Source: an uncultured Bacteroidota bacterium
GTDB taxonomy: Bacteria; Bacteroidota; Bacteroidia; B-17B0; Aurantibacillaceae
DNA length: 64,000 nt
Direction of reading: 5' to 3'
Assembly: GCA_937873155.1 (NCBI GenBank)
Contig: CALMVZ010000013.1
Location: 62,001-126,000, forward strand
In this document: piece by piece, positions 1-64,000 of the stretch
How the letters are laid out: each line of letters opens with the position of its first letter
How positions within the stretch are numbered: the first letter of the stretch is position 1
The notes under the pieces: model-generated
What the model was told of the DNA's origin: nothing
The model's database searches: none
What the model saw: only the letters and a program-made list of their open reading frames with translations
Translations under genes and position numbers: made by a program

Positions 1-842
1 GCTTTATAACATAAGCCCGAATTATTATAAATTGTAGCTGTAGATAATTTATCTGCATTCTTATATTTAGCTGAGAGGTTTAATCCTTTATTCAATAATT
101 TAAGGGCAACATCATAATTTCCTGTCTGACGATAAGCTTCAGCTGTATTATTTAAAGTGGTGATATAATCAGTGGTATCCATTGGTCTTAACGAAGCGTG
201 AGTCTTCAATAAGCTGTTAAAGATCTCGATGGCTTTGTTGTAATCACCCATGCCTTGCGCGATCTGTGCATCAGTATTCAAAGCAATTAAATATTCTCTG
301 TCTTTTTCCCCGCGAAGTGTTTTAAAATAATACATGATCGCGTCGTTCATCGGCTTGGCGTATTTATAGTTGCCCATCTCTACGTACATCTGTGCTAGCA
401 CCCTGTACATTTTTGTATAATCTTCACTGCCGGCACCATATACTCTTGCCATGATCGGTAAGGCCTGGACGAACATTTGCTCGGCTTGCGGATAATACCC
501 GATGTGGTTGTACATGTAGGCTAAATTGTACTGTGCAAAACCCCATGCAATTGTATCACCTGAAGCGTAACCGTCATTGAAGGCCTGCACATAATATTCT
601 TTCGCATCACCAAAGAAATCTCTCTCGTAAGCCATGACGCCAAGACGGTTGTATAGTTTTGATCGTTTGCTTTTATCTTTTTCAAGCTCCTTTTCATGTT
701 TTTTCATGAAAGCAACTATCAATTCATCTTTTACATCTTCAGCATCTAATTTAGAAACGAAAGTCTCGAACGTCTTATCAAAATTCTGGGAATAGGAGAG
801 TAGTGAAGAAATTAAAAGTATGAAAATGAAAAAACGTTTCAT
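1..842 (-). CDS. Exported TPR-repeat protein (3' part beyond window)
   Basis: The reading frame opens at an ATG at 842 on the minus strand and stays open to base 1, so only the first 280 residues are present. It begins with a clear signal peptide (MKRFFIFILLISSLLSYSQ). After it come repeated helix-pair segments with the TPR signature, such as YNRLGVMAYERDFFGDAKEY, NLAYMYNHIGYYPQAEQMF and NNTAEAYRQTGNYDVALKLL. Each repeat is about 40 residues. Such N-termini in Bacteroidota often precede a CHAT peptidase-like domain or a histidine kinase domain; which one follows here is outside the window. It lies directly downstream of dus on the same strand with a 1-bp gap, so co-transcription is likely. 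The TPR assignment is firm; the overall function is unknown. Confidence 0.85.
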   Translation of the reverse strand, partial: MKRFFIFILLISSLLSYSQNFDKTFETFVSKLDAEDVKDELIVAFMKKHEKELEKDKSKRSKLYNRLGVMAYERDFFGDAKEYYVQAFNDGYASGDTIAWGFAQYNLAYMYNHIGYYPQAEQMFVQALPIMARVYGAGSEDYTKMYRVLAQMYVEMGNYKYAKPMNDAIMYYFKTLRGEKDREYLIALNTDAQIAQGMGDYNKAIEIFNSLLKTHASLRPMDTTDYITTLNNTAEAYRQTGNYDVALKLLNKGLNLSAKYKNADKLSTATIYNNSGLCYK

Positions 843-843
843 T

Positions 844-1836
844 CTATTGATGAATTACAGATTCATATTTTTCTGGAACAGCATCTAAAGTATCAAGAAC
901 TTGACTAAGCGAATCACAAGTTACGAGGATCATGCGTGTATCTTTAAAATGTGGAATGCCTTTGAAATAATTCGTGTAGTGCGGACGCATTTCTAACATG
1001 CCTAAACGCTCGCCTTTCCATTCAACTGATTTCAGTAAATGAGTTTTACAAACTTCAACCCGGTTCTGCAAAGTAGGGGCAGGTAAATGTTCGCCTGTTT
1101 TAAAGAAATGTTTTATTTCGTTAAAGATCCATGGATAACCAATACTTGCACGGCCGATCATGATCCCGTCGATACCGTATTTATTTCTGTATTCTAGTGC
1201 TTTCTCAGGAGAATCAATATCGCCATTCCCAAAAATCGGAATTTTAATTCTTGGATTATTCTTTACTTCCGCGATATGTTCCCATCTTGCAGAGCCTTTG
1301 TACATTTGTGAACGCGTCCTTCCGTGAATGGTGAGAGCTTTAATGCCAACATCCTGTAACTTTTCCGCTACTTCCATAATGTTGATCATGTTATCATCCC
1401 AGCCTAAACGCGTTTTAACAGTAACAGGAAGATTAGTTGATCTCACTACAGCTTTCGTTAAACGCACCATTAAGTCAACATCTTTTAAAACACCCGCACC
1501 TGCACCTTTGCAAACTACTTTTTTAACCGGACAACCAAAATTGATATCAAGAAGATCAGGATTTGTTGCGTCAACAATTTTTGCTGATAAAGACATTGCT
1601 TCTTCATCACCGCCAAAGATTTGAATGCCTATGGGTTTTTCATAATCGAAGATGTCGAGTTTCTTCTTGCTTTTCATCGCATCGCGGATCAAACCTTCGC
1701 TGCTGATAAATTCGGTGTACATCAGATCGGCGCCGTATTTTTTACAAACATAACGGAACGGCGGATCACTTACGTCCTCCATTGGAGCAAGCAAAAGAGG
1801 GAATTCCCCCAACTCAATATTTGCAATTTTAACCAA
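844..1836 (-). CDS. dusB: tRNA-dihydrouridine synthase (DusB type)
   Basis: Reduces uridines in the D-loop of tRNAs using FMN and NAD(P)H. The protein shows the family's FMN TIM-barrel signatures in order: LLLAPMEDVSDPPFRYVC near the N-terminus, DINFGCPVKKVVCKGAGAG containing the catalytic Cys, VTVKTRLGWDD, IHGRTRSQMYKGSARW, IFGNGDI and DGIMIGRASIGYPWIF. An ATG lies 30 bp upstream at 1866, but I prefer the TTG at 1836. The family N-terminus aligns with VKIANIELGEFPLLLAPM. A -7-like TACCTTTA (1841-1848, minus) lies between the two starts, and the upstream ATG falls in a degenerate copy of the TCCCGATAGCTATCGGGA palindrome. Length (330 aa) is normal. Assignment to Dus is very firm; DusB rather than another subgroup is by similarity of N-terminal motifs. 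Confidence 0.93.
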   Translation of the reverse strand: MVKIANIELGEFPLLLAPMEDVSDPPFRYVCKKYGADLMYTEFISSEGLIRDAMKSKKKLDIFDYEKPIGIQIFGGDEEAMSLSAKIVDATNPDLLDINFGCPVKKVVCKGAGAGVLKDVDLMVRLTKAVVRSTNLPVTVKTRLGWDDNMINIMEVAEKLQDVGIKALTIHGRTRSQMYKGSARWEHIAEVKNNPRIKIPIFGNGDIDSPEKALEYRNKYGIDGIMIGRASIGYPWIFNEIKHFFKTGEHLPAPTLQNRVEVCKTHLLKSVEWKGERLGMLEMRPHYTNYFKGIPHFKDTRMILVTCDSLSQVLDTLDAVPEKYESVIHQ

Positions 1837-1860
1837 GCCGTAAAGGTACGAAAAATGCAG

Positions 1861-1878
1861 TCCCAATGGCTATCGGGA
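1861..1878. repeat. Degenerate copy of an 18-bp palindromic element
   Basis: TCCCAATGGCTATCGGGA differs at two positions from the perfect palindrome TCCCGATAGCTATCGGGA found at 14699-14716 and 14816-14833. It sits at the 5' boundary of dusB, so it is probably an intergenic repeat and not coding sequence. Confidence 0.55.
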
Positions 1879-2056
1879 TCACAGATTTAAACAGATAATC
1901 AGTTAGATATGAGGGCTTTAAATGGTTAAATCCGGGTTAATTGGCAAAATCTGCGGCTAATATATGTTAAACCGTTGTGGAAATTAAGCTTCATTAACAT
2001 CTAAATACAAAAGACAAAAAGGAATAATTAAACCTTTGGCTTATAAATCAAAAACC

Positions 2057-2704
2057 ATGAAGCAAGTATTATTAATAGCTCCTGTTCTGTTTAGTTTGAA
2101 CAGTTTCTCTCAGAATATTTTGATCACTAACCTCGGCAATCAGTATGTTCCGCAGCAACAGGTACAAAATGTTCAGGTGTTCGCTTCGAACATTATGACA
2201 AATATTAATAATACAAACAAACCTGTTCGTTCGAATGCAAATCCGCAGGTGTATGTTCAGCGTGCTTCAAATGCAAGTGGCAATCAGCGTCAACAAGTCA
2301 GAAGAAGAATAACTAATGTTGCGAATCCTGTTCAAACTAATATGACTAATGTACCTGATAATAATATCAATGATGATATTCAAATTCAGCTGCAAGGGAA
2401 TTTTAATAATGTGAATGATAATAATGTTGGAAATGCTTTTGGGAATGAAAGTATTATAGAGCAGATCGCTTCAGTGAATATTCCTGCTATACAGGTAGGT
2501 TCTGGTTCACTGAATCTGAATATCAATATGCCGGAGATAAAATTACCGTCAATTAAATTCCATTCAAGAAAAACTGTTTCAAATTCAAAGCATAAAACTT
2601 TCAGTTTCAAAAACAAGATGGCCAAACTGAACCGTAATATGACGGGGAAATTCTCGATTGGTAAAAAATTGAAGATCAAAGTTGACAATTGCTTTAAATT
2701 TTAA
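2057..2704 (+). CDS. Exported N/Q-rich protein of unknown function
   Basis: I do not recognise this family. The start at 2057 gives a good signal peptide (MKQVLLIAPVLFSLNSFSQ); an upstream start at 2036 would add seven residues before it. The mature part (about 195 aa) is very rich in Asn and Gln up to about residue 150, with repeated N-x-N and NN pairs. It then changes to a strongly basic Lys-rich C-terminus of about 60 residues. No cysteine cluster, membrane span or T9SS domain is seen. Its stop overlaps the start of the archaemetzincin by one base (TAATG), so the two are almost certainly co-translated. By inference it could be a matrix or fibre-like exported protein or a substrate or partner of that protease. 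Confidence 0.7.
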   Translation: MKQVLLIAPVLFSLNSFSQNILITNLGNQYVPQQQVQNVQVFASNIMTNINNTNKPVRSNANPQVYVQRASNASGNQRQQVRRRITNVANPVQTNMTNVPDNNINDDIQIQLQGNFNNVNDNNVGNAFGNESIIEQIASVNIPAIQVGSGSLNLNINMPEIKLPSIKFHSRKTVSNSKHKTFSFKNKMAKLNRNMTGKFSIGKKLKIKVDNCFKF

Positions 2705-3291
2705 TGAGAAACTTAATAGTTATTCTTATTGTCTTTTTAGTTGCCAGTTCTTTTGTAAATAAAGTATCTGCAGATACAATTATTGTAGATATTCAACCTC
2801 TTGGTGATATTCCAAAACAAACCGTTGAATATGTAAGGAAAGAACTTCAAAAGATTTACCCTAATATCGAAGTAAAGAAAGCAATTCCGTTACCAAAATT
2901 GGCTTATTACGAAGGACGAAAACGTTACCGCGCCGATTCACTGATCCATTATTTGCATCGTCAAACAAAAGCCGGGCATGTTACCATAGGATTAACTATT
3001 AAAGACATCAGCACAACGAAAGATGAAATAAAAGATTATGGCATCATGGGTTTGGGTTATTGTCCGGGTAATGCATGTGTAGCTTCAACTTTTCGTTTAT
3101 CAAAAAAAGATGTTCCGGAACAATTATTTAAAACCGCAATTCACGAATTAGGGCATACGCAAGGGTTGCCGCATTGTCCGAATAAAACCTGCTTCATGCG
3201 GGATGCAGAAGGAAAGAACCGAACCAATGAAGAAAAGGAATTTTGTTCAAAATGTAAATCCCATTTAATTTCAAAGGGTTGGGCGCTGTAA
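2704..3291 (+). CDS. Exported archaemetzincin-like zinc protease (M54)
   Basis: A zinc-dependent metalloprotease of the archaemetzincin (AMZ, peptidase M54) family. The signature is visible: H147-E148-L-G-H151-T-Q-G154-L-P-H157-C158, then C163, M165 and a C181-S-K-C184 pair. This matches the family pattern of HExxHxxGxxH/C followed by a structural four-cysteine zinc site. His147, His151 and His157 would bind the catalytic zinc and Glu148 act as base. Unlike most archaemetzincins, which are cytosolic, this one begins with a signal-like hydrophobic segment (residues 1-23, ending VSA), so it is predicted to be exported. It overlaps the N/Q-rich protein gene upstream by one base. Substrate unknown. 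Confidence 0.88.
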   Translation: MRNLIVILIVFLVASSFVNKVSADTIIVDIQPLGDIPKQTVEYVRKELQKIYPNIEVKKAIPLPKLAYYEGRKRYRADSLIHYLHRQTKAGHVTIGLTIKDISTTKDEIKDYGIMGLGYCPGNACVASTFRLSKKDVPEQLFKTAIHELGHTQGLPHCPNKTCFMRDAEGKNRTNEEKEFCSKCKSHLISKGWAL

Positions 3292-3296
3292 ACTAT

Positions 3297-3312
3297 TGGT
3301 CAGATCCGACCA
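3297..3312. other. Small inverted repeat after the archaemetzincin gene
   Basis: TGGTC and GACCA flank a 6-nt loop, 5 bp after the stop codon. There is no T-tract, so it is at best a weak 3' end structure. The rest of the 192-bp spacer up to 3483 is AT-rich with no exact TAnnTTTG box. Confidence 0.25.
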
Positions 3313-3489
3313 GTTATTAATTATATTCATTCTTCCACAGTTTTTTTGTTGGGTTTAATTCAATTTTTTGTAAATTGGATAAAAAATACTGAATGATTAA
3401 ACTTTACTAATCCTGATCTTTATAGAAAATAAATAGAGTAGTGATTAAAAGATCACCGCTGTTCTCATTATTAACTTACACGGATGTCA

Positions 3490-5049
3490 ATGATAAAAAT
3501 TTACTTTACTTCGCTTTTCATAGCATTTTTCTCTTTCGGTTTCTCTCAGAGTTATCCTTACTTGAATGCGTCTACCGCTAATGAAAATGAATTTCCAGTT
3601 GATAAGGATACGAATATTTACATGTTCCATGGGAACCGATTGGTGAAAACGGATAAGAATTTTAATGTTGTATGGGCGAAAACTTATAGCGGCATTAGTT
3701 CTTTTAAGCGGTTGTTGCTTTCAAAGACAGGCAGTTTGTTTTGCGCCGGTACTTATTCTTTAAATGATTGTTTCGGCAAAATAAATCCTGATGGCACTGT
3801 CGCGTGGTTGAAGACCGGTAATATCAATACGCTTTGGGTGGGGAATAATCCTGTCAGTTACGTTTTTTCGTGTTATAAATTATTTCTTGACAGGAATAAT
3901 GACCTGATAGTTTCGGGGGAGAGTGGTTATGGTTCGTGTTTTATAAAGGCAGATACAAATGGAAATGTTCTAAAATTCAAAGTTTTTAATTCAACAGGAA
4001 ATTCCTTTACCGATAAGTTCGCCATAATAGCCGATTCATCGGGCTATTATAAATTTATTGGTAGCGGTTATTCCGGAATGGGGCCTCAGCGAGATTTAGG
4101 GATTTACTATTACAATGATAATACGGATCTATTTACAAAAGCTGAAAGAATCGTTTCATTGGGCACTCCAACCTCAACTTATTTTGATTGGAAACTTATA
4201 ACTTCAAGGTTTGCCGACAGATTCTACATCCAAAACACTTTGTCGGGTTCAGGAGGCAATGTATATTCGGGGTTATTCAAAATTACTATGGCAGGCAAGG
4301 CAATATGGTATTCTCATTTATCAAGTTTTCACACAATTCCTCATGCATTCTGGGGGCATGCCGAAGAGAGTAGTAACGGTTATATTTTTTATACTTTGTC
4401 TACAGGGAATTATCTGTCTAATTATACGAGTGCGTTTATGAAAATTGACTCTAATGGAACGGCTAACCCTCCTTATGCTTTATCAATGCTATTTAATTAT
4501 CCTCTTGGCTTTGGTCCCCAACCGCCGGCTCATGCGCCAAGAGTTATTCATGGGAATAACTATTATTTTGATATGTCTGGTCATTTCTTTCCTAATAATC
4601 CACTTACTATCCAAAAATTCAACTCGTCTTTGAGCTATGTTTGCAGCTCATCTGTAAGTGTTACCTACACTAATTCATCTATAACTTCATTTACACTACC
4701 AGTTAGTTATCCCTCTTTTGCCCCCATTGTTTCCTTTAATATTCCTGTGCATACATCAAGCATAACCAATGTGGCATTCTCGGTCAATACAAATTTTTGT
4801 ACTGTTCTGGGTACAAATGAGATTGAAACAAACCAAAGCGATCATTTACTATATCCCAACCCCTCTAACGATAAAATTAATTTCGTAAGCGAAATTGAAA
4901 AGGCTGAAGTATTTGATATCAACGGAAAGAGTCTAAAGATTACAGAAAATGTATTCCAGTTATATGTTGGCGATCTTCCTAATGGAGTTTATTTTATCCA
5001 CATCAACACTGAAAAGGGAGAATTCAATAAAAAATTCATTAAAAACTAA
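3490..5049 (+). CDS. T9SS type A sorting-domain secreted protein (paralogue 1)
   Basis: A secreted protein with signal peptide (MIKIYFTSLFIAFFSFGFSQ), a central region of repeated beta-strand motifs resembling a beta-propeller-like or delta-60 repeat fold (K-x-D-x-N motifs such as KTDKNFNVVW and KINPDGTVAW), and a C-terminal domain ending NGVYFIHINTEKGEFNKKF. The C-terminus has the features of the T9SS type A sorting domain: YPNPSND, a VFDINGK strand, and a terminal basic KKFIKN. It should be exported across the outer membrane by the type IX system and anchored or released. I chose the second ATG (3490) because the next gene, a clear paralogue, starts with the same MIKIYFTSLF; an ATG at 3484 is also possible. 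Ligand unknown. Confidence 0.85.
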   Translation: MIKIYFTSLFIAFFSFGFSQSYPYLNASTANENEFPVDKDTNIYMFHGNRLVKTDKNFNVVWAKTYSGISSFKRLLLSKTGSLFCAGTYSLNDCFGKINPDGTVAWLKTGNINTLWVGNNPVSYVFSCYKLFLDRNNDLIVSGESGYGSCFIKADTNGNVLKFKVFNSTGNSFTDKFAIIADSSGYYKFIGSGYSGMGPQRDLGIYYYNDNTDLFTKAERIVSLGTPTSTYFDWKLITSRFADRFYIQNTLSGSGGNVYSGLFKITMAGKAIWYSHLSSFHTIPHAFWGHAEESSNGYIFYTLSTGNYLSNYTSAFMKIDSNGTANPPYALSMLFNYPLGFGPQPPAHAPRVIHGNNYYFDMSGHFFPNNPLTIQKFNSSLSYVCSSSVSVTYTNSSITSFTLPVSYPSFAPIVSFNIPVHTSSITNVAFSVNTNFCTVLGTNEIETNQSDHLLYPNPSNDKINFVSEIEKAEVFDINGKSLKITENVFQLYVGDLPNGVYFIHINTEKGEFNKKFIKN

Positions 5050-5056
5050 AGAGCCT

Positions 5057-6637
5057 ATGATAAAAATTTACTTCACTTCGCTTTTCATATTATTCTTTTC
5101 GCTCAGTTTCAGTCAAAACTTTCCTGATCTTAATGCCTCAACAGGTAATTTTGATGAATACCCTGTGGATAAGGATACAAACATTTATATGTTTCAGGGG
5201 AGCAGGCTCACAAAAACCGATAAGAATTTCAATGTGATCTGGTCTAATATTTATTCCGGAATGAATTTCACCAATCTTTTGTTATCAAAGACCGGAAGTG
5301 TGTATTTCTTAGCCGGCATATCATATCCGAGTAAATATTTTGGAAAGATCAATCCGAACGGAAGTCTGGCATGGATCAAATCTGTCTCAGGATTAATGGC
5401 GACTATTTCAGGAACAGTATTTACAGCAAGTAATCCGGATTGCTTAAGTCTTTTGCTTGATGCGGGAAATAATTTACTTATCTCCGGAAATATGTATCTG
5501 GGAGGAGGGCCAAATGGCTCAACAACATATATTTTAAAATGTGATACTAATGGGGCGCCGATAAAATTCAAGCCTTTCCGGACGGATTTCGGAAGGGATC
5601 TGGTGATATTGAATGATTCAGCAGGTGTTTACAAACTAATGGGTAGTGGAAATTTCCTTGGGGGGACTATTATGGGAATTTATAGTTATTCTGATGTAAG
5701 CGATAGTTTTGTCAAATATGGATCGATCGCTGGTTTCGGGTGTACAACTCAGGCGTCTCCTGCATATTGGCAATTCAGCAGGTCAAAAATTAACAGTAGA
5801 TCATTTTATATTTTTGCGATGGCAACTACCACTCCGGGGTTTCAGTACAGCGGTATCGTTAAAGCAACAGATAATGCCCAGGTGAAATGGGTCGCTTCTG
5901 TTCAAGCTTCTCCAATGGGGCCTTATCAATTTTATAAAAGGATGGAAGAAGACGACAAAGGAAATGTATTTGCTTCTATTACTTGCGGACCTGCCTGTTC
6001 CAGTTACACAAGTGCATTTGTTCGCATCGATTCAAATGGTGTACGGGATCCTTACTTTTCAAAAATGCTTAGTGGTTATCCTATCGGGTCTTCTTTCCCA
6101 TATCAAATCCCAAATAATTCTCCCCGTGTGATCCATGAGAATAATTATTATTTTGATGTATGGGGTTATAGTTTTCCAGGTAATCCCCTCACAGTACAAC
6201 GTTATAATTCATCATTAGTGCTACCATGTGCATCTACTCTTTCAGCCATTAATAATTGTGTTACTGCCAGCAATTTCGGCTGGAGCATAACAGGAACTAT
6301 TGTCCCTGTCAGTTCTTATACGCTTGGTGTGATCAGCACGACGGTCACACCATCAGCTTTTTCTGTGAACCAAAATTTTTGTACGGTTGTTGGTTTGGAA
6401 AATAGTTTACATGATAATAGTGGTATTGAGGTTTATCCGAATCCGGTGAACGATAGATTGCATATTGAATCAGAACAAGCTCCCGAAAAAGTTCAGATTT
6501 TTGACTTAAATGGGAAAGTGATAAAGAATTTAGGAAGCACAAAGGATATTTCAGTAGCTGATCTTCAACCGGGAATTTATTTTATCCGCATCAAAACAGA
6601 CAAAGCGGAGCTCAATAAAAAATTCATTAAAGAATAA
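5057..6637 (+). CDS. T9SS type A sorting-domain secreted protein (paralogue 2)
   Basis: Tandem duplicate of the preceding gene, 7 bp downstream of its stop. Both share the signal peptide, the block YPVDKDTNIYMFQGSRLTKT close to FPVDKDTNIYMFHGNRLVKT, the middle motif NNYYFD, the pre-CTD motif FSVNQNFCTVVG close to FSVNTNFCTVLG, and the terminal KKFIK. The C-terminal domain (VYPNPVNDRLHIES, VQIFDLNGKVI, PGIYFIRIKT) is a type A T9SS sorting signal. The open frame extends further upstream to 4949 inside the previous gene, but the start at 5057 restores the signal peptide seen in the paralogue. The two proteins have diverged strongly in the middle, so the duplication is not recent. Function unknown beyond secretion. 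Confidence 0.86.
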   Translation: MIKIYFTSLFILFFSLSFSQNFPDLNASTGNFDEYPVDKDTNIYMFQGSRLTKTDKNFNVIWSNIYSGMNFTNLLLSKTGSVYFLAGISYPSKYFGKINPNGSLAWIKSVSGLMATISGTVFTASNPDCLSLLLDAGNNLLISGNMYLGGGPNGSTTYILKCDTNGAPIKFKPFRTDFGRDLVILNDSAGVYKLMGSGNFLGGTIMGIYSYSDVSDSFVKYGSIAGFGCTTQASPAYWQFSRSKINSRSFYIFAMATTTPGFQYSGIVKATDNAQVKWVASVQASPMGPYQFYKRMEEDDKGNVFASITCGPACSSYTSAFVRIDSNGVRDPYFSKMLSGYPIGSSFPYQIPNNSPRVIHENNYYFDVWGYSFPGNPLTVQRYNSSLVLPCASTLSAINNCVTASNFGWSITGTIVPVSSYTLGVISTTVTPSAFSVNQNFCTVVGLENSLHDNSGIEVYPNPVNDRLHIESEQAPEKVQIFDLNGKVIKNLGSTKDISVADLQPGIYFIRIKTDKAELNKKFIKE

Positions 6638-6656
6638 CTCTACGAACTACCAACAC

Positions 6657-7664
6657 TCAACTATTAATATTCTGCCACAACAGATCTTTTAATTCCTGGA
6701 TCTTTGCACCGCTTACTGAAGAGAAAAAGATATATGGGATCTTATCGTGGCCTTTTAGTTTTTTCTTGAGTTCTTTTTCCAGTTCAGTTTCCAATTCTGC
6801 ATCAATGGTATCGCACTTGGTAATGCCTAATACACGTTTCTTATACAGTAAGTCAGGATTGAACTGTTCTACTTCATTCAACAGAACTTTAAATTCTTTA
6901 TAAATATCAGGGCTCTGACAGCTAACCAGGAATAATAAAATACTATTCCGTTCGATGTGTTTTAAGAAACGGATCCCCAAACCTTTTCCTTCATGCGCCC
7001 CTTCAATTATTCCGGGAATATCCGCCATAACGAAACTTTTGTAATCGTAATATTTTACAATCCCAAGGTTTGGAGTTAAAGTTGTGAATGGATAATCCGC
7101 GATCTCCGGTTTCGCAGCTGAAACAACAGATAATAATGTAGATTTTCCTGCATTCGGAAAGCCGACTAAACCAACATCCGCTAAAACTTTTAATTCTAAA
7201 ACCTTCCATTCTATTTTGCCGGGTTCACCTGGTTGTGCGTAACGTGGCGATTGTTGGGTTGGTGTTTTGAAGTTCTCATTTCCTAAACCACCACGGCCGC
7301 CGGGCACTAAAATTACTTCTTGCCCGTCTTCTGTAATTTCAAACATTATTTCGCCGGTATCAAAATCTTTTGCAACTGTACCAAGAGGAACTTCTAAAAT
7401 TTCGTCTTTACCTTGCTTGCCGGATGAATTAGCGCTAGAGCCGTTCTCACCTTCTTCAGCAATTACGTGTTTTCGGTATTTTAAATGGATTAGTGTCCAT
7501 AATTGTTTATTGCCGCGTAAAATGATATGCCCGCCACGGCCGCCATTACCGCCATCAGGACCACCTTTAGCCGTATTAATATCACGGTGGAAATGCACCG
7601 ATCCTGCACCGCCTTTTCCGCTGCGGCAACAGATCTTCACATAATCAACAAAGTTTGAGTCCAA
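6657..7664 (-). CDS. obgE: GTPase Obg/CgtA
   Basis: Essential P-loop GTPase acting in late 50S ribosome assembly and stress signalling. The Obg fold occupies about residues 1-158 (glycine-rich GGxGGxGG loops in [20 protein letters not shown]). The OBG-type G domain follows with G1 [10 protein letters not shown]3 [17 protein letters not shown]4 TKCD and G5 SSVSG. Length 335 aa is the normal short form, without the extra C-terminal domain of some Firmicutes. It is the last gene of a minus-strand hpt-adk-obg cluster, a gene order common in Bacteroidota. The 97-bp spacer to adk holds a short degenerate repeat and a dispersed repeat copy, so some independent expression is possible. It converges on the T9SS gene with 19 bp between stops. 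Confidence 0.97.
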
Positions 7665-7667
7665 TTT

Positions 7668-7715
7668 AGTTCGTAGTTTTTAGTTCATAGTTCGTAATTC
7701 GGTAGTTTAACTATG
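7668..7715. repeat. Degenerate short-word repeat between obg and adk
   Basis: The spacer contains several imperfect copies of TAGTTCGTAG (TAGTTCGTAG, TAGTTCATAG, AGTTCGTAAT) followed by the small palindrome TAGTTTAACTA. This resembles the low-complexity spacers at 28921-28998 and 34317-34378. Confidence 0.45.
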
Positions 7716-7743
7716 GCCCTAATATATATTATGGCAGAGTCTT

Positions 7744-7761
7744 GGTGAGCTTACCGAACCA
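7744..7761. repeat. Copy of dispersed GAGCTTGCCGAA-type repeat
   Basis: GGTGAGCTTACCGAACCA lies directly against the adk stop codon. It is one mismatch from the arms of the nested inverted repeat at 30779-30919. A related copy is at 20178-20194. Confidence 0.55.
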
Positions 7762-8796
7762 TTAATTCTTCTTTTTACCGGCTTTCTTCTTAGGAGCAGG
7801 TTTTTTCTTGGCAACTTTCTTTTTTGCAGTCACTTTTTTCTTAACGGTATTTTTCTTTTTTATCTTTGAAGCCACTTTCGTCTTTTTAGGCGCAGTTTTT
7901 TTCTTGGCCGTTTTCTTTTTAGGTGCTGTTTTTTTCTTGACCGCTTTTTTCGCAGTTTTTTTCTTGGTCACATTCTTTTTAGGCTCTGCTTTTTTCTTCT
8001 CATATTTTGCTTTTTCCTCAGCAACAAGTCTTAGCTTTTGGTGTACTACTTTTTTCAGTTCCGGTTTTTTCTCAACTTTAGGTGATGAAGAGCCTTCGGT
8101 AGTTTGCAACTCTTCAATGTCTCTTTTTAATTCAGAAGAAATTTCATTCACCTGTTCAAAATCGTTAACCGTAAGATCTAAGTGCTCAATATCATTCTCT
8201 AATTGTGTCAATTCAATTTCAGCTTCAATGAATACCAAACGGTTTTGGATCTCATTGAAAATATCGTTCACACTTCCAACACCATTTATAGAATGGAATT
8301 TTCCTTCTGCAGAGTAATATTCTTTTAATGGTAATGTTTTATTGTTGTATTCGTTGATACGGTTCCGGATGGTAGCTTCATCGCGGTCATCAGCTCTTCC
8401 TGAATCTTTACCGCGCTCTAATAAACGGCGGGTCAATTCTGCTTCATCAACTTCTAAAGCGATCATGCAGCTTATGGCAGTCCCTTTTTTCTGTAACAGA
8501 TCATCCAATGCTTCCGCTTGTGCTTTTGTACGGGGGAACCCGTCGAAGATAAATCCATTCGCTGAAGGATTCGCATCCAGTTTGTTTTCGATCATACCAA
8601 TTACGATATCATCACTCACAAGGATCCCGCGATCCATAATGTCTTTTGCTTTTACACCAAGTTCTGTTCCGCGGGCGATCTCTGTACGTAACAGATCGCC
8701 GGTTGATAAATGAACCAAACCATATTTACTGATAAGGTTTTGTGATTGGGTTCCTTTGCCTGCGCCCGGAGGGCCGAATAAAACAATGTTTAACAT
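7762..8796 (-). CDS. adk: Adenylate kinase with H1-like Lys-rich C-terminal tail
   Basis: Catalyses ATP + AMP to 2 ADP. Residues 1-188 are a complete short-type adenylate kinase: P-loop GPPGAGKGT (8-16), AMP-binding STGDLLR (31-37), FDGFPRTKAQAE (84-95), and LID residues GRADDRDEATIRNR (133-146). Normal Bacteroidota Adk stops near 190 aa; this one is 344 aa. Residues about 189-236 are an acidic, probably helical linker (ENDIEHLDLTVNDFEQ). Residues about 241-344 are Lys/Ala/Pro/Thr repeats (AKKKTAPKKT, VAKKKPAPKKKAGKKKN) like histone H1 or bacterial Hc1-type proteins. No stop or frameshift separates the parts. By inference the tail could bind nucleic acid or ribosomes. It lies between hpt and obg. 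Confidence 0.95.
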   Translation of the reverse strand: MLNIVLFGPPGAGKGTQSQNLISKYGLVHLSTGDLLRTEIARGTELGVKAKDIMDRGILVSDDIVIGMIENKLDANPSANGFIFDGFPRTKAQAEALDDLLQKKGTAISCMIALEVDEAELTRRLLERGKDSGRADDRDEATIRNRINEYNNKTLPLKEYYSAEGKFHSINGVGSVNDIFNEIQNRLVFIEAEIELTQLENDIEHLDLTVNDFEQVNEISSELKRDIEELQTTEGSSSPKVEKKPELKKVVHQKLRLVAEEKAKYEKKKAEPKKNVTKKKTAKKAVKKKTAPKKKTAKKKTAPKKTKVASKIKKKNTVKKKVTAKKKVAKKKPAPKKKAGKKKN

Positions 8797-8820
8797 GGTA
8801 TTACATTTTTTTTACCCTTT

Positions 8821-8877
8821 GGATGCATTCCTCAAGGTTTTTGATTTATTTAATTTTATTTATGTGAGAATGCATCC
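8821..8877. repeat. Inverted repeat in the hpt-adk spacer
   Basis: GGATGCATTC (8821-8830) and GAATGCATCC (8868-8877) are perfectly complementary, extended by TCA/TGA with one bulged base, around a very AT-rich 37-nt loop. In the transcript of the minus-strand operon it could form a hairpin between hpt and adk. No U-tract follows, so it is more likely an mRNA processing or stability element than a terminator. Confidence 0.5.
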
Positions 8878-8884
8878 CACGGGT

Positions 8885-9412
8885 TTAAGCTAAAACAAAA
8901 ACGTCTTTTAAATTACGTCCTAATCCATCATAATCCAAACCGTAACCAACCACAAAATCATTCGGAATTTCCATTCCCACATAATCGATCTTTATTTTTT
9001 TTGTGTAGGCAGTCGGTTTAAAAAAAGCGGTCGCAATTTTGAACGACTTCACTTTTTTATTGGTCAGTACTTCTGCCAGTTTCTCTAATGTATTTCCGGT
9101 ATCAACAATATCTTCAATAATTATAACTGTTCTTCCGGTCAGATCCTGGTTCAATCCGATTAATTCAGTGATCGTTCCGCTGCTTGTTGTACCATGATAC
9201 GAAGCTAATTTAACGAATGAGATCTCTGCATTCAAATTTATTTCTTTCATCAGATCAGCGGCAAACATAAAAGACCCATTTAGAACCGCTAAAAAAACCG
9301 GTGATTCACCGGCTAAGTCAGAGTTAATTTTATTGGCCACTTGTTTAACGGCTTCCAAAATTTTGTCGGAACTTATGTAAGGTTTGAACTGTTTGTCTTT
9401 TAGAGTTACCAC
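8885..9412 (-). CDS. hpt: Hypoxanthine phosphoribosyltransferase
   Basis: Purine salvage enzyme converting hypoxanthine or guanine plus PRPP to IMP or GMP. The PRPP-binding signature VIIIEDIVDTGNTL is intact. SFVKLASYHGTTSSG and the C-terminal VGYGLDYDGLGRNL, typical of bacterial HPRTs, are also present. The open frame extends to 9532, but that would overlap the divergent sua5 gene by 73 bp and run through its promoter. The GTG at 9412 gives a normal 176-residue enzyme and lies just downstream of an exact TATATTTG -7 box (9429-9436, minus). It is first in the hpt-adk-obg cluster. Confidence 0.95.
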   Translation of the reverse strand: MVTLKDKQFKPYISSDKILEAVKQVANKINSDLAGESPVFLAVLNGSFMFAADLMKEINLNAEISFVKLASYHGTTSSGTITELIGLNQDLTGRTVIIIEDIVDTGNTLEKLAEVLTNKKVKSFKIATAFFKPTAYTKKIKIDYVGMEIPNDFVVGYGLDYDGLGRNLKDVFVLA

Positions 9413-9428
9413 GTTAATTTTAAGCAAG

Positions 9429-9436
9429 CAAATATA
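9429..9436 (-). promoter_or_regulatory. -7 box of the hpt promoter
   Basis: TATATTTG on the minus strand is an exact match to the Bacteroidota TAnnTTTG element, 16 bp before the GTG start at 9412. It decides the hpt start. It overlaps the upstream region of the divergent sua5 promoter. Confidence 0.7.
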
Positions 9437-9447
9437 GCCTTTTTTGC

Positions 9448-9455
9448 TAATTTTG
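9448..9455 (+). promoter_or_regulatory. -7 box of the sua5 promoter
   Basis: TAATTTTG is an exact TAnnTTTG match ending only four bases before the ATG at 9460. Transcription from it would start at or next to the start codon, giving a leaderless mRNA. It lies 11 bp from the divergent hpt box. Confidence 0.7.
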
Positions 9456-9459
9456 AGCA

Positions 9460-10404
9460 ATGGCAACCATTGGGAAAGATATTTTAAAAGCAAGTCAATT
9501 GTTAGAGCAGGGAAAGCTGGTCGCCATCCCAACGGAAACCGTATATGGCCTTGGTGCTAACGCCCTTGATACCACTGCGGTTGCGGGCATTTTCAGAGCT
9601 AAGAACAGGCCGACCTTCGACCCCTTGATCATCCATACTTATTCGATTGAAAAGGCCAGGGAATATGTAACGAAATTCCCCCCTGAACTGGAAAAATTAG
9701 CTGAAGCTTATTGGCCGGGACCTCTGACCATATTATTGCCAAAGAAAAATGTGGTTCCTGACCTGGTTACTTCCGGATCAAATAATGTGGCAGTGAGAGT
9801 TCCGAAGCATCCTTTGGCATTGCAATTACTAAAAGGTCTTTACTTTCCTTTAGCTGCACCAAGTGCAAATCCCTTCGGATACATTAGTCCTACAAAGCCT
9901 GAACATGTAAATAAGCAATTAGGAAACGAAGTGGATTACATCCTGGATGGCGGCGCTTGTGAAGTTGGGATTGAATCAACGATCGTTGGAATGGAGGATG
10001 GAAAAGTTTGTATTTATCGATTAGGTGGTTTGAGTATTGAACAAATTGAAAAGATAGTTGGGAAAGTAAATTTAAAAATAAATTCCTCAGGTGATCCAAC
10101 TGCGCCCGGACAATTAAAAAGTCATTATTCCCCGATAAAAAAGTTGGTGATCGGAAATGTAGATGAATTGTTGAAGCGGTATGATAATCCCGGTGTTTTG
10201 AATTTTGGCGACAGAAATTATGATGTTTACACGTATGATCTCTCGAGAGATGCTGATCTCACAGAAGCTGCTGCAAATCTGTTCCAGGGATTAAGATCAT
10301 TGGATGAAAGTAATGTTGAAGTAATTTTAACTGAACTTCTTCCGGAAATAGGATTAGGAATCGCTATTAATGACAGATTAACAAGAGCTGCAGCTGAAAA
10401 ATAA
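9460..10404 (+). CDS. L-threonylcarbamoyladenylate synthase (Sua5 type)
   Basis: Makes threonylcarbamoyl-AMP from threonine, bicarbonate and ATP for the t6A37 modification of ANN-decoding tRNAs. The YrdC domain covers about residues 8-195: PTETVYGLGANAL, KNRPTFDPLIIH, YWPGPLTILLPK, VAVRVPKHPLA and APSANPFGYISPT. A linker containing SPTAPGQLKSHY-like sequence (here SGDPTAPGQLKSHYSP) leads to the C-terminal Sua5 domain, which separates Sua5 from the shorter TsaC. Length 314 aa is typical. It is transcribed divergently from hpt and has its own, apparently leaderless, promoter. The next gene follows 19 bp downstream. Confidence 0.95.
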   Translation: MATIGKDILKASQLLEQGKLVAIPTETVYGLGANALDTTAVAGIFRAKNRPTFDPLIIHTYSIEKAREYVTKFPPELEKLAEAYWPGPLTILLPKKNVVPDLVTSGSNNVAVRVPKHPLALQLLKGLYFPLAAPSANPFGYISPTKPEHVNKQLGNEVDYILDGGACEVGIESTIVGMEDGKVCIYRLGGLSIEQIEKIVGKVNLKINSSGDPTAPGQLKSHYSPIKKLVIGNVDELLKRYDNPGVLNFGDRNYDVYTYDLSRDADLTEAAANLFQGLRSLDESNVEVILTELLPEIGLGIAINDRLTRAAAEK

Positions 10405-10423
10405 TTTCTATATTTAGCGTTCT

Positions 10424-10834
10424 ATGAGAACTCAGACCTACCGATTAGCTACTTTAGAATACGACGAAAAAACAAACATTTTATTTTACAGGGTTAAACA
10501 GGAACAAACAGTGGATGTTCCCGAGATCAAAGAGATGCTTGAATATGTACAGGAATTTATGGGTCCTTTCAAACATTATGCAGTTGTTGATTTCGGAGGG
10601 AATTTAACTTCAAGTACAGAAGCCCGCCAGGTTTATGCAGATGCGGAATATATTCAGAAATATAGAATTGCAGATGCATTCTTAGTTAGATCTTTGCCTG
10701 TAAGATTAATAGCTAATTTCTTTATCAACGTTACAAAGCCAAAAGTAAATACACGGTTATTTACTGATGAGCCGGCTGCCGTTAAATGGCTTGAGACCTT
10801 GAAAAAAGTTTCAGATAAAGAATTACAAAACTAA
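10424..10834 (+). CDS. Small STAS/SpoIIAA-like cytosolic protein
   Basis: A 136-aa soluble protein without signal peptide or membrane span. Its layout resembles the STAS/SpoIIAA-like families common in Bacteroidota (DUF7793-like): an N-terminal strand pair with a short acidic turn (YDEKTNILFYRVKQ), a helix (EIKEMLEYVQEFM), a strand YAVVDFGG, and a conserved block near the end (IANFFINVTKPKVNTRLF followed by AAVKWLE). In the relatives I recall, the last block is the best-conserved part. The role is unknown. It follows sua5 on the same strand and converges on ftsK with only 2 bp between the stops. The gene call is firm, the fold assignment moderate. Confidence 0.75.
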   Translation: MRTQTYRLATLEYDEKTNILFYRVKQEQTVDVPEIKEMLEYVQEFMGPFKHYAVVDFGGNLTSSTEARQVYADAEYIQKYRIADAFLVRSLPVRLIANFFINVTKPKVNTRLFTDEPAAVKWLETLKKVSDKELQN

Positions 10835-10836
10835 AA

Positions 10837-13515
10837 TTATTGTCCTTTTATCTTTGCAATGATGGCATCTAATTGCGCCATGTCTTTACACAAAACCTCG
10901 CGAGCTTTAGAGCCTTCAAATTGTCCGATGATACCGGCGGCTTCCAATTGATCAACAATTCGTCCGGCGCGGTTATAGCCCAGTTTTAATTTACGTTGTA
11001 AGAAGGATGCGCTGCCTTGCTGGAACTGGACAACTAATTTAGCTGCATCTTCAAACATTTTATCGCGCTCGCTCAGATCAACTTCGCCTGAACTCTCAGC
11101 GTTTTCATCCACATATTCCGGTAGCATGAATGCACTTGGATAAGCACGTTGTCCGCCAATGAAATCACAGATCTTCTCAACTTCAGGTGTATCAACGAAT
11201 GCACATTGAATACGGATCAGATCATTTCCTGTACTCAATAACATATCACCACGGCCGATCAATTGTTCTGCTCCGCCTGCATCTAAGATCGTTCTCGAAT
11301 CTATTTTACTTGATACCCGGAAAGCAATACGTGCCGGGAAGTTCGCTTTGATCGTACCTGTAATAATATTTACTGATGGACGCTGAGTTGCAATGATCAA
11401 ATGTATACCAACGGCACGGGCTAATTGAGCAAGACGGGCGATTGGAGTTTCCACTTCTTTACCTGCTGTCATGATCAGATCCGCGAACTCATCCACAACT
11501 AAAACAATGTATGGTAAATATTTGTGACCATCATTCGGATTTAATTTACGATTCACGAATTTCGCGTTGTACTCTTTTATATTTCTTACCTGTGCATCCT
11601 GTAACAAGCCATAACGCGCATCCATCTCGATACACAATGAGTTTAATGTGTGAATCACTTTGGTGTTATCAGTGATGATCGCGTCTTCTGAGTTTGGTAA
11701 TTTCGCTAAGAAGTGGCGTTCAATTTTATTGAATAAAGTTAATTCTACTTTTTTAGGATCCACTAACACGAATTTAATTTGTGCCGGATGTTTTTTATAA
11801 AGTAAAGAAACAAGCACCGCATTCAATCCAACAGATTTACCCTGCCCGGTGGCACCTGCCATTAACAAGTGGGGCATCTTTGCTAAATCGGCAATAAAAA
11901 TTTCGTTGCTAATGGTTTTTCCTAGGGCTATCGGTAGATCAAAAGTTGAGTTGTTGAATTTCTCGGAGGCTAAGATGTTACGCATTGGTACCATCTCGGC
12001 GGTTTGGTTCGGCACCTCAATCCCAATAGTTCCTTTACCCGGAATAGGAGCAATGATACGGATACCAAGTGCCGCTAAACTTAAAGCGATATCATCTTCT
12101 AAGTTTTTAATTTTTGAGATTCGAACGCCCGCTGCAGGAACAATTTCGTACAATGTTACAGTCGGACCAACGGTCGCCATGATCTTATCGATCTCAATCC
12201 CGTAATTTTTAAGAGTAGCGATGATACGGTCTTTGTTCTGAACTAATTCTTCCTGGTTTACTTTTGAATGCTGGTTCCCGTAATCATTCAACAGATCATA
12301 ATGCGGGAATTGGTAATTGCCGAGATCAAGAGTAGGGTCATATTCGCCAAACTCTTCAACTAATTTCGCAGCTTTATTTTCATCTTCAAGAACTTCTTCT
12401 TTCGCACCGGTATCTACTAAAAATTCCGGCTCGCCTTCTTTAGAAACTTTTTCAATCGTTTCTGTAGTTGTATCAAGAGCTATTGGTTCTTCAATAACCG
12501 GTTCTTCTTTTTTCTCTTCAGCCAAAGGAGTTTCAACAACAGCATTCTTTATTTCAAAATTTAAAGCTTGTGCTTCTTCCTCTTCAGAAAGTTTTTCTTC
12601 TTTGCTTTCGTTCACGTAGAAAATCGTTTCTGCTTTTTCTTCTGCTACAACTTCTTCTTCTGCTTCTTCTTCAACCGCGTCAGGAACTAATTCCATCTTA
12701 CGCTCAGGTAATTTGAAAGAAAGATTTATGCTCAACACTAAGAAAGTCAACATAGAGAATCCTAACAATGCTAACAAGCCAATTCTGCCAACATAATTGC
12801 TTATCTCCGCATTCATGATGTAACCGAATCCTCCGCCTAAGAAGAACCATTTGTCATGGAAAATAAATGCAAGGGTCAGAGAACTCCACACCATGATGAA
12901 TAACCATTTCGCGTTGAAAGCTTGAGGTTTCACGTATGACTTGCTTAATAATTTTTGCAGACCATACATCACCAGCACAGGAACAAAAAGGAAAGATGAA
13001 ACACCAAACCATTTGTGCATGAATTGATGTGATACGAGAGCACCTAATTTTCCCAACCAGTTCTTTACTTTGATATCGGGGTTGAATAATTCTGATAATG
13101 GCCCGAGAACTTTATCCTGATCCACATCCCAGGTAAAGAAATAGGAAATAAAAGCTATAGCCAGATAAGTTCCTGTTAATATTAAACTGAGTCCGAATAT
13201 TTTTTGGGTGCGTTCATTCTGATAAACATCAACTATTTTTTGCCAGCGTTGCGCTAAAGTGATCTTCTGTACTTTTTCTTTTTTCTTAGCTTTAGGTTTC
13301 AAAGCTTCTTCAACAACTTCTTCAGTGGCTTTATCTTCGGTCTCTTGTTTTTTTACACGGTTCTTTTTTGGTTTTTTAGGCAGGAAAGGATCTTCTTCAA
13401 CATCGTGGTTACGGTTGATCTCGAATTTCACTTCCTCTTTTTCCTCCGCGTTCTCTTCGAACGTATTGGTTTCGGGAAGCGGGATATTTCTGAATTTATT
13501 TTTCTTTTCTGCCAT
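10837..13515 (-). CDS. ftsK: DNA translocase FtsK/SpoIIIE
   Basis: Septum-located DNA pump that clears chromosome ends and activates XerCD recombination at dif. The N-terminus has four hydrophobic segments (about residues 106-126, 170-190, 204-224 and 243-265), after a charged cytoplasmic leader of about 100 residues. An acidic, Glu-rich linker (about 275-390) is followed by the alpha/beta motor domain with Walker A GATGQGKS (554-561) and Walker B VLVVDEFADL (671-680), and then a C-terminal winged-helix gamma domain (LQRKLKLGYNRAGRIVDQLE). At 892 aa it is complete. The upstream sequence has a near-match -7 box TATCTTTA (13539-13546, minus). Confidence 0.97.
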   Translation of the reverse strand: MAEKKNKFRNIPLPETNTFEENAEEKEEVKFEINRNHDVEEDPFLPKKPKKNRVKKQETEDKATEEVVEEALKPKAKKKEKVQKITLAQRWQKIVDVYQNERTQKIFGLSLILTGTYLAIAFISYFFTWDVDQDKVLGPLSELFNPDIKVKNWLGKLGALVSHQFMHKWFGVSSFLFVPVLVMYGLQKLLSKSYVKPQAFNAKWLFIMVWSSLTLAFIFHDKWFFLGGGFGYIMNAEISNYVGRIGLLALLGFSMLTFLVLSINLSFKLPERKMELVPDAVEEEAEEEVVAEEKAETIFYVNESKEEKLSEEEEAQALNFEIKNAVVETPLAEEKKEEPVIEEPIALDTTTETIEKVSKEGEPEFLVDTGAKEEVLEDENKAAKLVEEFGEYDPTLDLGNYQFPHYDLLNDYGNQHSKVNQEELVQNKDRIIATLKNYGIEIDKIMATVGPTVTLYEIVPAAGVRISKIKNLEDDIALSLAALGIRIIAPIPGKGTIGIEVPNQTAEMVPMRNILASEKFNNSTFDLPIALGKTISNEIFIADLAKMPHLLMAGATGQGKSVGLNAVLVSLLYKKHPAQIKFVLVDPKKVELTLFNKIERHFLAKLPNSEDAIITDNTKVIHTLNSLCIEMDARYGLLQDAQVRNIKEYNAKFVNRKLNPNDGHKYLPYIVLVVDEFADLIMTAGKEVETPIARLAQLARAVGIHLIIATQRPSVNIITGTIKANFPARIAFRVSSKIDSRTILDAGGAEQLIGRGDMLLSTGNDLIRIQCAFVDTPEVEKICDFIGGQRAYPSAFMLPEYVDENAESSGEVDLSERDKMFEDAAKLVVQFQQGSASFLQRKLKLGYNRAGRIVDQLEAAGIIGQFEGSKAREVLCKDMAQLDAIIAKIKGQ

Positions 13516-13615
13516 TGTAATAGGGTGCCAATATCCTATAAAGATAACGAGCGGGCAGGGTGCATAGATACGCTATTGCTAATGTTGTTAACCGCGAATT
13601 GTTGAAGAAAGGGGC

Positions 13616-14521
13616 CTATTTTTCAACTGTAAATTTCGAGATATAAGTGTTTTTTTGGGTATAAATGAGGATATTGTAAATCCCGCTTGCTAATTGGGAA
13701 ATATCTATATTATTTATGTTTTCTTTTAAAGATAATACTATGCGGCCTGAATTATCTCTAATTACAATGTTGTTTATCACTTCATTTTGTGCTATTTTAA
13801 AATGAAGACGGTTACCGGTTGGATTAGGATAAACATTAAGCACTTCATTTTTTATGCTCTCATTTATTCCGGTAGCCATTGCAAAATCAGTGATCGAACG
13901 GGGAAGAAGCTGATACCCTGTCGTACAGCCGCTTGAAGGTGACGAACAATATTGCGATGCAAGTCCTGTAATGTTTACAGGTCCGGTTGGAATAGGTTGT
14001 CCTATAATAGTTGTATTCGTACTAACCACTCTCACCTCGAAGGTTTGGCTGGCTGATGCCACGGTATAATTAGCGCTTACCGGGGCAAAATTACCGGAAG
14101 CTGCAAAGGTACAATTCTGTATAGTTACTAATTGTCCCTCTACAGGTTCCGCAAGGGTGGACGGAGTAATTATCAGCGGAGATGGTAATGGTTTTCCTGA
14201 CGCATGAACAGTAAAACCCTGGATGGGATTTATTTCCAGGAGATTGAAATAAAGAACGGTAGGACCGGTAATGGAAATAGAATCCCCTTTGGTAACTGCT
14301 GTAAAACCGGGAACGCTTGCCGTACCGTTATATACGGCCATACCGCCTGTTCCGTCCTGCATAAAACGAAAATTTATTCCTTGCTCTGCTGCGTTAGTAA
14401 CAATTCCTCTAATGGTAACAGTTGATCCAACTGCAGCGGCCCGCGCAGCAGCAATAGACATTTGCGACCTTGCGTTAAAAGAAAGAAATATTAACGCCAC
14501 TACAATAAAAAATGATCTCAT
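13616..14521 (-). CDS. T9SS-secreted protein with OB-fold-like domain
   Basis: Signal peptide (MRSFFIVVALIFLSFNARSQ), a central region of about 190 residues, and a type A T9SS sorting domain (VYPNPTGNRLHFKI, IVIRDNSGRIVLSL, ASGIYNILIYT, KFTVEK). The central part (VGSTVTIRGIVTNAAEQG, FRFMQDGTGGMAVYNG, KGDSISITGPTVLYFNLLEI, EGQLVTIQNC) resembles the OB-fold domains attached to secreted nucleases and DUF5689-type proteins in Bacteroidota. No nuclease or other catalytic domain follows, so this is a stand-alone short form. It has its own exact -7 box (14541-14548, minus). Secretion assignment is firm, biochemical role unknown. Confidence 0.84.
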   Translation of the reverse strand: MRSFFIVVALIFLSFNARSQMSIAAARAAAVGSTVTIRGIVTNAAEQGINFRFMQDGTGGMAVYNGTASVPGFTAVTKGDSISITGPTVLYFNLLEINPIQGFTVHASGKPLPSPLIITPSTLAEPVEGQLVTIQNCTFAASGNFAPVSANYTVASASQTFEVRVVSTNTTIIGQPIPTGPVNITGLASQYCSSPSSGCTTGYQLLPRSITDFAMATGINESIKNEVLNVYPNPTGNRLHFKIAQNEVINNIVIRDNSGRIVLSLKENINNIDISQLASGIYNILIYTQKNTYISKFTVEK

Positions 14522-14540
14522 GCCTGTATTTTTAGTATAT

Positions 14541-14548
14541 CAAATTTA
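14541..14548 (-). promoter_or_regulatory. -7 box for the OB-fold T9SS gene
   Basis: TAAATTTG on the minus strand is an exact TAnnTTTG element 19 bp upstream of the ATG at 14521. Confidence 0.65.
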
Positions 14549-14644
14549 ATACTTTATCCCTGATCTTATTTATTATTTTTTAGATAGGTCTCGCCTGTTA
14601 ATTTACCCGGAACTATTGTGTATTATGATGAATTGATAAAAAAA

Positions 14645-14878
14645 TAAACCCTCAGCCTGAATAAAAACGGAAATTTTTTAAACCGTGAGGGTTCTTTGTC
14701 CCGATAGCTATCGGGATGGCACCAGGATCGAATAAATTTTTTGAAGAGAGTGGATAAAAAATAAACCCTCAGCCTGAATAAAAACGGAAATTTTTTAAAC
14801 CGTGAGGGTTCTTTGTCCCGATAGCTATCGGGATGGCACTAGGATCGAATAAATTTTTTGAAGAGAGTGGATAAAAAA
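14645..14878. repeat. Two 117-bp tandem repeats with terminator-like hairpins
   Basis: Units 14645-14761 and 14762-14878 are identical except for one base (ACCAGG versus ACTAGG). Each unit contains: a hairpin AACCCTCA/TGAGGGTT (14647-14654 with 14686-14693; 14764-14771 with 14803-14810) with an inner CGG/CCG pair; the perfect palindrome TCCCGATAGCTATCGGGA (14699-14716; 14816-14833); and a tRNA-3'-end-like TGGCACCAGGATCGAA. A third, partial unit begins at 14879. The stretch 14522-14644 upstream holds only the minus-strand promoter and no other feature I can see. No open frame of note crosses the array. Confidence 0.9.
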
Positions 14879-14879
14879 T

Positions 14880-14929
14880 AAACCCTTCAGCCTGAATCAA
14901 AACGGAATTTTTGAAACCGTGAAGGGTTT
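14880..14929 (-). terminator. Terminator hairpin of tRNA-Arg (third repeat unit)
   Basis: Read on the minus strand, AAACCCTTCA pairs perfectly over 10 bp with TGAAGGGTTT, around a loop with an inner ACGG/CCGT stem, and is followed by TATTTTTTAT. This fits an intrinsic terminator starting 16 nt after the tRNA-Arg 3' end. It is the diverged third copy of the 117-bp repeat: the stem has CTTC/GAAG where units 1 and 2 have CTC/GAG, a paired change that keeps the stem. Confidence 0.75.
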
Positions 14930-14944
14930 TCGGTTTGGCACCGG

Positions 14945-15018
14945 TGATTCCGCCGCGACTCGAACGCGGAACCGTCAGCTTAGAAGGCTGATGCTCTATC
15001 CAGTTGAGCTACGGAACC
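14945..15018 (-). tRNA. tRNA-Arg (anticodon TCT)
   Basis: Reads AGA codons. On the minus strand the 74-nt sequence folds as a standard cloverleaf. The acceptor stem is GGTTCCG with CGGAATC (one G-U pair), the D-arm GCTC-AACTGGATA-GAGC, and the anticodon arm TCAGC-CTTCTAA-GCTGA with anticodon TCT. The T-arm is CCGCG-TTCGAGT-CGCGG, with discriminator A. The genomic sequence after the discriminator reads CCG, so the CCA end is not encoded. Downstream on the same strand lies the triplicated terminator-like repeat. Confidence 0.97.
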
Positions 15019-15127
15019 ATATGCAAAGAGCTTGTTTTAGGGGCACAAATGTAATAAAAGAATCAGGGAAAATTCAATTTTTTAGGGTCATTTGTGTTTT
15101 AAGAAGGATCAGGCAAGTTTTTGGGCT

Positions 15128-15148
15128 GTGATTTTCGAAAAAAATCAC
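15128..15148. promoter_or_regulatory. Inverted repeat upstream of the small Cys protein gene
   Basis: GTGATTTT and AAAATCAC (perfect 8-bp arms, 5-nt spacer) end directly before a near-consensus -7 box TATAATTG (15149-15156). The position between the -33 and -7 regions suits an operator. The arms are AT-rich, so chance cannot be excluded. Confidence 0.4.
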
Positions 15149-15181
15149 TATAATTGAATCACAGACTAAAACTTCCTCATT

Positions 15182-15451
15182 ATGAAAAACAGGAGAATAC
15201 TATTCTTAGCTTTTGCCTTGATCATGGGTACAAACTTTGCTTTCTCGCAGGCAAAAAAACCGGCAAAAAAGAAAGCGCCCGCAAAGGCCATCAGTATTTA
15301 TCTTTGCACGGATCCAAAAGACAAACTTTTCCATAAACGCAGTTCTTGCGCAGGGTTGAATAAATGCGCCAATGAGATCAAATTCATTAAGTCTGCTACA
15401 GAATTAAAAAAATGGAAGCGTAAATCATGCTCCCGGTGCCATAATAAATAA
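15182..15451 (+). CDS. Small exported cysteine-rich, metal-site-like protein
   Basis: An 89-residue protein with signal peptide (cleavage near FAFSQ, residue 23), a Lys/Ala-rich linker, and a compact C-terminal domain. The pattern F-H51-K-R-S-S-C56, C62, then K-S-C83-S-R-C86-H resembles the small zinc-site module with consensus YH-x3-C ... A ... C-x2-C that is attached to many secreted nucleases and phage proteins. Here it stands alone. By inference it binds a metal in the periplasm or outside the cell; no enzymatic residues are seen. A near-consensus -7 box and an inverted repeat lie just upstream. The glycosyltransferase gene follows with its own promoter. Confidence 0.75.
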   Translation: MKNRRILFLAFALIMGTNFAFSQAKKPAKKKAPAKAISIYLCTDPKDKLFHKRSSCAGLNKCANEIKFIKSATELKKWKRKSCSRCHNK

Positions 15452-15478
15452 GCCAATTTAGCCGTTCTTATACCTGTC

Positions 15479-15486
15479 TAATTTTG
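15479..15486 (+). promoter_or_regulatory. -7 box of the glycosyltransferase gene
   Basis: TAATTTTG is an exact TAnnTTTG element 20 bp before the GTG start at 15507. Confidence 0.65.
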
Positions 15487-15506
15487 GTATATTTAGGGAC
15501 TTTTAC

Positions 15507-17462
15507 GTGCACGATCTATCCATAATCATAGTTAATTACAACGTTAAGCACTTTGTTGAGCAGTGTTTGCATTCGGTATTCAATGCCTCTAAAAACCTGG
15601 ATATAGAAGTGTTTGTTGTGGATAATAATTCAGTAGATGGTTCTGTTCCTTTCATCAAACAAAAATTCCCGCAGGTTAAATTAATTGAGAATAAAATGAA
15701 CACCGGTTTTGCTGTGGCGAATAACCAGGCTATCAGGCAGAGTTCAGGAAAATATGTTCTTTTATTGAACCCTGATACAGTTGTCCAGGAAGATACTTTT
15801 GAAAAAACAGTTGCATTCATGAACGAACATCCTGATGCGGGTGGTTTAGGAATAAAAATGTTCGATGGAAAAGGTAATTTTCTTCCTGAATCAAAACGCG
15901 GATTGCCAACGCCTGCAGTTGCTTTTTATAAAATATTCGGCTTAGCAAAATTGTTTCCTAATTCAAAAAAATTCGGTCAGTATCATTTAACGTATTTAGA
16001 TAAGGATAAAACGCATGAGATCGATGTGTTGAGTGGCGCTTTTATGTTGATGCGGAAAGAAACTTTAGACAAAGTTGGTTTGTTAGATGAAACTTTTTTC
16101 ATGTATGGTGAGGATATTGATCTTTCGTACCGGATCACCTTAGGCGGTTATAAAAATTATTATTTCGCCGATTCGAGTATCATTCATTACAAAGGAGAAA
16201 GTACGAAGAAAAGTAGTGTGAATTATGTGATCGTTTTTTATAAAGCGATGGCCATTTTCGCACAAAAACATTTCAGTTCCGGGAATGCAAAACTGTTCAA
16301 TTTTTTAATTTATCTTGCTATTTATTTACGGGCAGCAGGCGCACTTTTTGCACGTTTTGTGAAACAATCATTTTTTCCTGCGATAGATTTCGCTCTTATT
16401 TTAACGGGTTTGTATTTAATAAAAGATATTTACGAATTGCAGATCAAATTCAATAACGATTATTATTCCAAACGCCTGATCGATCTTGCGTTTCCTATTT
16501 ATACTTTGATCTGGATGTTCTTCAGTTACCTGAGCGGCGGCTATGATAAACCCTTTCGCTTTTTAAAAATGATCCGCGGGGTTTTGGTGGGAACTGCGAT
16601 CATTTTGATCATGTATTCTTTGTTACCCGAAAATTACCGTTTCTCCCGCGCCCTGATCTTATTCGGAACGGCGTACACAGTTTTGGTGTATTTATTAACG
16701 CGTGTCGTTTATAATGCGGCAGGGATATCCCAATTTAAATTCAAGACAGAGCAAAAAAGTAAACGCATTGTAATTATTGGAAGCGAAGAGGAGTTCGATC
16801 GCGTGTTCGGTTTATTAAAAGAAACACGTATTAACGCAGGTTTCGTTGGTTTTGTAAGTAATGACGATAATGGTGTAAAACATCCTTATTATATCGGGAA
16901 TTTCAACCAGATCAATGAAATGGTGGATGTTCACGCCATCAACGAGATCATTTTTTGCGCGAAGAATATTTCTTCCCAAAATATCATTGATAAGATGCTG
17001 ACCCTTGTTACAAAAGGAGTTGATTTTAAAATTGCACCGCCCGAAAGCCTGTCAATTATAGGAAGTAATAGTATTGATACCGCCGGAGATCTGTATGTGA
17101 TTGATATCAATAACGTCGGTAAACCCGAGAATAGAAGAAAGAAACGTTTATTCGATCTTACTTCCTCAGGATTGTTATTGTTAGCCTCTCCAATTTTAAT
17201 TTTCATCCAAAAGCGTAAATTGAATTTCATCAGTAATTGTTTTAGGGTGTTATTGGGGATTTATTCCTGGGTTGGATATGGAAAAGCTCCGAGAAAAGAT
17301 CTGCCTGCTATAAAACCCTCGGTGTTAACGCCGGCAGATGCTTCAAAAACAGAATTGCAAGCCGATAAGATCAATCTTCTTTTCTTGTCATACTCTAAAG
17401 ATTATTCAGTGGAAAAAGATATCAAAATATTATTTAGCTCACTTAAAAACCTCGGAAACTAA
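15507..17462 (+). CDS. GT2 glycosyltransferase fused to phosphoglycosyltransferase-like half
   Basis: Residues about 1-230 are a GT-A family 2 glycosyltransferase: LSIIIVNYNVKHFVEQCLHS, VFVVDNNSVDGS, LLLNPDTV (the DxD-equivalent), LSGAFMLMRKE and MYGEDIDLSYR, close to rhamnosyltransferases. Four or five hydrophobic segments lie at about 265-400. A Rossmann-like region follows (KRIVIIGSEEEFDRVFGLL), as in the N-terminal half of WcaJ-type polyprenyl glycosylphosphotransferases. The end (SWVGYGKAPRKDLPAIKPSVL) resembles the closing part of such transferases, but the catalytic core between them is missing. Start is GTG. It likely adds a sugar in surface polysaccharide synthesis at the inner membrane. 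Its stop overlaps the convergent methyltransferase gene by 3 bp. Confidence 0.88.
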   Translation: MHDLSIIIVNYNVKHFVEQCLHSVFNASKNLDIEVFVVDNNSVDGSVPFIKQKFPQVKLIENKMNTGFAVANNQAIRQSSGKYVLLLNPDTVVQEDTFEKTVAFMNEHPDAGGLGIKMFDGKGNFLPESKRGLPTPAVAFYKIFGLAKLFPNSKKFGQYHLTYLDKDKTHEIDVLSGAFMLMRKETLDKVGLLDETFFMYGEDIDLSYRITLGGYKNYYFADSSIIHYKGESTKKSSVNYVIVFYKAMAIFAQKHFSSGNAKLFNFLIYLAIYLRAAGALFARFVKQSFFPAIDFALILTGLYLIKDIYELQIKFNNDYYSKRLIDLAFPIYTLIWMFFSYLSGGYDKPFRFLKMIRGVLVGTAIILIMYSLLPENYRFSRALILFGTAYTVLVYLLTRVVYNAAGISQFKFKTEQKSKRIVIIGSEEEFDRVFGLLKETRINAGFVGFVSNDDNGVKHPYYIGNFNQINEMVDVHAINEIIFCAKNISSQNIIDKMLTLVTKGVDFKIAPPESLSIIGSNSIDTAGDLYVIDINNVGKPENRRKKRLFDLTSSGLLLLASPILIFIQKRKLNFISNCFRVLLGIYSWVGYGKAPRKDLPAIKPSVLTPADASKTELQADKINLLFLSYSKDYSVEKDIKILFSSLKNLGN

Positions 17463-18838
17463 AATTCCTCCTGACTTAAGATCCGGAATTCTTTTGGCAG
17501 ATAATTATTAATGCGGTTATCCAATACTTTTACCCAACCCAAGCCCTGAGCTTTATAGGTCATTAAACCAATTCCTTTTCCGGCTTTTACATTCACATTC
17601 TCTTTCTTTAAAAAAGAAATGGCTTGTTCTTTGCTCAACTCAATTCTGTTAACTGACTTATTCAAATAAATACTTAACGCGAATTCGTGATGCGGTATAA
17701 GGTCCTGGTGTTTTAATTCTCCCAATGTAGTTCCGGTTTTTTTGAAATAAATATTGGTTCCGTACGAATTCATGAAATCAAAAAGAGAGGCATTCACTAA
17801 TTTAAATTCATTCTGGAAGCGGAAAATTTTATGGAATGATTTCGGGCCAATTTTATCTTTTAAAGGTTCGAATTCTTTTTTTGTGATCTCTTCAAAAGCG
17901 AATTTTTTAATTTTTCTGTGATGAAGTTCAGGTTCACCTTTTTTCTTCAAAACTGAACAAAAGAAACCTTCACTTTTAGTTAAGTACGGATAGAAGCGAT
18001 AACCTAATCCTGTTTCAATGATATTCCAGGTTTTCTCCAGTGGGATCTGTACTAATTCAAGATCAAATTCTTTCATCATCCATTCCACTTCCATTTCATT
18101 TTCTTCTTTCGAATAGGAGCAGGTTGAATAAATAAAAATGCCGCCCGGTTTTAAACCCGGCAGACAATCAGCAACAATTCTTTTCTGACGGGTACTGCAA
18201 AGATTTACATTATCCAAACTCCATTCATTAACAGCCTCAGGTTGTTTTCTGAATAATCCCGAACCGCTGCAAGGAACATCAGCAACAATAACATCAAAAA
18301 CCGAACCTAATTTTGAAAAAACCTGCGGATCACAATTGGTAACTGCAGTATTGCAAGTTCCCCATTTGCTTAAATTATAAGCAAGAACTTCCGCCCGGGG
18401 TTTAATAACTTCGTTACTGACCAAAAAACTTTCTTCGCTGATCAAACTATTTATCAACGTCGATTTCCCTCCAGGTGCAGCACAAAGATCCAGTACTGAA
18501 AGTTTTTGCGAAAGATCAACCGAATTTTTTAAAGCATGCGATAAGAACATTGAGCCTGCTTCCTGTACATAATAACAACCTGCATGGAACAAAGGATCGA
18601 ATGTAAACGAGGGTCTTTCCTTAAGATAGAAAGCATTTTCGCACCAATTTAAGTTTTCAGCAGGTTCAAGATCAAGTTGTGTTTTTTTAAAGGGATTTAA
18701 ACGGATAGAAGTAAGTTTTTCTTCTGCGTTATGAAGCTCAATAAAGGCTTTTTCATCAAAACCTTTAATGCCAATCAAACTGTTTAAAAATCGGTCAGGT
18801 AATTTCACTTTGCGTTTTCCGTTTACAAGTGTAATCAA
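17459..18838 (-). CDS. rRNA cytosine-C5 methyltransferase (NOL1/NOP2/Sun, RsmF-like)
   Basis: SAM-dependent m5C methyltransferase acting on rRNA. SAM motif I is VLDLCAAPGGKSTLI, followed by NEVIKPRAEVLAYNLSKWG. The catalytic motifs are VADVPCSGSGLFRKQPE (motif IV Cys) and IYSTCSYSKEENE (motif VI Cys), both intact. The C-terminal third carries a PUA-like/RsmF-type extension (YLNKSVNRIELSKEQAISFL, GIGLMTYKAQGLGWVKV), pointing to the RsmF/YebU-type rather than RsmB. It converges with the glycosyltransferase gene and is divergent from recX with 60 bp between starts. Confidence 0.93.
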   Translation of the reverse strand: MITLVNGKRKVKLPDRFLNSLIGIKGFDEKAFIELHNAEEKLTSIRLNPFKKTQLDLEPAENLNWCENAFYLKERPSFTFDPLFHAGCYYVQEAGSMFLSHALKNSVDLSQKLSVLDLCAAPGGKSTLINSLISEESFLVSNEVIKPRAEVLAYNLSKWGTCNTAVTNCDPQVFSKLGSVFDVIVADVPCSGSGLFRKQPEAVNEWSLDNVNLCSTRQKRIVADCLPGLKPGGIFIYSTCSYSKEENEMEVEWMMKEFDLELVQIPLEKTWNIIETGLGYRFYPYLTKSEGFFCSVLKKKGEPELHHRKIKKFAFEEITKKEFEPLKDKIGPKSFHKIFRFQNEFKLVNASLFDFMNSYGTNIYFKKTGTTLGELKHQDLIPHHEFALSIYLNKSVNRIELSKEQAISFLKKENVNVKAGKGIGLMTYKAQGLGWVKVLDNRINNYLPKEFRILSQEEF

Positions 18839-18898
18839 TATTTTAGCAGTCTGGAAAATAGCGACCGTAAAATATCACCAAAACGACTAACACCACCG

Positions 18899-19345
18899 GT
18901 GGCCCGCCGTAGAATTGAGAATTGGTGTGCCTACCAGGAGCGCTCGCAACAGGAAGCGCGTGATAAATTGTTTGAATACGGGTTGCAAAAATCCGATGTT
19001 GAGGAAATAATCACTGATCTGATCGGTTCAAATTTTCTGAATGAAGAGCGGTTTGCTATTGCATTCGCAGGAGGAAAATTCCGGATAAAAAAATGGGGAA
19101 AGATCAAAATAAAAGTGGAGTTAAGACAAAGAAAAGTCAGCGATTATTGCATAAATAAAGCGCTGGCACAAATTCCCGACAAGGATTATTTTAGTACCTT
19201 GGAAAAAATTATCATGCAGAAATTAAAACAGGTAAAAGAACCGGATAAAATTAAAAAGCATTATAAATTAATTCAGTACGCTTCTTCGAGGGGATATGAA
19301 AAAGATCTGATCGTTGATGTTCTGAAAGAAATAGAAAAACTATGA
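18899..19345 (+). CDS. recX: Regulatory protein RecX
   Basis: Modulates RecA filaments. The 148-aa sequence shows the three-helix repeat organisation of RecX: NWCAYQERSQQEARDKLFEYGLQ, IITDLIGSNFLNEERFAIAFAGGKFRIKKWG and IKVELRQRKVSDYCINKALAQI, with the typical FLNEERFA and KWGK motifs. The first normal start in frame is GTG at 18899. The frame is open further upstream, and family members usually have a few more residues before the YCAYQER block, so the N-terminus may be slightly misplaced. The last four bases overlap the start of the SDR gene (ATGA). Confidence 0.9.
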   Translation: MARRRIENWCAYQERSQQEARDKLFEYGLQKSDVEEIITDLIGSNFLNEERFAIAFAGGKFRIKKWGKIKIKVELRQRKVSDYCINKALAQIPDKDYFSTLEKIIMQKLKQVKEPDKIKKHYKLIQYASSRGYEKDLIVDVLKEIEKL

Positions 19346-20130
19346 ATCTCGATTTAAAAAATAAAAAAGCCATCGTGTGCGGAAGTACTCAGGGGATCGG
19401 TAAAGCAGTAGCCCTTCAATTAGCAAAAATGGGAGCAACTATAACATTGGTTGCAAGAAATGAAGATGCTTTGAAAAAAGTAAAATCCGAATTGAATTCT
19501 GATGCAGGTCAAACCCATTCGTATATGGCTGTTGATTTTGCGCATCCGGAAAAATTAAAAACTTTGCTCGATTCTTTCATGCAGCGAAATAGCCCAATTC
19601 ACATTCTTGTAAATAACACAGGTGGCCCTCCTGGCGGAGCGATAAATTCTGCGAAAGTTGAAGAATTTGTTTCTGCATTCAACAATCATTTGATCTGTAA
19701 CCATATTTTAGTGCAGGCTTGCATGGAAGGGATGAAAAACGCCGGTTACGGAAGGATCATAAATGTTATTTCCACTTCAGTAAAGCAACCCCTTCCGAAT
19801 TTAGGAGTTTCAAACACCATTCGTGCGGCAGTTGGGAACTGGGCAAAGACCTTAGCGAATGAACTTGGAAAATTTAATATCACCGTAAATAACGTTTTAC
19901 CGGGCGCCACAAGCACTCAGCGCCTCGAAAGTATCATAAATACAAAAGCCACTAAAAACGGTTTAGGAGCAGATGCTGTTAAAGCAGAAATGTTGCACGA
20001 AATCCCTATGGGACGGTTCGCAGATCCTTCTGAAATTGCATCGGCGGTCGCTTTTTTAGCCTCACCCGCAGCATCTTACATCAACGGGATAAATTTACCG
20101 GTGGATGGTGGGCGGACCTCAAGTTTATAG
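19342..20130 (+). CDS. SDR-family oxidoreductase lacking the catalytic tyrosine
   Basis: A 262-aa short-chain dehydrogenase/reductase similar to beta-ketoacyl-ACP reductases. The nucleotide-binding motif is C13-G14-S-T-Q-G18-I-G20, followed by NNTGGPPGG (NNAG-equivalent), GRIINVISTSVKQP (containing the catalytic-type serine), VNNVLPGATSTQR and the C-terminal INGINLPVDGG. Where classical SDRs have YxxxK, this protein reads LGVSNTIRAAVG, so the tyrosine and lysine are absent. This is a recognisable subfamily of BKR-like SDRs found in many Bacteroidota, so the loss is a family trait rather than decay. Substrate unknown. It overlaps recX by 4 bp and ends before a terminator at 20223. Confidence 0.9.
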   Translation: MNLDLKNKKAIVCGSTQGIGKAVALQLAKMGATITLVARNEDALKKVKSELNSDAGQTHSYMAVDFAHPEKLKTLLDSFMQRNSPIHILVNNTGGPPGGAINSAKVEEFVSAFNNHLICNHILVQACMEGMKNAGYGRIINVISTSVKQPLPNLGVSNTIRAAVGNWAKTLANELGKFNITVNNVLPGATSTQRLESIINTKATKNGLGADAVKAEMLHEIPMGRFADPSEIASAVAFLASPAASYINGINLPVDGGRTSSL

Positions 20131-20177
20131 TTTTCCTCCTAAACCCATAAAGTCCTTACAGATTTTAGTATTATCAT

Positions 20178-20194
20178 CCTGAGCTTGCCGAAGG
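20178..20194. repeat. Copy of dispersed GAGCTTGCCGAA repeat
   Basis: CCTGAGCTTGCCGAAGG matches the inner and outer arms of the nested repeat at 30779-30919 with small differences. It lies in the spacer after the SDR gene. Confidence 0.55.
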
Positions 20195-20222
20195 ATTAAC
20201 ACCGCCTTGTTTACAACTAAAG

Positions 20223-20250
20223 AGCTCCGTTTCAGGGGCTTTTCTTTTTT
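20223..20250 (+). terminator. Rho-independent terminator after recX-SDR
   Basis: AGCTCC pairs with GGGGCT (one G-U pair) around a 6-nt loop, followed by TTTTCTTTTTT. It closes the recX-SDR transcript. Confidence 0.6.
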
Positions 20251-20254
20251 AAAT

Positions 20255-20262
20255 TAGTTTTG
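20255..20262 (+). promoter_or_regulatory. Possible promoter of the envelope module
   Basis: TAGTTTTG matches TAnnTTTG directly after the terminator T-tract. Transcription from it would leave a 5' leader of about 95 nt before the ATG at 20364, much longer than other leaders in this window. Confidence 0.4.
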
Positions 20263-20363
20263 CTAAGTACCGAATTTTGCACTATTTTAACCTTTTATTT
20301 CAAGAATGGGGTAGAGGTCTATCTCATTGGTTAATAGTGTAAAACAATTTAAATTCAATACTA

Positions 20364-21626
20364 ATGAAAAAAGTATTAGTTATTTTAAGTTTGATGTCGT
20401 TTGGCTTCGCAGCAAACGCTCAATTCGGTATCAGTGCAGGCGTAAGCGGCATGAAATTCAACGGTGACGTTGGCAAAGAACGAAACACCAATTATTTTGG
20501 TGATGCCCGTATGGGTTACAACTTCGGTGTCGATTACCGTGTAGGAAAAATTTTAGGCTTTGGCCTGAACGGGATCTACGGCACGCTTCAGGGCACCGAT
20601 AACTCAGTGAATTCCCACAGGAATTTCCAATCCAAGATCATGGGTGGTGAGTTCAACATAATGGCTTTTTTCGATAAAGTAAAAGATTCGATCGGGATGG
20701 CATCACCATTCATCTCCGTAGGTATCGGTTACCTGAAATTTAACCCGATGGGCGATATGAAGGACCAGAACGGAACCACGTACAAGTATTGGGCAGACGG
20801 ATCGATCCGTGACCTCACGGAATCAACTGCGAACGAATCGTATTCAATAATTTTGAAACGTGATTACTCTTATGAAACTGAATTGAAAGATTCTCTTTCG
20901 AGCTTCAGCAAGAGCACACTTTATATCCCGATAAATTTAGGATTGAAATTCCAAATGGGATTACGGACAAGTGTTCGTTTCGCTGTGAACTATAACATGG
21001 CGCTCACAGATTACATTGATGCTTACAAGAATGGCGGAAACGACAGCTGGATAGCAGGAAATATCACCTTGAATTACAATTTCACTAAAAAACCAAAAGA
21101 CGAATATGCGAATATCGACTTCACTGCGATCGATAACGCTGATTACGATAATGATGGTGTTGTTGACAGCAAAGACGATTGCTTAGGAACTCCGAAAGGG
21201 GCGAAAGTTAATGGTCATGGTTGTCCAAGTGATACCGATGGTGATGGTATTGAAGATTACATGGACACAGAGCCAAACACAAAGCCCGGTGCTAAAGTGG
21301 ACGGTTTTGGTGCAACCATTAACGAAGAAGATTATGCAAAACGCCAGTTAGAGTGGGATTCATTAGCTATCGAACGTAGCGAAGGATTCAACGTAGCGCC
21401 AAGTTTAAACTACTTGAAACAAGTAGAGACCAAAGCTAAAGAGGTGAAAGAAAAATCAGGTAAAACAACAAAAGTACCTGAGGAGTTGCAGCCTGCCGAT
21501 ATAAACCGGGATGGTTATATCTCGGCAGAAGAGATTACGAAATCAATCGATTCCTTCTTCGATGGAGCCTCGAGCTTCAACGTTGAAAGATTAAATCGAC
21601 TGATCGATTTCTTCTTTGAACAATAA
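20364..21626 (+). CDS. Outer-membrane barrel protein with thrombospondin-3-like repeats
   Basis: Signal peptide MKKVLVILSLMSFGFAANAQ, then an OmpA-like N-terminal beta-barrel (about residues 21-245) built of alternating aromatic strands (YFGDARMGYNFGVDYRVG, PFISVGIGYLKFNPMG). Residues about 258-305 are Asp-rich calcium-binding thrombospondin type 3-like repeats (DYDNDGVVDSKDDCLGTP, DTDGDGIEDYMDTEP). The C-terminus has an EF-hand/dockerin-like DINRDGYISAEEI. There is no OmpA peptidoglycan-binding domain. Its barrel is homologous to that of the third gene of this module (shared NGxTYxYWxDGSI motif). It is the first of three same-strand genes with 8- and 23-bp spacers. Predicted outer-membrane protein; role unknown. 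Confidence 0.85.
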   Translation: MKKVLVILSLMSFGFAANAQFGISAGVSGMKFNGDVGKERNTNYFGDARMGYNFGVDYRVGKILGFGLNGIYGTLQGTDNSVNSHRNFQSKIMGGEFNIMAFFDKVKDSIGMASPFISVGIGYLKFNPMGDMKDQNGTTYKYWADGSIRDLTESTANESYSIILKRDYSYETELKDSLSSFSKSTLYIPINLGLKFQMGLRTSVRFAVNYNMALTDYIDAYKNGGNDSWIAGNITLNYNFTKKPKDEYANIDFTAIDNADYDNDGVVDSKDDCLGTPKGAKVNGHGCPSDTDGDGIEDYMDTEPNTKPGAKVDGFGATINEEDYAKRQLEWDSLAIERSEGFNVAPSLNYLKQVETKAKEVKEKSGKTTKVPEELQPADINRDGYISAEEITKSIDSFFDGASSFNVERLNRLIDFFFEQ

Positions 21627-21634
21627 CTAAACCT

Positions 21635-22978
21635 ATGATAAAATACCTATTTGTAACACTTAATTCACTAGCACTATTTTTCTACAGTTTGTTTTTAGAT
21701 AACGGAACTGTAACAGTAAAAGGAAACTTCCCCGCTAACATAAAGCCGGGAACCGAAGTAACCGCCGAATTAATTGTCAACAAGGGTAGCATGGGAGGGT
21801 TCGCTAAATTGCAAATAGAAGTACCTGAAGGAGTGACTGTAAAAGAGTCAGATAGCAAAGGAGCCACGTATTCGTTTGCCGGTGGAATTGGTAAATGGAT
21901 CTGGACAGGGGTTCCTTCAGACCAGGAGTTTACTGTTAAATTGATCTTAGTGGCGGATGCATCGGTTAGCGGAACCAAACAAATAGGAGCAAAATATTCT
22001 TACGTAGAGAACAACAATAAACAAATTGTAGAAATGACACCTGTTGAAGTTGTATTTGGCGAAGGAAGTTCAACACCGGCTGTTGCAGAAACAACACCTG
22101 CAGCAACCCCGACAGTTGATGCAACTGCAGCAAAAACCGCTGAAACACCAACTATCTCAACAGGTGACGAACCAAATAGTTTAGTATCGGTAGTGCGTAC
22201 CATCACTAAAGGAGCAACCTCTAACGACTGGATGATCAACCTTAAAATTAAGAAAGACGGCATCAAAGGATTTGCACGTTACAGTGATGTGTTACCGGAA
22301 GGATTCACAGCAAAAGAAGGTAAGGTCAATGGCAGTTCTTTCTCCGTAGCAGATGGAAAAATAAAATTCGTGTGGGTGAATGTACCAACAGAACCGGATC
22401 TGGAGATCTCTTATACATTAAGCGGAACTCATAAAGACAATATTAATTTAGAAGGTGAATTTTCTTACTTAGAAAGTAACCAGTCTAAATTCTTTAAAAT
22501 GCCGGGAGAAAAATTACCGTTTTACGATGCGCCAGTTGCTGTAGAAACAAAAACAGAAACGCCTGCAGTTGATACAAAAACAGAAACACCGGTTGCTGTA
22601 GAAACGAAAACAGAGGCGCCTGTAGCAACTGAAACAAAAACAGAAACACCAACGAATACACAGCCAACAGAAAATACAGCAAAAATGGGTGGTGATGTTT
22701 CTTATTGCGTTCAGATCGGTGCTTACACAAATCCTGCGGTTACATCTTCTAAATTAGGAAGCATGTATGGTATCTCTGAGAATATCAGAAGCGAAATGGC
22801 AGGCGGCATGACAAAATTCATGGTAGGAAAATTTATGGAATACAGACTAGCACGTAACCACCGGGAGACTGTAAAAGGAAAAGGTGTGAACGATGCTTTT
22901 GTTACAGCATATAACGGTCCGGTAAGGATCACAGTGCAGGAAGCATTGATGATCTCGAGCCAGAAATGGGTGAGATAA
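21635..22978 (+). CDS. Exported protein with two Ig-like domains and SPOR-like end
   Basis: Second gene of the envelope module. After a signal-like N-terminus (MIKYLFVTLNSLALFFYSLF) come two related beta-sandwich domains. GGFAKLQIEVPEGVTVKES in the first corresponds to KGFARYSDVLPEGFTAKEG in the second, about 175 residues later, and SYVENNNKQIVEMTPVEVVF corresponds to SYLESNQSKFFKMPGEKLPF. They are joined by an Ala/Thr/Pro linker. A repetitive TETPVAVETKTEAP-type linker follows, then a C-terminal SPOR-like domain (SYCVQIGAYTNPAVTSSKLG ending GVNDAFVTAYNGPVRITVQE). I do not know a described family with this layout. Likely periplasmic, touching peptidoglycan through the SPOR-like domain. Confidence 0.83.
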   Translation: MIKYLFVTLNSLALFFYSLFLDNGTVTVKGNFPANIKPGTEVTAELIVNKGSMGGFAKLQIEVPEGVTVKESDSKGATYSFAGGIGKWIWTGVPSDQEFTVKLILVADASVSGTKQIGAKYSYVENNNKQIVEMTPVEVVFGEGSSTPAVAETTPAATPTVDATAAKTAETPTISTGDEPNSLVSVVRTITKGATSNDWMINLKIKKDGIKGFARYSDVLPEGFTAKEGKVNGSSFSVADGKIKFVWVNVPTEPDLEISYTLSGTHKDNINLEGEFSYLESNQSKFFKMPGEKLPFYDAPVAVETKTETPAVDTKTETPVAVETKTEAPVATETKTETPTNTQPTENTAKMGGDVSYCVQIGAYTNPAVTSSKLGSMYGISENIRSEMAGGMTKFMVGKFMEYRLARNHRETVKGKGVNDAFVTAYNGPVRITVQEALMISSQKWVR

Positions 22979-23001
22979 ATTATTAACAAGGTATACAATT
23001 T

Positions 23002-25239
23002 ATGAGGTGGCTCTATAGCTTCATTTGTACTTTTCTCTTAGTGTCTGTGTCAGTCGCACAAGAGGACACTTCATATACCGTGCCTGATCCTAAAGCGCCA
23101 ATGGTGCCGCCTTATTCAATCGACTATTTTAATAACAACGCAGCTGCAATTCCAAAGGACACAAATGCGCCTCCGCAATTACCCGGGCCTCCGGTCTTCA
23201 AGCCAAAAGTTGCTTTAGGGACAGGAATGCTTTCTTTTTATGGCGATCTTTATAGTAAACATTACCAGGCACCGTGGGTGTCAAGAGTTGGATTTGATCT
23301 GAATGTATCTCACCGTTTGAACCGCTACCTTCAAATCAATTTCAATATTCTCTTTGGAAAATTAGGTGCTTTTGAAAATACGCCGACGCGCCATGAAAAT
23401 TTCCAATCAGAGATCCGTGCCGGCGGATTGAATTTAATGTATGATTTCGGGAATTTCATTCCTGACCAATACCGTATCCGTCCATGGATCAGTGTTGGTG
23501 TTACCAGTTTTGAGTTCTTGTCTAAAACAGATCTTATGGATAGGAACGGAGAAACGTATCATTACTGGAGTGATGGTTCTATTAAGAATATGCCGGAAGG
23601 AAGTGCGGGTTCGCAATTTGCAAAAGATCTTGTACGTGATTATAAATATGAAACTGATATACGCGAAAGAAATGCAGACGGTTTCGGAAAATATCCTGAA
23701 CGTTCATTCGCATTTCCATTAGGATTTGGTGCCATCATGGAAATTTCCCCACGCTTCGATTTCAAGGCGGGAGTTCAGTATTACCTGACCACAACTGATA
23801 TGGTGGATGGTATAAGTAACAAGAGCGTTGGTAACCGTGCGGGCACAAAAAGCAAAGATAAATTTGTTTACAGTTCTATTGCTTTACAGTATGATCTTGT
23901 AGCTGACAGAAAAGCAAAAACACAAATGGAGGACACATTATCTGATGCTTATTATGACGGTGTGGATTGGTTAGCAATTGAAAATTCAGATAATGATAAA
24001 GACGGAGTAAAAGATTCTGAAGATGATTGCCAGGGAACTCCCGGAGGTGTTAAAGTGAATAAAAAAGGATGTCCGCTGGATGATGATGGAGATGGCGTTC
24101 CGAATTATATGGATGATGAGAATCCATCACCAAAAGGATTTGAAGTAAATATGCATGGTGTAGCACAAACAGATGAATTCTGGCAAAGCTGGTACGATCA
24201 TTATTTCGACACAGTAGGTATTGATAAGACAACAGAGATCATTGGTAACGCTTTTGATTTCGCAAGTACAAAACCTAAAACAAATGCAAATGTAAATGAA
24301 CAACGTGTGTACACAATTGAATTAGCGCGTTATTTAGGAGGTGTACCAAGTGATGAGATGGCTTTCCTGTTAAGTATCGGGGATATTAAATCTACAATTC
24401 TTGAGGACGGGTCAACTGTTGTATATACGGCCGGTACCTACGAAGATGTGAAGATGGCAATACAACGTCGTGATGAATTCAGGGCAGAAGGAAATAAAGC
24501 ATCGCAGGTTGGTTACTTTAAGAATGAAAAATATTTCTCTATGACCGAAGAGGAATTACAAAAGGCGTTAGCCGGTGGAACAAGTACCGCAGCAACAAAT
24601 ACGAACGCAGCTACTACAAACACTGCAAGTGCAACAGATAATTCATTCGCAAAAGGTGGTATTGTTTACCGCGTTCAATTAGGAGCTTACAAGAACAGGA
24701 TCTCGTTAAATGCTTTCAATAACTCAGCGAATGTTGTAGAATTAAAAACTGAAGAAGGAACTTACCGTTATGTAACAGCCGGTCATAAAACTGTTGCAGA
24801 AGCTGCGGCTAAAAAAGCGGATCTGTACTTATTAGGATACACCGATGCATTCGTTACTGCCTATAAAAATGGAAAACGTATTGCGATGAATGAAGCCGGT
24901 GCGACAATGTCAACTAAAGAAAAAGAAGACTTGAATGAGAACAAGACCTTCAGTTCAGTGGATAAGTCATTGATCAATTTCAAGATCCAGATCGGCGCGC
25001 TTAAAAAACCCGGGCAGGTCAAGGATATGGATGAGCGCGTTAAAGATCTTGGCGAAGTTAGTAAACAGACCACAGCTACCGGTAGCGTGAGGTATACCAT
25101 CGGTAAATATGCAGGTTATGATGCGGCTGAAAAAGCACGTAAAGAGATGGAAGATAAAGGCTTCCCTGAGGCTTTCATTATAGCTACTTTTAAAGAAGAG
25201 ATCATCTCATTGCAAGAGGCGATGGAGCTTTTAAAATAA
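23002..25239 (+). CDS. Outer-membrane barrel with TSP3 repeat and SPOR-like domains
   Basis: Third gene of the module (745 aa). Signal peptide (MRWLYSFICTFLLVSVSVAQ), proline-rich leader, then a beta-barrel (about residues 70-305) homologous to the first gene (MDRNGETYHYWSDGSIKNM). A thrombospondin type 3-like segment follows (NDKDGVKDSEDDCQGTP, DDGDGVPNYMDDENP, about 330-375). Next are three SPOR-like units at about 430-510 (YTIELARYLGGVPSDEM, divergent), 550-635 (VYRVQLGAYKNRISLNAF to GYTDAFVTAYKNGKRIAMNE) and 650-745 (FKIQIGALKKPGQVKDM to GFPEAFIIATFKEEIISLQE). It could link outer membrane and peptidoglycan. Function is inferred from domains only. Confidence 0.85.
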   Translation: MRWLYSFICTFLLVSVSVAQEDTSYTVPDPKAPMVPPYSIDYFNNNAAAIPKDTNAPPQLPGPPVFKPKVALGTGMLSFYGDLYSKHYQAPWVSRVGFDLNVSHRLNRYLQINFNILFGKLGAFENTPTRHENFQSEIRAGGLNLMYDFGNFIPDQYRIRPWISVGVTSFEFLSKTDLMDRNGETYHYWSDGSIKNMPEGSAGSQFAKDLVRDYKYETDIRERNADGFGKYPERSFAFPLGFGAIMEISPRFDFKAGVQYYLTTTDMVDGISNKSVGNRAGTKSKDKFVYSSIALQYDLVADRKAKTQMEDTLSDAYYDGVDWLAIENSDNDKDGVKDSEDDCQGTPGGVKVNKKGCPLDDDGDGVPNYMDDENPSPKGFEVNMHGVAQTDEFWQSWYDHYFDTVGIDKTTEIIGNAFDFASTKPKTNANVNEQRVYTIELARYLGGVPSDEMAFLLSIGDIKSTILEDGSTVVYTAGTYEDVKMAIQRRDEFRAEGNKASQVGYFKNEKYFSMTEEELQKALAGGTSTAATNTNAATTNTASATDNSFAKGGIVYRVQLGAYKNRISLNAFNNSANVVELKTEEGTYRYVTAGHKTVAEAAAKKADLYLLGYTDAFVTAYKNGKRIAMNEAGATMSTKEKEDLNENKTFSSVDKSLINFKIQIGALKKPGQVKDMDERVKDLGEVSKQTTATGSVRYTIGKYAGYDAAEKARKEMEDKGFPEAFIIATFKEEIISLQEAMELLK

Positions 25240-25304
25240 GGTTTAACACTTTTTAGATTAACATATCCATCAATTTTTAGTACTTTTATTTAAAATTCTA
25301 GAAC

Positions 25305-25547
25305 ATGAAAAAAGTAATTATATCAGCATTAGCTTTAGTGTTTTTTACTGCAACATCATTAGTTGCCCAGGACGATAAAAAACAAGAGCCGAAAAAGAAA
25401 GAAGAGAAAAAGGAAGAAACTAAACAAGAGCCTGCTCCGGGCGGAACCCGTATGGCGATCAACGAAAAAGGCCTGCCTTCTAAAAAGAAAACTAATAGCT
25501 CAACATCTAAAACCGACGAAACTAAAAAAGAAGAGCCGAAGCACTAA
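25305..25547 (+). CDS. Small exported Lys/Glu-rich protein
   Basis: 80 aa: signal peptide MKKVIISALALVFFTATSLVAQ, then a highly charged low-complexity tail with alternating K and E clusters (KKEEKKEETKQEPAP) and a short non-repetitive middle (GGTRMAINEKGLPSKKK). No family recognised. It follows the envelope module on the same strand after 65 bp, with a near-consensus -7 box TACTTTTA in the gap, and it is closed by a strong terminator. Small charged exported proteins of this kind are common in Bacteroidota, but their role is not known. Confidence 0.75.
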   Translation: MKKVIISALALVFFTATSLVAQDDKKQEPKKKEEKKEETKQEPAPGGTRMAINEKGLPSKKKTNSSTSKTDETKKEEPKH

Positions 25548-25568
25548 TCTCTTACATAAACATTTAGA

Positions 25569-25597
25569 AGCCGTTCAAGACCTGAACGGCTTTTTTT
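25569..25597 (+). terminator. Strong rho-independent terminator
   Basis: AGCCGTTCA and TGAACGGCT form a perfect 9-bp stem with a 5-nt loop followed by a run of seven Ts (25591-25597). It ends the envelope-module region. Confidence 0.9.
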
Positions 25598-25770
25598 ATT
25601 TGTATCTGACCTAATGCTAACAAAACCGACCACTTATTAAGCAATATGGTATTTGTACATAGATCGGTGATGAATTGCTATAAAATCACTATATTTATTA
25701 GTAAAAAAAGGGACCATTGCTTAAGCTAAAAATTAGCATTTAGTGGCATGGTTTTTGAAATAATTGTAGT

Positions 25771-26907
25771 ATGAAAACATCCCTTGCTATTTGTTTGTTC
25801 CTGATCTTAAGTATCAGGATGTACGCTCAAAAAGGAACTAATGACTCACTTGCCGGTTTTGATAATGTACATTTTCAGGAACATCTTTCTGAAATAAAAG
25901 ATAAAGTAGGCAGAGAAAATTTTACCAGGAACGCAGAGCGGAATTTCATCAGAACAAAATATTATCCGGCACCTGCAAGAACATTTCCTTTATCGGCTTC
26001 ATCCAGTACTTGTGGTAATTTTGATTTTGAAGATGGTAATGCAAATGGCTGGACTATTGGAGGAGATTTTCAGATAATGTCCGGTTCAGGTATAGATCCC
26101 TTTGGAGGATTTCCTGTGGTATGTCCGGGTGGTAACTTTTCGCTGCGTTTAAATGATAATAACACAAACGCTGGTACTTGCAGTCCTCCGGGCTCAAAAA
26201 CAACTTTCACTGCCTCTGCTTCAAGAACTATTGCTATTACGGCAGCTAACGCTATTATCAATGTGAATTATGCAGGTGTGATCCTTAATTTCCCTCACCC
26301 TCAAAATGCAGCGGCCAATTTTAGGATCGAGTTTTATGACCAGTTCAATAATCCTATTACCGCACCCACAAGTTATACTGCGTGTTGGGCCAATCCTCCG
26401 GGCGGGGTTGTGGCAAACATGCCTACTTCTTCGGGTACTTCAACCGTCCAGGGTTTACAGATCTGTAGTTACGGACAATATCCTACAGCTTATTTTCCTT
26501 GGCAAACCCAAACATTTAATTTTTCAGCTTTTATAGGATCGAACATAACAATAAAATTATCAGCCGATTGGTGCTTGTATCAATATGATTGGGGTTATGC
26601 TTATTTTGATGTTTGCTGTGATAATACCAATTGCAATAAGATCGCTGTTCTTAATGTTGATGAAAATGAAAAGGAAACATTAAAGATCTATCCAAATCCT
26701 GCCAAAAACATTTTGAATATTGATTGTGGAAAATTAAAAACACCAATGTTGGTGGTTTATAATTGTCTGGGACAAGAAGTCATGAGGAGGAATTTATCTG
26801 CTAATAAGAATCAGATTCAATTGGATGATCTTTCGGATGGCTTATATTTATTCTCTATTTACTCTCAAAACAAGCAAGTTAAGCAAGGGAAACTGGTTAA
26901 AGAATAA
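25771..26907 (+). CDS. T9SS-secreted protein with jelly-roll-like domain
   Basis: Signal peptide (MKTSLAICLFLILSIRMYAQ), a short helical leader, then a Gly/Asn/Cys-rich beta domain beginning CGNFDFEDGNANGWT. That opening is typical of carbohydrate-binding-module or MAM-like jelly rolls in secreted Bacteroidota proteins. The C-terminal type A T9SS sorting domain follows (IYPNPAKNILNIDC, LVVYNCLGQEVMRRNL, SDGLYLFSIYS, KQGKLVKE). About ten cysteines lie in the beta domain, suggesting disulfides. It is monocistronic, with terminators or spacers on both sides. Ligand unknown. Confidence 0.85.
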   Translation: MKTSLAICLFLILSIRMYAQKGTNDSLAGFDNVHFQEHLSEIKDKVGRENFTRNAERNFIRTKYYPAPARTFPLSASSSTCGNFDFEDGNANGWTIGGDFQIMSGSGIDPFGGFPVVCPGGNFSLRLNDNNTNAGTCSPPGSKTTFTASASRTIAITAANAIINVNYAGVILNFPHPQNAAANFRIEFYDQFNNPITAPTSYTACWANPPGGVVANMPTSSGTSTVQGLQICSYGQYPTAYFPWQTQTFNFSAFIGSNITIKLSADWCLYQYDWGYAYFDVCCDNTNCNKIAVLNVDENEKETLKIYPNPAKNILNIDCGKLKTPMLVVYNCLGQEVMRRNLSANKNQIQLDDLSDGLYLFSIYSQNKQVKQGKLVKE

Positions 26908-26943
26908 GGAAAAAATTCCCTCCCTTTTTTAAATTAATTCTTA

Positions 26944-26951
26944 TATATTTG
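26944..26951 (+). promoter_or_regulatory. -7 box of the icd promoter
   Basis: TATATTTG is an exact TAnnTTTG element 34 bp before the icd ATG at 26986. Confidence 0.65.
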
Positions 26952-26985
26952 GGCTTCATTTTTAGAAACCTAAATACCGTTTACT

Positions 26986-28218
26986 ATGAGCAAAATTAAA
27001 GTAGCCAATCCTGTTGTAGAATTAGATGGCGACGAAATGACCCGCATTATCTGGAAGTTCATTAAAGATAAATTGATCCTTCCATACTTAGATATCGATA
27101 TTAAATATTACGACTTAGGTGTTGAGTACCGCGATCAAACAAACGATCAGGTTACAATTGATGCTGCTGAAGCTATTAAGAAATACCAGGTTGGTATCAA
27201 ATGTGCAACCATTACTCCGGATGAAGCACGCGTTGAAGAATTCAAATTAAAGCAAATGTGGAAATCACCGAACGGGACCATCCGTAATATTTTAGATGGA
27301 ACTGTTTTCCGTGAGCCCATTGTTTGTAAAAATGTACCGCGTTTAGTTACTAACTGGACGTCTCCGATCATCGTTGGCCGTCACGCATTCGGTGATCAGT
27401 ACCGCGCAACAGATTCAGTGATCAAAGGAAAAGGAAAATTAACCATGACCTTCACACCTGAAGACGGCGGAGCTCCGGTAGTTCATGAGGTTTATAATTA
27501 CAAAGGGAACGGGGTTGCTTTATGTATGTACAATACAGAAGAGTCTATCCGCGGATTCGCTCATTCTTGTTTCAATGTTGCATTGAATAAAAAATGGCCT
27601 TTATATTTATCTACAAAGAATACTATCTTAAAAAAATACGATGGTTTCTTTAAAGATATTTTCGAAGAGATCTATCAAAAAGATTACGCAGCAAAATTCA
27701 AAGCAGCAGGTATCGTTTACGAACACCGTTTAATTGACGACATGGTTGCATCTGCATTAAAATGGAACGGAAGTTTCGTTTGGGCTTGTAAGAATTATGA
27801 TGGAGATGTTCAATCAGATTCAGTAGCACAAGGTTTTGGTTCATTAGGTTTAATGACATCAGTTCTTGTTACTCCGGATGGAAAAATTATGGAAGCTGAA
27901 GCTGCGCACGGAACAGTGACCCGTCACTACCGCGACCATCAGGCAGGTAAACCAACTTCTACAAATCCAATTGCAAGTATTTTCGCATGGACACGTGGTT
28001 TAGAATTCCGCGGTAAATTAGATGGTAATAACGAATTAATGAAATTCGCTAAAGCGTTAGAAGAAGTTTGTGTTGAGGTGGTAGAAAGCGGAAAAATGAC
28101 CAAAGACTTAGCGGTTTGTGTTCATGGAAACAAAGTTGAGCATGGTAAACATTATCTTTACACTGAGGAATTCTTAAACGAATTAGATTCAGCGTTAAAA
28201 AAGAAATTGTCGAAATAA
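26986..28218 (+). CDS. icd: NADP-dependent isocitrate dehydrogenase (eukaryote-like type)
   Basis: TCA-cycle enzyme, isocitrate + NADP+ to 2-oxoglutarate + CO2 + NADPH. The 410-aa sequence belongs to the homodimeric type shared with mitochondrial IDH2 rather than the E. coli type. It has [40 protein letters not shown] (substrate-binding serine and arginines), [25 protein letters not shown] (metal-binding Asp) and [15 protein letters not shown] (NADP site). It is complete, has its own -7 box, and is followed 25 bp after the stop by a strong terminator. Confidence 0.97.
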
Positions 28219-28243
28219 CAGATCTTATAAAAATCACTGAAAA

Positions 28244-28266
28244 AGCCTCATTTTGAGGCTTTTTTT
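28244..28266 (+). terminator. Terminator after icd
   Basis: AGCCTCA and TGAGGCT form a perfect stem with loop TTT followed by six Ts; flanking As upstream make it bidirectional-looking. Confidence 0.88.
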
Positions 28267-28292
28267 GTTAAAAATCGTCCGAATTGTTCATT

Positions 28293-28315
28293 TTTTCGAC
28301 AAAAAACGTCGAAAA
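28293..28315. promoter_or_regulatory. Putative operator upstream of accB
   Basis: TTTTCGAC and GTCGAAAA are a perfect 8-bp dyad with a 7-nt spacer, ending 27 nt before the accB -7 box. The size and position suit a dimeric regulator of fatty-acid synthesis. No U-tract follows, so it is not a terminator. Confidence 0.5.
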
Positions 28316-28342
28316 TGTGGTTTTTTAAAAATAAAAAAATGC

Positions 28343-28350
28343 TACTTTTG
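28343..28350 (+). promoter_or_regulatory. -7 box of the accB-accC promoter
   Basis: TACTTTTG is an exact TAnnTTTG element, giving an approximately 57-nt leader before the accB ATG at 28414. Confidence 0.65.
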
Positions 28351-28413
28351 ACCCCAACTAACTAAACCCGAAGGATTGAAAAAATCCAACAGGTTAAACT
28401 AAAACTAACAACA

Positions 28414-28917
28414 ATGAAGCTAAACGAAATCCAGGATCTCATTAAGTTCGTTTCCAAAAGCGGGGTAAATGAAGTTGAACTGGAAACTAAGGAGATCAAA
28501 ATCGTTATTAAAACCGGCAAACAATCAGGTCCTGTGGTTTACCAAAACCCGACCCCGGTTATTACAACTCCAACTCAAATGGTAACTCACGCACCGGTGC
28601 ATAATCCTACTCCGGTTGCAGAAACAAAAACTACACCAACTCCAACTTCAAACGGAAATGGTGCTGATGAATCAAAATACATAACTATTAAATCACCAAT
28701 GATCGGTACGTTCTACCGTTCTCCTGGTCCTGATAAACCTGTGTTCGCTAACGTAGGTGATGACGTAACTCCGGGTAAAGCGGTTTGTATCATTGAAGCA
28801 ATGAAATTATTCAATGAGATCGAAAGCGATGTAAAAGGGAAGATCGTGAAGGTTCTCGTAAATGATGCGACGCCTGTTGAGTATGATCAGCCATTATTCT
28901 TAGTAGACCCAAATTAA
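28414..28917 (+). CDS. accB: Biotin carboxyl carrier protein of acetyl-CoA carboxylase
   Basis: Carries the biotin that moves carboxyl groups from AccC to AccA/AccD in the first step of fatty-acid synthesis. The N-terminal helical region (MKLNEIQDLIKFVSKSG, then EVELETKEIKIVIK) is typical of AccB. A Pro/Thr-rich flexible linker (about residues 45-85) leads to the biotinyl domain (KSPMIGTFYRSPGPDKPVFA). Biotinylation occurs at the Lys of EAMKLFNEI, K131. Length 167 aa is normal. accC follows 82 bp downstream. A dyad and an exact -7 box lie upstream. Confidence 0.97.
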   Translation: MKLNEIQDLIKFVSKSGVNEVELETKEIKIVIKTGKQSGPVVYQNPTPVITTPTQMVTHAPVHNPTPVAETKTTPTPTSNGNGADESKYITIKSPMIGTFYRSPGPDKPVFANVGDDVTPGKAVCIIEAMKLFNEIESDVKGKIVKVLVNDATPVEYDQPLFLVDPN

Positions 28918-28920
28918 AAA

Positions 28921-28998
28921 AGTTATCAGTTATTGGTTATTAGGTTATAGGTTTCTGTAACTAATAACCGATAACCCTATAACCAATAACATTCAAAT
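28921..28998. repeat. Imperfect inverted, short-word repeat between accB and accC
   Basis: The spacer consists almost entirely of variants of GTTATTGGTTATAG, first on one strand (AGTTATTGGTTATTAGG) and then as the complement (CCTATAACCAATAAC), so it can fold into a long imperfect hairpin. It looks like an expanded low-complexity repeat. Confidence 0.6.
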
Positions 28999-28999
28999 T

Positions 29000-30343
29000 A
29001 TGTTTAAAAAAATATTGATCGCAAACAGGGGAGAGATCGCGTTACGCGTAATAAGAACCTGTCGCGAAATGGGAATAAAAACTGTAGCGGTTTACTCAAC
29101 GGCCGATAAGGATTCGTTGCACGTAAAATTTGCTGATGAAGCAGTGTGTATTGGTCCGCCCCCAAGTAAGGAAAGTTATCTAAGCATGTCGAGTATCATT
29201 GCAGCTTGCGAAATTACTAATGCTGATGCTATTCATCCCGGGTATGGTTTCTTAAGTGAGAATGCGAAATTCTCTGAGATCTGCCGCCAGAATAAAATTA
29301 AGTTCATTGGTGCATCTCCTGAGATGATCAACCAGATGGGAGATAAAAGTAACGCAAAAGCGACAATGAAAAAAGCCGGTGTGCCTTGCGTTCCAGGTTC
29401 TGACGGATTGTTGGCTGATGTTGAAGAAGCGAAAAAAGTTGCCAAAGAAATTAAGTATCCTGTTATAATTAAAGCTACTGCCGGTGGCGGTGGAAAAGGG
29501 ATGCGCATTATCTGGAAAGAAGAAGACCTGCAAGAACTCTGGGACAGTGCAGTTCATGAAGCAACAGCTGCTTTCGGGAATGGTGCGATGTACATGGAAA
29601 AATACATTGAAGAGCCACGCCACATCGAAATTCAAATTGTTGGTGATGCACACGGAAAAGCTTGTCATTTAAGTGAGCGTGATTGTTCAATTCAACGCCG
29701 TCATCAAAAATTAGTGGAAGAAACACCTTCTCCATTTATGACTCCGGAATTACGCGAAGCAATGGGCGATGCCGCTGTGAAAGCTGCTTTATCGATCGCG
29801 TACGAAGGAGTAGGGACAGTTGAATTCTTAGTGGATAAGCACCGTAATTTCTATTTCATGGAAATGAATACGCGTATCCAGGTAGAGCATCCGATAACGG
29901 AAGAAGTAATTAACTACGATTTAATTCGTGAACAAATATTAGTTGCAGCAGGTGTGCCTATTTCAGGAAAGAATTATTACCCTGTATTACATGCTATCGA
30001 GTGCCGTATCAATGCAGAGAACCCATTCATGAATTTCATTCCTTCTCCGGGAGTAATTACAACATTACATACACCGGGTGGACATGGTATCCGTGTGGAT
30101 TCGCATGTGTACAGTGGTTACAGGATTCCACCGAACTATGATTCTATGGTTGGGAAATTAATTACTGTAGCACAAACACGTGAAGAAGCCATTGCAAAAA
30201 TGCACCGTGCTTTAAGTGAGTATGTAATTGAAGGGGTAAAAACAACCATTCCGTTCCACTTAAAATTAATGCAGAACGAAGATTTCAAAAAAGGAAATTA
30301 TACAACCAAATTCCTCGAGACCTGGGATTTTAAAAACGCATAG
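29000..30343 (+). CDS. accC: Biotin carboxylase subunit of acetyl-CoA carboxylase
   Basis: ATP-dependent carboxylation of the biotin on AccB. Complete 447-aa ATP-grasp enzyme: N-terminal [35 protein letters not shown], glycine-rich loop [26 protein letters not shown], the [17 protein letters not shown] block, [15 protein letters not shown] and the C-terminal domain with YDSMVGKLI. It forms an operon with accB. A terminator follows the stop. Confidence 0.97.
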
Positions 30344-30377
30344 CGATTACTAATCAGTACGAATATACAAATCAAGG

Positions 30378-30403
30378 CCCCGTTAAAAGCGGGGTTTTGT
30401 TTT
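30378..30403 (+). terminator. Terminator after accC
   Basis: CCCCG and CGGGG form a 5-bp GC stem with a 7-nt loop, followed by TTTTGTTTT. Confidence 0.8.
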
Positions 30404-30410
30404 AAGGAAA

Positions 30411-30755
30411 ATGGAAATAGAAAAAATAAGAAAATATTGTTTAGCTCTTCCTTATGTAACCGAAGATATTAAATGGGGACATGACCTTTGTTTTTGCATT
30501 GCAGAAAAAATGTTCGTGGTTGTTGGAGTAGATTCAACTCCTGTTTCGGCATCATTCAAAACTTCCGATGAGGAATTCGATAAACTCTCAACAAAAAAAG
30601 GATTTAAGCCGGCGCCTTATGTGGCGAGATATAAATGGATCTATGTGGAGGATATTAAATTGATGAGCGATAAAGATTGGAAGCAAAGGATACAAACGGC
30701 CTATGATCTTGTGAAAGCTAAACTTCCTAAATCTGTACTTAAATCACTAAAATAG
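30411..30755 (+). CDS. MmcQ/YjbR family protein
   Basis: A 114-aa protein of the MmcQ/YjbR (CyaY-like fold) family, often labelled DNA-binding without clear function. Family features are LALPYVTEDIKWGHDLCFCI near the N-terminus, an alternating-strand sheet (MFVVVGV, VSASFK), the PAPYVARYKWIYVED block and the C-terminal helix WKQRIQTAYDLVKAKLPK. It starts 8 bp after the accC terminator T-tract, so it may be expressed by read-through or from a promoter overlapping the terminator. No exact -7 box was found. Confidence 0.9.
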   Translation: MEIEKIRKYCLALPYVTEDIKWGHDLCFCIAEKMFVVVGVDSTPVSASFKTSDEEFDKLSTKKGFKPAPYVARYKWIYVEDIKLMSDKDWKQRIQTAYDLVKAKLPKSVLKSLK

Positions 30756-30778
30756 ATCAACTTTATTTGAAACTCGAT

Positions 30779-30919
30779 GTCATGGTGAGCTTGCCGAACC
30801 ACGACACGAGTACAAACAAATTAGCCCCTGAGCTTGACGAAGGGGCTTCACCCGCGCTTCGTCAAGCTCAGCGCGTTCTCTTTTTAACTTCACTTATGGT
30901 TCGGCATGCTCACCATGAC
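30779..30919. repeat. Nested inverted-repeat element (141 bp)
   Basis: The outer arms, 30779-30801 and 30897-30919, are 23 bp and complementary except for one position (core GGTGAGCTTGCCGAACCA). The inner arms CTGAGCTTGACGAAG (30828-30842) and CTTCGTCAAGCTCAG (30857-30871) are a perfect 15-bp match. Outer and inner arms are themselves variants of one motif, so two palindromic units appear inserted one in the other. A short open frame across it (30767-31000) is repeat-derived and is not called as a gene. Confidence 0.85.
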
Positions 30920-30983
30920 ACTGTGCTCCGAAAATTATTTATGGAATTTTTCCATGACCTGCATCTCAATATAAAATCAGGTT

Positions 30984-31499
30984 ATGAAGCTATCCATTAA
31001 CAATCCCTGCCACGAGAATTGGGATGCAATGACACCCAACGAAAAAGGCGCTTTCTGTTTATCTTGTCAAAAGACTGTAGTTGATTTCAGTAAGAAAACT
31101 GTTCAGGAGATCAAAGACTTCTTCGCTGAAGTTCCGGAAACAGAATCAGTATGCGGACGATTTGAAGAAGATCAATTATCGGATGTGACCTTCGACCATT
31201 TTCATAATGATTTTAAGAAGTGGGGCTATTTTCAAAAGGCTGCAGTAGTTATGTTCTTTGTATTCGGCATGAGTTTATTTGGCTGTGCTCAAAACAGACC
31301 TGAACGTCCGATTGAAAAAATGGGTAAAGTAGCTTATGTTCGTCCGGATACTAATAAAGTAAATGGTAAAAAAGACACGACAAGAGTAAAAACTCCTATC
31401 AAAGGAAAAATAAAAGTAGTCCAGGAAAAACCTAAAAAACAAAAGCCCGAACCGAAGCATTTGATGGGTGATGTGGCGTTTGATGAACGAAAGGAGTGA
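30984..31499 (+). CDS. Four-cysteine N-domain membrane protein (paralogue 1)
   Basis: Residues 1-about 70 form a conserved domain recurring at the N-terminus of many uncharacterised Bacteroidota proteins: NPCHENWDAMTPNEKGAFCL with a following SCQKTVVDFS, then VCGRFEEDQL. The cysteines (C9, C26, C29 and the one in CGRF) could bind zinc or an iron-sulfur cluster. A single hydrophobic segment follows (YFQKAAVVMFFVFGMSLFGC, about 86-105), then a basic Pro/Lys-rich tail without a recognised domain. By topology the Cys domain should be cytoplasmic and the tail periplasmic. The neighbouring gene at 31648 is a clear paralogue. Function unknown. Confidence 0.82.
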   Translation: MKLSINNPCHENWDAMTPNEKGAFCLSCQKTVVDFSKKTVQEIKDFFAEVPETESVCGRFEEDQLSDVTFDHFHNDFKKWGYFQKAAVVMFFVFGMSLFGCAQNRPERPIEKMGKVAYVRPDTNKVNGKKDTTRVKTPIKGKIKVVQEKPKKQKPEPKHLMGDVAFDERKE

Positions 31500-31590
31500 C
31501 TATTAACTTATTAATTATCAATGAATTATTAATTTATTTATGGAATAAGCCAAAGCGACTCATCTCAATATTAAACAAACGAAGCAGAAC

Positions 31591-31617
31591 ATTATAAAGT
31601 AAAGCACACTTTATAAT
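31591..31617. promoter_or_regulatory. Perfect 10-bp inverted repeat between the two paralogues
   Basis: ATTATAAAGT and ACTTTATAAT flank a 7-nt spacer, ending 30 bp before the ATG of the second paralogue. It could be an operator or a leader hairpin. A third partial copy (CTTCATTATAGAC) follows at about 31627. Confidence 0.4.
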
Positions 31618-31647
31618 AAAGTACTCTTCATTATAGACAAAGAAACT

Positions 31648-32220
31648 ATGAAAATCGTAATTGATAACCCTTGCCACGAGAATTGGGATGCGATGACACC
31701 CAACGAGAAAGGCGCATTTTGTTTATCATGTCAGAAAACGGTGATCGACTTCAGTGTGAAAACAGTTGAAGAGATAAAAAAATTTTTCGTTGAGTTACCG
31801 CAAACTGAAAATGTGTGTGGCCGTTTTAAAGAAGAACAATTGGAAGAAATTTCTTTCGAGCATTTTTTTAAGCAATTCAAAGGCTGGAAATATTTTCAGA
31901 AAGCAGCATTGATCGCTTTTTTTATTTTCGGATTTAGTTTATTCGGAAATGCACAAAACAATAATCATCATCCGGTCATGAAAGGCGAAGTTGTTGTTGT
32001 GATGCCTCCTGATACCGGAAGAGTAAAGATCAAAAAAGACACTTCGAAAACTGTAAAACCGATCGATATCCAACATACTATGGGAGGTCCGCGTTATATC
32101 CCTGACAATAATTTCATTGATAATCTATCAGATCATGCGGTGCCTCCATCCAACGAAAAAATACAGCCTCAAAAAGAAAAGCTCATGGGGAAACCATCAG
32201 TAACAAAAAATCCTGAATAG
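31648..32220 (+). CDS. Four-cysteine N-domain membrane protein (paralogue 2)
   Basis: Paralogue of the gene at 30984, 148 bp upstream. The N-domain is nearly identical (NPCHENWDAMTPNEKGAFCL, SCQKTVIDFS, VCGRFKEEQL), as is the membrane segment (YFQKAALIAFFIFGFSLFGN). The tails have diverged: here about 85 residues rich in Lys, Pro and His (NNNHHPVMKGEVVVVMPPDT) ending in a basic stretch with no known domain. Both tails contain a PDT motif and a similar LMG-x-short end (LMGDVAF versus LMGKPSV). A hairpin lies just upstream. Function unknown. Confidence 0.82.
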   Translation: MKIVIDNPCHENWDAMTPNEKGAFCLSCQKTVIDFSVKTVEEIKKFFVELPQTENVCGRFKEEQLEEISFEHFFKQFKGWKYFQKAALIAFFIFGFSLFGNAQNNNHHPVMKGEVVVVMPPDTGRVKIKKDTSKTVKPIDIQHTMGGPRYIPDNNFIDNLSDHAVPPSNEKIQPQKEKLMGKPSVTKNPE

Positions 32221-32259
32221 AAGTTAAGCGCTGAGAGATATGCGCAGGACGAAGGATAA

Positions 32260-32880
32260 TTATTCTTTAACACACCTTACAGACATATAAGCATGCCCTG
32301 CTTTCGCTGCTACTTGCATTTTTTCAGCAGCCTCTCTGTTTTTTCTTAAATAAAAGGCAGATCCCGGAGTGGTTGTCCAATAATAAGATATTTCACCAAG
32401 ATTGCCATAATCACCAATGGCTCCGGGTTTTCCATATCGTAAACCGGAGGGCAAAGCATTAAAACCAGAGCTATTTGAACCGTCCCATTCGGTATTACTT
32501 TTCATTTTCTCGCCGGCAGATTTGTAGCCGCCTAAAAAATCAAACAAAGTTTTCCAATCTTCATTCGATGGAATTTTCCAACCTATTGGAGCTAATCCGC
32601 GGGGATCACTTATTGCAAAATAATTATATAATTTACCATATTTGGCATTCGAAGCCTTATTTTCGTAATAGCACCAAGCCGGCTTTTCTTCTTTCATAGC
32701 TTCCTTCCATTCTTTGTCAGTTTTTGCTTCCATAATAACTTCACCATTTCTGAAAGTAGTAACATCCAGGTTCTTCGACATCCATGTTTGGGTTCCAATT
32801 TTTATTGAATCTTGAGCTGTTATGAATAAAGAATACAGAGAGCAAAAGAAAATAAAAACGGTTAAAATATATTTTTTCAT
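32260..32880 (-). CDS. Exported FISUMP-domain protein
   Basis: A 206-aa exported protein with signal peptide (MKKYILTVFIFFCSLYSLFI) and a Fib_succ_major (FISUMP) domain over nearly the whole mature length: IGTQTWMSKNLDVTTFRNGE, WCYYENKASNAKYGKLYNYF, GWKIPSNEDWKTLFDFLGG, NSSGFNALPSGLRYG, YYWTTTPGSAFYLRKN and the terminal YMSVRCVKE. Such domains are lectin-like surface modules; the ligand is unknown. An upstream in-frame ATG (32910) was not chosen because the signal peptide begins at 32880. A -7-like TACCTTTA lies just upstream on the minus strand. Confidence 0.88.
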   Translation of the reverse strand: MKKYILTVFIFFCSLYSLFITAQDSIKIGTQTWMSKNLDVTTFRNGEVIMEAKTDKEWKEAMKEEKPAWCYYENKASNAKYGKLYNYFAISDPRGLAPIGWKIPSNEDWKTLFDFLGGYKSAGEKMKSNTEWDGSNSSGFNALPSGLRYGKPGAIGDYGNLGEISYYWTTTPGSAFYLRKNREAAEKMQVAAKAGHAYMSVRCVKE

Positions 32881-32993
32881 AAGTTTATTTTTTTTAATAA
32901 AGGTAAACAAAGCCCTTTAATGCCCAAAAATGAAGATTGTTTCCGTACGCTTCGTAAGGACCTGAGCTAGTGAGCAATGCTCACGCCAACTTT

Positions 32994-33482
32994 TTAATAC
33001 AAACTCTTAATATGATTCATCGTAGAAGGATCATCCCATTCGATGTAACCTAAATATTCTTCCACCACTTTCAGTTTTTCATTCACAATGTATGTGACCG
33101 GAATGGAGTTGATATTTATTTCCGGAAATTGTTTTGTCAATTTCAAAAAGGTAAAAGTATATCCAGTTCTTTCTTTAAAGCCATTTAATTTTTCAAGAGA
33201 TTCGTCAGTAATGCAGATCACATCAATGCCTTTCAGTTCAGTATCTTTTATTTTATTTATTTCCTTCAATTCTTGTACACAATTCCCGCACCAGCTGGCA
33301 TAAAAGGAAACGATCAGTTTTTTTCCTTTCAGAGAATTAATGTCAAAATTTTGCCCGCCCTCATCTACGATCTCCAGTTTGGTAATATCGATACTGGGAG
33401 CCACTTTATACTTATTGTAATAAAACAGCACAATTAAACCTCCGAGAAGGGCCAAAAGCGAATAAATCCATTTTTTTTGCAT
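32994..33482 (-). CDS. Membrane-anchored thioredoxin-like protein (TlpA/ResA type)
   Basis: N-terminal membrane anchor (residues about 5-23, WIYSLLALLGGLIVLFYYN), then a periplasmic thioredoxin domain with active site FYASWCGNCVQEL, the cis-proline loop SIPVTYIV and a final helix. It probably keeps exported cysteines or cytochrome c apoproteins reduced. Length 162 aa is normal for the class. Monocistronic on the minus strand between a FISUMP gene and divergent mtgA (84 bp between starts). Confidence 0.92.
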   Translation of the reverse strand: MQKKWIYSLLALLGGLIVLFYYNKYKVAPSIDITKLEIVDEGGQNFDINSLKGKKLIVSFYASWCGNCVQELKEINKIKDTELKGIDVICITDESLEKLNGFKERTGYTFTFLKLTKQFPEININSIPVTYIVNEKLKVVEEYLGYIEWDDPSTMNHIKSLY

Positions 33483-33548
33483 AAAGAAATTAAAAGGCCA
33501 TAGTTAATTGATTATCGGAGAATGGTGTTTTCGGTACAAAATTACGAA

Positions 33549-33556
33549 TAGATTTG
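33549..33556 (+). promoter_or_regulatory. -7 box of mtgA
   Basis: TAGATTTG is an exact TAnnTTTG element 10 bp before the ATG at 33567, implying a very short 5' leader. Confidence 0.65.
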
Positions 33557-33566
33557 TGTTTTAGGT

Positions 33567-34316
33567 ATGATATTACTACGTAAAATACTCAATTTTATAT
33601 GGCGGGCCATTGTTTGCTTCGTAGTTCTGTCTGTTTTATCAGTTATTTTGTTCCGTTGGATACCTGTTCCGGTTACCCCTTTGATGCTGATCCGCTGTGT
33701 GGAACAAAAAATGGACGGCAAAAAAATGCACCTGGAGCACGATTGGGAGCCTTTTGAAAATATCACACCAAAATTGCAATTAGCTGTTGTTTGCAGCGAG
33801 GATCAGAATTATTTAAAACATTTTGGCTTCGATTGGGGGGCTATTCAAAAAGCGATGAAAGAAAATGAGCAGGGAAAACATTTCAGGGGAGCAAGTACGA
33901 TCACACAACAAACTGCAAAGAATGTTTTTTTATGGCCCGGTAGAAGTTACATCAGAAAAGCATTTGAGGTTTGGTTCACTTTGCTGATCGAAATTTTCTG
34001 GAGCAAAGAGCGGATCATGGAAGTTTATCTGAACAGCATTGAAATGGGTGATGGAGTTTATGGCGCAGAAGCCGCATCTCAACATTGGTTCAGGAAAAAA
34101 GCCAGCAAATTAACAAAGGATGAAGCGGCTGCGATCGCGGCGATATTACCGAGCCCACTTAGGTATAAGGCAAATCCTCCATCGAACTATATTGCAAAAC
34201 GGAAAGAATGGATAAAGCAGCAGATGAATTACTGGGGTAATAAACTGGATTACGATAAATACAAAGATGATGATGAACCTGTTAAATCATCAGGCAGTAA
34301 AAAAAGTAAGCCGTAA
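33567..34316 (+). CDS. mtgA: Monofunctional peptidoglycan glycosyltransferase (GT51)
   Basis: Polymerises lipid II glycan strands. One N-terminal membrane segment (about residues 8-28) precedes a GT51 domain with all signature blocks: VVCSEDQNYLKHFGFDW (catalytic Glu in SEDQ), RGASTITQQTAKNVFLWPGRSYIRKA, IEIFWSKERIMEVYLNSIEMGDGVYGAEAA and AILPSPLRYKANPPS. There is no transpeptidase domain; 249 aa matches MtgA. The C-terminus is charged. Two hydrolase genes follow after a 139-bp repeat-rich spacer. Confidence 0.96.
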   Translation: MILLRKILNFIWRAIVCFVVLSVLSVILFRWIPVPVTPLMLIRCVEQKMDGKKMHLEHDWEPFENITPKLQLAVVCSEDQNYLKHFGFDWGAIQKAMKENEQGKHFRGASTITQQTAKNVFLWPGRSYIRKAFEVWFTLLIEIFWSKERIMEVYLNSIEMGDGVYGAEAASQHWFRKKASKLTKDEAAAIAAILPSPLRYKANPPSNYIAKRKEWIKQQMNYWGNKLDYDKYKDDDEPVKSSGSKKSKP

Positions 34317-34378
34317 GCAGTATAGAATTAAGAATGCAGAATTAAGAATTGAGTATAAGAAGTAAGAATCAAGTATGA
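34317..34378. repeat. Degenerate GAATTAAGAAT repeats
   Basis: The spacer after mtgA consists of imperfect direct copies of AGAATTAAGAAT, AGAATTGAGTAT and AAGTAAGAATCAAGTAT. No gene or promoter is recognisable. Confidence 0.5.
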
Positions 34379-34419
34379 GAAATTTGACAGTAAACATAAA
34401 ATAAAAAAATTACATTAAA

Positions 34420-34454
34420 CCCGAAACCCGAAACCCGAAACCCGAAACCCGAAA
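34420..34454. repeat. Five tandem CCCGAAA heptamers abutting a start codon
   Basis: Exactly five perfect copies of the 7-bp unit end one base before the ATG of the serine hydrolase at 34456. The array occupies the position of the 5' leader or ribosome-binding region. Change in copy number would shift spacing between upstream signals and the start codon. Confidence 0.85.
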
Positions 34455-34455
34455 A

Positions 34456-35616
34456 ATGCGTAATCTCTTTTTCATAACGTTTTGTTTGATCTGCTTTAGC
34501 TGCGGACAATCTACTTCTGAATTTGGCATGTTAGGTTTTTCAAGGCCTGAAGCACCGCGGATTGGAAAAATTACGCCTGCTAAATACAGGGATATAGCTT
34601 TCCGTTTAGATACTTTGTTTACAAAAATGGCGGGATCACGTGGATTCAATGGTTCTGTGATCGTAGCAAAAGATGCTGAGGTCATTTATCAGAAAGCGTT
34701 TGGATTTGCTGATAAGGAAAAAAATGTTCCTCTAACGGACACTACTGCTTTTCAATTAGCTTCGGTATCAAAAGTAGTTACGGCAACAGCTGTGATGTTA
34801 TTAGTTGAAAAGGGACTCATAAAACTGGACGACACCTTCGCTTCTTATTTCCCGGAATTTCCTTACCCGGCAATTACAGTTAAGCATTTATTATCGCACC
34901 GTTCCGGTTTACCGAACTATTTATACTTTTTAAATGATATTGTAACCAGTCATTCAATGGTGTTAACGAATAGTGAGGTCTTGCGGTTAATGATAGAAAA
35001 AAGACCGGCCCTTTATTTGCAGCCTAACCGGGCATTCAATTATTGTAATACCAATTACGCGCTGCTTGCGCTCCTGATAGAAAAAGTGTCGAAGAAAACA
35101 TTCTCTAATTTTTTACGGGAAGAAATTTTTCTTCCTTTAGGCATGAAACATTCGGGAACAATTTTGAGCCTGGATGTTTTTGAAGACTGTATTTGTAAAC
35201 CATACGATACCAAATGGAAACCGATCGAGCGTGAAGCTGCGGATTATGTCGTTGGAGATAAAAGCATTTATTCTACACCATACGATATGTTCTTATTCAG
35301 CGAAGCTTTATACCAGGGAAAATTATTGAACGCGGAAAGCCAGGCTTTAGCTTACACAGCATTAAGTCGTGAAAAGAAACAAAGTAATTATGGTTTAGGC
35401 TGGAGGATGAAAGATTTTAAAGACCAGGAAAAGAAAGAAGTATTCCACAACGGCTGGTGGCATGGCTACAGAACAGCATTTCACAGAAGGTTGAGTGATA
35501 AAATAACGATCGTTGTGTTAAGTAATCAATTGAACAGAACCGCTTATCAAACCTATAAAATTTACCAGGCGATTGATGCCGATACTTCATTCGGAGGTGA
35601 ATCTGACGTAGAATGA
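34456..35616 (+). CDS. Serine hydrolase lipoprotein (beta-lactamase/DD-peptidase-like)
   Basis: A class C beta-lactamase-related serine hydrolase (386 aa). The lipoprotein signal MRNLFFITFCLICFSCGQ has a lipobox-like ICFSC. Active-site motifs are SxxK in LASVSKVV (S103, K106), YxN in FNYCNTNYALLALL, and the HxG of the third motif in VFHNGWWHGYRTAF. The family includes esterases, D-aminopeptidases and penicillin-binding-like enzymes, so the substrate is open; the position next to mtgA is compatible with a peptidoglycan role but does not prove it. The last four bases overlap the next gene (ATGA). The array (CCCGAAA)5 directly precedes the start. Confidence 0.9.
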   Translation: MRNLFFITFCLICFSCGQSTSEFGMLGFSRPEAPRIGKITPAKYRDIAFRLDTLFTKMAGSRGFNGSVIVAKDAEVIYQKAFGFADKEKNVPLTDTTAFQLASVSKVVTATAVMLLVEKGLIKLDDTFASYFPEFPYPAITVKHLLSHRSGLPNYLYFLNDIVTSHSMVLTNSEVLRLMIEKRPALYLQPNRAFNYCNTNYALLALLIEKVSKKTFSNFLREEIFLPLGMKHSGTILSLDVFEDCICKPYDTKWKPIEREAADYVVGDKSIYSTPYDMFLFSEALYQGKLLNAESQALAYTALSREKKQSNYGLGWRMKDFKDQEKKEVFHNGWWHGYRTAFHRRLSDKITIVVLSNQLNRTAYQTYKIYQAIDADTSFGGESDVE

Positions 35617-36284
35617 TCGATTATCTAAAAGTTCAAAAGACCTCCCGTATTGTAACAGAAGGAGACAATAATCCTGAACTGAGATCAGTTTGGTTAGTGG
35701 CGCATGGGTACGGACAACTCACTCCTTTTTTCATTAACAAATTCGGAAAATTATTTTCCAAAGAAAATTTATTTATTGTCCCGGAAGGATTACACCGTTA
35801 TTATTTGAATGGCTTCAGTGGAAAAATTGGAGCGAGCTGGATGACAAGCGAAGAGCGTGAAAAAGATATTGAAGATTATTGTTCGTATTTAGATGCAGTT
35901 TATGAAAAGTATATAATGCCTCTTGATAAAAAAGTAATTGTGAATGCATTGGGATTCTCCCAGGGAGGTGCAACAATTTGCAGATGGGCAGCACACACCA
36001 AATTCAAAATTGATAATTTAATTGTGTGGGGCAGCGTTATTCCGCCGGATATGACCCAGATGGCTATCGGGAGGGAAAGTGAGCTTCAGAAATTAAGAAC
36101 CTTGAACTGGTACTATGTAGCAGGCGATAAAGATGAATTATTATCAGACAAGAGGAGGGTAGAGCAGTTGGAAATTTTAGAAAAGAACGGCATAAAACCA
36201 AATTCTATTCATTATCAGGGCGGGCATGATATCTTAGAAGAAACCCTGTTATTACTGAATAAAAATGTGTTAAAAAAACAATAA
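35613..36284 (+). CDS. Alpha/beta hydrolase (phospholipase/carboxylesterase type)
   Basis: A 223-aa cytosolic esterase-like hydrolase. The nucleophile elbow is GFSQGG (Ser116), the oxyanion region VAHGYGQ (30-35), a probable acid in VAGDKDEL, and the catalytic His in HYQGGHDILEE. This order matches the YpfH/Estb-type carboxylesterase family. It overlaps the serine hydrolase gene by 4 bp, so the two are translationally coupled. Substrate unknown. Confidence 0.88.
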   Translation: MIDYLKVQKTSRIVTEGDNNPELRSVWLVAHGYGQLTPFFINKFGKLFSKENLFIVPEGLHRYYLNGFSGKIGASWMTSEEREKDIEDYCSYLDAVYEKYIMPLDKKVIVNALGFSQGGATICRWAAHTKFKIDNLIVWGSVIPPDMTQMAIGRESELQKLRTLNWYYVAGDKDELLSDKRRVEQLEILEKNGIKPNSIHYQGGHDILEETLLLLNKNVLKKQ

Positions 36285-36312
36285 CCTTTTCCTACAATCA
36301 TTACTATAATGT

Positions 36313-36320
36313 TATTTTTG
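36313..36320 (+). promoter_or_regulatory. -7 box of gldF-gldG
   Basis: TATTTTTG is an exact TAnnTTTG element ending five bases before the gldF ATG at 36326, so the mRNA is probably leaderless. Confidence 0.65.
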
Positions 36321-36325
36321 CATAG

Positions 36326-37069
36326 ATGTTAACTCTGTACATAAAAGAGATCCGAAGCTTTTTAAGCTCACTGATCGGTTATGTTGCGATCGGTGTATTT
36401 ATTACTCTGATCGGCGCGTTCATGTGGTTAATTCCGAGTGAAAGTACCGGCACCAATGTTTTAGAGAATGGTTTCGCTAACATTGATCCCCTTTTCGTTT
36501 TAGCGCCCTGGGTCTATTTATTTTTAATTCCTGCTATTACCATGCGGACTTTTTCTGAAGAGAAAAAAACAGGAACTATTGAATTACTATTGACCCGTCC
36601 TTTATCCGATATGCAAATTGTGTTCGCAAAATATTTGGCGGGTTTTACTTTAGTTATGATCTCTCTTCTCCCAACATTGATCTATTATTATACCGTAAGT
36701 AAATTGGCAGCCGATCACCGTGTCGGTATTGACACAGGCGGTATGTGGGGTTCTTACATTGGCCTTTTATTTTTAGGAGCGGGGTTTGTTTCTATCGGGA
36801 TCTTTGCTTCAGCGGTTGCAGAGAACCAGGTGATCGCTTTTATCATAGCACTTCTTTTGTGTTTCTTCTGTTATACAGGTTTCGAATACATCGCCATTTC
36901 AGGTTTGTTCGGAAAGTATGATGCATTGGTGAAATCATTAGGGATCAATCATCATTATGTGAGTATGAGTCGTGGTGTTATTGATACACGCGATATGATC
37001 TATTTTTTAAGTTTGATAGCTATCTTCAATATTTCAACAAAATTAGTTCTGCAGAGCCGAAAATGGTAA
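36326..37069 (+). CDS. gldF: Gliding motility ABC transporter permease GldF
   Basis: Inner-membrane permease of the GldAFG ABC transporter associated with gliding in Bacteroidota. The 247-aa protein has six membrane segments and the ABC-2-type signature TMRTFSEEKKTGTIELLLTRPLSD. The N-terminal YIKEIRSFLSSLIGYVAIGVF and the block NHHYVSMSRGVIDTRDMIYF are characteristic of GldF. The last 7 bp overlap gldG. gldA, the ATPase, is not in the window. The likely leaderless start is at 36326. Confidence 0.95.
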   Translation: MLTLYIKEIRSFLSSLIGYVAIGVFITLIGAFMWLIPSESTGTNVLENGFANIDPLFVLAPWVYLFLIPAITMRTFSEEKKTGTIELLLTRPLSDMQIVFAKYLAGFTLVMISLLPTLIYYYTVSKLAADHRVGIDTGGMWGSYIGLLFLGAGFVSIGIFASAVAENQVIAFIIALLLCFFCYTGFEYIAISGLFGKYDALVKSLGINHHYVSMSRGVIDTRDMIYFLSLIAIFNISTKLVLQSRKW

Positions 37070-38775
37070 GTGAGAAAAAACATACAACCGGGCATAAACG
37101 CAAAGACATTACGAACTTTGTGATGACAGCGGCCATTGTTATACTCGCCAACTTTGTATTGTCATTCTACTTTGCCCGTTTCGATCTTACTTCAGAAAAA
37201 CGGTTCACTTTAGCTGAATCCACACGTAAATTATTAAAGGAGCTGGATGATGTTGTTTACCTGAAAATATATCTCGAAGGTGACCTGAATCCTGATTTCA
37301 CACGTTTACGGAATGAAACGAAAGAAATATTAGATGAGTTCCGTGCCTATTCCAATAACCAGATCGATTATGAATTCATTAACCCGGGCGAAAATCCGGA
37401 TAGAAGTGAAGTTGAGAAGATAGAAAGGCAGTTGTATGAAAAAGGTATCACACCTGAACAGGTATTTGATAAAAGTAAAAAAGCACAGAAAGTAACGCAA
37501 TCCTTTTTGTGGCCGGGGGCTCTTGTAACTTATAAAGGCCGTGAATTGCCGTGGCAAATTTTCAGACGCCAGGGTAGCGGCGGGGTTACAATGGAAATGA
37601 GTGTGAATAATTCTGTCCAGGAATTAGAATACGGCATCACGAATACTATCCGTAAGCTACAAGTGCCACGCAAACCGGAGGTAACATTTATTGAAGGTCA
37701 TGGCGAGCTGGATACTTTACGCCAATATGATCTTATGCGTTCGCTTGGTGAGTATTATAATGTGAACCGCACTACGATCAATCAAAGGTTGGATGCTTTG
37801 CAGGCAACGAACGTAATTGTTATTTCGCAGCCCGATTCTGCGTTTGATGAGAAAGATAAATTCATCATTGATCAATATATCATGAAGGGTGGAAAAGTAT
37901 TGTGGATGATCGATCCTGTTTACCTGAATATGGATACATTCCGTTTGAAAGGTTTTACGCTTGGGTTCAATAATGAATTAAACCTGGGTGATATGTTGTT
38001 TAAGTACGGTGTACGTTTAAATCCAAACTTGGTCCAGGATATTAATTGCGCCACTATTCCTGTAAATATGGGTTTTAAGAACGGGCAGCCGAATTGGAAA
38101 CCTTTCCAATGGTTATATAGTCCGTTGATCATGCCGGATCTCGATCATCCTATTGTAAAGAACCTCGACCTGATAAAAATGGAATTTGTCAGTACTATCG
38201 ATACAGTCTCAGCAAAGGGTATTAAAAAAACAATTCTCCTGCACAGTTCGCGATATTCTAAAGTTCAGCCTACACCGGCGAGAGTAGCCCTGGCCATGGT
38301 TCAGTTCAAGCCAAAGGAATCGCAGTTCAATAATCCATATCAACCTGTAGCATGTTTGCTCGAGGGAGAATTCAATTCCAATTATGAGAACCGTTTACCG
38401 CAGGCTATTATGAATGATTCCGTGATCGCTTTCAAAGCCCACGGCAAGAAAACAAAAATGATCGTGATCGCAGACGGTGATATTGCAAAAAATGAATTTG
38501 AAAAAGGGCAGCCGCTCCCGCTTGGGTTCGACAGGTATACTAAACAGGTTTTCGCTAACAAAACATTTTTACTGAATTGTTTTAATTATTTGTTGGATGA
38601 TGAGGGCTTGCTTCAGCTTCGTGCCCGCGAAATAAAATTACGTTTGCTGGATAAAAAGAAAATTGATGGTAAAGAAGGAAAATGGCAGTTGATCAATATT
38701 GCATTACCACTCGGACTTGTTATTCTTCTCGGTGTTATCCAGTTTTATATCCGTAAGAGAAAATACGCCAGCTGA
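37063..38775 (+). CDS. gldG: Gliding motility ABC component GldG
   Basis: Partner of GldF in the GldAFG transporter (570 aa). One membrane segment near the N-terminus (VMTAAIVILANFVLSFYFA) and one at the C-terminus (INIALPLGLVILLGVIQFYI) flank a large periplasmic domain. The opening RFDLTSEKRFTLAESTRKLL, followed by VYLKIYLEGDLNPDFTRLRN, is diagnostic of the GldG/IFT52-like ABC_transp_aux family. PEVTFIEGHGELDTLRQYDL and GGKVLWMIDPVYLNMDTFRL follow. It overlaps gldF by 7 bp, indicating a two-gene operon. Confidence 0.95.
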   Translation: MVSEKKHTTGHKRKDITNFVMTAAIVILANFVLSFYFARFDLTSEKRFTLAESTRKLLKELDDVVYLKIYLEGDLNPDFTRLRNETKEILDEFRAYSNNQIDYEFINPGENPDRSEVEKIERQLYEKGITPEQVFDKSKKAQKVTQSFLWPGALVTYKGRELPWQIFRRQGSGGVTMEMSVNNSVQELEYGITNTIRKLQVPRKPEVTFIEGHGELDTLRQYDLMRSLGEYYNVNRTTINQRLDALQATNVIVISQPDSAFDEKDKFIIDQYIMKGGKVLWMIDPVYLNMDTFRLKGFTLGFNNELNLGDMLFKYGVRLNPNLVQDINCATIPVNMGFKNGQPNWKPFQWLYSPLIMPDLDHPIVKNLDLIKMEFVSTIDTVSAKGIKKTILLHSSRYSKVQPTPARVALAMVQFKPKESQFNNPYQPVACLLEGEFNSNYENRLPQAIMNDSVIAFKAHGKKTKMIVIADGDIAKNEFEKGQPLPLGFDRYTKQVFANKTFLLNCFNYLLDDEGLLQLRAREIKLRLLDKKKIDGKEGKWQLINIALPLGLVILLGVIQFYIRKRKYAS

Positions 38776-38778
38776 CAC

Positions 38779-38837
38779 GATGGTCATTCCGAACTTGCTT
38801 CGAAATTTTTAAGATGCTGAAATCAGTTCAGCATGGC
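38779..38837. repeat. Intergenic repeat with perfect hairpin
   Basis: After gldG the spacer holds TCATTCCGAACTTGCTTCG and then ATGCTGAA/TTCAGCAT, a perfect 8-bp stem with 5-nt loop (38814-38821 and 38827-38834). The combination looks like a dispersed intergenic repeat, distinct from the GAGCTTGCCGAA family. No T-tract, so termination is doubtful. Confidence 0.5.
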
Positions 38838-38841
38838 CGCC

Positions 38842-39168
38842 TCATTTCAACTTCTCATTTCCTTTATGCCGCTCACTATCTCTTGAAGTTTTCTTTTCCA
38901 GATTTTTTTTCAGCGCATCTTCTAAATTAACACCTGTTTGATTCGCGATACAGATCAGTACGAAGAGAACATCTGCCAATTCATCATCAAGCATTTTCGA
39001 CTTATCACTTTCCTTTTCGGATTGTTCGCCATATCTGCGTGCCATGATACGGGCCACCTCGCCGACTTCCTCAGTTAAAATGGCCATATTGGTCAACTCA
39101 TTAAAATAGCGTACACCGTGGTTTTTTATCCAGTTATCTACGTTTTGTTGCGCTTGCGAAATAGTCAT
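38842..39168 (-). CDS. MazG-like nucleotide pyrophosphohydrolase
   Basis: A 108-aa all-alpha NTP pyrophosphatase of the MazG-like type, hydrolysing (d)NTPs or modified nucleotides to monophosphates. The metal-binding signature ExxE-x(n)-ExxD is present as LTEEVGEVARIM and DDELADVLFVLICIAN. One domain only, as in the short MazG-like group. Minus strand, isolated; its upstream region contains the palindromic repeat at 39181-39241. Confidence 0.9.
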   Translation of the reverse strand: MTISQAQQNVDNWIKNHGVRYFNELTNMAILTEEVGEVARIMARRYGEQSEKESDKSKMLDDELADVLFVLICIANQTGVNLEDALKKNLEKKTSRDSERHKGNEKLK

Positions 39169-39180
39169 AACATTTGTTTT

Positions 39181-39241
39181 TAGCCACGAATGACACTAAT
39201 TTTTACTAATGCCTTGGTGTTAATTCGTGTAATTAGTGGCT
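39181..39241. repeat. Palindromic intergenic repeat (AGCCACGAAT...ATTAGTGGCT)
   Basis: AGCCACGAAT (39182-39191) and ATTAGTGGCT (39232-39241) are complementary except for one base. The inner sequence is also made of CGAAT/ATTCG and CACTAAT/ATTAGTG words. It lies between two divergently transcribed genes. Confidence 0.55.
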
Positions 39242-39267
39242 GATTATGTAAGCTTAAATATAATTAT

Positions 39268-39275
39268 TATGTTTG
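39268..39275 (+). promoter_or_regulatory. -7 box of the DAACS transporter gene
   Basis: TATGTTTG is an exact TAnnTTTG element 19 bp before the ATG at 39295. Confidence 0.6.
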
Positions 39276-39294
39276 ATGTATTAAATTCCGTTCA

Positions 39295-40629
39295 ATGTTT
39301 TCGAAGAAGAACCGACTTATTACCAGTATAGTTATTGCAATGTTAATTGGTTTAATTACCGGTTATTTCATTAACAGGTCGATTATATCAGAAAAGGTGG
39401 ATTACTCAAAGATCGTTCTTATAAAAAGCGGAAACCCGGAAGTGATCAAAAAAACAGAAGCGGCTCTGATCAAATTCAGCGAGAAAGTTTTTAAAGAACA
39501 GAAGAAAACCATTGCTTCGCGTTTTTCGATCTTAAGTGATATTTTTTTACGGATGATCAAAATGATCATTGCGCCTTTAGTATTTGCAGTGCTCGTTTTA
39601 GGAGTTGCTAAAGTGGGCGATTTCAAATCAGTTGGCAGAATAGGATTAAAGACCCTGATCTATTTTACATCTGCCACTTTAATAGCATTGATGCTTGGTT
39701 TAGTTTTAGTAAATGTATTTGAACCTGGAAAAGTGATGCACTTGGATCTCCCGGATGCAAAAGCTGAAACAGGAGTAAGATCGAATGCACAGGACGCAAA
39801 GAATTTTATTTCCCATGTTATTCCTGACAGTATCATCAATGCAATGGCAACCAATGATGTTCTGCCTATTGTTGTTTTTGCTTTGTTCTTTGGTGTTGCA
39901 GCAGCTTCAATTGGCGATCAGGGTAAAGCTATGGTAAAAGCCTGTGATAGTTTAGCGCATATCATGTTCAAAATAACTAATTACGTAATGAACTTCGCGC
40001 CGATCGGAATTTTTGGTGCAATAACCGCGGTCGTCGTCATGCAAGGGTTGGATGTATTAAGCGGCTACGCGTATTTGATACTATGTTTCTTCGGCGGGTT
40101 ATTCTTCTTTGTGTTTGTGGTGTTATGGATCATTGCTGTTATTTTCAAAATCAAATTCTACAAATTATTAGCAGATATAAAAGAGCCGATCTTATTAGCA
40201 TTTAGTACAGCGAGTTCAGAAAGCGCCATGCCAAAAACAATTGAAGCTTTAGAAAAACACGGTATCAGCAACCGGATTGTCAGTTTCGTTTTACCCCTGG
40301 GATATTCTTTCAATCTGGATGGCTCTATAATGTACATGACCTTTGCCACGGTATTCATTGCGCAATCATACGGAATGGATATCGGTATGGCTGATCAGAT
40401 AAAAATGATGCTGATCTTATTAGTGACCAGTAAAGGTATGGCCGGAGTTCCCCGTGCATCTTTAGTTGTAATTGCAGGCATGCTGGGTATGTTCAATATC
40501 CCCGGTGAAGGATTATTACTATTATTGGCGGTCGATCAGATCCTGGATATGGGCCGGAGCGCAACAAATGTGGTTGGAAATGCGGTGGCTTCAGCAGTTG
40601 TGGCCAGGTTAGAAGGCGAAAAATTCTAA
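39295..40629 (+). CDS. Dicarboxylate/amino acid:cation symporter (DAACS)
   Basis: Inner-membrane Na+ or H+ coupled importer of glutamate, aspartate or C4-dicarboxylates (GltP/DctA/GltPh fold, 444 aa). About eight membrane segments and two re-entrant loops are visible. The HP1 signature is AFSTASSESAMPKTIEAL, followed by VLPLGYSFNLDGSIMYM (the NMDGT-like motif of TM7), SKGMAGVPRASLVV (HP2) and the TM8 motif AVDQILDMGRSATNVVGNAV. An inserted loop of about 45 residues after TM1 (KSGNPEVIKKTEAALIKF) is larger than in E. coli GltP. Substrate not decided by sequence alone. Confidence 0.95.
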   Translation: MFSKKNRLITSIVIAMLIGLITGYFINRSIISEKVDYSKIVLIKSGNPEVIKKTEAALIKFSEKVFKEQKKTIASRFSILSDIFLRMIKMIIAPLVFAVLVLGVAKVGDFKSVGRIGLKTLIYFTSATLIALMLGLVLVNVFEPGKVMHLDLPDAKAETGVRSNAQDAKNFISHVIPDSIINAMATNDVLPIVVFALFFGVAAASIGDQGKAMVKACDSLAHIMFKITNYVMNFAPIGIFGAITAVVVMQGLDVLSGYAYLILCFFGGLFFFVFVVLWIIAVIFKIKFYKLLADIKEPILLAFSTASSESAMPKTIEALEKHGISNRIVSFVLPLGYSFNLDGSIMYMTFATVFIAQSYGMDIGMADQIKMMLILLVTSKGMAGVPRASLVVIAGMLGMFNIPGEGLLLLLAVDQILDMGRSATNVVGNAVASAVVARLEGEKF

Positions 40630-40784
40630 GTATAAATAGGCAGTTTCAGAAGCGAAATAAATCTAAACGTTACCTAAACGTAACAAATTCCTTTTAAATC
40701 TTACATGGGTAATGGAGCCTGTCTTTTCAGATAGGTTGCCGCCATTTAATGGCCTTAGTTTGTGTTATAATTAAAATCAACGCC

Positions 40785-41276
40785 ATGAGAAAGAAGATAA
40801 ACGCCATTATTTGCTTAGCGCTATTTACCGCCTTAAGTATATCGGTAAAGGCAAGCACAAGTATAAACGACAGTTTACCCCGTCTTGAGATAAGAGGAAA
40901 GATCTCAGCGAAGAGTAAAAATAACGGTACTTACAGGGTCGAGCTTTTGTTCAATAACATAGTTATGGACTCAAAAGAAGTAAAAGACGAGGATTCATTC
41001 AGTTTCATTTTACCAAGTAACAAAGATTATATCGTTAAGATCTACAAAAAAGGTTACGCCACTAAGCAAATAGGAGTGAATACCGGTCTTCATAAATATT
41101 CTTATTCTGAGAAATACTATAAATACGAATTTGTAACTGAAATGGAAGAGATACTGATGAAATCAATAGAAATAGATTCAGTTGAAAACCCCCTTAATAT
41201 GACCGGGCTTGAGAACAAAGAAAACTCTTTCAACTACAGGAGAAAATACGCTAAAAAGATGAGGGCTTTGCCTTAA
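40785..41276 (+). CDS. Small exported protein, unknown function
   Basis: A 163-aa exported protein with signal peptide (MRKKINAIICLALFTALSIS). The mature part begins with a beta-rich segment LEIRGKISAKSKNNGTYRVE, VMDSKEVKDEDSFSFILPSN and KDYIVKIYKKGYATKQIGVN. This looks like a carboxypeptidase-regulatory or PEGA-like beta-sandwich, where a small peptide sheet describes a change in a surface domain. The rest is helical and charged. The ATG at 40785 was chosen because it starts the signal peptide; another in-frame start at 40749 would precede it. It lies just upstream of the response regulator gene and may belong to the same regulatory locus. Function not known. Confidence 0.72.
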   Translation: MRKKINAIICLALFTALSISVKASTSINDSLPRLEIRGKISAKSKNNGTYRVELLFNNIVMDSKEVKDEDSFSFILPSNKDYIVKIYKKGYATKQIGVNTGLHKYSYSEKYYKYEFVTEMEEILMKSIEIDSVENPLNMTGLENKENSFNYRRKYAKKMRALP

Positions 41277-41288
41277 TCGGGGTTTCAC

Positions 41289-41304
41289 TACGCCATTCTG
41301 CGTA
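41289..41304. promoter_or_regulatory. Dyad TACG-N8-CGTA upstream of the response regulator
   Basis: TACGCCATTCTGCGTA is a 16-bp site with 4-bp inverted ends. It ends exactly 23 nt before the -7 box TAAGTTTG at 41328. The same arrangement recurs at 43928-43943. This is a good candidate for the binding site of the NarL-type regulator encoded just downstream. Confidence 0.6.
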
Positions 41305-41327
41305 TTTATAGCCTCACTTTTAATCAT

Positions 41328-41335
41328 TAAGTTTG
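41328..41335 (+). promoter_or_regulatory. -7 box of the response regulator gene
   Basis: TAAGTTTG is an exact TAnnTTTG element 32 bp before the ATG at 41368. No clear -33 box is present, consistent with activator dependence. Confidence 0.65.
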
Positions 41336-41367
41336 TGTTGAAATAAGTAGTTTATTTCGGCAGGCCC

Positions 41368-42015
41368 ATGATCAAAGTAGCAGTAGTTGATGATATAAAA
41401 ACAGTAAGGGAAACCATTGTAAAGAAATTGCAATTATCGAAAGACCTTTCTGTAATAAAAGAATTCGCTAACGGGAAAGAGATTTTGCATGCAATGATGC
41501 AGGGTCTTGACGCAGATGTTATCGTAATGGATATTGAAATGCCTGAAATGAACGGCATCGAAGCCACTGAAAAGATACTTTCGAAGTACCCGGATACAAA
41601 AATTTTAATGTGTACTGTTTTTGATGATGAGACCAACTTGTTCAAAGCTATTTGTGCAGGAGCAAAAGGTTACCTGTTAAAAGACGAAAAACCTGAAAAG
41701 ATCCACCGTGCTGTTTTTGAAACTATGGAAGGCGGAAGCGCGATGAGTGCGGGCATGGCCTTAAAATCATTGAACTTAATAAAGAGCGCTACCTTAAAAG
41801 TAAAACAAGAGATCCCGGTTGAGAACCAACTTAGTAAACGCGAAGTTGAAATGCTTGAACACATTGCTTCCGGTATGAGTTACGAGCAAGTGGCAAATGT
41901 TACCGGCATCAGTTACGGTACGGTTAGAAAACATCTTGAAAATATCTATAAAAAATTAAATGTTCATAGTAAATTAGAGGCTGTAAATAAAGCCAGGAAA
42001 GATGGTTTGCTTTAG
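41368..42015 (+). CDS. NarL/LuxR-family response regulator
   Basis: A DNA-binding response regulator (215 aa). The receiver domain (about 1-120) has phospho-acceptor Asp55 in VIVMDIEMPEMNG, the acidic pair near DD (VVDDIKTV), and the conserved Lys in GYLLKDEKPE. The C-terminal LuxR-type helix-turn-helix (about 153-213) reads LSKREVEMLEHIASGMSYEQ, then VANVTGISYGTVRKHLENIY. It overlaps the following TPR histidine kinase gene by 14 bp, so the two form one unit. The dyad site 41289-41304 upstream suggests autoregulation. Confidence 0.95.
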   Translation: MIKVAVVDDIKTVRETIVKKLQLSKDLSVIKEFANGKEILHAMMQGLDADVIVMDIEMPEMNGIEATEKILSKYPDTKILMCTVFDDETNLFKAICAGAKGYLLKDEKPEKIHRAVFETMEGGSAMSAGMALKSLNLIKSATLKVKQEIPVENQLSKREVEMLEHIASGMSYEQVANVTGISYGTVRKHLENIYKKLNVHSKLEAVNKARKDGLL

Positions 42016-43927
42016 ACATGTCAGGCTACTAAAATTTTTATCCGGAATATTCTTATTCTTTAGTTTATCCTGTTTTCCGCAGGACCTGAAACACGTTATC
42101 GATTCATTAGAAAAAAAACTGCCATCACTTTCAGGCGTTGCAAAAGTAAAAGCGCTCGACGATCTCGGCTATTATCACTCCACCAGTAATGTAGATCTCG
42201 CTATTAAATACGGTAACAGGGCTTATGAGTTAGCAAAAACATTAGGTGATTCGCTTCTGATCGCGACAACCATGAACGATGTTGCATTAAGTTATTATTA
42301 TAAAGGTGGATTCGATAGTTGTATCATTCTTGCTGAAAAGGCGTATATGATACGCTTAGCTAAAAAACTATGGCGCGATGCCGGAGCAAGTTTAAGTAAA
42401 ATGGGTTTAGGTTATTATGAAAAAGGAAAATATGACCTTAGCCTGGAAAAAAATTTACTGGCCGTTGAATTACTTAAAAAAGGGGGTTCTGATTCAGAAG
42501 CTCTAAAATTGATGAGCAACATAGGAAGTATTTACGAGCGTAACAATCAATTAGAAGAAGCCAAAAAAATGCACATCGCCGCTGCAGAAGGGGCGCTGAG
42601 GGTAAAAGATTACGAAAGTTATGTAACAGCGAAATGCAATTACGCAATAATTCTATCGAAGGCCGATACTAAAGCTGCAATTGCTATTTATAATGAACTG
42701 ATCCCTTTATCTAAAAAATATTGCAGGGTAGAATTTATATCCCAGATCTATCAATCGCTTGGTGTAGCTGAGCGGCGTTTGGGAAATACTCAAAAAGGTC
42801 TCGAGTATTATTTAATGGCTAAAGAAATATACGACAGGATCGGATCCTTAAGCGGTATGTCGATCATCAATACGAATATTGGTTTGGTCTATACCGACCT
42901 TAAAAAGTTTAAAGAGGCGGAGGAATATTTGCAATTGGGTTTAAAGCAGTCACAGGAGATCCAAAGTTTATTGTGGCAGAAAAAAGCTTATGTAGGATTA
43001 TATACTTTAGAACATCACAAAGAGAATTTTAAACAAGCGAATTACTACCTGGAAATGTACCAGGCGATAAATGATAGTATGTATAATATCGAAACACAGG
43101 ATAAATTAAGCAGGCTGCAAACTGAATTTAATTTGAAAGAGAAAGAGAATACTATCTTAGCGCAGCAAAATACCATTTCTCAAAACGAATTAGCTTTGAG
43201 CAAGCGGAATACTCTTTTAGTTGTAATTGTTTCAGCATTTGCTGTTCTTTTATTTGTAGTGATTGTGATCATTCAGCGGAATAAGCTGAACCGTAAAAAG
43301 GAGGAGATCATTTTCCAGGATAAGATCCAAAAGGAAAGATCCAGAATTTCAAAAGATTTGCATGATAATATGGGTGCCGAATTAACTATTATAAGTTCGG
43401 CGATAGATATAAAAGCCCATGGCATTGAAAAGGAAAAGGACAGGAATGATCTTGAAATTATTTCCGACCAGGTCAGAAAAGCATCTGCATTAATGCGTGA
43501 TACCATTTGGACCATCAGCGATGAAAAGATCTCGATAGTTCAATTTGGAATTAAAATAAAGGAATTTGCCGAACGGGCTTTCTCGCAGAAGAATGTTACT
43601 GTTCATTTTAACAATACAAGTAACGAATTAAGTTTACGTCCGGAAAGCACTTTAAATTTGTTCAGGATAGTTCAGGAGGTGATCAATAACGCTTCAAAAC
43701 ATTCCGGCGCCAGGAATTTTTATATCTATAATTGCGTGAATGGTTTGGAAATAATTCTGAAAGATGACGGAAAAGGGTTCGATCCTGAAAAAGCAGAAAG
43801 AGGTTACGGATTGAATAACATTAGTAACAGGGCTAAGGATATCAATGCTAAAGTAGATTTCCATATCCAAAACGGATCAACAGCGGTCCATATCAAGCTC
43901 GATAAAAGCTCTCTATGGGAGATCTGA
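42002..43927 (+). CDS. TPR-sensing histidine kinase (HisKA_3 type)
   Basis: Membrane histidine kinase (641 aa) that should phosphorylate the adjacent regulator. Signal peptide or N-terminal anchor (LLKFLSGIFLFFSLSC), periplasmic TPR repeats (about 45-370, such as ALSYYYKGGFDSCIILAEKA and GLVYTDLKKFKEAEEYLQLG), a coiled coil, one membrane span (about 402-424), the HisKA_3 phospho-acceptor box ERSRISKDLHDNMGAELTII with His454, and a HATPase_c domain with N-box EVINNASKHSGA, G1 DDGKGFD and G2 GYGLNNISNRA. The input signal is unknown; TPRs suggest peptide or protein sensing. It overlaps the regulator gene by 14 bp. Confidence 0.95.
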   Translation: MVCFRHVRLLKFLSGIFLFFSLSCFPQDLKHVIDSLEKKLPSLSGVAKVKALDDLGYYHSTSNVDLAIKYGNRAYELAKTLGDSLLIATTMNDVALSYYYKGGFDSCIILAEKAYMIRLAKKLWRDAGASLSKMGLGYYEKGKYDLSLEKNLLAVELLKKGGSDSEALKLMSNIGSIYERNNQLEEAKKMHIAAAEGALRVKDYESYVTAKCNYAIILSKADTKAAIAIYNELIPLSKKYCRVEFISQIYQSLGVAERRLGNTQKGLEYYLMAKEIYDRIGSLSGMSIINTNIGLVYTDLKKFKEAEEYLQLGLKQSQEIQSLLWQKKAYVGLYTLEHHKENFKQANYYLEMYQAINDSMYNIETQDKLSRLQTEFNLKEKENTILAQQNTISQNELALSKRNTLLVVIVSAFAVLLFVVIVIIQRNKLNRKKEEIIFQDKIQKERSRISKDLHDNMGAELTIISSAIDIKAHGIEKEKDRNDLEIISDQVRKASALMRDTIWTISDEKISIVQFGIKIKEFAERAFSQKNVTVHFNNTSNELSLRPESTLNLFRIVQEVINNASKHSGARNFYIYNCVNGLEIILKDDGKGFDPEKAERGYGLNNISNRAKDINAKVDFHIQNGSTAVHIKLDKSSLWEI

Positions 43928-43943
43928 TACGTAACATTGCGTA
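43928..43943. promoter_or_regulatory. Second TACG-N8-CGTA dyad
   Basis: TACGTAACATTGCGTA begins right after the kinase stop codon and ends exactly 23 nt before the -7 box TAATTTTG at 43967. Size, ends and distance equal the site at 41289-41304, so the downstream T9SS gene is the probable regulon partner. Confidence 0.6.
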
Positions 43944-43966
43944 TTTCAGAAAAAACACTTTTCTTT

Positions 43967-43974
43967 TAATTTTG
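43967..43974 (+). promoter_or_regulatory. -7 box of the SBBP-repeat T9SS gene
   Basis: TAATTTTG is an exact TAnnTTTG element 24 bp before the ATG at 43999. Confidence 0.65.
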
Positions 43975-43998
43975 TTTCATAATTTAAAAGCATAAACT

Positions 43999-45693
43999 AT
44001 GAAACTACTTTACTCTCTTATGATCGCATGTTTATTAAGTATTAATTCATTTTCACAGGCACCGGGCTGGCAATGGGCTGTTGGTGCGGGCGGGGCGGGA
44101 AGTGATGAATCAGGAAGCGCTATTACTACAGATGGCAGCGGAAATATTTATTCTATTGGCTCTTTTGGCTGTAACACACTGGTGATAGGTACTCAATCAG
44201 TTGTACGCGCAGGTGGCGGCAACTCATATGTTGTAAAGCAGGATGCTGCAGGAAATGTTCAATGGTTAAAAAGTTATGCATTCTCGCCTCCAACTTTTTT
44301 CGGGATCAACGCCGGAAAAAGTATTTTCGCTGATGCTGCAGGAAATACTTATATAACCGGATATTATATCACAAGCATGGTAATTGGAACTAATACCTTA
44401 ATGTCAACCGATTCTTCGGGCTCAAATGTAGGAGATGTATTTGTAGCAAAACTCGATCCATCCGGTAATGTAATATGGGCAAAAAGTGTAGGCGGCGCCT
44501 ACGGAGATAATGTAAACAGTATTACTGCAGATGCGAACGGAAATGTTTATATCACCGGAACATACAAAAGCCGTTACATGAGGTTTGGCACAGGGATCAC
44601 TTTGTTTAATCCGAATAACAGTTCTTCTACTTTTTTCAATAATACTGATATTTATTTTGCAAAGTTCGATGCGAACGGAAATCCGCAATGGGCAAGAAAT
44701 ACAGCACACGCAGGAGGCGGTTTTAATGAAGGAAAAAGTATTTGTATAGATGCCGCCGGAAATGTTTTGATAGCGGGAACTTTTTATTCGCCATCTGTTA
44801 CGTTTAGTTCTGTTACTTTAGCGGGTGGAGCAGCAGTGAATTTATTCGTTACAAAATATGACAATGCAGGAAATGTTATTTGGGCTAAGACTGCTGTTCC
44901 TGCCGGATCAGGAAGTATCAATCACACGGCAACAGGCGTCACAACCGACGCAAGTAATAATGTATATGTAACGGGAGCAAACGGCGCTTCAACATTAACT
45001 ATCGGAAGTGTGGTTTTAAATAATACCAAAGGTGCTTATGTAGCTCAATTTGATCCTGCCGGAAATTGCCAGTGGGCAAATAGTATAACAGGTAATGCAT
45101 ACGGAACAGGAATCACTAATAAAGCAGGAGATATTTTTGTCACCGGATATTTTGACGGTATGAGTTGTGCATTTGGAACTGCAACTGTAGCAAATACGAA
45201 TACCGGAGGAAGCAATGAAGATATTTTTGTGGCAAAGTATACTTCTTCCGGAACCTTTTCATGGGCTACAGGAGCCGGAGGAAATTTTCGTGATATCCCG
45301 AATGGCATTAGTGTTGACGCAAGCGGTAATGCAAATATCACCGGATATACAACCAATACGTCGCTTTCATTCGGAACTCTATCATTGACCTGCACCGGAA
45401 GTCCCAACGATATCTTTATTGCAAAAATGGGAAATATGAGTGGTATTAAGGAGTTAGGCCAAAATTCACAAGTAACTGTTTCTCCTAATCCCGGACAAGG
45501 AATTTTTTCATTAGGATCCGAAACTGAAATTGTAAGAATTGATATTGTAGATGTGTTTGGTAAAGTGATCTATAGTTCAAATGATCTTTCTTCAATACTG
45601 ATTGATATTTCTGATAAACCAAAAGGAATTTATTTTATCCGCGCCGAAGACAAGAACAGCAAGATCTATTCAGGGAAACTCATTCTCGAATAA
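43999..45693 (+). CDS. T9SS-secreted SBBP-repeat (beta-propeller) protein
   Basis: Signal peptide (MKLLYSLMIACLLSINSFSQ), then about seven SBBP-like blades of about 55 residues with the pattern A-G-N-x-Y-I-T-G-x-[FY]: ITTDGSGNIYSIGSF, FADAAGNTYITGYY, ITADANGNVYITGTY, CIDAAGNVLIAGTF, VTTDASNNVYVTGA and ISVDASGNANITGYT. Each blade is followed by D-I-F-V-A-K/W-A motifs. A type A T9SS domain closes the protein (VSPNPGQGIFSLGS, IDIVDVFGKVIYSS, KGIYFIRAEDKN, YSGKLILE). The gene lies downstream of the response regulator/kinase pair and shares their regulatory dyad. Ligand unknown; propellers of this type often bind carbohydrate or protein. Confidence 0.92.
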   Translation: MKLLYSLMIACLLSINSFSQAPGWQWAVGAGGAGSDESGSAITTDGSGNIYSIGSFGCNTLVIGTQSVVRAGGGNSYVVKQDAAGNVQWLKSYAFSPPTFFGINAGKSIFADAAGNTYITGYYITSMVIGTNTLMSTDSSGSNVGDVFVAKLDPSGNVIWAKSVGGAYGDNVNSITADANGNVYITGTYKSRYMRFGTGITLFNPNNSSSTFFNNTDIYFAKFDANGNPQWARNTAHAGGGFNEGKSICIDAAGNVLIAGTFYSPSVTFSSVTLAGGAAVNLFVTKYDNAGNVIWAKTAVPAGSGSINHTATGVTTDASNNVYVTGANGASTLTIGSVVLNNTKGAYVAQFDPAGNCQWANSITGNAYGTGITNKAGDIFVTGYFDGMSCAFGTATVANTNTGGSNEDIFVAKYTSSGTFSWATGAGGNFRDIPNGISVDASGNANITGYTTNTSLSFGTLSLTCTGSPNDIFIAKMGNMSGIKELGQNSQVTVSPNPGQGIFSLGSETEIVRIDIVDVFGKVIYSSNDLSSILIDISDKPKGIYFIRAEDKNSKIYSGKLILE

Positions 45694-45702
45694 TAGAGAA
45701 CA

Positions 45703-45740
45703 TCGGTAACGGTTCGCCTCCTGCAGGCAGCCGTTTACCG
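45703..45740. other. Hairpin after the SBBP-repeat gene
   Basis: CGGTAACGG (45704-45712) pairs with CCGTTTACCG (45731-45740) with one bulge, and the loop contains the palindrome CCTGCAGG. Only a weak T-rich stretch follows, so termination is uncertain. Confidence 0.45.
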
Positions 45741-45801
45741 TCTATTATAACCTGTTAACAATTAGTAGCTTACAAGGATGTGTAATATGCTCTAAAAATG
45801 C

Positions 45802-45809
45802 TAAATTTG
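45802..45809 (+). promoter_or_regulatory. -7 box of yidC
   Basis: TAAATTTG is an exact TAnnTTTG element 19 bp before the GTG start at 45829. Confidence 0.6.
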
Positions 45810-45828
45810 CCCTTCAAAATTTTCAGAA

Positions 45829-47739
45829 GTGGATAAGAACTCATTAATAGGTTTAGGAATAATTGCAGCGATACTTGGTATCTGGTTATTTTTCAGCGGG
45901 CCAAGCAAAGAACAACAAGCGATTGCTAAACGAAAACAGGATTCAGTTGCCTTAGTACAAAAGAAATTAGCTGATGAAGAGGCTAAAAAGATTGTAGCGA
46001 ATACAAATAAAGTAGAAGATACTTTAAAAGCTGCAGTTGTCATGAGCGATTCAGTAAAAGCTGCAATTGTAAATGATGCTTACCGTGATTTCTCTATCGC
46101 TGCAAAAGGAACCGAAGAGATCACTACGATAGAGAATGATGTCCTGAAAGCCTACATCACCAACAAAGGCGCGCAGGTAATAAAAGTAGAGTTGAAAAAA
46201 TATTCACGCTCCGGACAAACCGCCCCGTTAATTCTATTTGATAAAGATTCTACAAACTTCTCTCTTAAATTAGATGCTTACGAGCGCTCACGTATTTTAT
46301 CCACAGATAGTTTTTATTTCAAAGCGTCAGAAAAAGCTGTTGTAGTTCCTTCTTCCGGAAATAAGTCTATCACTTTTAAATTAGAAACGAGTAAGCCGGG
46401 TTCATATATCGAATTTGTTTATAGTTTAAAAGATAAAGATTACATGTTAGGTTGTGATGTGCGTTTTGTAGGAATGGACAAGATCATTTCTTCAAATGTA
46501 GATCAGATGACCCTTAACTGGCGCATGAATTTACCATCGCAGGAAAAATACATTGAGAAAGAACAGGAAGCCGCGACAGCTTATTATAAATTTACAATAG
46601 ACAAACCGGATTATATCAACCCACGCACACCGGAAGAAGAAAAACCTCTGAATGATGCGCCGATAAAATGGGTATCCTTCAAACAACAATTCTTTAATTC
46701 AACTTTAATTGCACAAACCGAATTTTTAAAAGACGGAAGTTTTGTAAAAATGGCAGGGCGTCCTAATTCAACTACAATTGTAAAGGCTATCAATACTGAT
46801 CTTGGGATCCCTTATAACCACTTACCAAACGAAAAATTCGGCATGAAGTTCTACTTCGGCCCGAACGATTACAAAACCTTAAAAGGATATGGTGATGACC
46901 TGGAGCAGATTATTCCAACAGGATGGAGCATTTTCTCTTACATTAATAAATGGATGGTTATTCCATTGTTCGATCTTCTTGGAAATATGAATATGGGGTT
47001 AGTGATCCTGATCCTTACTTTGGTTGTGAAAATTTTGTTGTTACCAATTGCATACAAAACATATATGTCGGGAGCGCGCATGCGTGTTCTAAAACCCGAA
47101 ACAGATGCGCTTGCTGCTAAATATAAAGACGGCGACCCAATGAAAAAACAACAGGAAACCATGGCTTTATACCGCAAAGCCGGCGTTAATCCTTTATCCG
47201 GTTGCATTCCGTTGTTATTACAGTTCCCGATCCTCATCGCTTTATTCGCATTTATTCCCGCTGCGATAGAATTACGCCAGAAAGGATTTTTATGGGCCGA
47301 TGACTTATCAACTTACGATAGTATTTGGACGTTTGGAAAAGTTTCGATCATTAATAGCATTTACGGTGATCACGTGAGTTTATTCGCAATGTTAATGTTC
47401 GTTTCAACTATTATTTATACATGGATGAACAGTTCAATGCTTCAGCCACAACAGGGCGCGCAAATGCCCGGAATGAAATTCATGATGTATTTTATGCCGG
47501 TGATCTTCTTAGCGGTAATGAACAGTTACGCCGCAGGGTTAAGCTGGTATTATTTCCTGGCGAACATGATCACGTTCTTGCAGACATATGCGTTCAAATG
47601 GATCATCGATGATAAGAAGATCCGTGCGAAGATCGATGAGAACATGAAAAAGCCTGTGAAAGTTTCTAATTTCCAAAAGAAACTGGAGCAAATGACCAAA
47701 GAGCGTCAGCAACAGTTGAGTACAGGGAAGAAGAAATAG
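45829..47739 (+). CDS. yidC: Membrane protein insertase YidC
   Basis: Inserts inner-membrane proteins alone or with SecYEG (636 aa, normal for Gram-negatives). N-terminal span (SLIGLGIIAAILGIWLFFSG), large periplasmic beta domain (about 60-370), and a conserved C-terminal 60KD_IMP domain with LVVKILLLPIAYKTYMSGARMR, the LYRKAGVNPLSGCIPLLLQF block, SMLQPQQGAQMPGMKFMMYF and the motif GLSWYYFLANM. The tail is basic and Lys/Gln-rich, suited to ribosome contact. Start is GTG with an exact -7 box upstream. It converges on the AsmA-like gene with 3 bp between the stops. Confidence 0.97.
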   Translation: MDKNSLIGLGIIAAILGIWLFFSGPSKEQQAIAKRKQDSVALVQKKLADEEAKKIVANTNKVEDTLKAAVVMSDSVKAAIVNDAYRDFSIAAKGTEEITTIENDVLKAYITNKGAQVIKVELKKYSRSGQTAPLILFDKDSTNFSLKLDAYERSRILSTDSFYFKASEKAVVVPSSGNKSITFKLETSKPGSYIEFVYSLKDKDYMLGCDVRFVGMDKIISSNVDQMTLNWRMNLPSQEKYIEKEQEAATAYYKFTIDKPDYINPRTPEEEKPLNDAPIKWVSFKQQFFNSTLIAQTEFLKDGSFVKMAGRPNSTTIVKAINTDLGIPYNHLPNEKFGMKFYFGPNDYKTLKGYGDDLEQIIPTGWSIFSYINKWMVIPLFDLLGNMNMGLVILILTLVVKILLLPIAYKTYMSGARMRVLKPETDALAAKYKDGDPMKKQQETMALYRKAGVNPLSGCIPLLLQFPILIALFAFIPAAIELRQKGFLWADDLSTYDSIWTFGKVSIINSIYGDHVSLFAMLMFVSTIIYTWMNSSMLQPQQGAQMPGMKFMMYFMPVIFLAVMNSYAAGLSWYYFLANMITFLQTYAFKWIIDDKKIRAKIDENMKKPVKVSNFQKKLEQMTKERQQQLSTGKKK

Positions 47740-47742
47740 TTA

Positions 47743-50109
47743 TTATCTGTTTCCCAGTTTTAATTTCATCTTATTAGGCATTCCGCTATAATTTAGTTTA
47801 AGGCCCTTTGCGTCTTTTCCTGCTTCGCCTAAATTTTTCGGAACATAATTTTCGCCACGGCGTTTTAAATTGCTCCATGGGATGCGGATATTGATGTTAG
47901 ATTCATTTCTGAAATCATAGATCCCTTCGATGTAAAGATTAACAACGTTTGATGCCAGTTCAAATTCCTGAATATGTAATTGAGTGCCATCAATCCCAAA
48001 TGTTTCATGGATCTCGGTAAATGTGATATCATCAAAATTGCGATTTCTGAAAACTAAACCCGAGATCTTCTTCAATGGTTCGTAATGAAGTAAATGCCCG
48101 TCCCTGAGGTCTAAATTCACTTGTCCGAATAAAGAATTAGGATCAACACTGAAATTAGCATCGACATCTGATGTAATATTCACAGTCGCATCTAATACCC
48201 CGCGTAAATTTTCTGAGGTAATCGCTTTTTGTTTGAATTCTTCACATTCTTCAAAGAGTTGCTTAATATCCATACCTTTTAATAATACATCAGCTTTTAA
48301 TTTATTGAAATCTCTCAATTCGGCCTTGGCAGCGAGCGTTCCTTTGCATGCATTTAAATTTAATTTTGGAATTGAAATAAATGTCTCATCATAATTGATG
48401 TTCGCATCAACATGATTCGCCCTGAATTTTTTATAGGTCATTTCTTTTCCTTTCAAAGAAATGGCGAAGTTGTAATCCGATCTTTTTAGTTCTTTGATCT
48501 CAGAGGAATAATTTTTCGGTTTCGACTTTTCATTTTTCACAAGGAGCGGAGTCAGGTCTAATTTTTCAGTTACTGCATTGATTTTCGCATCAAATCCTTT
48601 CGAAACACCACTGGCATAACTCGCAAAACGATGCGCCTCTCCGCTTAACATAACCTTACCGCCTTTGGTTGTAAGCACCAGGTTTTTGAAGAGGAGATTA
48701 TCGTTCTTAACTTTTGCTTTTCCATTAATTCCGTATTCAGGAATTTTGGCACCGGCTTTGAAGGTGATATTCCTGAATTCAAAATCGGCGATCAGTTTCA
48801 TGCTGTCACTTAGGAATTGTTTTTTATTCAGAAAGCGGGTACGGCCACTGTAATTTACTTTAGCAAAACAACTGCCTTTTAAAGTCATTTTTTTATTTTC
48901 CAAATTAATGTCTTTCGCATTGGCTTCTATTTCCCCGTTTACTTTTATGAAAGGATTGGTAAGATCAGTCACCAATACGCTCGCTTTGAAAGGAAAACTA
49001 TAAATTTTACCTGTTACATCCTTAAAAATGACCTTTGCTTTTCTGAGATCAGGTTCCCGGCCTTTTTCTCCAACGGAAATAATTCTTCCTGTGAAAGAAA
49101 CATCAGTGTAAGGAATTTTACTATCACCAATAGCTATACTGTTATTAGTGGTTGTGATCGTTGCATTGAACTGCGGATCTTCATTTTGTCCTATTTTTGT
49201 TACCAATAGCACATCCGCATCAATCGGTTTTTTAAAATTGAACTGGTACAAAAATTTCCGCATGCTGTTATTCAACAGATTTATAGTTTTATTAGCATCA
49301 ACGTTCTTTCCTTTGAATTGAAGTGCAAGCTGTGCGGGTTTGTTCATGAATTCCGCATAAATGCTCAAACTATAAGTTTGCCCATCTATCAAAGCAGTGG
49401 AGGAGGGCCTCACGAAAAGAGATTTTAACTCTTTATAATATTCCAGATCCAGGTTTATGTTGGCAGATTTGTTATTCAGGAAAGGCCCTTTGGCCTGCTT
49501 AAATAATAATTGGTTAAAGAACATTTCGCCGTACACATGTGCTTTCAAAGTATTGTTGTAATAAGTTGGTTTGACATGAATATCTTTCAATGTAAATCCG
49601 ATCAGTTTTTTGCGAAGTTTATTTACGAAAATGAACTTGACATTTACCAGGTCTACTTTTTTAATATCAAAATTCAAATCTGAATTCTGTTGTCCGGTTG
49701 AGTCCTGTTTTTTGAAGGAGAAATTATTTTTTCCCGTTGTCTCAACTACTAATTGAATGGAAGCATTTCTTATACTGACAGATTTGATCACGAATTCCTT
49801 CTTTAACAATTTGGCCAGGTTAAATGAGAGGTCAATATTCTGAGCAATAAAAAACGGGTCGTTTCCTGAATTCTTAATTTCTGCCTGTGTTACCGTTATG
49901 CTGGAATTTGGCCAGTCTTTGAATAAAGATAATTGGATATCACCAACCTTTGCTTCCAATCCGTACTCAGTTTTTAATTTATCCACGAGCAGGCCGGAGA
50001 TCTCTTTTTTGTAAAAGGTGAAGACTAAGAAAGTTAAAATGAGAGGTAAAATTAATAGAGCCGCAAATGCGAAAAGAAAAATTCGTATCTTCTTTTTCTT
50101 TGGTTTCAA
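47743..50109 (-). CDS. AsmA-like inner-membrane protein (first copy)
   Basis: 788-aa protein with one N-terminal membrane segment (IRIFLFAFAALLILPLILTF) and a long beta-rich periplasmic part. The AsmA N-terminal signature (KKEISGLLVDKLKTEYGLEA, then VGDIQLSLFKDWPNSSITVT) and the C-terminal AsmA_2-type block (LDATVNITSDVDANF, DGHLLHYEPLKKISGLVFRN) are present. AsmA-like proteins are thought to help lipid or outer-membrane protein transfer. The 867-aa protein at 57101 has the same design. This gene follows the amidase gene at 6 bp, so it is probably part of a minus-strand operon. Confidence 0.9.
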   Translation of the reverse strand: MKPKKKKIRIFLFAFAALLILPLILTFLVFTFYKKEISGLLVDKLKTEYGLEAKVGDIQLSLFKDWPNSSITVTQAEIKNSGNDPFFIAQNIDLSFNLAKLLKKEFVIKSVSIRNASIQLVVETTGKNNFSFKKQDSTGQQNSDLNFDIKKVDLVNVKFIFVNKLRKKLIGFTLKDIHVKPTYYNNTLKAHVYGEMFFNQLLFKQAKGPFLNNKSANINLDLEYYKELKSLFVRPSSTALIDGQTYSLSIYAEFMNKPAQLALQFKGKNVDANKTINLLNNSMRKFLYQFNFKKPIDADVLLVTKIGQNEDPQFNATITTTNNSIAIGDSKIPYTDVSFTGRIISVGEKGREPDLRKAKVIFKDVTGKIYSFPFKASVLVTDLTNPFIKVNGEIEANAKDINLENKKMTLKGSCFAKVNYSGRTRFLNKKQFLSDSMKLIADFEFRNITFKAGAKIPEYGINGKAKVKNDNLLFKNLVLTTKGGKVMLSGEAHRFASYASGVSKGFDAKINAVTEKLDLTPLLVKNEKSKPKNYSSEIKELKRSDYNFAISLKGKEMTYKKFRANHVDANINYDETFISIPKLNLNACKGTLAAKAELRDFNKLKADVLLKGMDIKQLFEECEEFKQKAITSENLRGVLDATVNITSDVDANFSVDPNSLFGQVNLDLRDGHLLHYEPLKKISGLVFRNRNFDDITFTEIHETFGIDGTQLHIQEFELASNVVNLYIEGIYDFRNESNINIRIPWSNLKRRGENYVPKNLGEAGKDAKGLKLNYSGMPNKMKLKLGNR

Positions 50110-50115
50110 TACGGA

Positions 50116-51642
50116 TTATTTTTCGGTTAAGGCCCTTGCCTCTTTTACGTCGATGCGTTGCCCATTCTTAAATGCGACAACAAAACAATCTTTAAAGCCT
50201 GCTTCAGCTAATTTTTTCTGGTGTTTGAATGCTTCTCCTGAAGTTTTAAAGTTTCCTGAAGTGTATTTCAAAAAACTTCCCACTTTGTAATAACTGCCAT
50301 TCTCAACCGCACTGAATTTACTTTCTTTCAGGTCTAATTCTTTATCGCTGCTTGCAAATTGAACTTTGAAAGAAACAACTAATTCTCCATCAGTTTTTGT
50401 TTTTTCTTTTACCGTTTCAGTTTTTGTACTGTCTTTCTTCTGGTTGTTCTTATAATTCTCAATTATTTCCTTTACATCTTTTCCCGAAGGGATCACTTCT
50501 TGACGGTTTTCTTTTTCTGCTATTTTTTCCGGTTCTTTCACCGGTTCCTTTTCTTTCTCCGGTTGTTTTATTTCGGGAGTTTTCGGGCCATCCTTAATTG
50601 CTGTTTTTGTGGAATCCTGTTTTGGTTCATCATCATCTTCTACGGTGAATTCTTCTTTCACAGGTTTGCCTGTATTCCCCGCTTCCAGGTTTTCATTCTT
50701 AAGCGGTTCTAAATTTTCGTATTCATCGTTGTATTCTTTTTTCTTTCCTTCTACTTCATCTTTGAATTTCCGGAAGCCATTGAAGATACTCACTGAAATA
50801 TATTTTTGACCTTTTTCAGAAGCGAGGAATTGTTCTTCCAGCGGATTTGTCAAATAGCCGATCTCAGTTAAAATACTTGGCATCGCCGTTCTCCACAATA
50901 CCCAAATACTCTGACGATGCACGCCTTTATCAACCCGTCCCGCTTTTTTCGAATATTCCGATTGGATCTTTAATCCTAATTGTGCACTCTGAATTACATA
51001 AGCTGAAGTATAATTACTCATAATGATGTAGCTCTCTTCACTTTCCGGGTCAAAACCTTCGTATTTCTTTTCGTAATTATCTTCTAATAAGATCGCTGAG
51101 TTCTCACGCTGCGCCACTTTCATTTTTCCTTCTTCATTCTTCAAACCCATCACGTAAGTTTCAGAACCGAACGGGATTGGATTTATGGTTTCCACAGGAA
51201 TTTTCTTGCCTCTTTTATTCGTGAAGGTTTTCACACGCATCTTTCCGGTTTTTTTATCTTTTATCATTACAGGTTTACCTGCAGCATTACAATGGATAGA
51301 AATAAAGAGATCAGCTTTATTCCGGTTAGCAATTTGAGCCCTTTCTTCCAATGCAATGAAAACATCGGTTTTACGGGTATAGATCACTTTTACATCCGGG
51401 CAATTCTCTTCGATAAGTTTACCTAATCGGAGTGCTACGGCTAGGGAAATGTCTTTTTCCTTATGAGTAACCCCATTACAACCGGGGTCTTGTCCACCAT
51501 GCCCCGCATCAATAACAATGGTTTTTATGCCCTTCGGTTCGTCCCTGTGAAAACTTGTTAATGTAACTACAAAAACAAGACAAAACAGAGGCAAAAGCCC
51601 CGTTTTTTTAAGGTTTTTTATTAATATCTTCCTGTCCTTCAC
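50116..51642 (-). CDS. N-acetylmuramoyl-L-alanine amidase with SPOR-like C-terminus
   Basis: Peptidoglycan amidase_3 domain in the N-terminal 320 residues: IVIDAGHGGQDPGCNGVTHK (zinc His), VALRLGKLIEENCPDVKVIY, ISIHCNAAG (second zinc His) and the catalytic-Glu-containing ILTEIGYLTNPLEEQFLASE. A Glu/Lys/Pro-rich linker follows (EIKQPEKEKEPVKEPEKIAE), then a C-terminal SPOR-like domain (FKVQFASSDKELDLKESKFS, ending CFVVAFKNGQRIDVKEARAL). I prefer the GTG at 51642; the frame extends upstream to 51723, but that would overlap the divergent lptD gene by 23 bp. It ends 6 bp before the AsmA-like gene. Confidence 0.93.
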   Translation of the reverse strand: MKDRKILIKNLKKTGLLPLFCLVFVVTLTSFHRDEPKGIKTIVIDAGHGGQDPGCNGVTHKEKDISLAVALRLGKLIEENCPDVKVIYTRKTDVFIALEERAQIANRNKADLFISIHCNAAGKPVMIKDKKTGKMRVKTFTNKRGKKIPVETINPIPFGSETYVMGLKNEEGKMKVAQRENSAILLEDNYEKKYEGFDPESEESYIIMSNYTSAYVIQSAQLGLKIQSEYSKKAGRVDKGVHRQSIWVLWRTAMPSILTEIGYLTNPLEEQFLASEKGQKYISVSIFNGFRKFKDEVEGKKKEYNDEYENLEPLKNENLEAGNTGKPVKEEFTVEDDDEPKQDSTKTAIKDGPKTPEIKQPEKEKEPVKEPEKIAEKENRQEVIPSGKDVKEIIENYKNNQKKDSTKTETVKEKTKTDGELVVSFKVQFASSDKELDLKESKFSAVENGSYYKVGSFLKYTSGNFKTSGEAFKHQKKLAEAGFKDCFVVAFKNGQRIDVKEARALTEK

Positions 51643-51665
51643 CGACTCTAAATGCGAGTATTTAG

Positions 51666-51673
51666 TAGATTTG
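51666..51673 (+). promoter_or_regulatory. -7 box of lptD
   Basis: TAGATTTG is an exact TAnnTTTG element 27 bp before the TTG start at 51701. The divergent amidase start at 51642 is 24 bp to the left, so the two genes share this short promoter region. Confidence 0.6.
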
Positions 51674-51700
51674 TATCTTACCAAAGTTAACTGAATCAGC

Positions 51701-54235
51701 TTGATACCTCGACCAAGGGTCATATTAGTTTTCTTAAGGGCAATGTTAATATCTATGCCCTTTTTTAGCGTTTCACAGACTGTAACACCCGTTCAAAAAG
51801 ACTCAACTGTTAATTTAGTGACGGTTGATACTCTCGAAGAAGACGAACCTCTTGACAAGACTGTAATCTATAACGCAAGAGATTCATCAAGATACGAGGC
51901 AAAAGGAAATAAAGTTTACCTTTTTGGTGGTGCGTATGTGGAGTATGGCGATATGAATTTGAAATCTGAGTTCATTGAGATCGATAATGATAAAAATTTA
52001 GTGACTGCTTACGGAACTGTAGACTCAACAGGAAAAAAAGTGGGAACTCCAATTTTCAAAGACAATACGCAAGAGTTCAACGCGGAAAAAATAATGTATA
52101 ACCTGAAAACAAAAAAGGGTAAGATCTTTAATGTTTTGACGAAGCAAGGCGATCTTTTGGTATTTGGAAATGAGATCAAGAAAGACAGCACGGATGTGAT
52201 CTACATGAAAAACCTGAAATGTTATCCGTGCCAGTTCGAAGATGCGAAAACCGCTTTCAGGGCAACAAAAGCAAAAATAATTCCGGATGATAAAATTGTA
52301 ACAGGTCCAATGTACATGGAAATTAGCGGGGTTCCAACGCCGTTGATGCTACCATTCGGCTATTTTCCGAATTCAAAAAAGAGACATAATGGAATTCTGT
52401 TGCCATTTGTCGGGAATTCTCCCGGGCAAGGATACTTTTTTAAAGACGGTGGATTCTATTGGGGGATCAGTGATAAAACGGATATGACCATACGCGGTGA
52501 TATCTATTCGAACGGGAGCTGGGGGCTGCGAACGACAAATGCATACAACGTGTTGTATAAATTTGCCGGCGCTATAAACCTGGGTTATTCTGAATTTATC
52601 ATTGGTGATAAGGACGTGCCTTCAGGATACAGCAAACAAAAATCGTACAATGTAAATTGGTTACATACGCAGGATAACAAGAATGATCCTTCGGTGCGTT
52701 TCACGGCTAACGTGAATTACATCAATCAAAAGTATAACAAATTCAATTCGCTGAATTCAGGACAATATTTAGCGAATACATTCCAATCGAATGTGAATTT
52801 TACAAAAAGCTGGCGGTTGAGTTCCCTAAGTATAAATGCAATGGGAAGCCAGAATACGATCACCGGAATCGTGGATCTCTCCTTTCCCCAGTTAACTTTT
52901 AACGTGAATCGTTTCTTTCCGTTCAAGCGCGAGAATGCGGTTAAGCCAAATGTGTTCGATAAGATAGGCGTGAATTATTTATTGGAAGCACAGAATACAC
53001 TTTCAGGTTTCGATTCTATTCTGTTCAAAGGCGATATTGAAAAGAGGATGCGTTACGGGATCCGCCATAGTTTACCGATCTCAACCAATTTCAATGTTTT
53101 AAAATATATCACTGTGACTCCTGCAATGAATTTAAGTTCTGTGATGTATACAAAATCAACGCGTAAAGAATTAATTGAAGCAACTAATACTTTGAAAACT
53201 GATACCGTAAACGGTTTTGTGGCAGGATACGATGCGAATTTCACCACGGCTGTTTCTACAAAGTTATTTATGGATTATTATTTTAAGTCGAAGCGTCTTA
53301 AACAGATCCGCCACTTATTGATCCCAACAGTTACTTATTTGTACCGTCCCGATTTTGGAGAAGAGCAATATGGTTTTTGGAAGAATATCACTGTAGATAC
53401 ATTAGGAAGGAAGCAGTATTATTCGATCTTTCAGAACAACGTATTTGGCGGCCCGCAACAGGGCGAACAGAACACATTGAATTTTGGTTTGAATAACAAC
53501 ATTGAAGCAAAAGTGAGACAGAAAACAGATACCGGTTTTGTTTATAACAAAGTGACCATTTTACAAAATCTTGGTATTGGGGGTTATTACAATTTTGCTG
53601 CAGATAGTTTTAATTTGAGTGATATTAATATAACCGCTCGTAACAAACTATTCAAATTCTTCGACCTTGTGGGGAATGCAGTTTTCGACCCTTATATCTA
53701 TGATACAATTCTTAAGAAGCACAGGCCGGAGTTTCAATATGACCAGAACGGTCAATGGGCGCGTTTCACAACGGCAAATATAGCAGTGAATGCAGCTTTT
53801 AGTTCTAATATCGTAGAAGCTATCCGTAATGCACGTAAACCACCGAATATGACTAACGGTGCGGAGAGGGGGGCAGAGCAAACTACGCCAACAGAAGGTC
53901 CTTTACCGTGGAATTTGAATATATTCTATAACTTAAATATTACGCAAACTCACATTGGAGCTAAAACAAAATACACTCAGAGTTTAAATTTCAGTGGCAG
54001 TATTGATGTAACCAAATACTGGAAAGTTGGAGTGACCAGCGGTTACGATTTTACCAATAAACAGTTAAGTTATACCAGTATGAATCTATACCGTGATCTG
54101 AAATGCTGGGAAGCGCGTATCGATTGGATCCCGTTTGGTTTCCGTAAAAGTTACAGCTTAACGATCAATTTGAAATCAAGTATGCTGAGCGATATTAAGA
54201 TCCCGCGTCAGCGTCAGTGGTACGATAATTATTAA
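51701..54235 (+). CDS. lptD: LPS-assembly outer-membrane protein LptD
   Basis: Outer-membrane translocon for lipopolysaccharide (844 aa). TTG start with signal peptide (ILVFLRAMLISMPFFSVSQ). The OstA-like periplasmic domain (about 50-190) has YNARDSSRYEAKGNKVYLFG and TQEFNAEKIMYNLKTKKGKI. A CYPCQFED motif (about residues 175-182) is where LptD proteins carry cysteines. The rest is a 26-strand-type beta-barrel ending IKIPRQRQWYDNY, with the terminal aromatic typical of barrel proteins. It is the Bacteroidota putative LptD type (no C-terminal Cys pair like E. coli). It overlaps the convergent thioredoxin gene by 4 bp. Confidence 0.93.
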   Translation: MIPRPRVILVFLRAMLISMPFFSVSQTVTPVQKDSTVNLVTVDTLEEDEPLDKTVIYNARDSSRYEAKGNKVYLFGGAYVEYGDMNLKSEFIEIDNDKNLVTAYGTVDSTGKKVGTPIFKDNTQEFNAEKIMYNLKTKKGKIFNVLTKQGDLLVFGNEIKKDSTDVIYMKNLKCYPCQFEDAKTAFRATKAKIIPDDKIVTGPMYMEISGVPTPLMLPFGYFPNSKKRHNGILLPFVGNSPGQGYFFKDGGFYWGISDKTDMTIRGDIYSNGSWGLRTTNAYNVLYKFAGAINLGYSEFIIGDKDVPSGYSKQKSYNVNWLHTQDNKNDPSVRFTANVNYINQKYNKFNSLNSGQYLANTFQSNVNFTKSWRLSSLSINAMGSQNTITGIVDLSFPQLTFNVNRFFPFKRENAVKPNVFDKIGVNYLLEAQNTLSGFDSILFKGDIEKRMRYGIRHSLPISTNFNVLKYITVTPAMNLSSVMYTKSTRKELIEATNTLKTDTVNGFVAGYDANFTTAVSTKLFMDYYFKSKRLKQIRHLLIPTVTYLYRPDFGEEQYGFWKNITVDTLGRKQYYSIFQNNVFGGPQQGEQNTLNFGLNNNIEAKVRQKTDTGFVYNKVTILQNLGIGGYYNFAADSFNLSDINITARNKLFKFFDLVGNAVFDPYIYDTILKKHRPEFQYDQNGQWARFTTANIAVNAAFSSNIVEAIRNARKPPNMTNGAERGAEQTTPTEGPLPWNLNIFYNLNITQTHIGAKTKYTQSLNFSGSIDVTKYWKVGVTSGYDFTNKQLSYTSMNLYRDLKCWEARIDWIPFGFRKSYSLTINLKSSMLSDIKIPRQRQWYDNY

Positions 54236-54846
54236 GATTCTACTCTCTTAATAGTACAACCGATAGATTTTGTTTCCTGTTTTGCAGGGACCGTATTTTT
54301 CACAACTGCGTTCAAAGCATCTTTTAAATACGTTTCTTTTACAGCTGCCGGATCTTTTACATTATCATCAATAGCGCCCTTGTAAACCAAACCTTTTGCG
54401 TTAAATAAAAAACATTGAGGGGTACGGGTCGCACCAAAAGCATTCGCTAATTTAGAGCCCGCATCTACGGTATAAAAACATTTTAAGTTTTGAGCAGCGT
54501 AATATTTACTCATCGCTTCAAAACTATCTTCTTCACTGCGTTGTGCTTCGTTACTGTTCACAATTATACAACCGATCCCGTTAGCTGAACAAAAATCGCT
54601 GTACTCTTTAATACGTGTTTCACTTAATTTTACGTACGGACAAGTATTGCAGGAAAATATCACTAAAAGACCTTTTGCAGTTTTAGCATCATTCAGGGCA
54701 ACTTCTTTACCGCTCACATCTTTCATTTTGTAAGCTGCTTCCGGCATTGGCGAATTAAGGGCTAATTCATCATAAGCCGGAGTTATCATAAATGCAGAAC
54801 TGATGGCTGCCGTAATTATCGTTGCTGCAAGAAATATCTTTTTCAT
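54232..54846 (-). CDS. Exported thioredoxin-like redox protein
   Basis: A 204-aa periplasmic thioredoxin-fold protein of the AhpC/TSA-redoxin type. Signal peptide (MKKIFLAATIITAAISSAFM) and active-site region VIFSCNTCPYVKLSETRIKE with the CxxC motif CNTC. FGATRTPQCFLFN holds the cis-Pro loop and an additional Cys. These CNTCPY proteins are common in Bacteroidota and believed to be thiol-disulfide exchange proteins; partners not known. A near-consensus -7 sequence TACCTTTA lies upstream. The gene converges on lptD with a 4-bp overlap. Confidence 0.9.
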   Translation of the reverse strand: MKKIFLAATIITAAISSAFMITPAYDELALNSPMPEAAYKMKDVSGKEVALNDAKTAKGLLVIFSCNTCPYVKLSETRIKEYSDFCSANGIGCIIVNSNEAQRSEEDSFEAMSKYYAAQNLKCFYTVDAGSKLANAFGATRTPQCFLFNAKGLVYKGAIDDNVKDPAAVKETYLKDALNAVVKNTVPAKQETKSIGCTIKRVES

Positions 54847-55045
54847 GGGGATTAATTTTATCTAATAAAGGTACAAAAACCGTGCCCTTATGCAAGTGTT
54901 AAAATCACCCAAAAACTTAATATTTTGTTAATATTAATGAGATAACCTATAGAGGATAACTATGTAAATTTGATATGCTTCTTAAAAGTGATCACCCTAA
55001 AGGAATTTTAACTTTGATTCTCTGTTAAAAGACTCCTTAACCGCT

Positions 55046-56284
55046 TTGAAAACTAATTTAATAAAATTGTTTTTGAAAGGTTTTAAAAATATACTTGAGT
55101 TTATTTGTTTATGGCCGAACCGGGTATACACCTGTGATCTTCTTTTAGCATTGTTTTTCTTTGGTGTATGTAACACCTCGAGATCGCAAATCATTTTTTC
55201 CGAGCCATTCAATGAGGCAAATACGTCAACCACGGGTTCTGATAATATCGGAGGCGTGAACTGGACCACTTCCTGTGCAACCTGTTTAGCCGGCGATTAT
55301 TTTTATGTCAATTCAAATACACTCGAATGTGAAGATACTAATGGCCCAGCTACATGGACAACCGGAAACATTAATACCGCAGCTTGTACGAGTGGATTAG
55401 TTTTGTCAATAGATTTTAATCTGGCCGCTACTACTAATGCACTCGAGGAATGCACCGCTGGTTGCGGTTGTAATTGCGTTGATTGGATCAGCGTGGAGTA
55501 CAATGCAAACGGTACAGGATTTATACCTCTAACATCTCCCGAGGGCGGTGCCTGTGCGCAAACATGTTCTGGAGGTACTTATGTAATTTTAGGGGCCTTA
55601 TCATCCGGAACTTCCTATAACTTTTCTACTTGTTTACCTGCTGCAAGTACTTTAGTGCTAAGAATCTCTCTCCAAACCTGGGCTGCGGGCGAAAAATATC
55701 AAATTGATAATGTAACAGTTTCATGCAGTTCCTGTGCATTGCCAATTGAGCTGATCAATTTTAACGCGAAGTCGGTAGGTAGTTCTGTAGAATTGAATTG
55801 GGCAACGTCGACAGAAACCAATAATAACTATTTTACAATTGAGCGTAGCGCAAGCGGAACTTATTTTGAACCGCTAGAGATAGTTAATGGTGCCGGTAAT
55901 AGCAAGGTAATCAGAAATTACAAGGCATATGATACTAAACCTCTCGATGAAGAGGTGTCGTATTACAGGTTAAAACAAACCGATCTTGACGGTTCGTATA
56001 CTTATTCAAAAATGGTTGCAGTCGCAAAAGGAGAATCACTAAAAGGTGATCTTAAAATCTGGCCTAATCCTTCTGAAAGCGGAATATACACGCTTTCTTC
56101 GGCAATGGAAATGAGTGTTAAAGGTACCGTTCAGATCTTAGATAATACAGGTAGAATTATTTCAGAAACTGCACTTCAACCCGATAATTCAACTATAGAT
56201 CTGAGCCATTACCCAAAAGGACTTTATATTGTCAGGATAAACTCCGGTGATAAAATAATCAATCGCAAGATCATTTATAATTAA
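55046..56284 (+). CDS. T9SS type A sorting-domain secreted protein
   Basis: A 412-aa exported protein. The hydrophobic signal (DLLLALFFFGVCNTSRSQ) is preceded by about 30 residues, so the TTG at 55046 gives an unusually long N-terminus and the true start may be further inside. The domain after it is Cys-rich (NWTTSCATCLAGDYFYVNSN, then AGCGCNCVDWISVEY, CSSCALPIELINFNAKSVGS) and resembles the jelly-roll plus fibronectin-type segment that precedes the sorting domain in secreted Bacteroidota proteins. The C-terminal T9SS domain is clear: IWPNPSESGIYTLSS, VQILDNTGRIISET, PKGLYIVRINSGDKIINRK. Function unknown. Confidence 0.8.
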   Translation: MKTNLIKLFLKGFKNILEFICLWPNRVYTCDLLLALFFFGVCNTSRSQIIFSEPFNEANTSTTGSDNIGGVNWTTSCATCLAGDYFYVNSNTLECEDTNGPATWTTGNINTAACTSGLVLSIDFNLAATTNALEECTAGCGCNCVDWISVEYNANGTGFIPLTSPEGGACAQTCSGGTYVILGALSSGTSYNFSTCLPAASTLVLRISLQTWAAGEKYQIDNVTVSCSSCALPIELINFNAKSVGSSVELNWATSTETNNNYFTIERSASGTYFEPLEIVNGAGNSKVIRNYKAYDTKPLDEEVSYYRLKQTDLDGSYTYSKMVAVAKGESLKGDLKIWPNPSESGIYTLSSAMEMSVKGTVQILDNTGRIISETALQPDNSTIDLSHYPKGLYIVRINSGDKIINRKIIYN

Positions 56285-56359
56285 GTTCCTGTAGCCGGAT
56301 TTAAAAGCAATTGCTTCTTAATTTAATTTCGCTATATTTACTTATCTAACCTTTTCGCC

Positions 56360-56830
56360 ATGAAAACGCCTGCAATCCTTTCATTATGTTTAATTATTTG
56401 TCTAAGCTGTACAGATAAACACACAGATAAAAAAGAAAATGCTGACCTGGTTTTTGACAAATTGCTCGGTACATGGAAACTTTCTGATGAAGATCAATTC
56501 GAACAGTGGTCTAAAAACAACGATGGCTCTTATTCATCACGCGTTTTTGCCGTGGCCGGAAAAGATACTACGATGATGGAAGAAATTAAAGTGGTAAGCG
56601 AAGCCGGCAAATGGAATTTTATAACGTTAGTAAAAGGCCAGAATAAAGGGAAAACAGTGACCTTCACCAGCTCTATCTTACAGGATACATTGGTTCAATT
56701 TGAAAATCCTGCACACGATTTTCCAAGGATAATCAATTACCGTTTGCCTTCAGAGAATACGATGCAGGCTTTCATTGGCGGGACAACCGATACTATTTAT
56801 TTTAACTTTTCGAGGGTAATTACCAAATAA
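56360..56830 (+). CDS. DUF6265-like lipoprotein
   Basis: A 156-aa lipoprotein: signal peptide with lipobox LIICLSC (Cys17), then a compact beta-rich domain beginning LVFDKLLGTWKLSDEDQFEQ. The conserved FENPAHDFPRIINYR near the C-terminus is the DUF6265 signature. The LGTWK opening resembles lipocalin-like stress proteins, so it may bind a small molecule; this is inferred. It is followed by the palindrome array. Confidence 0.82.
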   Translation: MKTPAILSLCLIICLSCTDKHTDKKENADLVFDKLLGTWKLSDEDQFEQWSKNNDGSYSSRVFAVAGKDTTMMEEIKVVSEAGKWNFITLVKGQNKGKTVTFTSSILQDTLVQFENPAHDFPRIINYRLPSENTMQAFIGGTTDTIYFNFSRVITK

Positions 56831-56836
56831 TTCATC

Positions 56837-57073
56837 TGGGCTAAAGCCCATTGACATATAGTTCTTTTTAACCCCAGACTGAAGCCTGGGGTTTTGGTTT
56901 AATCGGAGTTCCTGTAATACCTGATTTGGGAAAGGTTTTTGTTTTTAACCTCGGACTTTAGTCCGAGGTTTGTGAATAGAACATCAGCCGGGCTTTAGCC
57001 CTGAAATATTTTGGTAACGATCTTTTATTAAAACGTTATTGTTTAAATAAAGCAGTGCAGGGCTTCACCCTGC
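56837..57073. repeat. Array of five palindromic repeats
   Basis: The 270-bp spacer has five different short perfect palindromes: TGGGCT-AA-AGCCCA (56837-56850), AACCCCAG-N8-CTGGGGTT (56870-56893), AACCTCGGACT-TT-AGTCCGAGGTT (56947-56970), GGGCT-TT-AGCCC (56990-57001) and GCAGGG-N5-CCCTGC (57057-57073). Three share the centre CT-(AA/TT)-AG. The second, followed by a T-rich stretch, may serve as terminator of the DUF6265 gene. No open frame or RNA gene is recognisable. Confidence 0.85.
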
Positions 57074-57100
57074 GTTGTTTTTATTTCCAACTTTATTTTA

Positions 57101-59704
57101 TTGGAGAATAACATTCAAATACCTGGGAAAAAACCCTTCCGTCCATTCCGTTTTTTGTTTAAGACGATCTTTTGGATGCTTGGGATTGCAGTGGTGCTGG
57201 GCATTGCAACGGTATCGCTTGTTTTTATCTACGAGGATGAAGTGAAATCCATTATCATCGGGGAACTCAATAAAAATTTAAAATCTGAAGTAAAAGTTGA
57301 TCCGAAGAATATCGATTTAACATTTATTAAGTCTTTTCCGAAATGCGCATTAGAATTCAAAGATGTTCTGATCCTGGAGGCGATTGAAAAGAAAGAACGC
57401 GATACTTTAGTCTTTGCCGAGAGCATCCGATTGATGTTTAACTTAAAAGATCTATGGAATAAAAATTATACGATCAATAAAATAAATATTAGCGGCGCCC
57501 AATGTAATTTGGGTATCGATAAAAAAGGCAGGCCGAATTATATTTTCTGGAAAAAGAATGAGGGACAAAGTACTGATAACTTAAAATTTGCTTTAAAGGA
57601 TATAAGTCTGCAAAAAATAAACTTAAAATATAAGAACGCCGAACAAAAAGTAAAATTGAGCCTGAATTTTAAAGAAGCAGTTTTTGCAGGGGATTTTGGC
57701 GATGATCAGTACGCTTTACAAACAGAAGGAAGCGCTAAATTAGAATATCTGCAGGTCAACAAAACTAATTTGCTCCGCCAAAAAAACATCAAATATGATC
57801 TGGATCTTGATATTAATAAATCGGTCTACCAAATAAACAAAGCCGAACTTGCCCTGAATGAAATGTATTTTTTGCTAAATGGGAATTGCAATTATAAAGA
57901 CAGTTTGCAATCACTGGATCTGAAATTCGACGGAAAAAACCTGGATGTTGCTTCTGTTCTGTCATTGCTACCTGAGAAATACGCGCATAGGATGAACGAT
58001 TACAAAAGCGAAGGCGACTTTTTTACAAAAGGAAGTGTGAGCTACAAAGCCGGGCAAAAAGCAAATGTAAACGCTGAATTCGGGATCAATAATGCAACTG
58101 TTGCCTATAAGCAACAGGAAATGCAGTTAAAGAACCTGAACATACAAGGGAAATTAAAAATGGATGAGAAAGATGATTTCCTGAATCTTCAGAATATTTC
58201 AGCGCAATTGGGTACTAATACTATGAGTGGTTACTGTTTAATTACGAATCTATCTGATCCTTATCTCAATGTTGGCGTAAATGTAAATGCCAGACTGGAA
58301 GAAGTAAATAGTTTCTGGCCAATTGATACTTTGGAGTATGTTTCGGGAAGCGTTCAGTTGAATGCGCAGGTAAAAGGGAATTTGAATGAAATGAAGAAGT
58401 CAGCTTTTTCTCCTAGCGTAACAGCTGATGGTTCCGCAACCTTAAAAGATATCAAAACTAAATTCAAAGGAAAGCAGAACGAGATAAATATCAGCCAGGG
58501 TAGTTTTATGCTGAATGACCGAAGCGTTGCAGTGAATGATTTCAAGCTATTGATTGGTGCTTCTGATGTAGAATTGAACGGCCAATTACCGGGATTCCTG
58601 AATTATTTATTCGATGCGCAACAACCTTTAGTGATCAATGCAGCTTTAAAGAGTAATACCTTATCATTGGAAGATGTGCTATACGGCGGTTCCAATTCAG
58701 GTTCAGAAAAAATCAATATCCCTGCCAATTTAAGTTTCGATCTGAATGCCAATATTGCTAAATTCAGTTTTTCAAAGTTTGAAGCGCAATCTGTTTCAGG
58801 TAAGATAGCAATTCATAACCAAAAAATTGTCGCTGAGAATGTTTCGCTGGAAACTATGGACGGAAAAGCGCAAGTGAATGCATTTGCTGATGCAAGCGGA
58901 GAGAATATCTCTATTAAAGCAGCTTCCGATCTTCAGAATATAAATATCACAAAAATGTTCTATCAATTCAATAATTTCGGGCAACAAACGCTTACTGAAA
59001 AACACTTAAAAGGTTTTGCAACAGCGAATATCAATTTTACAGGTAATTGGTCTAAAGAATTAGTATGCGATCTCCAAAGTGTAACATCAACAGGAAGTTT
59101 AACGATAGAGAGAGGAAGACTGGTTGATTTTAAACCATTGGAAAGCTTATCAAAATATGTTGAAGTAAGTGAATTGCGCGATATTAAATTCTCAAGCCTG
59201 CAAAGTAATTTTGATATCCATGACCAGGTCATAACTATTCCAAAAACGTATATTAAAAATTCCGCTCTTAATATTGAGTTGTGGGGAAAACACACCTTTA
59301 AGAACGAGATCGATTATCATTTCAAATTATTACTCAGTGAATTATTAGCAAGTAAGAAGCGCGCTAATAAACAATTGGATGAAGAAATGGAGTTCTACGA
59401 GAACGATCCGGAAAACCGCCGCAGCGTTTATGTATTAATGACAGGAACAGTTGATAATCCAATCATTAAATACGACCGTAAGGGCTTAAAACAAAAAATA
59501 GGCGAAGACATCAAAGCCGAAAAGCAAACGCTTAAACAGATCTTAAAAGAGGAATTCGGGCTATTTAAGAAAGACAGTACGTTAATAAAAAATGAACCGA
59601 AGAAAGGCGATCAGAAATTCAAATTAGAAGACGAGAATAAGGATAAGAAAAAGCAAAACAACCTTCAGCCGAAGAAAAAAGAAGAGGACGACGAAGATTT
59701 CTAA
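57101..59704 (+). CDS. AsmA-like inner-membrane protein (second copy)
   Basis: An 867-aa AsmA-like protein, designed like the one at 47743-50109: N-terminal membrane segment (FRFLFKTIFWMLGIAVVLGI), the signature EDEVKSIIIGELNKNLKSEV, PKNIDLTFIKSFPKCALEFK and NKINISGAQCNLGIDKKGRP, a long beta-helical periplasmic part, and the C-terminal AsmA_2-type block (GSLTIERGRLVDFKPLESLS, NSALNIELWGKHTFKNEIDY). It ends in a Lys/Glu-rich tail (about 60 residues). TTG at 57101 is the first usable start. No close partner gene; it converges with a desaturase gene 8 bp away. Role in lipid transport is inferred from the family. Confidence 0.9.
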   Translation: MENNIQIPGKKPFRPFRFLFKTIFWMLGIAVVLGIATVSLVFIYEDEVKSIIIGELNKNLKSEVKVDPKNIDLTFIKSFPKCALEFKDVLILEAIEKKERDTLVFAESIRLMFNLKDLWNKNYTINKINISGAQCNLGIDKKGRPNYIFWKKNEGQSTDNLKFALKDISLQKINLKYKNAEQKVKLSLNFKEAVFAGDFGDDQYALQTEGSAKLEYLQVNKTNLLRQKNIKYDLDLDINKSVYQINKAELALNEMYFLLNGNCNYKDSLQSLDLKFDGKNLDVASVLSLLPEKYAHRMNDYKSEGDFFTKGSVSYKAGQKANVNAEFGINNATVAYKQQEMQLKNLNIQGKLKMDEKDDFLNLQNISAQLGTNTMSGYCLITNLSDPYLNVGVNVNARLEEVNSFWPIDTLEYVSGSVQLNAQVKGNLNEMKKSAFSPSVTADGSATLKDIKTKFKGKQNEINISQGSFMLNDRSVAVNDFKLLIGASDVELNGQLPGFLNYLFDAQQPLVINAALKSNTLSLEDVLYGGSNSGSEKINIPANLSFDLNANIAKFSFSKFEAQSVSGKIAIHNQKIVAENVSLETMDGKAQVNAFADASGENISIKAASDLQNINITKMFYQFNNFGQQTLTEKHLKGFATANINFTGNWSKELVCDLQSVTSTGSLTIERGRLVDFKPLESLSKYVEVSELRDIKFSSLQSNFDIHDQVITIPKTYIKNSALNIELWGKHTFKNEIDYHFKLLLSELLASKKRANKQLDEEMEFYENDPENRRSVYVLMTGTVDNPIIKYDRKGLKQKIGEDIKAEKQTLKQILKEEFGLFKKDSTLIKNEPKKGDQKFKLEDENKDKKKQNNLQPKKKEEDDEDF

Positions 59705-59712
59705 TTAAAACC

Positions 59713-60831
59713 TTAAGCAGCCATCTGCTGCGGAGGCGCTGTTCTTCCCAATTGATACAACACTTTAGCATGCGAGATAACCGCACCAATGAATGTTGGT
59801 TTAGAATGGTAGGGTAAATTGAATTCCTTAGCAGTTTGCTGAATGATCGGCGCAATTTTTTTATAGTGCACGTGACAAATGTTCGGGAATAGGTGATGCT
59901 CGATCTGGTAATTCAAACCACCAACGAACCAGGATAAAACAACATTCTTTTGAGCAAAGTTCGCAGTTGTCTTCATTTGGTGAGAAGCCCAATCATCTTC
60001 CATGGTTAATGAATCAGGGCTAACCGGAGTAGGGAACTGAGTCATTTCAACAACGTGTGCCGGTTGGAAAATAAGAGCTAAGATCAAACCGCAAGTGAAA
60101 TGCATAGCAGCAAAACCAAGTAATATATGCCACCAGGGAGCATTAATAATGATCATTGGCAACGCTAAGCTGTATCCTAAATAAATTACTTTGTGAATTG
60201 ATAATTTGATCAATTGCTTTTTGAAAGTAGTGTGATGCCCTGCCAATAACCCCATTTTATTATAACGGATCAATTGGGAGAAATCTTTTGTGAAGGCCCA
60301 CATCAATGTCATTAACCCATAAAAGAACCAGGCGTATAAGAATTGGAACTTGTGGATCTTTCTTAATTCCGCATGAGGGGAAAAACGTAAGAACCCTAAA
60401 GGCGCGATATCTTCATCATGACCTTCGATATTTGTAAACGTATGATGTAAGTTGTTATGTTGTAACTGCCAGTTCAAAGAGCTGCCGCCAATTAATGTCA
60501 TACTGAACGACATTAAATTATTGATCTTATGATTTTTTGAATAACTGCCGTGATTTGCATCATGCATTACAGAAAGACCGACGCCGCTCATACCGATACC
60601 CATCATGATCCAAAGCCCCATTTGGGCGTAACCATTAGTAACGATATTTGACATTAAGATCGCATAAGGGCCTAAGAAAATGATGAACATCGCAATGGTT
60701 TTAATAACCATTTTGTAATTCCCGAATTTCGAAATGTTGTTTGTTTTGAAATACTCGTCAACCCTCTTTTTAGCCGTCAGGTAAAACTGACGGTTAGCAT
60801 TATTAAAACGGATTATATTAGAATTGTCCAC
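59713..60831 (-). CDS. Membrane fatty acid desaturase
   Basis: Oxygen-dependent, di-iron acyl desaturase of the delta-5/6 (linoleoyl-CoA desaturase-like) type, 372 aa. All three His boxes are visible: HDANH (H90-H94), HNNLHH (H125-H130) and QIEHH near residue 311. Several membrane segments (about 43-61, 70-89, 163-180, 215-255) place it in the inner membrane. There is no N-terminal cytochrome b5 domain. An exact -7 box lies 25 bp upstream. Position of the introduced double bond cannot be read from the sequence. Confidence 0.95.
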   Translation of the reverse strand: MDNSNIIRFNNANRQFYLTAKKRVDEYFKTNNISKFGNYKMVIKTIAMFIIFLGPYAILMSNIVTNGYAQMGLWIMMGIGMSGVGLSVMHDANHGSYSKNHKINNLMSFSMTLIGGSSLNWQLQHNNLHHTFTNIEGHDEDIAPLGFLRFSPHAELRKIHKFQFLYAWFFYGLMTLMWAFTKDFSQLIRYNKMGLLAGHHTTFKKQLIKLSIHKVIYLGYSLALPMIIINAPWWHILLGFAAMHFTCGLILALIFQPAHVVEMTQFPTPVSPDSLTMEDDWASHQMKTTANFAQKNVVLSWFVGGLNYQIEHHLFPNICHVHYKKIAPIIQQTAKEFNLPYHSKPTFIGAVISHAKVLYQLGRTAPPQQMAA

Positions 60832-60855
60832 TTATTGTTTAATTTTAAAGTTGTA

Positions 60856-60863
60856 CAAAGATA
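60856..60863 (-). promoter_or_regulatory. -7 box of the desaturase gene
   Basis: TATCTTTG on the minus strand is an exact TAnnTTTG element, 24 bp before the ATG at 60831. Confidence 0.65.
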
Positions 60864-60971
60864 CCTCATAAAAAGCCAATTTGATTTTTTTTAGACCAAT
60901 TTTTTGTTAAACAGGCACTGTTCACAGCTATCTAAAATGAAGTTTAGGTAACTGATAATCAGGTGGTTTTT

Positions 60972-61445
60972 TTACATATGATGATACTTCTCACCCTTAG
61001 TAATTGTGTAAGCCCTGTAAAGCTGTTCAACGAAAAATAACCGTACCATTTGATGAGAGAATGTCATAGGTGAAAGCGATAATTTGTAATTGGCGCGCTT
61101 GTAAATAATTTCATCGAAGCCATAAGGCCCTCCAATTAGAAAAACCAGGCTTTTAACATTTGAAAGTGCTTTTTTTGTCAAAAATTGAGAAAAATCGACA
61201 GAATTTAACAAATTTCCACCTTCATCCAATAGTACCAAATAATCATTGTCTTTAAGTTCCTTTAGTATCAGTTTTGCTTCTTCACTCTTTTGTTCCTTCT
61301 CAGGCCTCATTCTCACCGCCTTTGGCACGTTTATTGTGCTTATTTCAAATGCTGTGTAGTTCTTTAAACGTTTGAGGTAAATTGAGATTCCCTCGTTTAA
61401 ATAGCTCTCAGTAGTTTTATCGATTTGAAGTAAGGTAACCTTCAT
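60972..61445 (-). CDS. rlmH: 23S rRNA (pseudouridine1915-N3)-methyltransferase RlmH
   Basis: SPOUT-class methyltransferase that methylates pseudouridine 1915 in helix 69 of 23S rRNA (157 aa, full length). Signature elements are the C-terminal knot FLIGGPYGFDEIIYKRANYK, LSLSPMTFSHQMVRLFFVEQ and LYRAYTITKGEKYHH, and the N-terminal MRPEKEQKSEEAKLILKELK. Divergent from the DUF4783 gene (40 bp between starts); the order rlmH, DUF4783, nadC is a recurrent arrangement in Bacteroidota. Confidence 0.97.
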   Translation of the reverse strand: MKVTLLQIDKTTESYLNEGISIYLKRLKNYTAFEISTINVPKAVRMRPEKEQKSEEAKLILKELKDNDYLVLLDEGGNLLNSVDFSQFLTKKALSNVKSLVFLIGGPYGFDEIIYKRANYKLSLSPMTFSHQMVRLFFVEQLYRAYTITKGEKYHHM

Positions 61446-61485
61446 CTTTGTAAAGCGTATAATTTAGTAAATTTAGCATCTATTA

Positions 61486-61857
61486 ATGAAACTAGTTCTA
61501 TCTATATTCTTTTTTATTTCTTCTTTCTTCAGTGCATTTGATGTGACGGATGATGTTGTATCTGCTATCAAGGGCGGTAAGTCATCAGAGCTGGTGAAAT
61601 TCTTCGATGAGAAATTAACAGTGAAAATTCTGAACCAGGAAGATCTTTTAAGCAAAGCACAGGCTGAAGCCAACGTAAAATATTTTTTCGAAAAACATAC
61701 CATTAAGAATTTCAGTGTTTCACAATCCCGTACCGTGAACACGAATGTTCAGTTTGTGAGCGGTTCCCTCGAAACATCGAACGGAAAATTCCGTGTCTCC
61801 ATTTTATTACGCCGCAATCTGATCTCACAATTCAGGATCGAGAATGATAATGAGTAA
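61486..61857 (+). CDS. DUF4783 exported protein
   Basis: A 123-aa exported protein: signal peptide MKLVLSIFFFISSFFSAF, then an NTF2-like alpha+beta domain (DDVVSAIKGGKSSELVKFFD, SKAQAEANVKYFFEKHTIKN, ETSNGKFRVSILLRRNLISQ, FRIENDNE). This matches DUF4783, a Bacteroidota family without known function; the C-terminal -SQFRIENDNE end is typical. The stop region overlaps the start of nadC by 8-14 bp, so translation is coupled. A near-consensus -7 sequence TAAATTTA precedes it. Confidence 0.88.
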   Translation: MKLVLSIFFFISSFFSAFDVTDDVVSAIKGGKSSELVKFFDEKLTVKILNQEDLLSKAQAEANVKYFFEKHTIKNFSVSQSRTVNTNVQFVSGSLETSNGKFRVSILLRRNLISQFRIENDNE

Positions 61858-62719
61858 TTACATCCTGCTTCACGAAAAACATTTTAATTTCAAAAAATTT
61901 GTGCAGCGCGCATTGAAAGAAGATGTGCGTGATGGTGATCATACTGCTTTAGCAACTATTCCTTCAGATCATAGAGGAAAAATGCAGTTATTGGTGAAGG
62001 AAGATGGTATTATTGCCGGAGTGGAAGCTGCCGTTCAAACCTTCAGGATCATTGATAAAACACTTTCTGTGAAAGTGCTGATCAAAGATGGCCGCAAGGT
62101 TAAGAAAGGCGATATCGTTTTTATTGTGGAAGGAAATACTCAAACATTATTGACCACCGAACGCTTAGTGTTGAATATTATGCAGCGCATGAGCGGGATC
62201 GCAACCAAAACAAAATACCTGCAAACACTTTGCAAAGGCACCGAAACAAAAGTGATCGATACACGTAAAACAACTCCCGGTTTCCGGTTTTTCGAGAAGT
62301 GGGCTGTTGTTATTGGCGGAGGAGCAAATCACCGTTACGGTTTGTTTGATATGATCCTCATCAAGGATAACCATATTGATTTTTCAGGCGGAATTGTGCA
62401 GGCTATTAATGCTGCTAACGCTTATTTAAAAAAGAATAAACTGAATTTACCAATAGAAGTTGAAACACGTACACTGAATGATGTAAAGAAGGTTTTAAAG
62501 CGTAAAGGTGTTCAACGCATCATGCTCGATAATTACACACCGGCTCAAACCAAAGAGGCGGTTAAATTGATAAAAGGCGGTTTTGAAGTAGAATCCTCAG
62601 GCGGCATCACCGAAAAGAATATTGCCGATTATGCAAAATGTGGTGTCGATTTTATCTCGGTTGGCAGTCTTACCCACCATGTAAAAAGTTTGGATTTAAG
62701 TTTGAAAGCGCTTAAATAA
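61850..62719 (+). CDS. nadC: Nicotinate-nucleotide pyrophosphorylase (carboxylating)
   Basis: Quinolinate phosphoribosyltransferase, the last step of quinolinate to nicotinate mononucleotide in de novo NAD synthesis. The QPRTase N- and C-domains are present: RALKEDVRDGDHTALATIPS, VKEDGIIAGVEAAVQTF, TERLVLNIMQRMSGIATKTK, IDTRKTTPGFRFFEKWAVVI, MILIKDNHIDF, IEVETRTLNDVKKVL and ESSGGITEKNIADYAKCGVD. An ATG at 61844 (six bases earlier, MIMSNYILL) is equally possible. The start lies inside the DUF4783 gene. Confidence 0.96.
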   Translation: MSNYILLHEKHFNFKKFVQRALKEDVRDGDHTALATIPSDHRGKMQLLVKEDGIIAGVEAAVQTFRIIDKTLSVKVLIKDGRKVKKGDIVFIVEGNTQTLLTTERLVLNIMQRMSGIATKTKYLQTLCKGTETKVIDTRKTTPGFRFFEKWAVVIGGGANHRYGLFDMILIKDNHIDFSGGIVQAINAANAYLKKNKLNLPIEVETRTLNDVKKVLKRKGVQRIMLDNYTPAQTKEAVKLIKGGFEVESSGGITEKNIADYAKCGVDFISVGSLTHHVKSLDLSLKALK

Positions 62720-62750
62720 CTTCTATCTTTATTTCATATTAATAAATAGT

Positions 62751-64000
62751 ATGAGGTTCCTCCTGGTTTTTATTGTTCTTCCTGCTTTTCTCTTTTCTCA
62801 AAATGAGTATATCGACTATCGTTCGGTGACCAATCCATTATATTGGAAGAACCGTAAACCTTATGAAGGCTATTGGCAGCAGGACGTACATTACAATATT
62901 AAAGCGGAGATCAACGACAGCTCTGATATTGTTACCGGTCATGAAGAACTGATCTACTGGAATAATTCACCTAACGATCTGACAATTGTTTATTTCCATC
63001 TCTACAGCAACGCGCAAAATAAAGATTCATATCTCTCCGATCTTTATAAGAACAATAATTACAATTTAAAATACAGTAAATACCGCGAACAGAATTTAGG
63101 AACAACGGTAGATAAGATTTCGATCAAAGGAAATGATCTGCAAACGGAATTAGATAACACAGTTCTGAAAGTCATTTTACCGCGGCCGCTGCCTTCAGGC
63201 GAATCCATCACCTTCGATATTGATTTCAAAACTTATTTCGACAGGGAAGTGATCCGTAACCGGATGAAAACATTCAATGTGTTCGGCTATAAACATTTTG
63301 ATCTTGTACATTGGTATCCGCGCATTTCTGTATTCGACAGGAAATTCAATTGGGATACTGATCAGCATATGGATCATGAATTTTATGGCGACTTCGGTTC
63401 ATTCTATGTGGAGCTAACTTTCCCGAATAATTATGTTGTAGATGGAACAGGAGTGATGGTGAACGAAAAAGAAGTTTTACCGGACACGCTCCGTAAAAAA
63501 TTAGACATCTCTAATTTCTTAAAGAAACCATGGAATTCACCTCCAAGTACAGTGATCAAAAAAGACGGTACAAAAAAAACCTGGAAATTCAGTTCTATCA
63601 ATGTGCATGATGTTGGTTACACTGCAGATCCGACTTACCGGATCGGTGAAGCAAATATAGATGGAATACGTTGTATCGCTTTAGTCCAGGAACCTCACGC
63701 TGCAGGTTGGTATAATGCGGCTCCTTTCCTCACCAAGATCATTGAAGTGAACAGTTATAACATTGGTCCGTATCATTATCCGAAAATGATCAGCGCCGAT
63801 GCAAATGATGGAATGGAATATCCGATGATGACATTGAACGGCGGTTATGATCCTGAGTATCGTTCTTTATTTATTCATGAATTAACCCACAATTGGTTTT
63901 TCGGCATGGTTGGTAGTAATGAAACGTACCGTGCATTCTTAGACGAAGGTTTAACGCAATTCTATACAGCTGATACTTATCAGTTCATCGACGGGCCAAT
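62751..64000 (+). CDS. M1-family exported metallopeptidase (5' part)
   Basis: The frame opens at 62751 and is open to the right edge, so only the first 416 residues are visible. It has a signal peptide (MRFLLVFIVLPAFLFSQ), then an M1 aminopeptidase N-terminal beta domain (VHYNIKAEINDSSDIVTGHE, YFHLYSNAQNKDS, WYPRISVFDRKFNWDTDQHM), the substrate-site motif GMEYPMMTLNGGYDP (GxMEN-like), and the zinc motif HELTHNWFF with downstream ligand Glu in FLDEGLTQFYTA. It should be an exported zinc peptidase. The C-terminal helical domain lies outside the window. No T9SS domain can be checked. A near-match -7 box TATCTTTA is upstream. Confidence 0.93.
   Translation, partial: MRFLLVFIVLPAFLFSQNEYIDYRSVTNPLYWKNRKPYEGYWQQDVHYNIKAEINDSSDIVTGHEELIYWNNSPNDLTIVYFHLYSNAQNKDSYLSDLYKNNNYNLKYSKYREQNLGTTVDKISIKGNDLQTELDNTVLKVILPRPLPSGESITFDIDFKTYFDREVIRNRMKTFNVFGYKHFDLVHWYPRISVFDRKFNWDTDQHMDHEFYGDFGSFYVELTFPNNYVVDGTGVMVNEKEVLPDTLRKKLDISNFLKKPWNSPPSTVIKKDGTKKTWKFSSINVHDVGYTADPTYRIGEANIDGIRCIALVQEPHAAGWYNAAPFLTKIIEVNSYNIGPYHYPKMISADANDGMEYPMMTLNGGYDPEYRSLFIHELTHNWFFGMVGSNETYRAFLDEGLTQFYTADTYQFIDGP

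Follow-up and report, generated by a model that had tools for sequence, protein, structure and literature searches.

A putative multi-gene regulon of a NarL-type response regulator in Bacteroidota, marked by 16-bp dyads 23 nt upstream of TAnnTTTG promoters and including T9SS beta-propeller genes

The NarL protein of Escherichia coli recognizes heptamers of the form TACYYMT, and in Porphyromonas gingivalis the kinase FimS carries TPRs and its partner FimR is a regulator of the LuxR/NarL type. At the E. coli yeaR-yoaG and ogt promoters, NarL sites are 16-bp inverted repeats of two 7-base halves with 2 bp between them. According to the available excerpts of PMC7419079, one 7-2-7 site placed immediately upstream of the -35 element is enough to activate yeaR-yoaG, and the NarL II site of ogt lies at -44.5. 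FimS/FimR is a two-component pair from the same phylum as the locus described here, and FimR binds the promoter region of the surface-structure gene mfa1 directly (PMC1974823, excerpts); the terms "binding site", "consensus" and "autoregul" are absent from the available text of PMC1974823. PorXY/SigP is likewise a two-component control connected with the T9SS, which in the accessible parts of PMC4800418 acts on secretion components via an ECF sigma factor. The -7 box consensus (TAnnTTTG) and its position at -12 to -5 used here follow the available part of the Flavobacterium psychrophilum study PMC9723704.

The locus under study lies in the window, the whole 64-kb stretch of DNA that was analysed, and contains a NarL-type response regulator (RR), a histidine kinase and a T9SS-sorted protein with SBBP repeats. 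Its features are as follows.

41289..41304, + strand: dyad 1, TACGCCA-TT-CTGCGTA, candidate operator of the RR-kinase operon (from sequence; conserved in relatives)
41328..41335, + strand: -7 box TAAGTTTG; spacer from dyad 1, 23 nt
41368..42015, + strand: NarL-type response regulator (Response_reg + GerE by Pfam), 215 aa; 11 orthologues, itself included, in 87 genomes
42002..43927, + strand: histidine kinase, TPR part + HisKA_3 (Pfam), 641 aa; orthologues in the same 11 genomes
43928..43943, + strand: dyad 2, TACGTAA-CA-TTGCGTA, candidate operator of the SBBP gene (from sequence)
43967..43974, + strand: -7 box TAATTTTG; spacer from dyad 2, 23 nt
43999..45693, + strand: beta-propeller protein with SBBP repeats and a C-terminal T9SS sorting domain (Pfam), 564 aa; homologue in G026

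Dyad 1 is flanked by a 175-aa ORF with no Pfam match on one side and the RR gene on the other, the kinase start overlaps the RR end, and dyad 2 begins at the first base past the kinase stop codon. Both dyads read TACG-N6-TGCGTA-TTT, and a third TACG-N8-CGTA of the window (46279-46294) falls within the yidC coding sequence. The earlier note had described the TACG-N8-CGTA form and positions of the two dyads, the TTT after each, the exact 23-nt spacer to TAnnTTTG and the lack of a clear -33 box at both promoters, and all of these proved exact. With the -7 box set at -12 to -5, the dyads reach from about -51 to -36 with the centre at -43.5, against the -44.5 of ogt NarL II, and the predicted transcription starts lie about 28 nt (RR) and 20 nt (SBBP) ahead of the start codons. 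A NarL-type RR and a 16-bp, 7-2-7 inverted repeat are shared with E. coli, but the half-sites start with TACG instead of TACY, and with G at base 4 neither window dyad fits the E. coli heptamer. Unlike the E. coli system, the sites are joined to the Bacteroidota sigma-A box TAnnTTTG and the predicted targets are secreted and T9SS proteins; unlike with PorXY/SigP, control here would be exerted at the TAnnTTTG promoters of cargo and surface-protein genes.

Profile matches agree with these identities. The RR has the NarL/FixJ-type domain set (Response_reg 87.8 bits, cut-off 30.2; GerE 58.6 bits, cut-off 23.5), the kinase is a HisKA_3-type partner (32.9 bits, cut-off 24) with HATPase_c at 23.5 bits, slightly under the cut-off of 26.4, and the SBBP protein combines an SBBP match with the Por_Secre_tail domain of T9SS cargo (41.2 bits, cut-off 27). 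Scoring 35 bits against the FimS model (NF053520) with its cut-off of 600, the kinase is not FimS; the RR matches the PorX model over the receiver part only (37 bits, cut-off 300). An OmpA/PD40 protein from the RR operon of G012 resembles PorE (NF052230) but stays under the model's cut-off (176.7 vs 600 bits). Gene calls in the loci came from a simple ORF script, and lipoproteins, signal peptides and outer-membrane proteins with no Pfam match were assigned by eye; a signal peptide on the SBBP protein was likewise considered by eye, on its translation. Of the proteins discussed below, the kinase and RR of both G016 and G040, the T9SS protein of G023 and the OmpA/PD40 proteins were confirmed by profile scans.

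In the window, TACG-N8-CGTA alone occurs 3 times against 0.30 expected, and at least 3 matches arose in 2 of 100 shuffles. Across the own genome the plain pattern is not enriched (33 places vs 60 for the reversed-pattern control) and was dropped as a genome-wide signal. When TAnnTTTG was required 15-30 nt downstream, 4 matches were found vs 1 in the control, and the full combination at spacing 23 occurs 3 times in the 4.85-Mb genome vs 0.06 expected from the window base composition. Two of these three are the window sites and one, at C34, lies ahead of a 74-aa lipoprotein gene; the fourth match, at spacing 22, lies ahead of another NarL-type RR gene. A separate group of four sites in the own genome, TACGT(C/G)TTTA..CGTA, has a box near the right distance only at C27:108284 (22 nt), so this group gives the spacing rule no support.

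The family comparison covered 87 genomes, of which 11 have an RR orthologue (RR+; 58-100% identity) and 76 lack one (RR-). The next match is 47% identical, which sets the orthologues apart as a distinct group, and their recognition helix TVRKHxENIY is identical in 11/11; kinase orthologues (E<=1e-100) occur in the same 11 genomes. The pattern TACG-N6-TGCGTA-N18..28-TAnnTTTG gave 24 matches in 12 of the 87 genomes vs 2 control matches; 9 RR+ genomes account for 21 of the 24, and G006, G019 and G055 for one apiece, so that exact sites mark 9/11 RR+ vs 3/76 RR- genomes (Fisher p=2e-8). Spacing among the 21 RR+ sites is 23 nt in 19 and 24 nt in 2. When the box was not required, the 11 RR+ genomes together had 24 copies of the dyad TACG-N6-TGCGTATT, with G026 contributing none, and the 76 RR- genomes had 29; TAnnTTTG followed 22-24 nt downstream in 19/24 vs 2/29. 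Two further RR+ dyads are counted as lacking a box at the right distance (G050:C2:167607 and G059:C41:4103), and inspection of G000:C36 showed none. All 21 sites fit TACGTAG-N2-CTGCGTA, two inverted 7-base halves 2 bp apart, with bases 1-4 and 11-16, the G at base 4 included, imposed by the search pattern; the free bases are T at base 5 in 14/21, A at base 6 in 19/21, G at base 7 in 10/21 and C at base 10 in 16/21. A fixed-spacing search allowing two mismatches (56 matches in 26/87 genomes vs 11 control) served as a lead only, because many of the extra rows are chance matches or other dyads (TACC, TACT). Contigs L022-L024, equal in length to G041:C128, G023:C13 and G012:C8, were taken to be the same as these and counted once.

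A related site stands ahead of the RR or its operon in 11/11 RR+ genomes, over an RR identity range of 58-90%, with variants in G026 and G059; in G003 dyad 1 is kept with identical spacing. Both checks that the earlier note had proposed, the motif-spacing combination against a control and conservation in relatives, therefore failed to refute the sites, and its link between them and the regulator encoded in between is supported by the way site presence tracks RR presence. Among the three RR- matches, that of G055 is inside a coding sequence. G019 has no RR-kinase pair and carries other genes in that same neighbourhood next to a leftover site at spacing 22, which looks like a natural loss of the pair with the site remaining. 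In G006 (82% complete) no RR or kinase was detected, yet a site at spacing 24 precedes the lipoprotein orthologue. Co-occurrence of this kind cannot separate the RR from anything inherited together with it.

The genes behind the sites are similar in kind. Nine of the 21 exact RR+ sites lie ahead of the RR or of an operon ending in RR and kinase; in G012, G023, G031 and G041 the first genes of this operon encode a roughly 300-aa protein of no known family (by a scan of the G012 copy) and an OmpA/PD40 protein; the operon begins with a 314-aa protein and again includes an OmpA/PD40 gene in G050, and has a T9SS propeller first in G017. The other 12 sites precede proteins that are T9SS-sorted by Pfam in six cases (G000, G012, G018 twice, G023, G041), lipoproteins judged by eye in two (G000, G003), and proteins with a signal-like start, also by eye and with no Pfam match, in four (G003, G018, G041, G050). 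Two more T9SS genes come with looser sites, one in G026 and one in G031. In G026 the variant site TACGTAATTCTTCGTA is at 23 nt and the RR-kinase operon starts with an SBBP T9SS gene whose product is 39% identical to the window SBBP protein, while G031 mirrors the window, with a second dyad past the kinase, 23 nt before TACCTTTA, and then a T9SS propeller 49% identical to that of G012. The G059 sites are divergent (TACGAA..TTCGTA): one, TACGAATAAATTCGTA, lies 22 nt before TAATTTTA upstream of the RR, which is on a separate contig from the kinase, and a similar one, followed after 22 nt by TAGTTTTG, precedes a 334-aa gene. In G003, neither the SBBP gene nor a site is found downstream of the kinase, so the SBBP half of the arrangement is not kept in the nearest RR-bearing relative. 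The proposed link to T9SS cargo is supported by the G026 homologue and the propellers elsewhere, but not by G003. The compact two-promoter circuit suggested by the earlier note is supported in itself and turns out to be too small, given the third own-genome site before a lipoprotein gene; a specific, multi-gene regulon reaching beyond the two promoters of the window appears supported.

According to the above analysis, we consider it probable (roughly 0.83) that the dyads are operators of the RR encoded between them, and that it activates its own operon together with secreted and outer-membrane genes, among which T9SS beta-propellers are prominent. The sequence basis consists of the sites, their near-fixed spacing, their conservation, the co-occurrence with the RR and the kinds of downstream genes. 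Because RR-keeping relatives keep the sites, at near-equal promoter distance and before the same kinds of genes, the dyads are very probably bound by the RR. We infer that the TPR kinase senses a signal, leading to phosphorylation of the RR, and that the RR dimer is the protein binding the 16-bp, 7-2-7 repeat near TACGTAG-N2-CTGCGTA centred about -43.5. The bound dimer would adjoin a degenerate -33 element and would activate, not repress, sigma-A RNA polymerase at the TAnnTTTG promoter; the targets would be its own operon, small lipoproteins, and proteins that are secreted or sit in the outer membrane, with T9SS-exported beta-propellers prominent among them. Since the geometry equals that of the E. 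coli NarL 7-2-7 site beside -35 (PMC7419079, excerpts), class II activation by the phosphorylated RR dimer is proposed.

The 23-nt layout extends beyond the TACG sites. In G001 and G002, which have no orthologue of the RR, the lipoprotein orthologue carries TACCCAC-N2-GCGGGTA dyads 23 nt before TATTTTTG. When the family was searched for TAC-N10-GTATT followed by TAnnTTTG at 16-30 nt past the end of the dyad, spacing 23 was found in 76 and each other spacing in 2-11 of the 150 matches listed, which include repeated orthologous sites; with similar rows removed, spacing 23 accounted for 43/109 of the matches listed. With the left arm changed to CAT the distribution was flat (23 in 14, others in 5-17, among the 150 matches listed). 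Outside the family, a class scan gave spacing 23 in 38/108 of the matches listed (42 family rows left out), with 1-13 for each other spacing, and 31/99 of those listed after similar rows were removed. Bases 4 and 13 are complementary in 31/38 of the class matches listed at spacing 23 vs 25/70 elsewhere; in the family, after removal of similar rows, the difference is borderline (27/43 vs 28/66 of the matches listed, p=0.05). Other kinds of dyad are found at further NarL-type RR genes: TACCCG..CAGGTA ahead of an operon of TPR kinase and NarL-type RR in G016 and G040, TACCTCTTTTTAGGTA ahead of an RR in G019 and G022, and two copies of TACTC..GAGTA, one per strand, in the gap ahead of an RR in G063. 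The ORF script set the G019 RR start upstream of the dyad (L166); the counterpart in G022 (L167) has its dyad upstream of the RR. Among 19 loci of RR paralogues (L121-L139), symmetric dyads with the 23-nt spacing were seen next to the RR gene only in L136 (G063) and were absent there from the other 18 within flanks of at most 1.5 kb, some cut by contig ends. The same scan missed 7/11 RR orthologues, whose site is further upstream, so it neither supports nor excludes autoregulation of the paralogues. An assignment of the TACC dyads to CdhR was dropped; the available text of the CdhR paper has CdhR regulating hmuYR, and the terms "motif", "binding site" and "TACC" are absent from it.

These other dyads bear on whether a different NarL-type regulator of the same genome binds the TACG sites, the RR-kinase pair being merely one of its targets. 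Some other NarL-type RR genes do have a TACC or TACT dyad before or beside them at the same 23-nt spacing, and the lipoprotein orthologue of G001 and G002, where this RR is missing, has TACCCAC-TA-GCGGGTA and TACCCAC-CG-GCGGGTA at that distance. We regard such a regulator as distinctly unlikely, since exact sites occur with the RR in 9/11 vs 3/76 genomes, a related site precedes the RR or its operon in every RR+ genome, and the best other RR match in the own genome is just 38% identical to it. Repression by the RR itself, as negative autoregulation with the dyad blocking RNA polymerase at the -33 region, is unlikely too, but deserves some weight because the dyad adjoins that region and steric repression would be possible from there. 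The near-fixed spacing to the -7 box (19/21 at 23 nt) suggests contact with polymerase instead, the two window promoters have no clear -33 box, and E. coli NarL activates from comparable positions in the excerpts of PMC7419079.

A core promoter element could also explain a fixed distance to TAnnTTTG, so that the dyad might be part of an alternative core promoter, or else an RNA hairpin, and no regulator site. This is very improbable: by the box position of -12 to -5 (F. psychrophilum, PMC9723704, available part) the dyad is upstream of the predicted start and hence untranscribed from its own promoter, the inner bases differ between site sets with bases 4 and 13 complementary in 55/76 of the spacing-23 family rows listed, and exact TACG sites are mostly restricted to genomes with one RR. 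Finally, the genome count of the plain dyad, being below its control, would suit a resemblance of the two sites by mere chance, but this has a negligible probability in view of the excess of the full combination at spacing 23 (3 vs 0.06) and the conservation of sites in other genomes. Activation by the RR encoded between the dyads therefore remains our preferred reading.

In the available portions of the open-licence PMC literature, we found described neither the dyad, nor a fixed 23-nt NarL layout in Bacteroidota, nor a binding motif for a Bacteroidota NarL-type regulator. The regulon belongs to a known kind, and no description of a fixed spacing shared by interchangeable dyads was found in the literature searched. 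We lean slightly toward a general rule for Bacteroidia, in which many NarL-type regulators would share TAC-N10-GTA ending 23 nt before TAnnTTTG, with bases 4-6 as the address of each regulator. If so, sequence alone would reveal the regulons of many sensor pairs that are as yet uncharacterised, and the TACG set, with its T9SS-secreted propellers and lipoproteins, would be one such regulon. Target genes might then swap regulator through a change of the dyad with the spacing kept, as the G001 and G002 lipoprotein gene suggests.

The circuit supplies a regulator, a predicted operator, a promoter spacing and a group of targets open to testing, and is predicted to link the expression of T9SS cargo to a specific sensor. 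If the 23-nt layout is general, pattern search could predict operators for many of the phylum's NarL-type regulators.

The genome from which the window derives (G000) contains four TACGT(C/G)TTTA..CGTA sites that are related to one another. One of them precedes a NarL-type response regulator gene and lies 22 nt before a TAnnTTTG box. The third TACG-N8-CGTA of the window is probably a chance occurrence.

46279-46294 (window), third TACG-N8-CGTA, within the yidC coding sequence
C13:238131, C24:255902, C27:106491 and C27:108284 (G000; loci L168-L170), TACGT(C/G)TTTA..CGTA sites

The regulator operon of relatives encodes an OmpA/PD40 protein that resembles the T9SS component PorE, with a score below the PorE cut-off. 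Relatives also carry a second type of TPR-kinase/NarL-type regulator operon. It has a TACCCG..CAGGTA dyad of its own, again with the 23-nt spacing, and a five-gene operon (L154, L155) is preceded by sister sites of this dyad. The five TACTC-N6-GAGTA sites at 23 nt in G026 (L148-L151), most of which precede genes with signal-like starts, are a separate set in that one genome.

L080:8847-10352, OmpA/PD40 protein
L153:3075-6172 and L156:2861-5952, second operon type

Among the matches listed in the dyad-plus-box scans, inverted repeats like TTTAGAATnATTCTAAA sit between a TACC dyad and the -7 box; these repeats resemble Fur boxes, which suggests combined control.

G018:C54, G040:C68, G232:C189 and G257:C2, TTTAGAATnATTCTAAA-like inverted repeats

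In G019 (C172:11244, L088), a site remains with a spacing of 22 in the same gene neighbourhood, from which the regulator-kinase pair is absent; it is possibly a fossil of a lost regulon. Scanning for the dyad without a promoter box revealed TACGTAATACTGCGTATT, identical in four genomes lacking this regulator (G001:C52, G032:C19, G069:C408, G071:C42). At the lipoprotein orthologue of G001 and G002 (L143, L144), both without this regulator, a TACC-type dyad lies 23 nt upstream of TATTTTTG; judging from this layout, the regulator has apparently been exchanged and the spacing kept.
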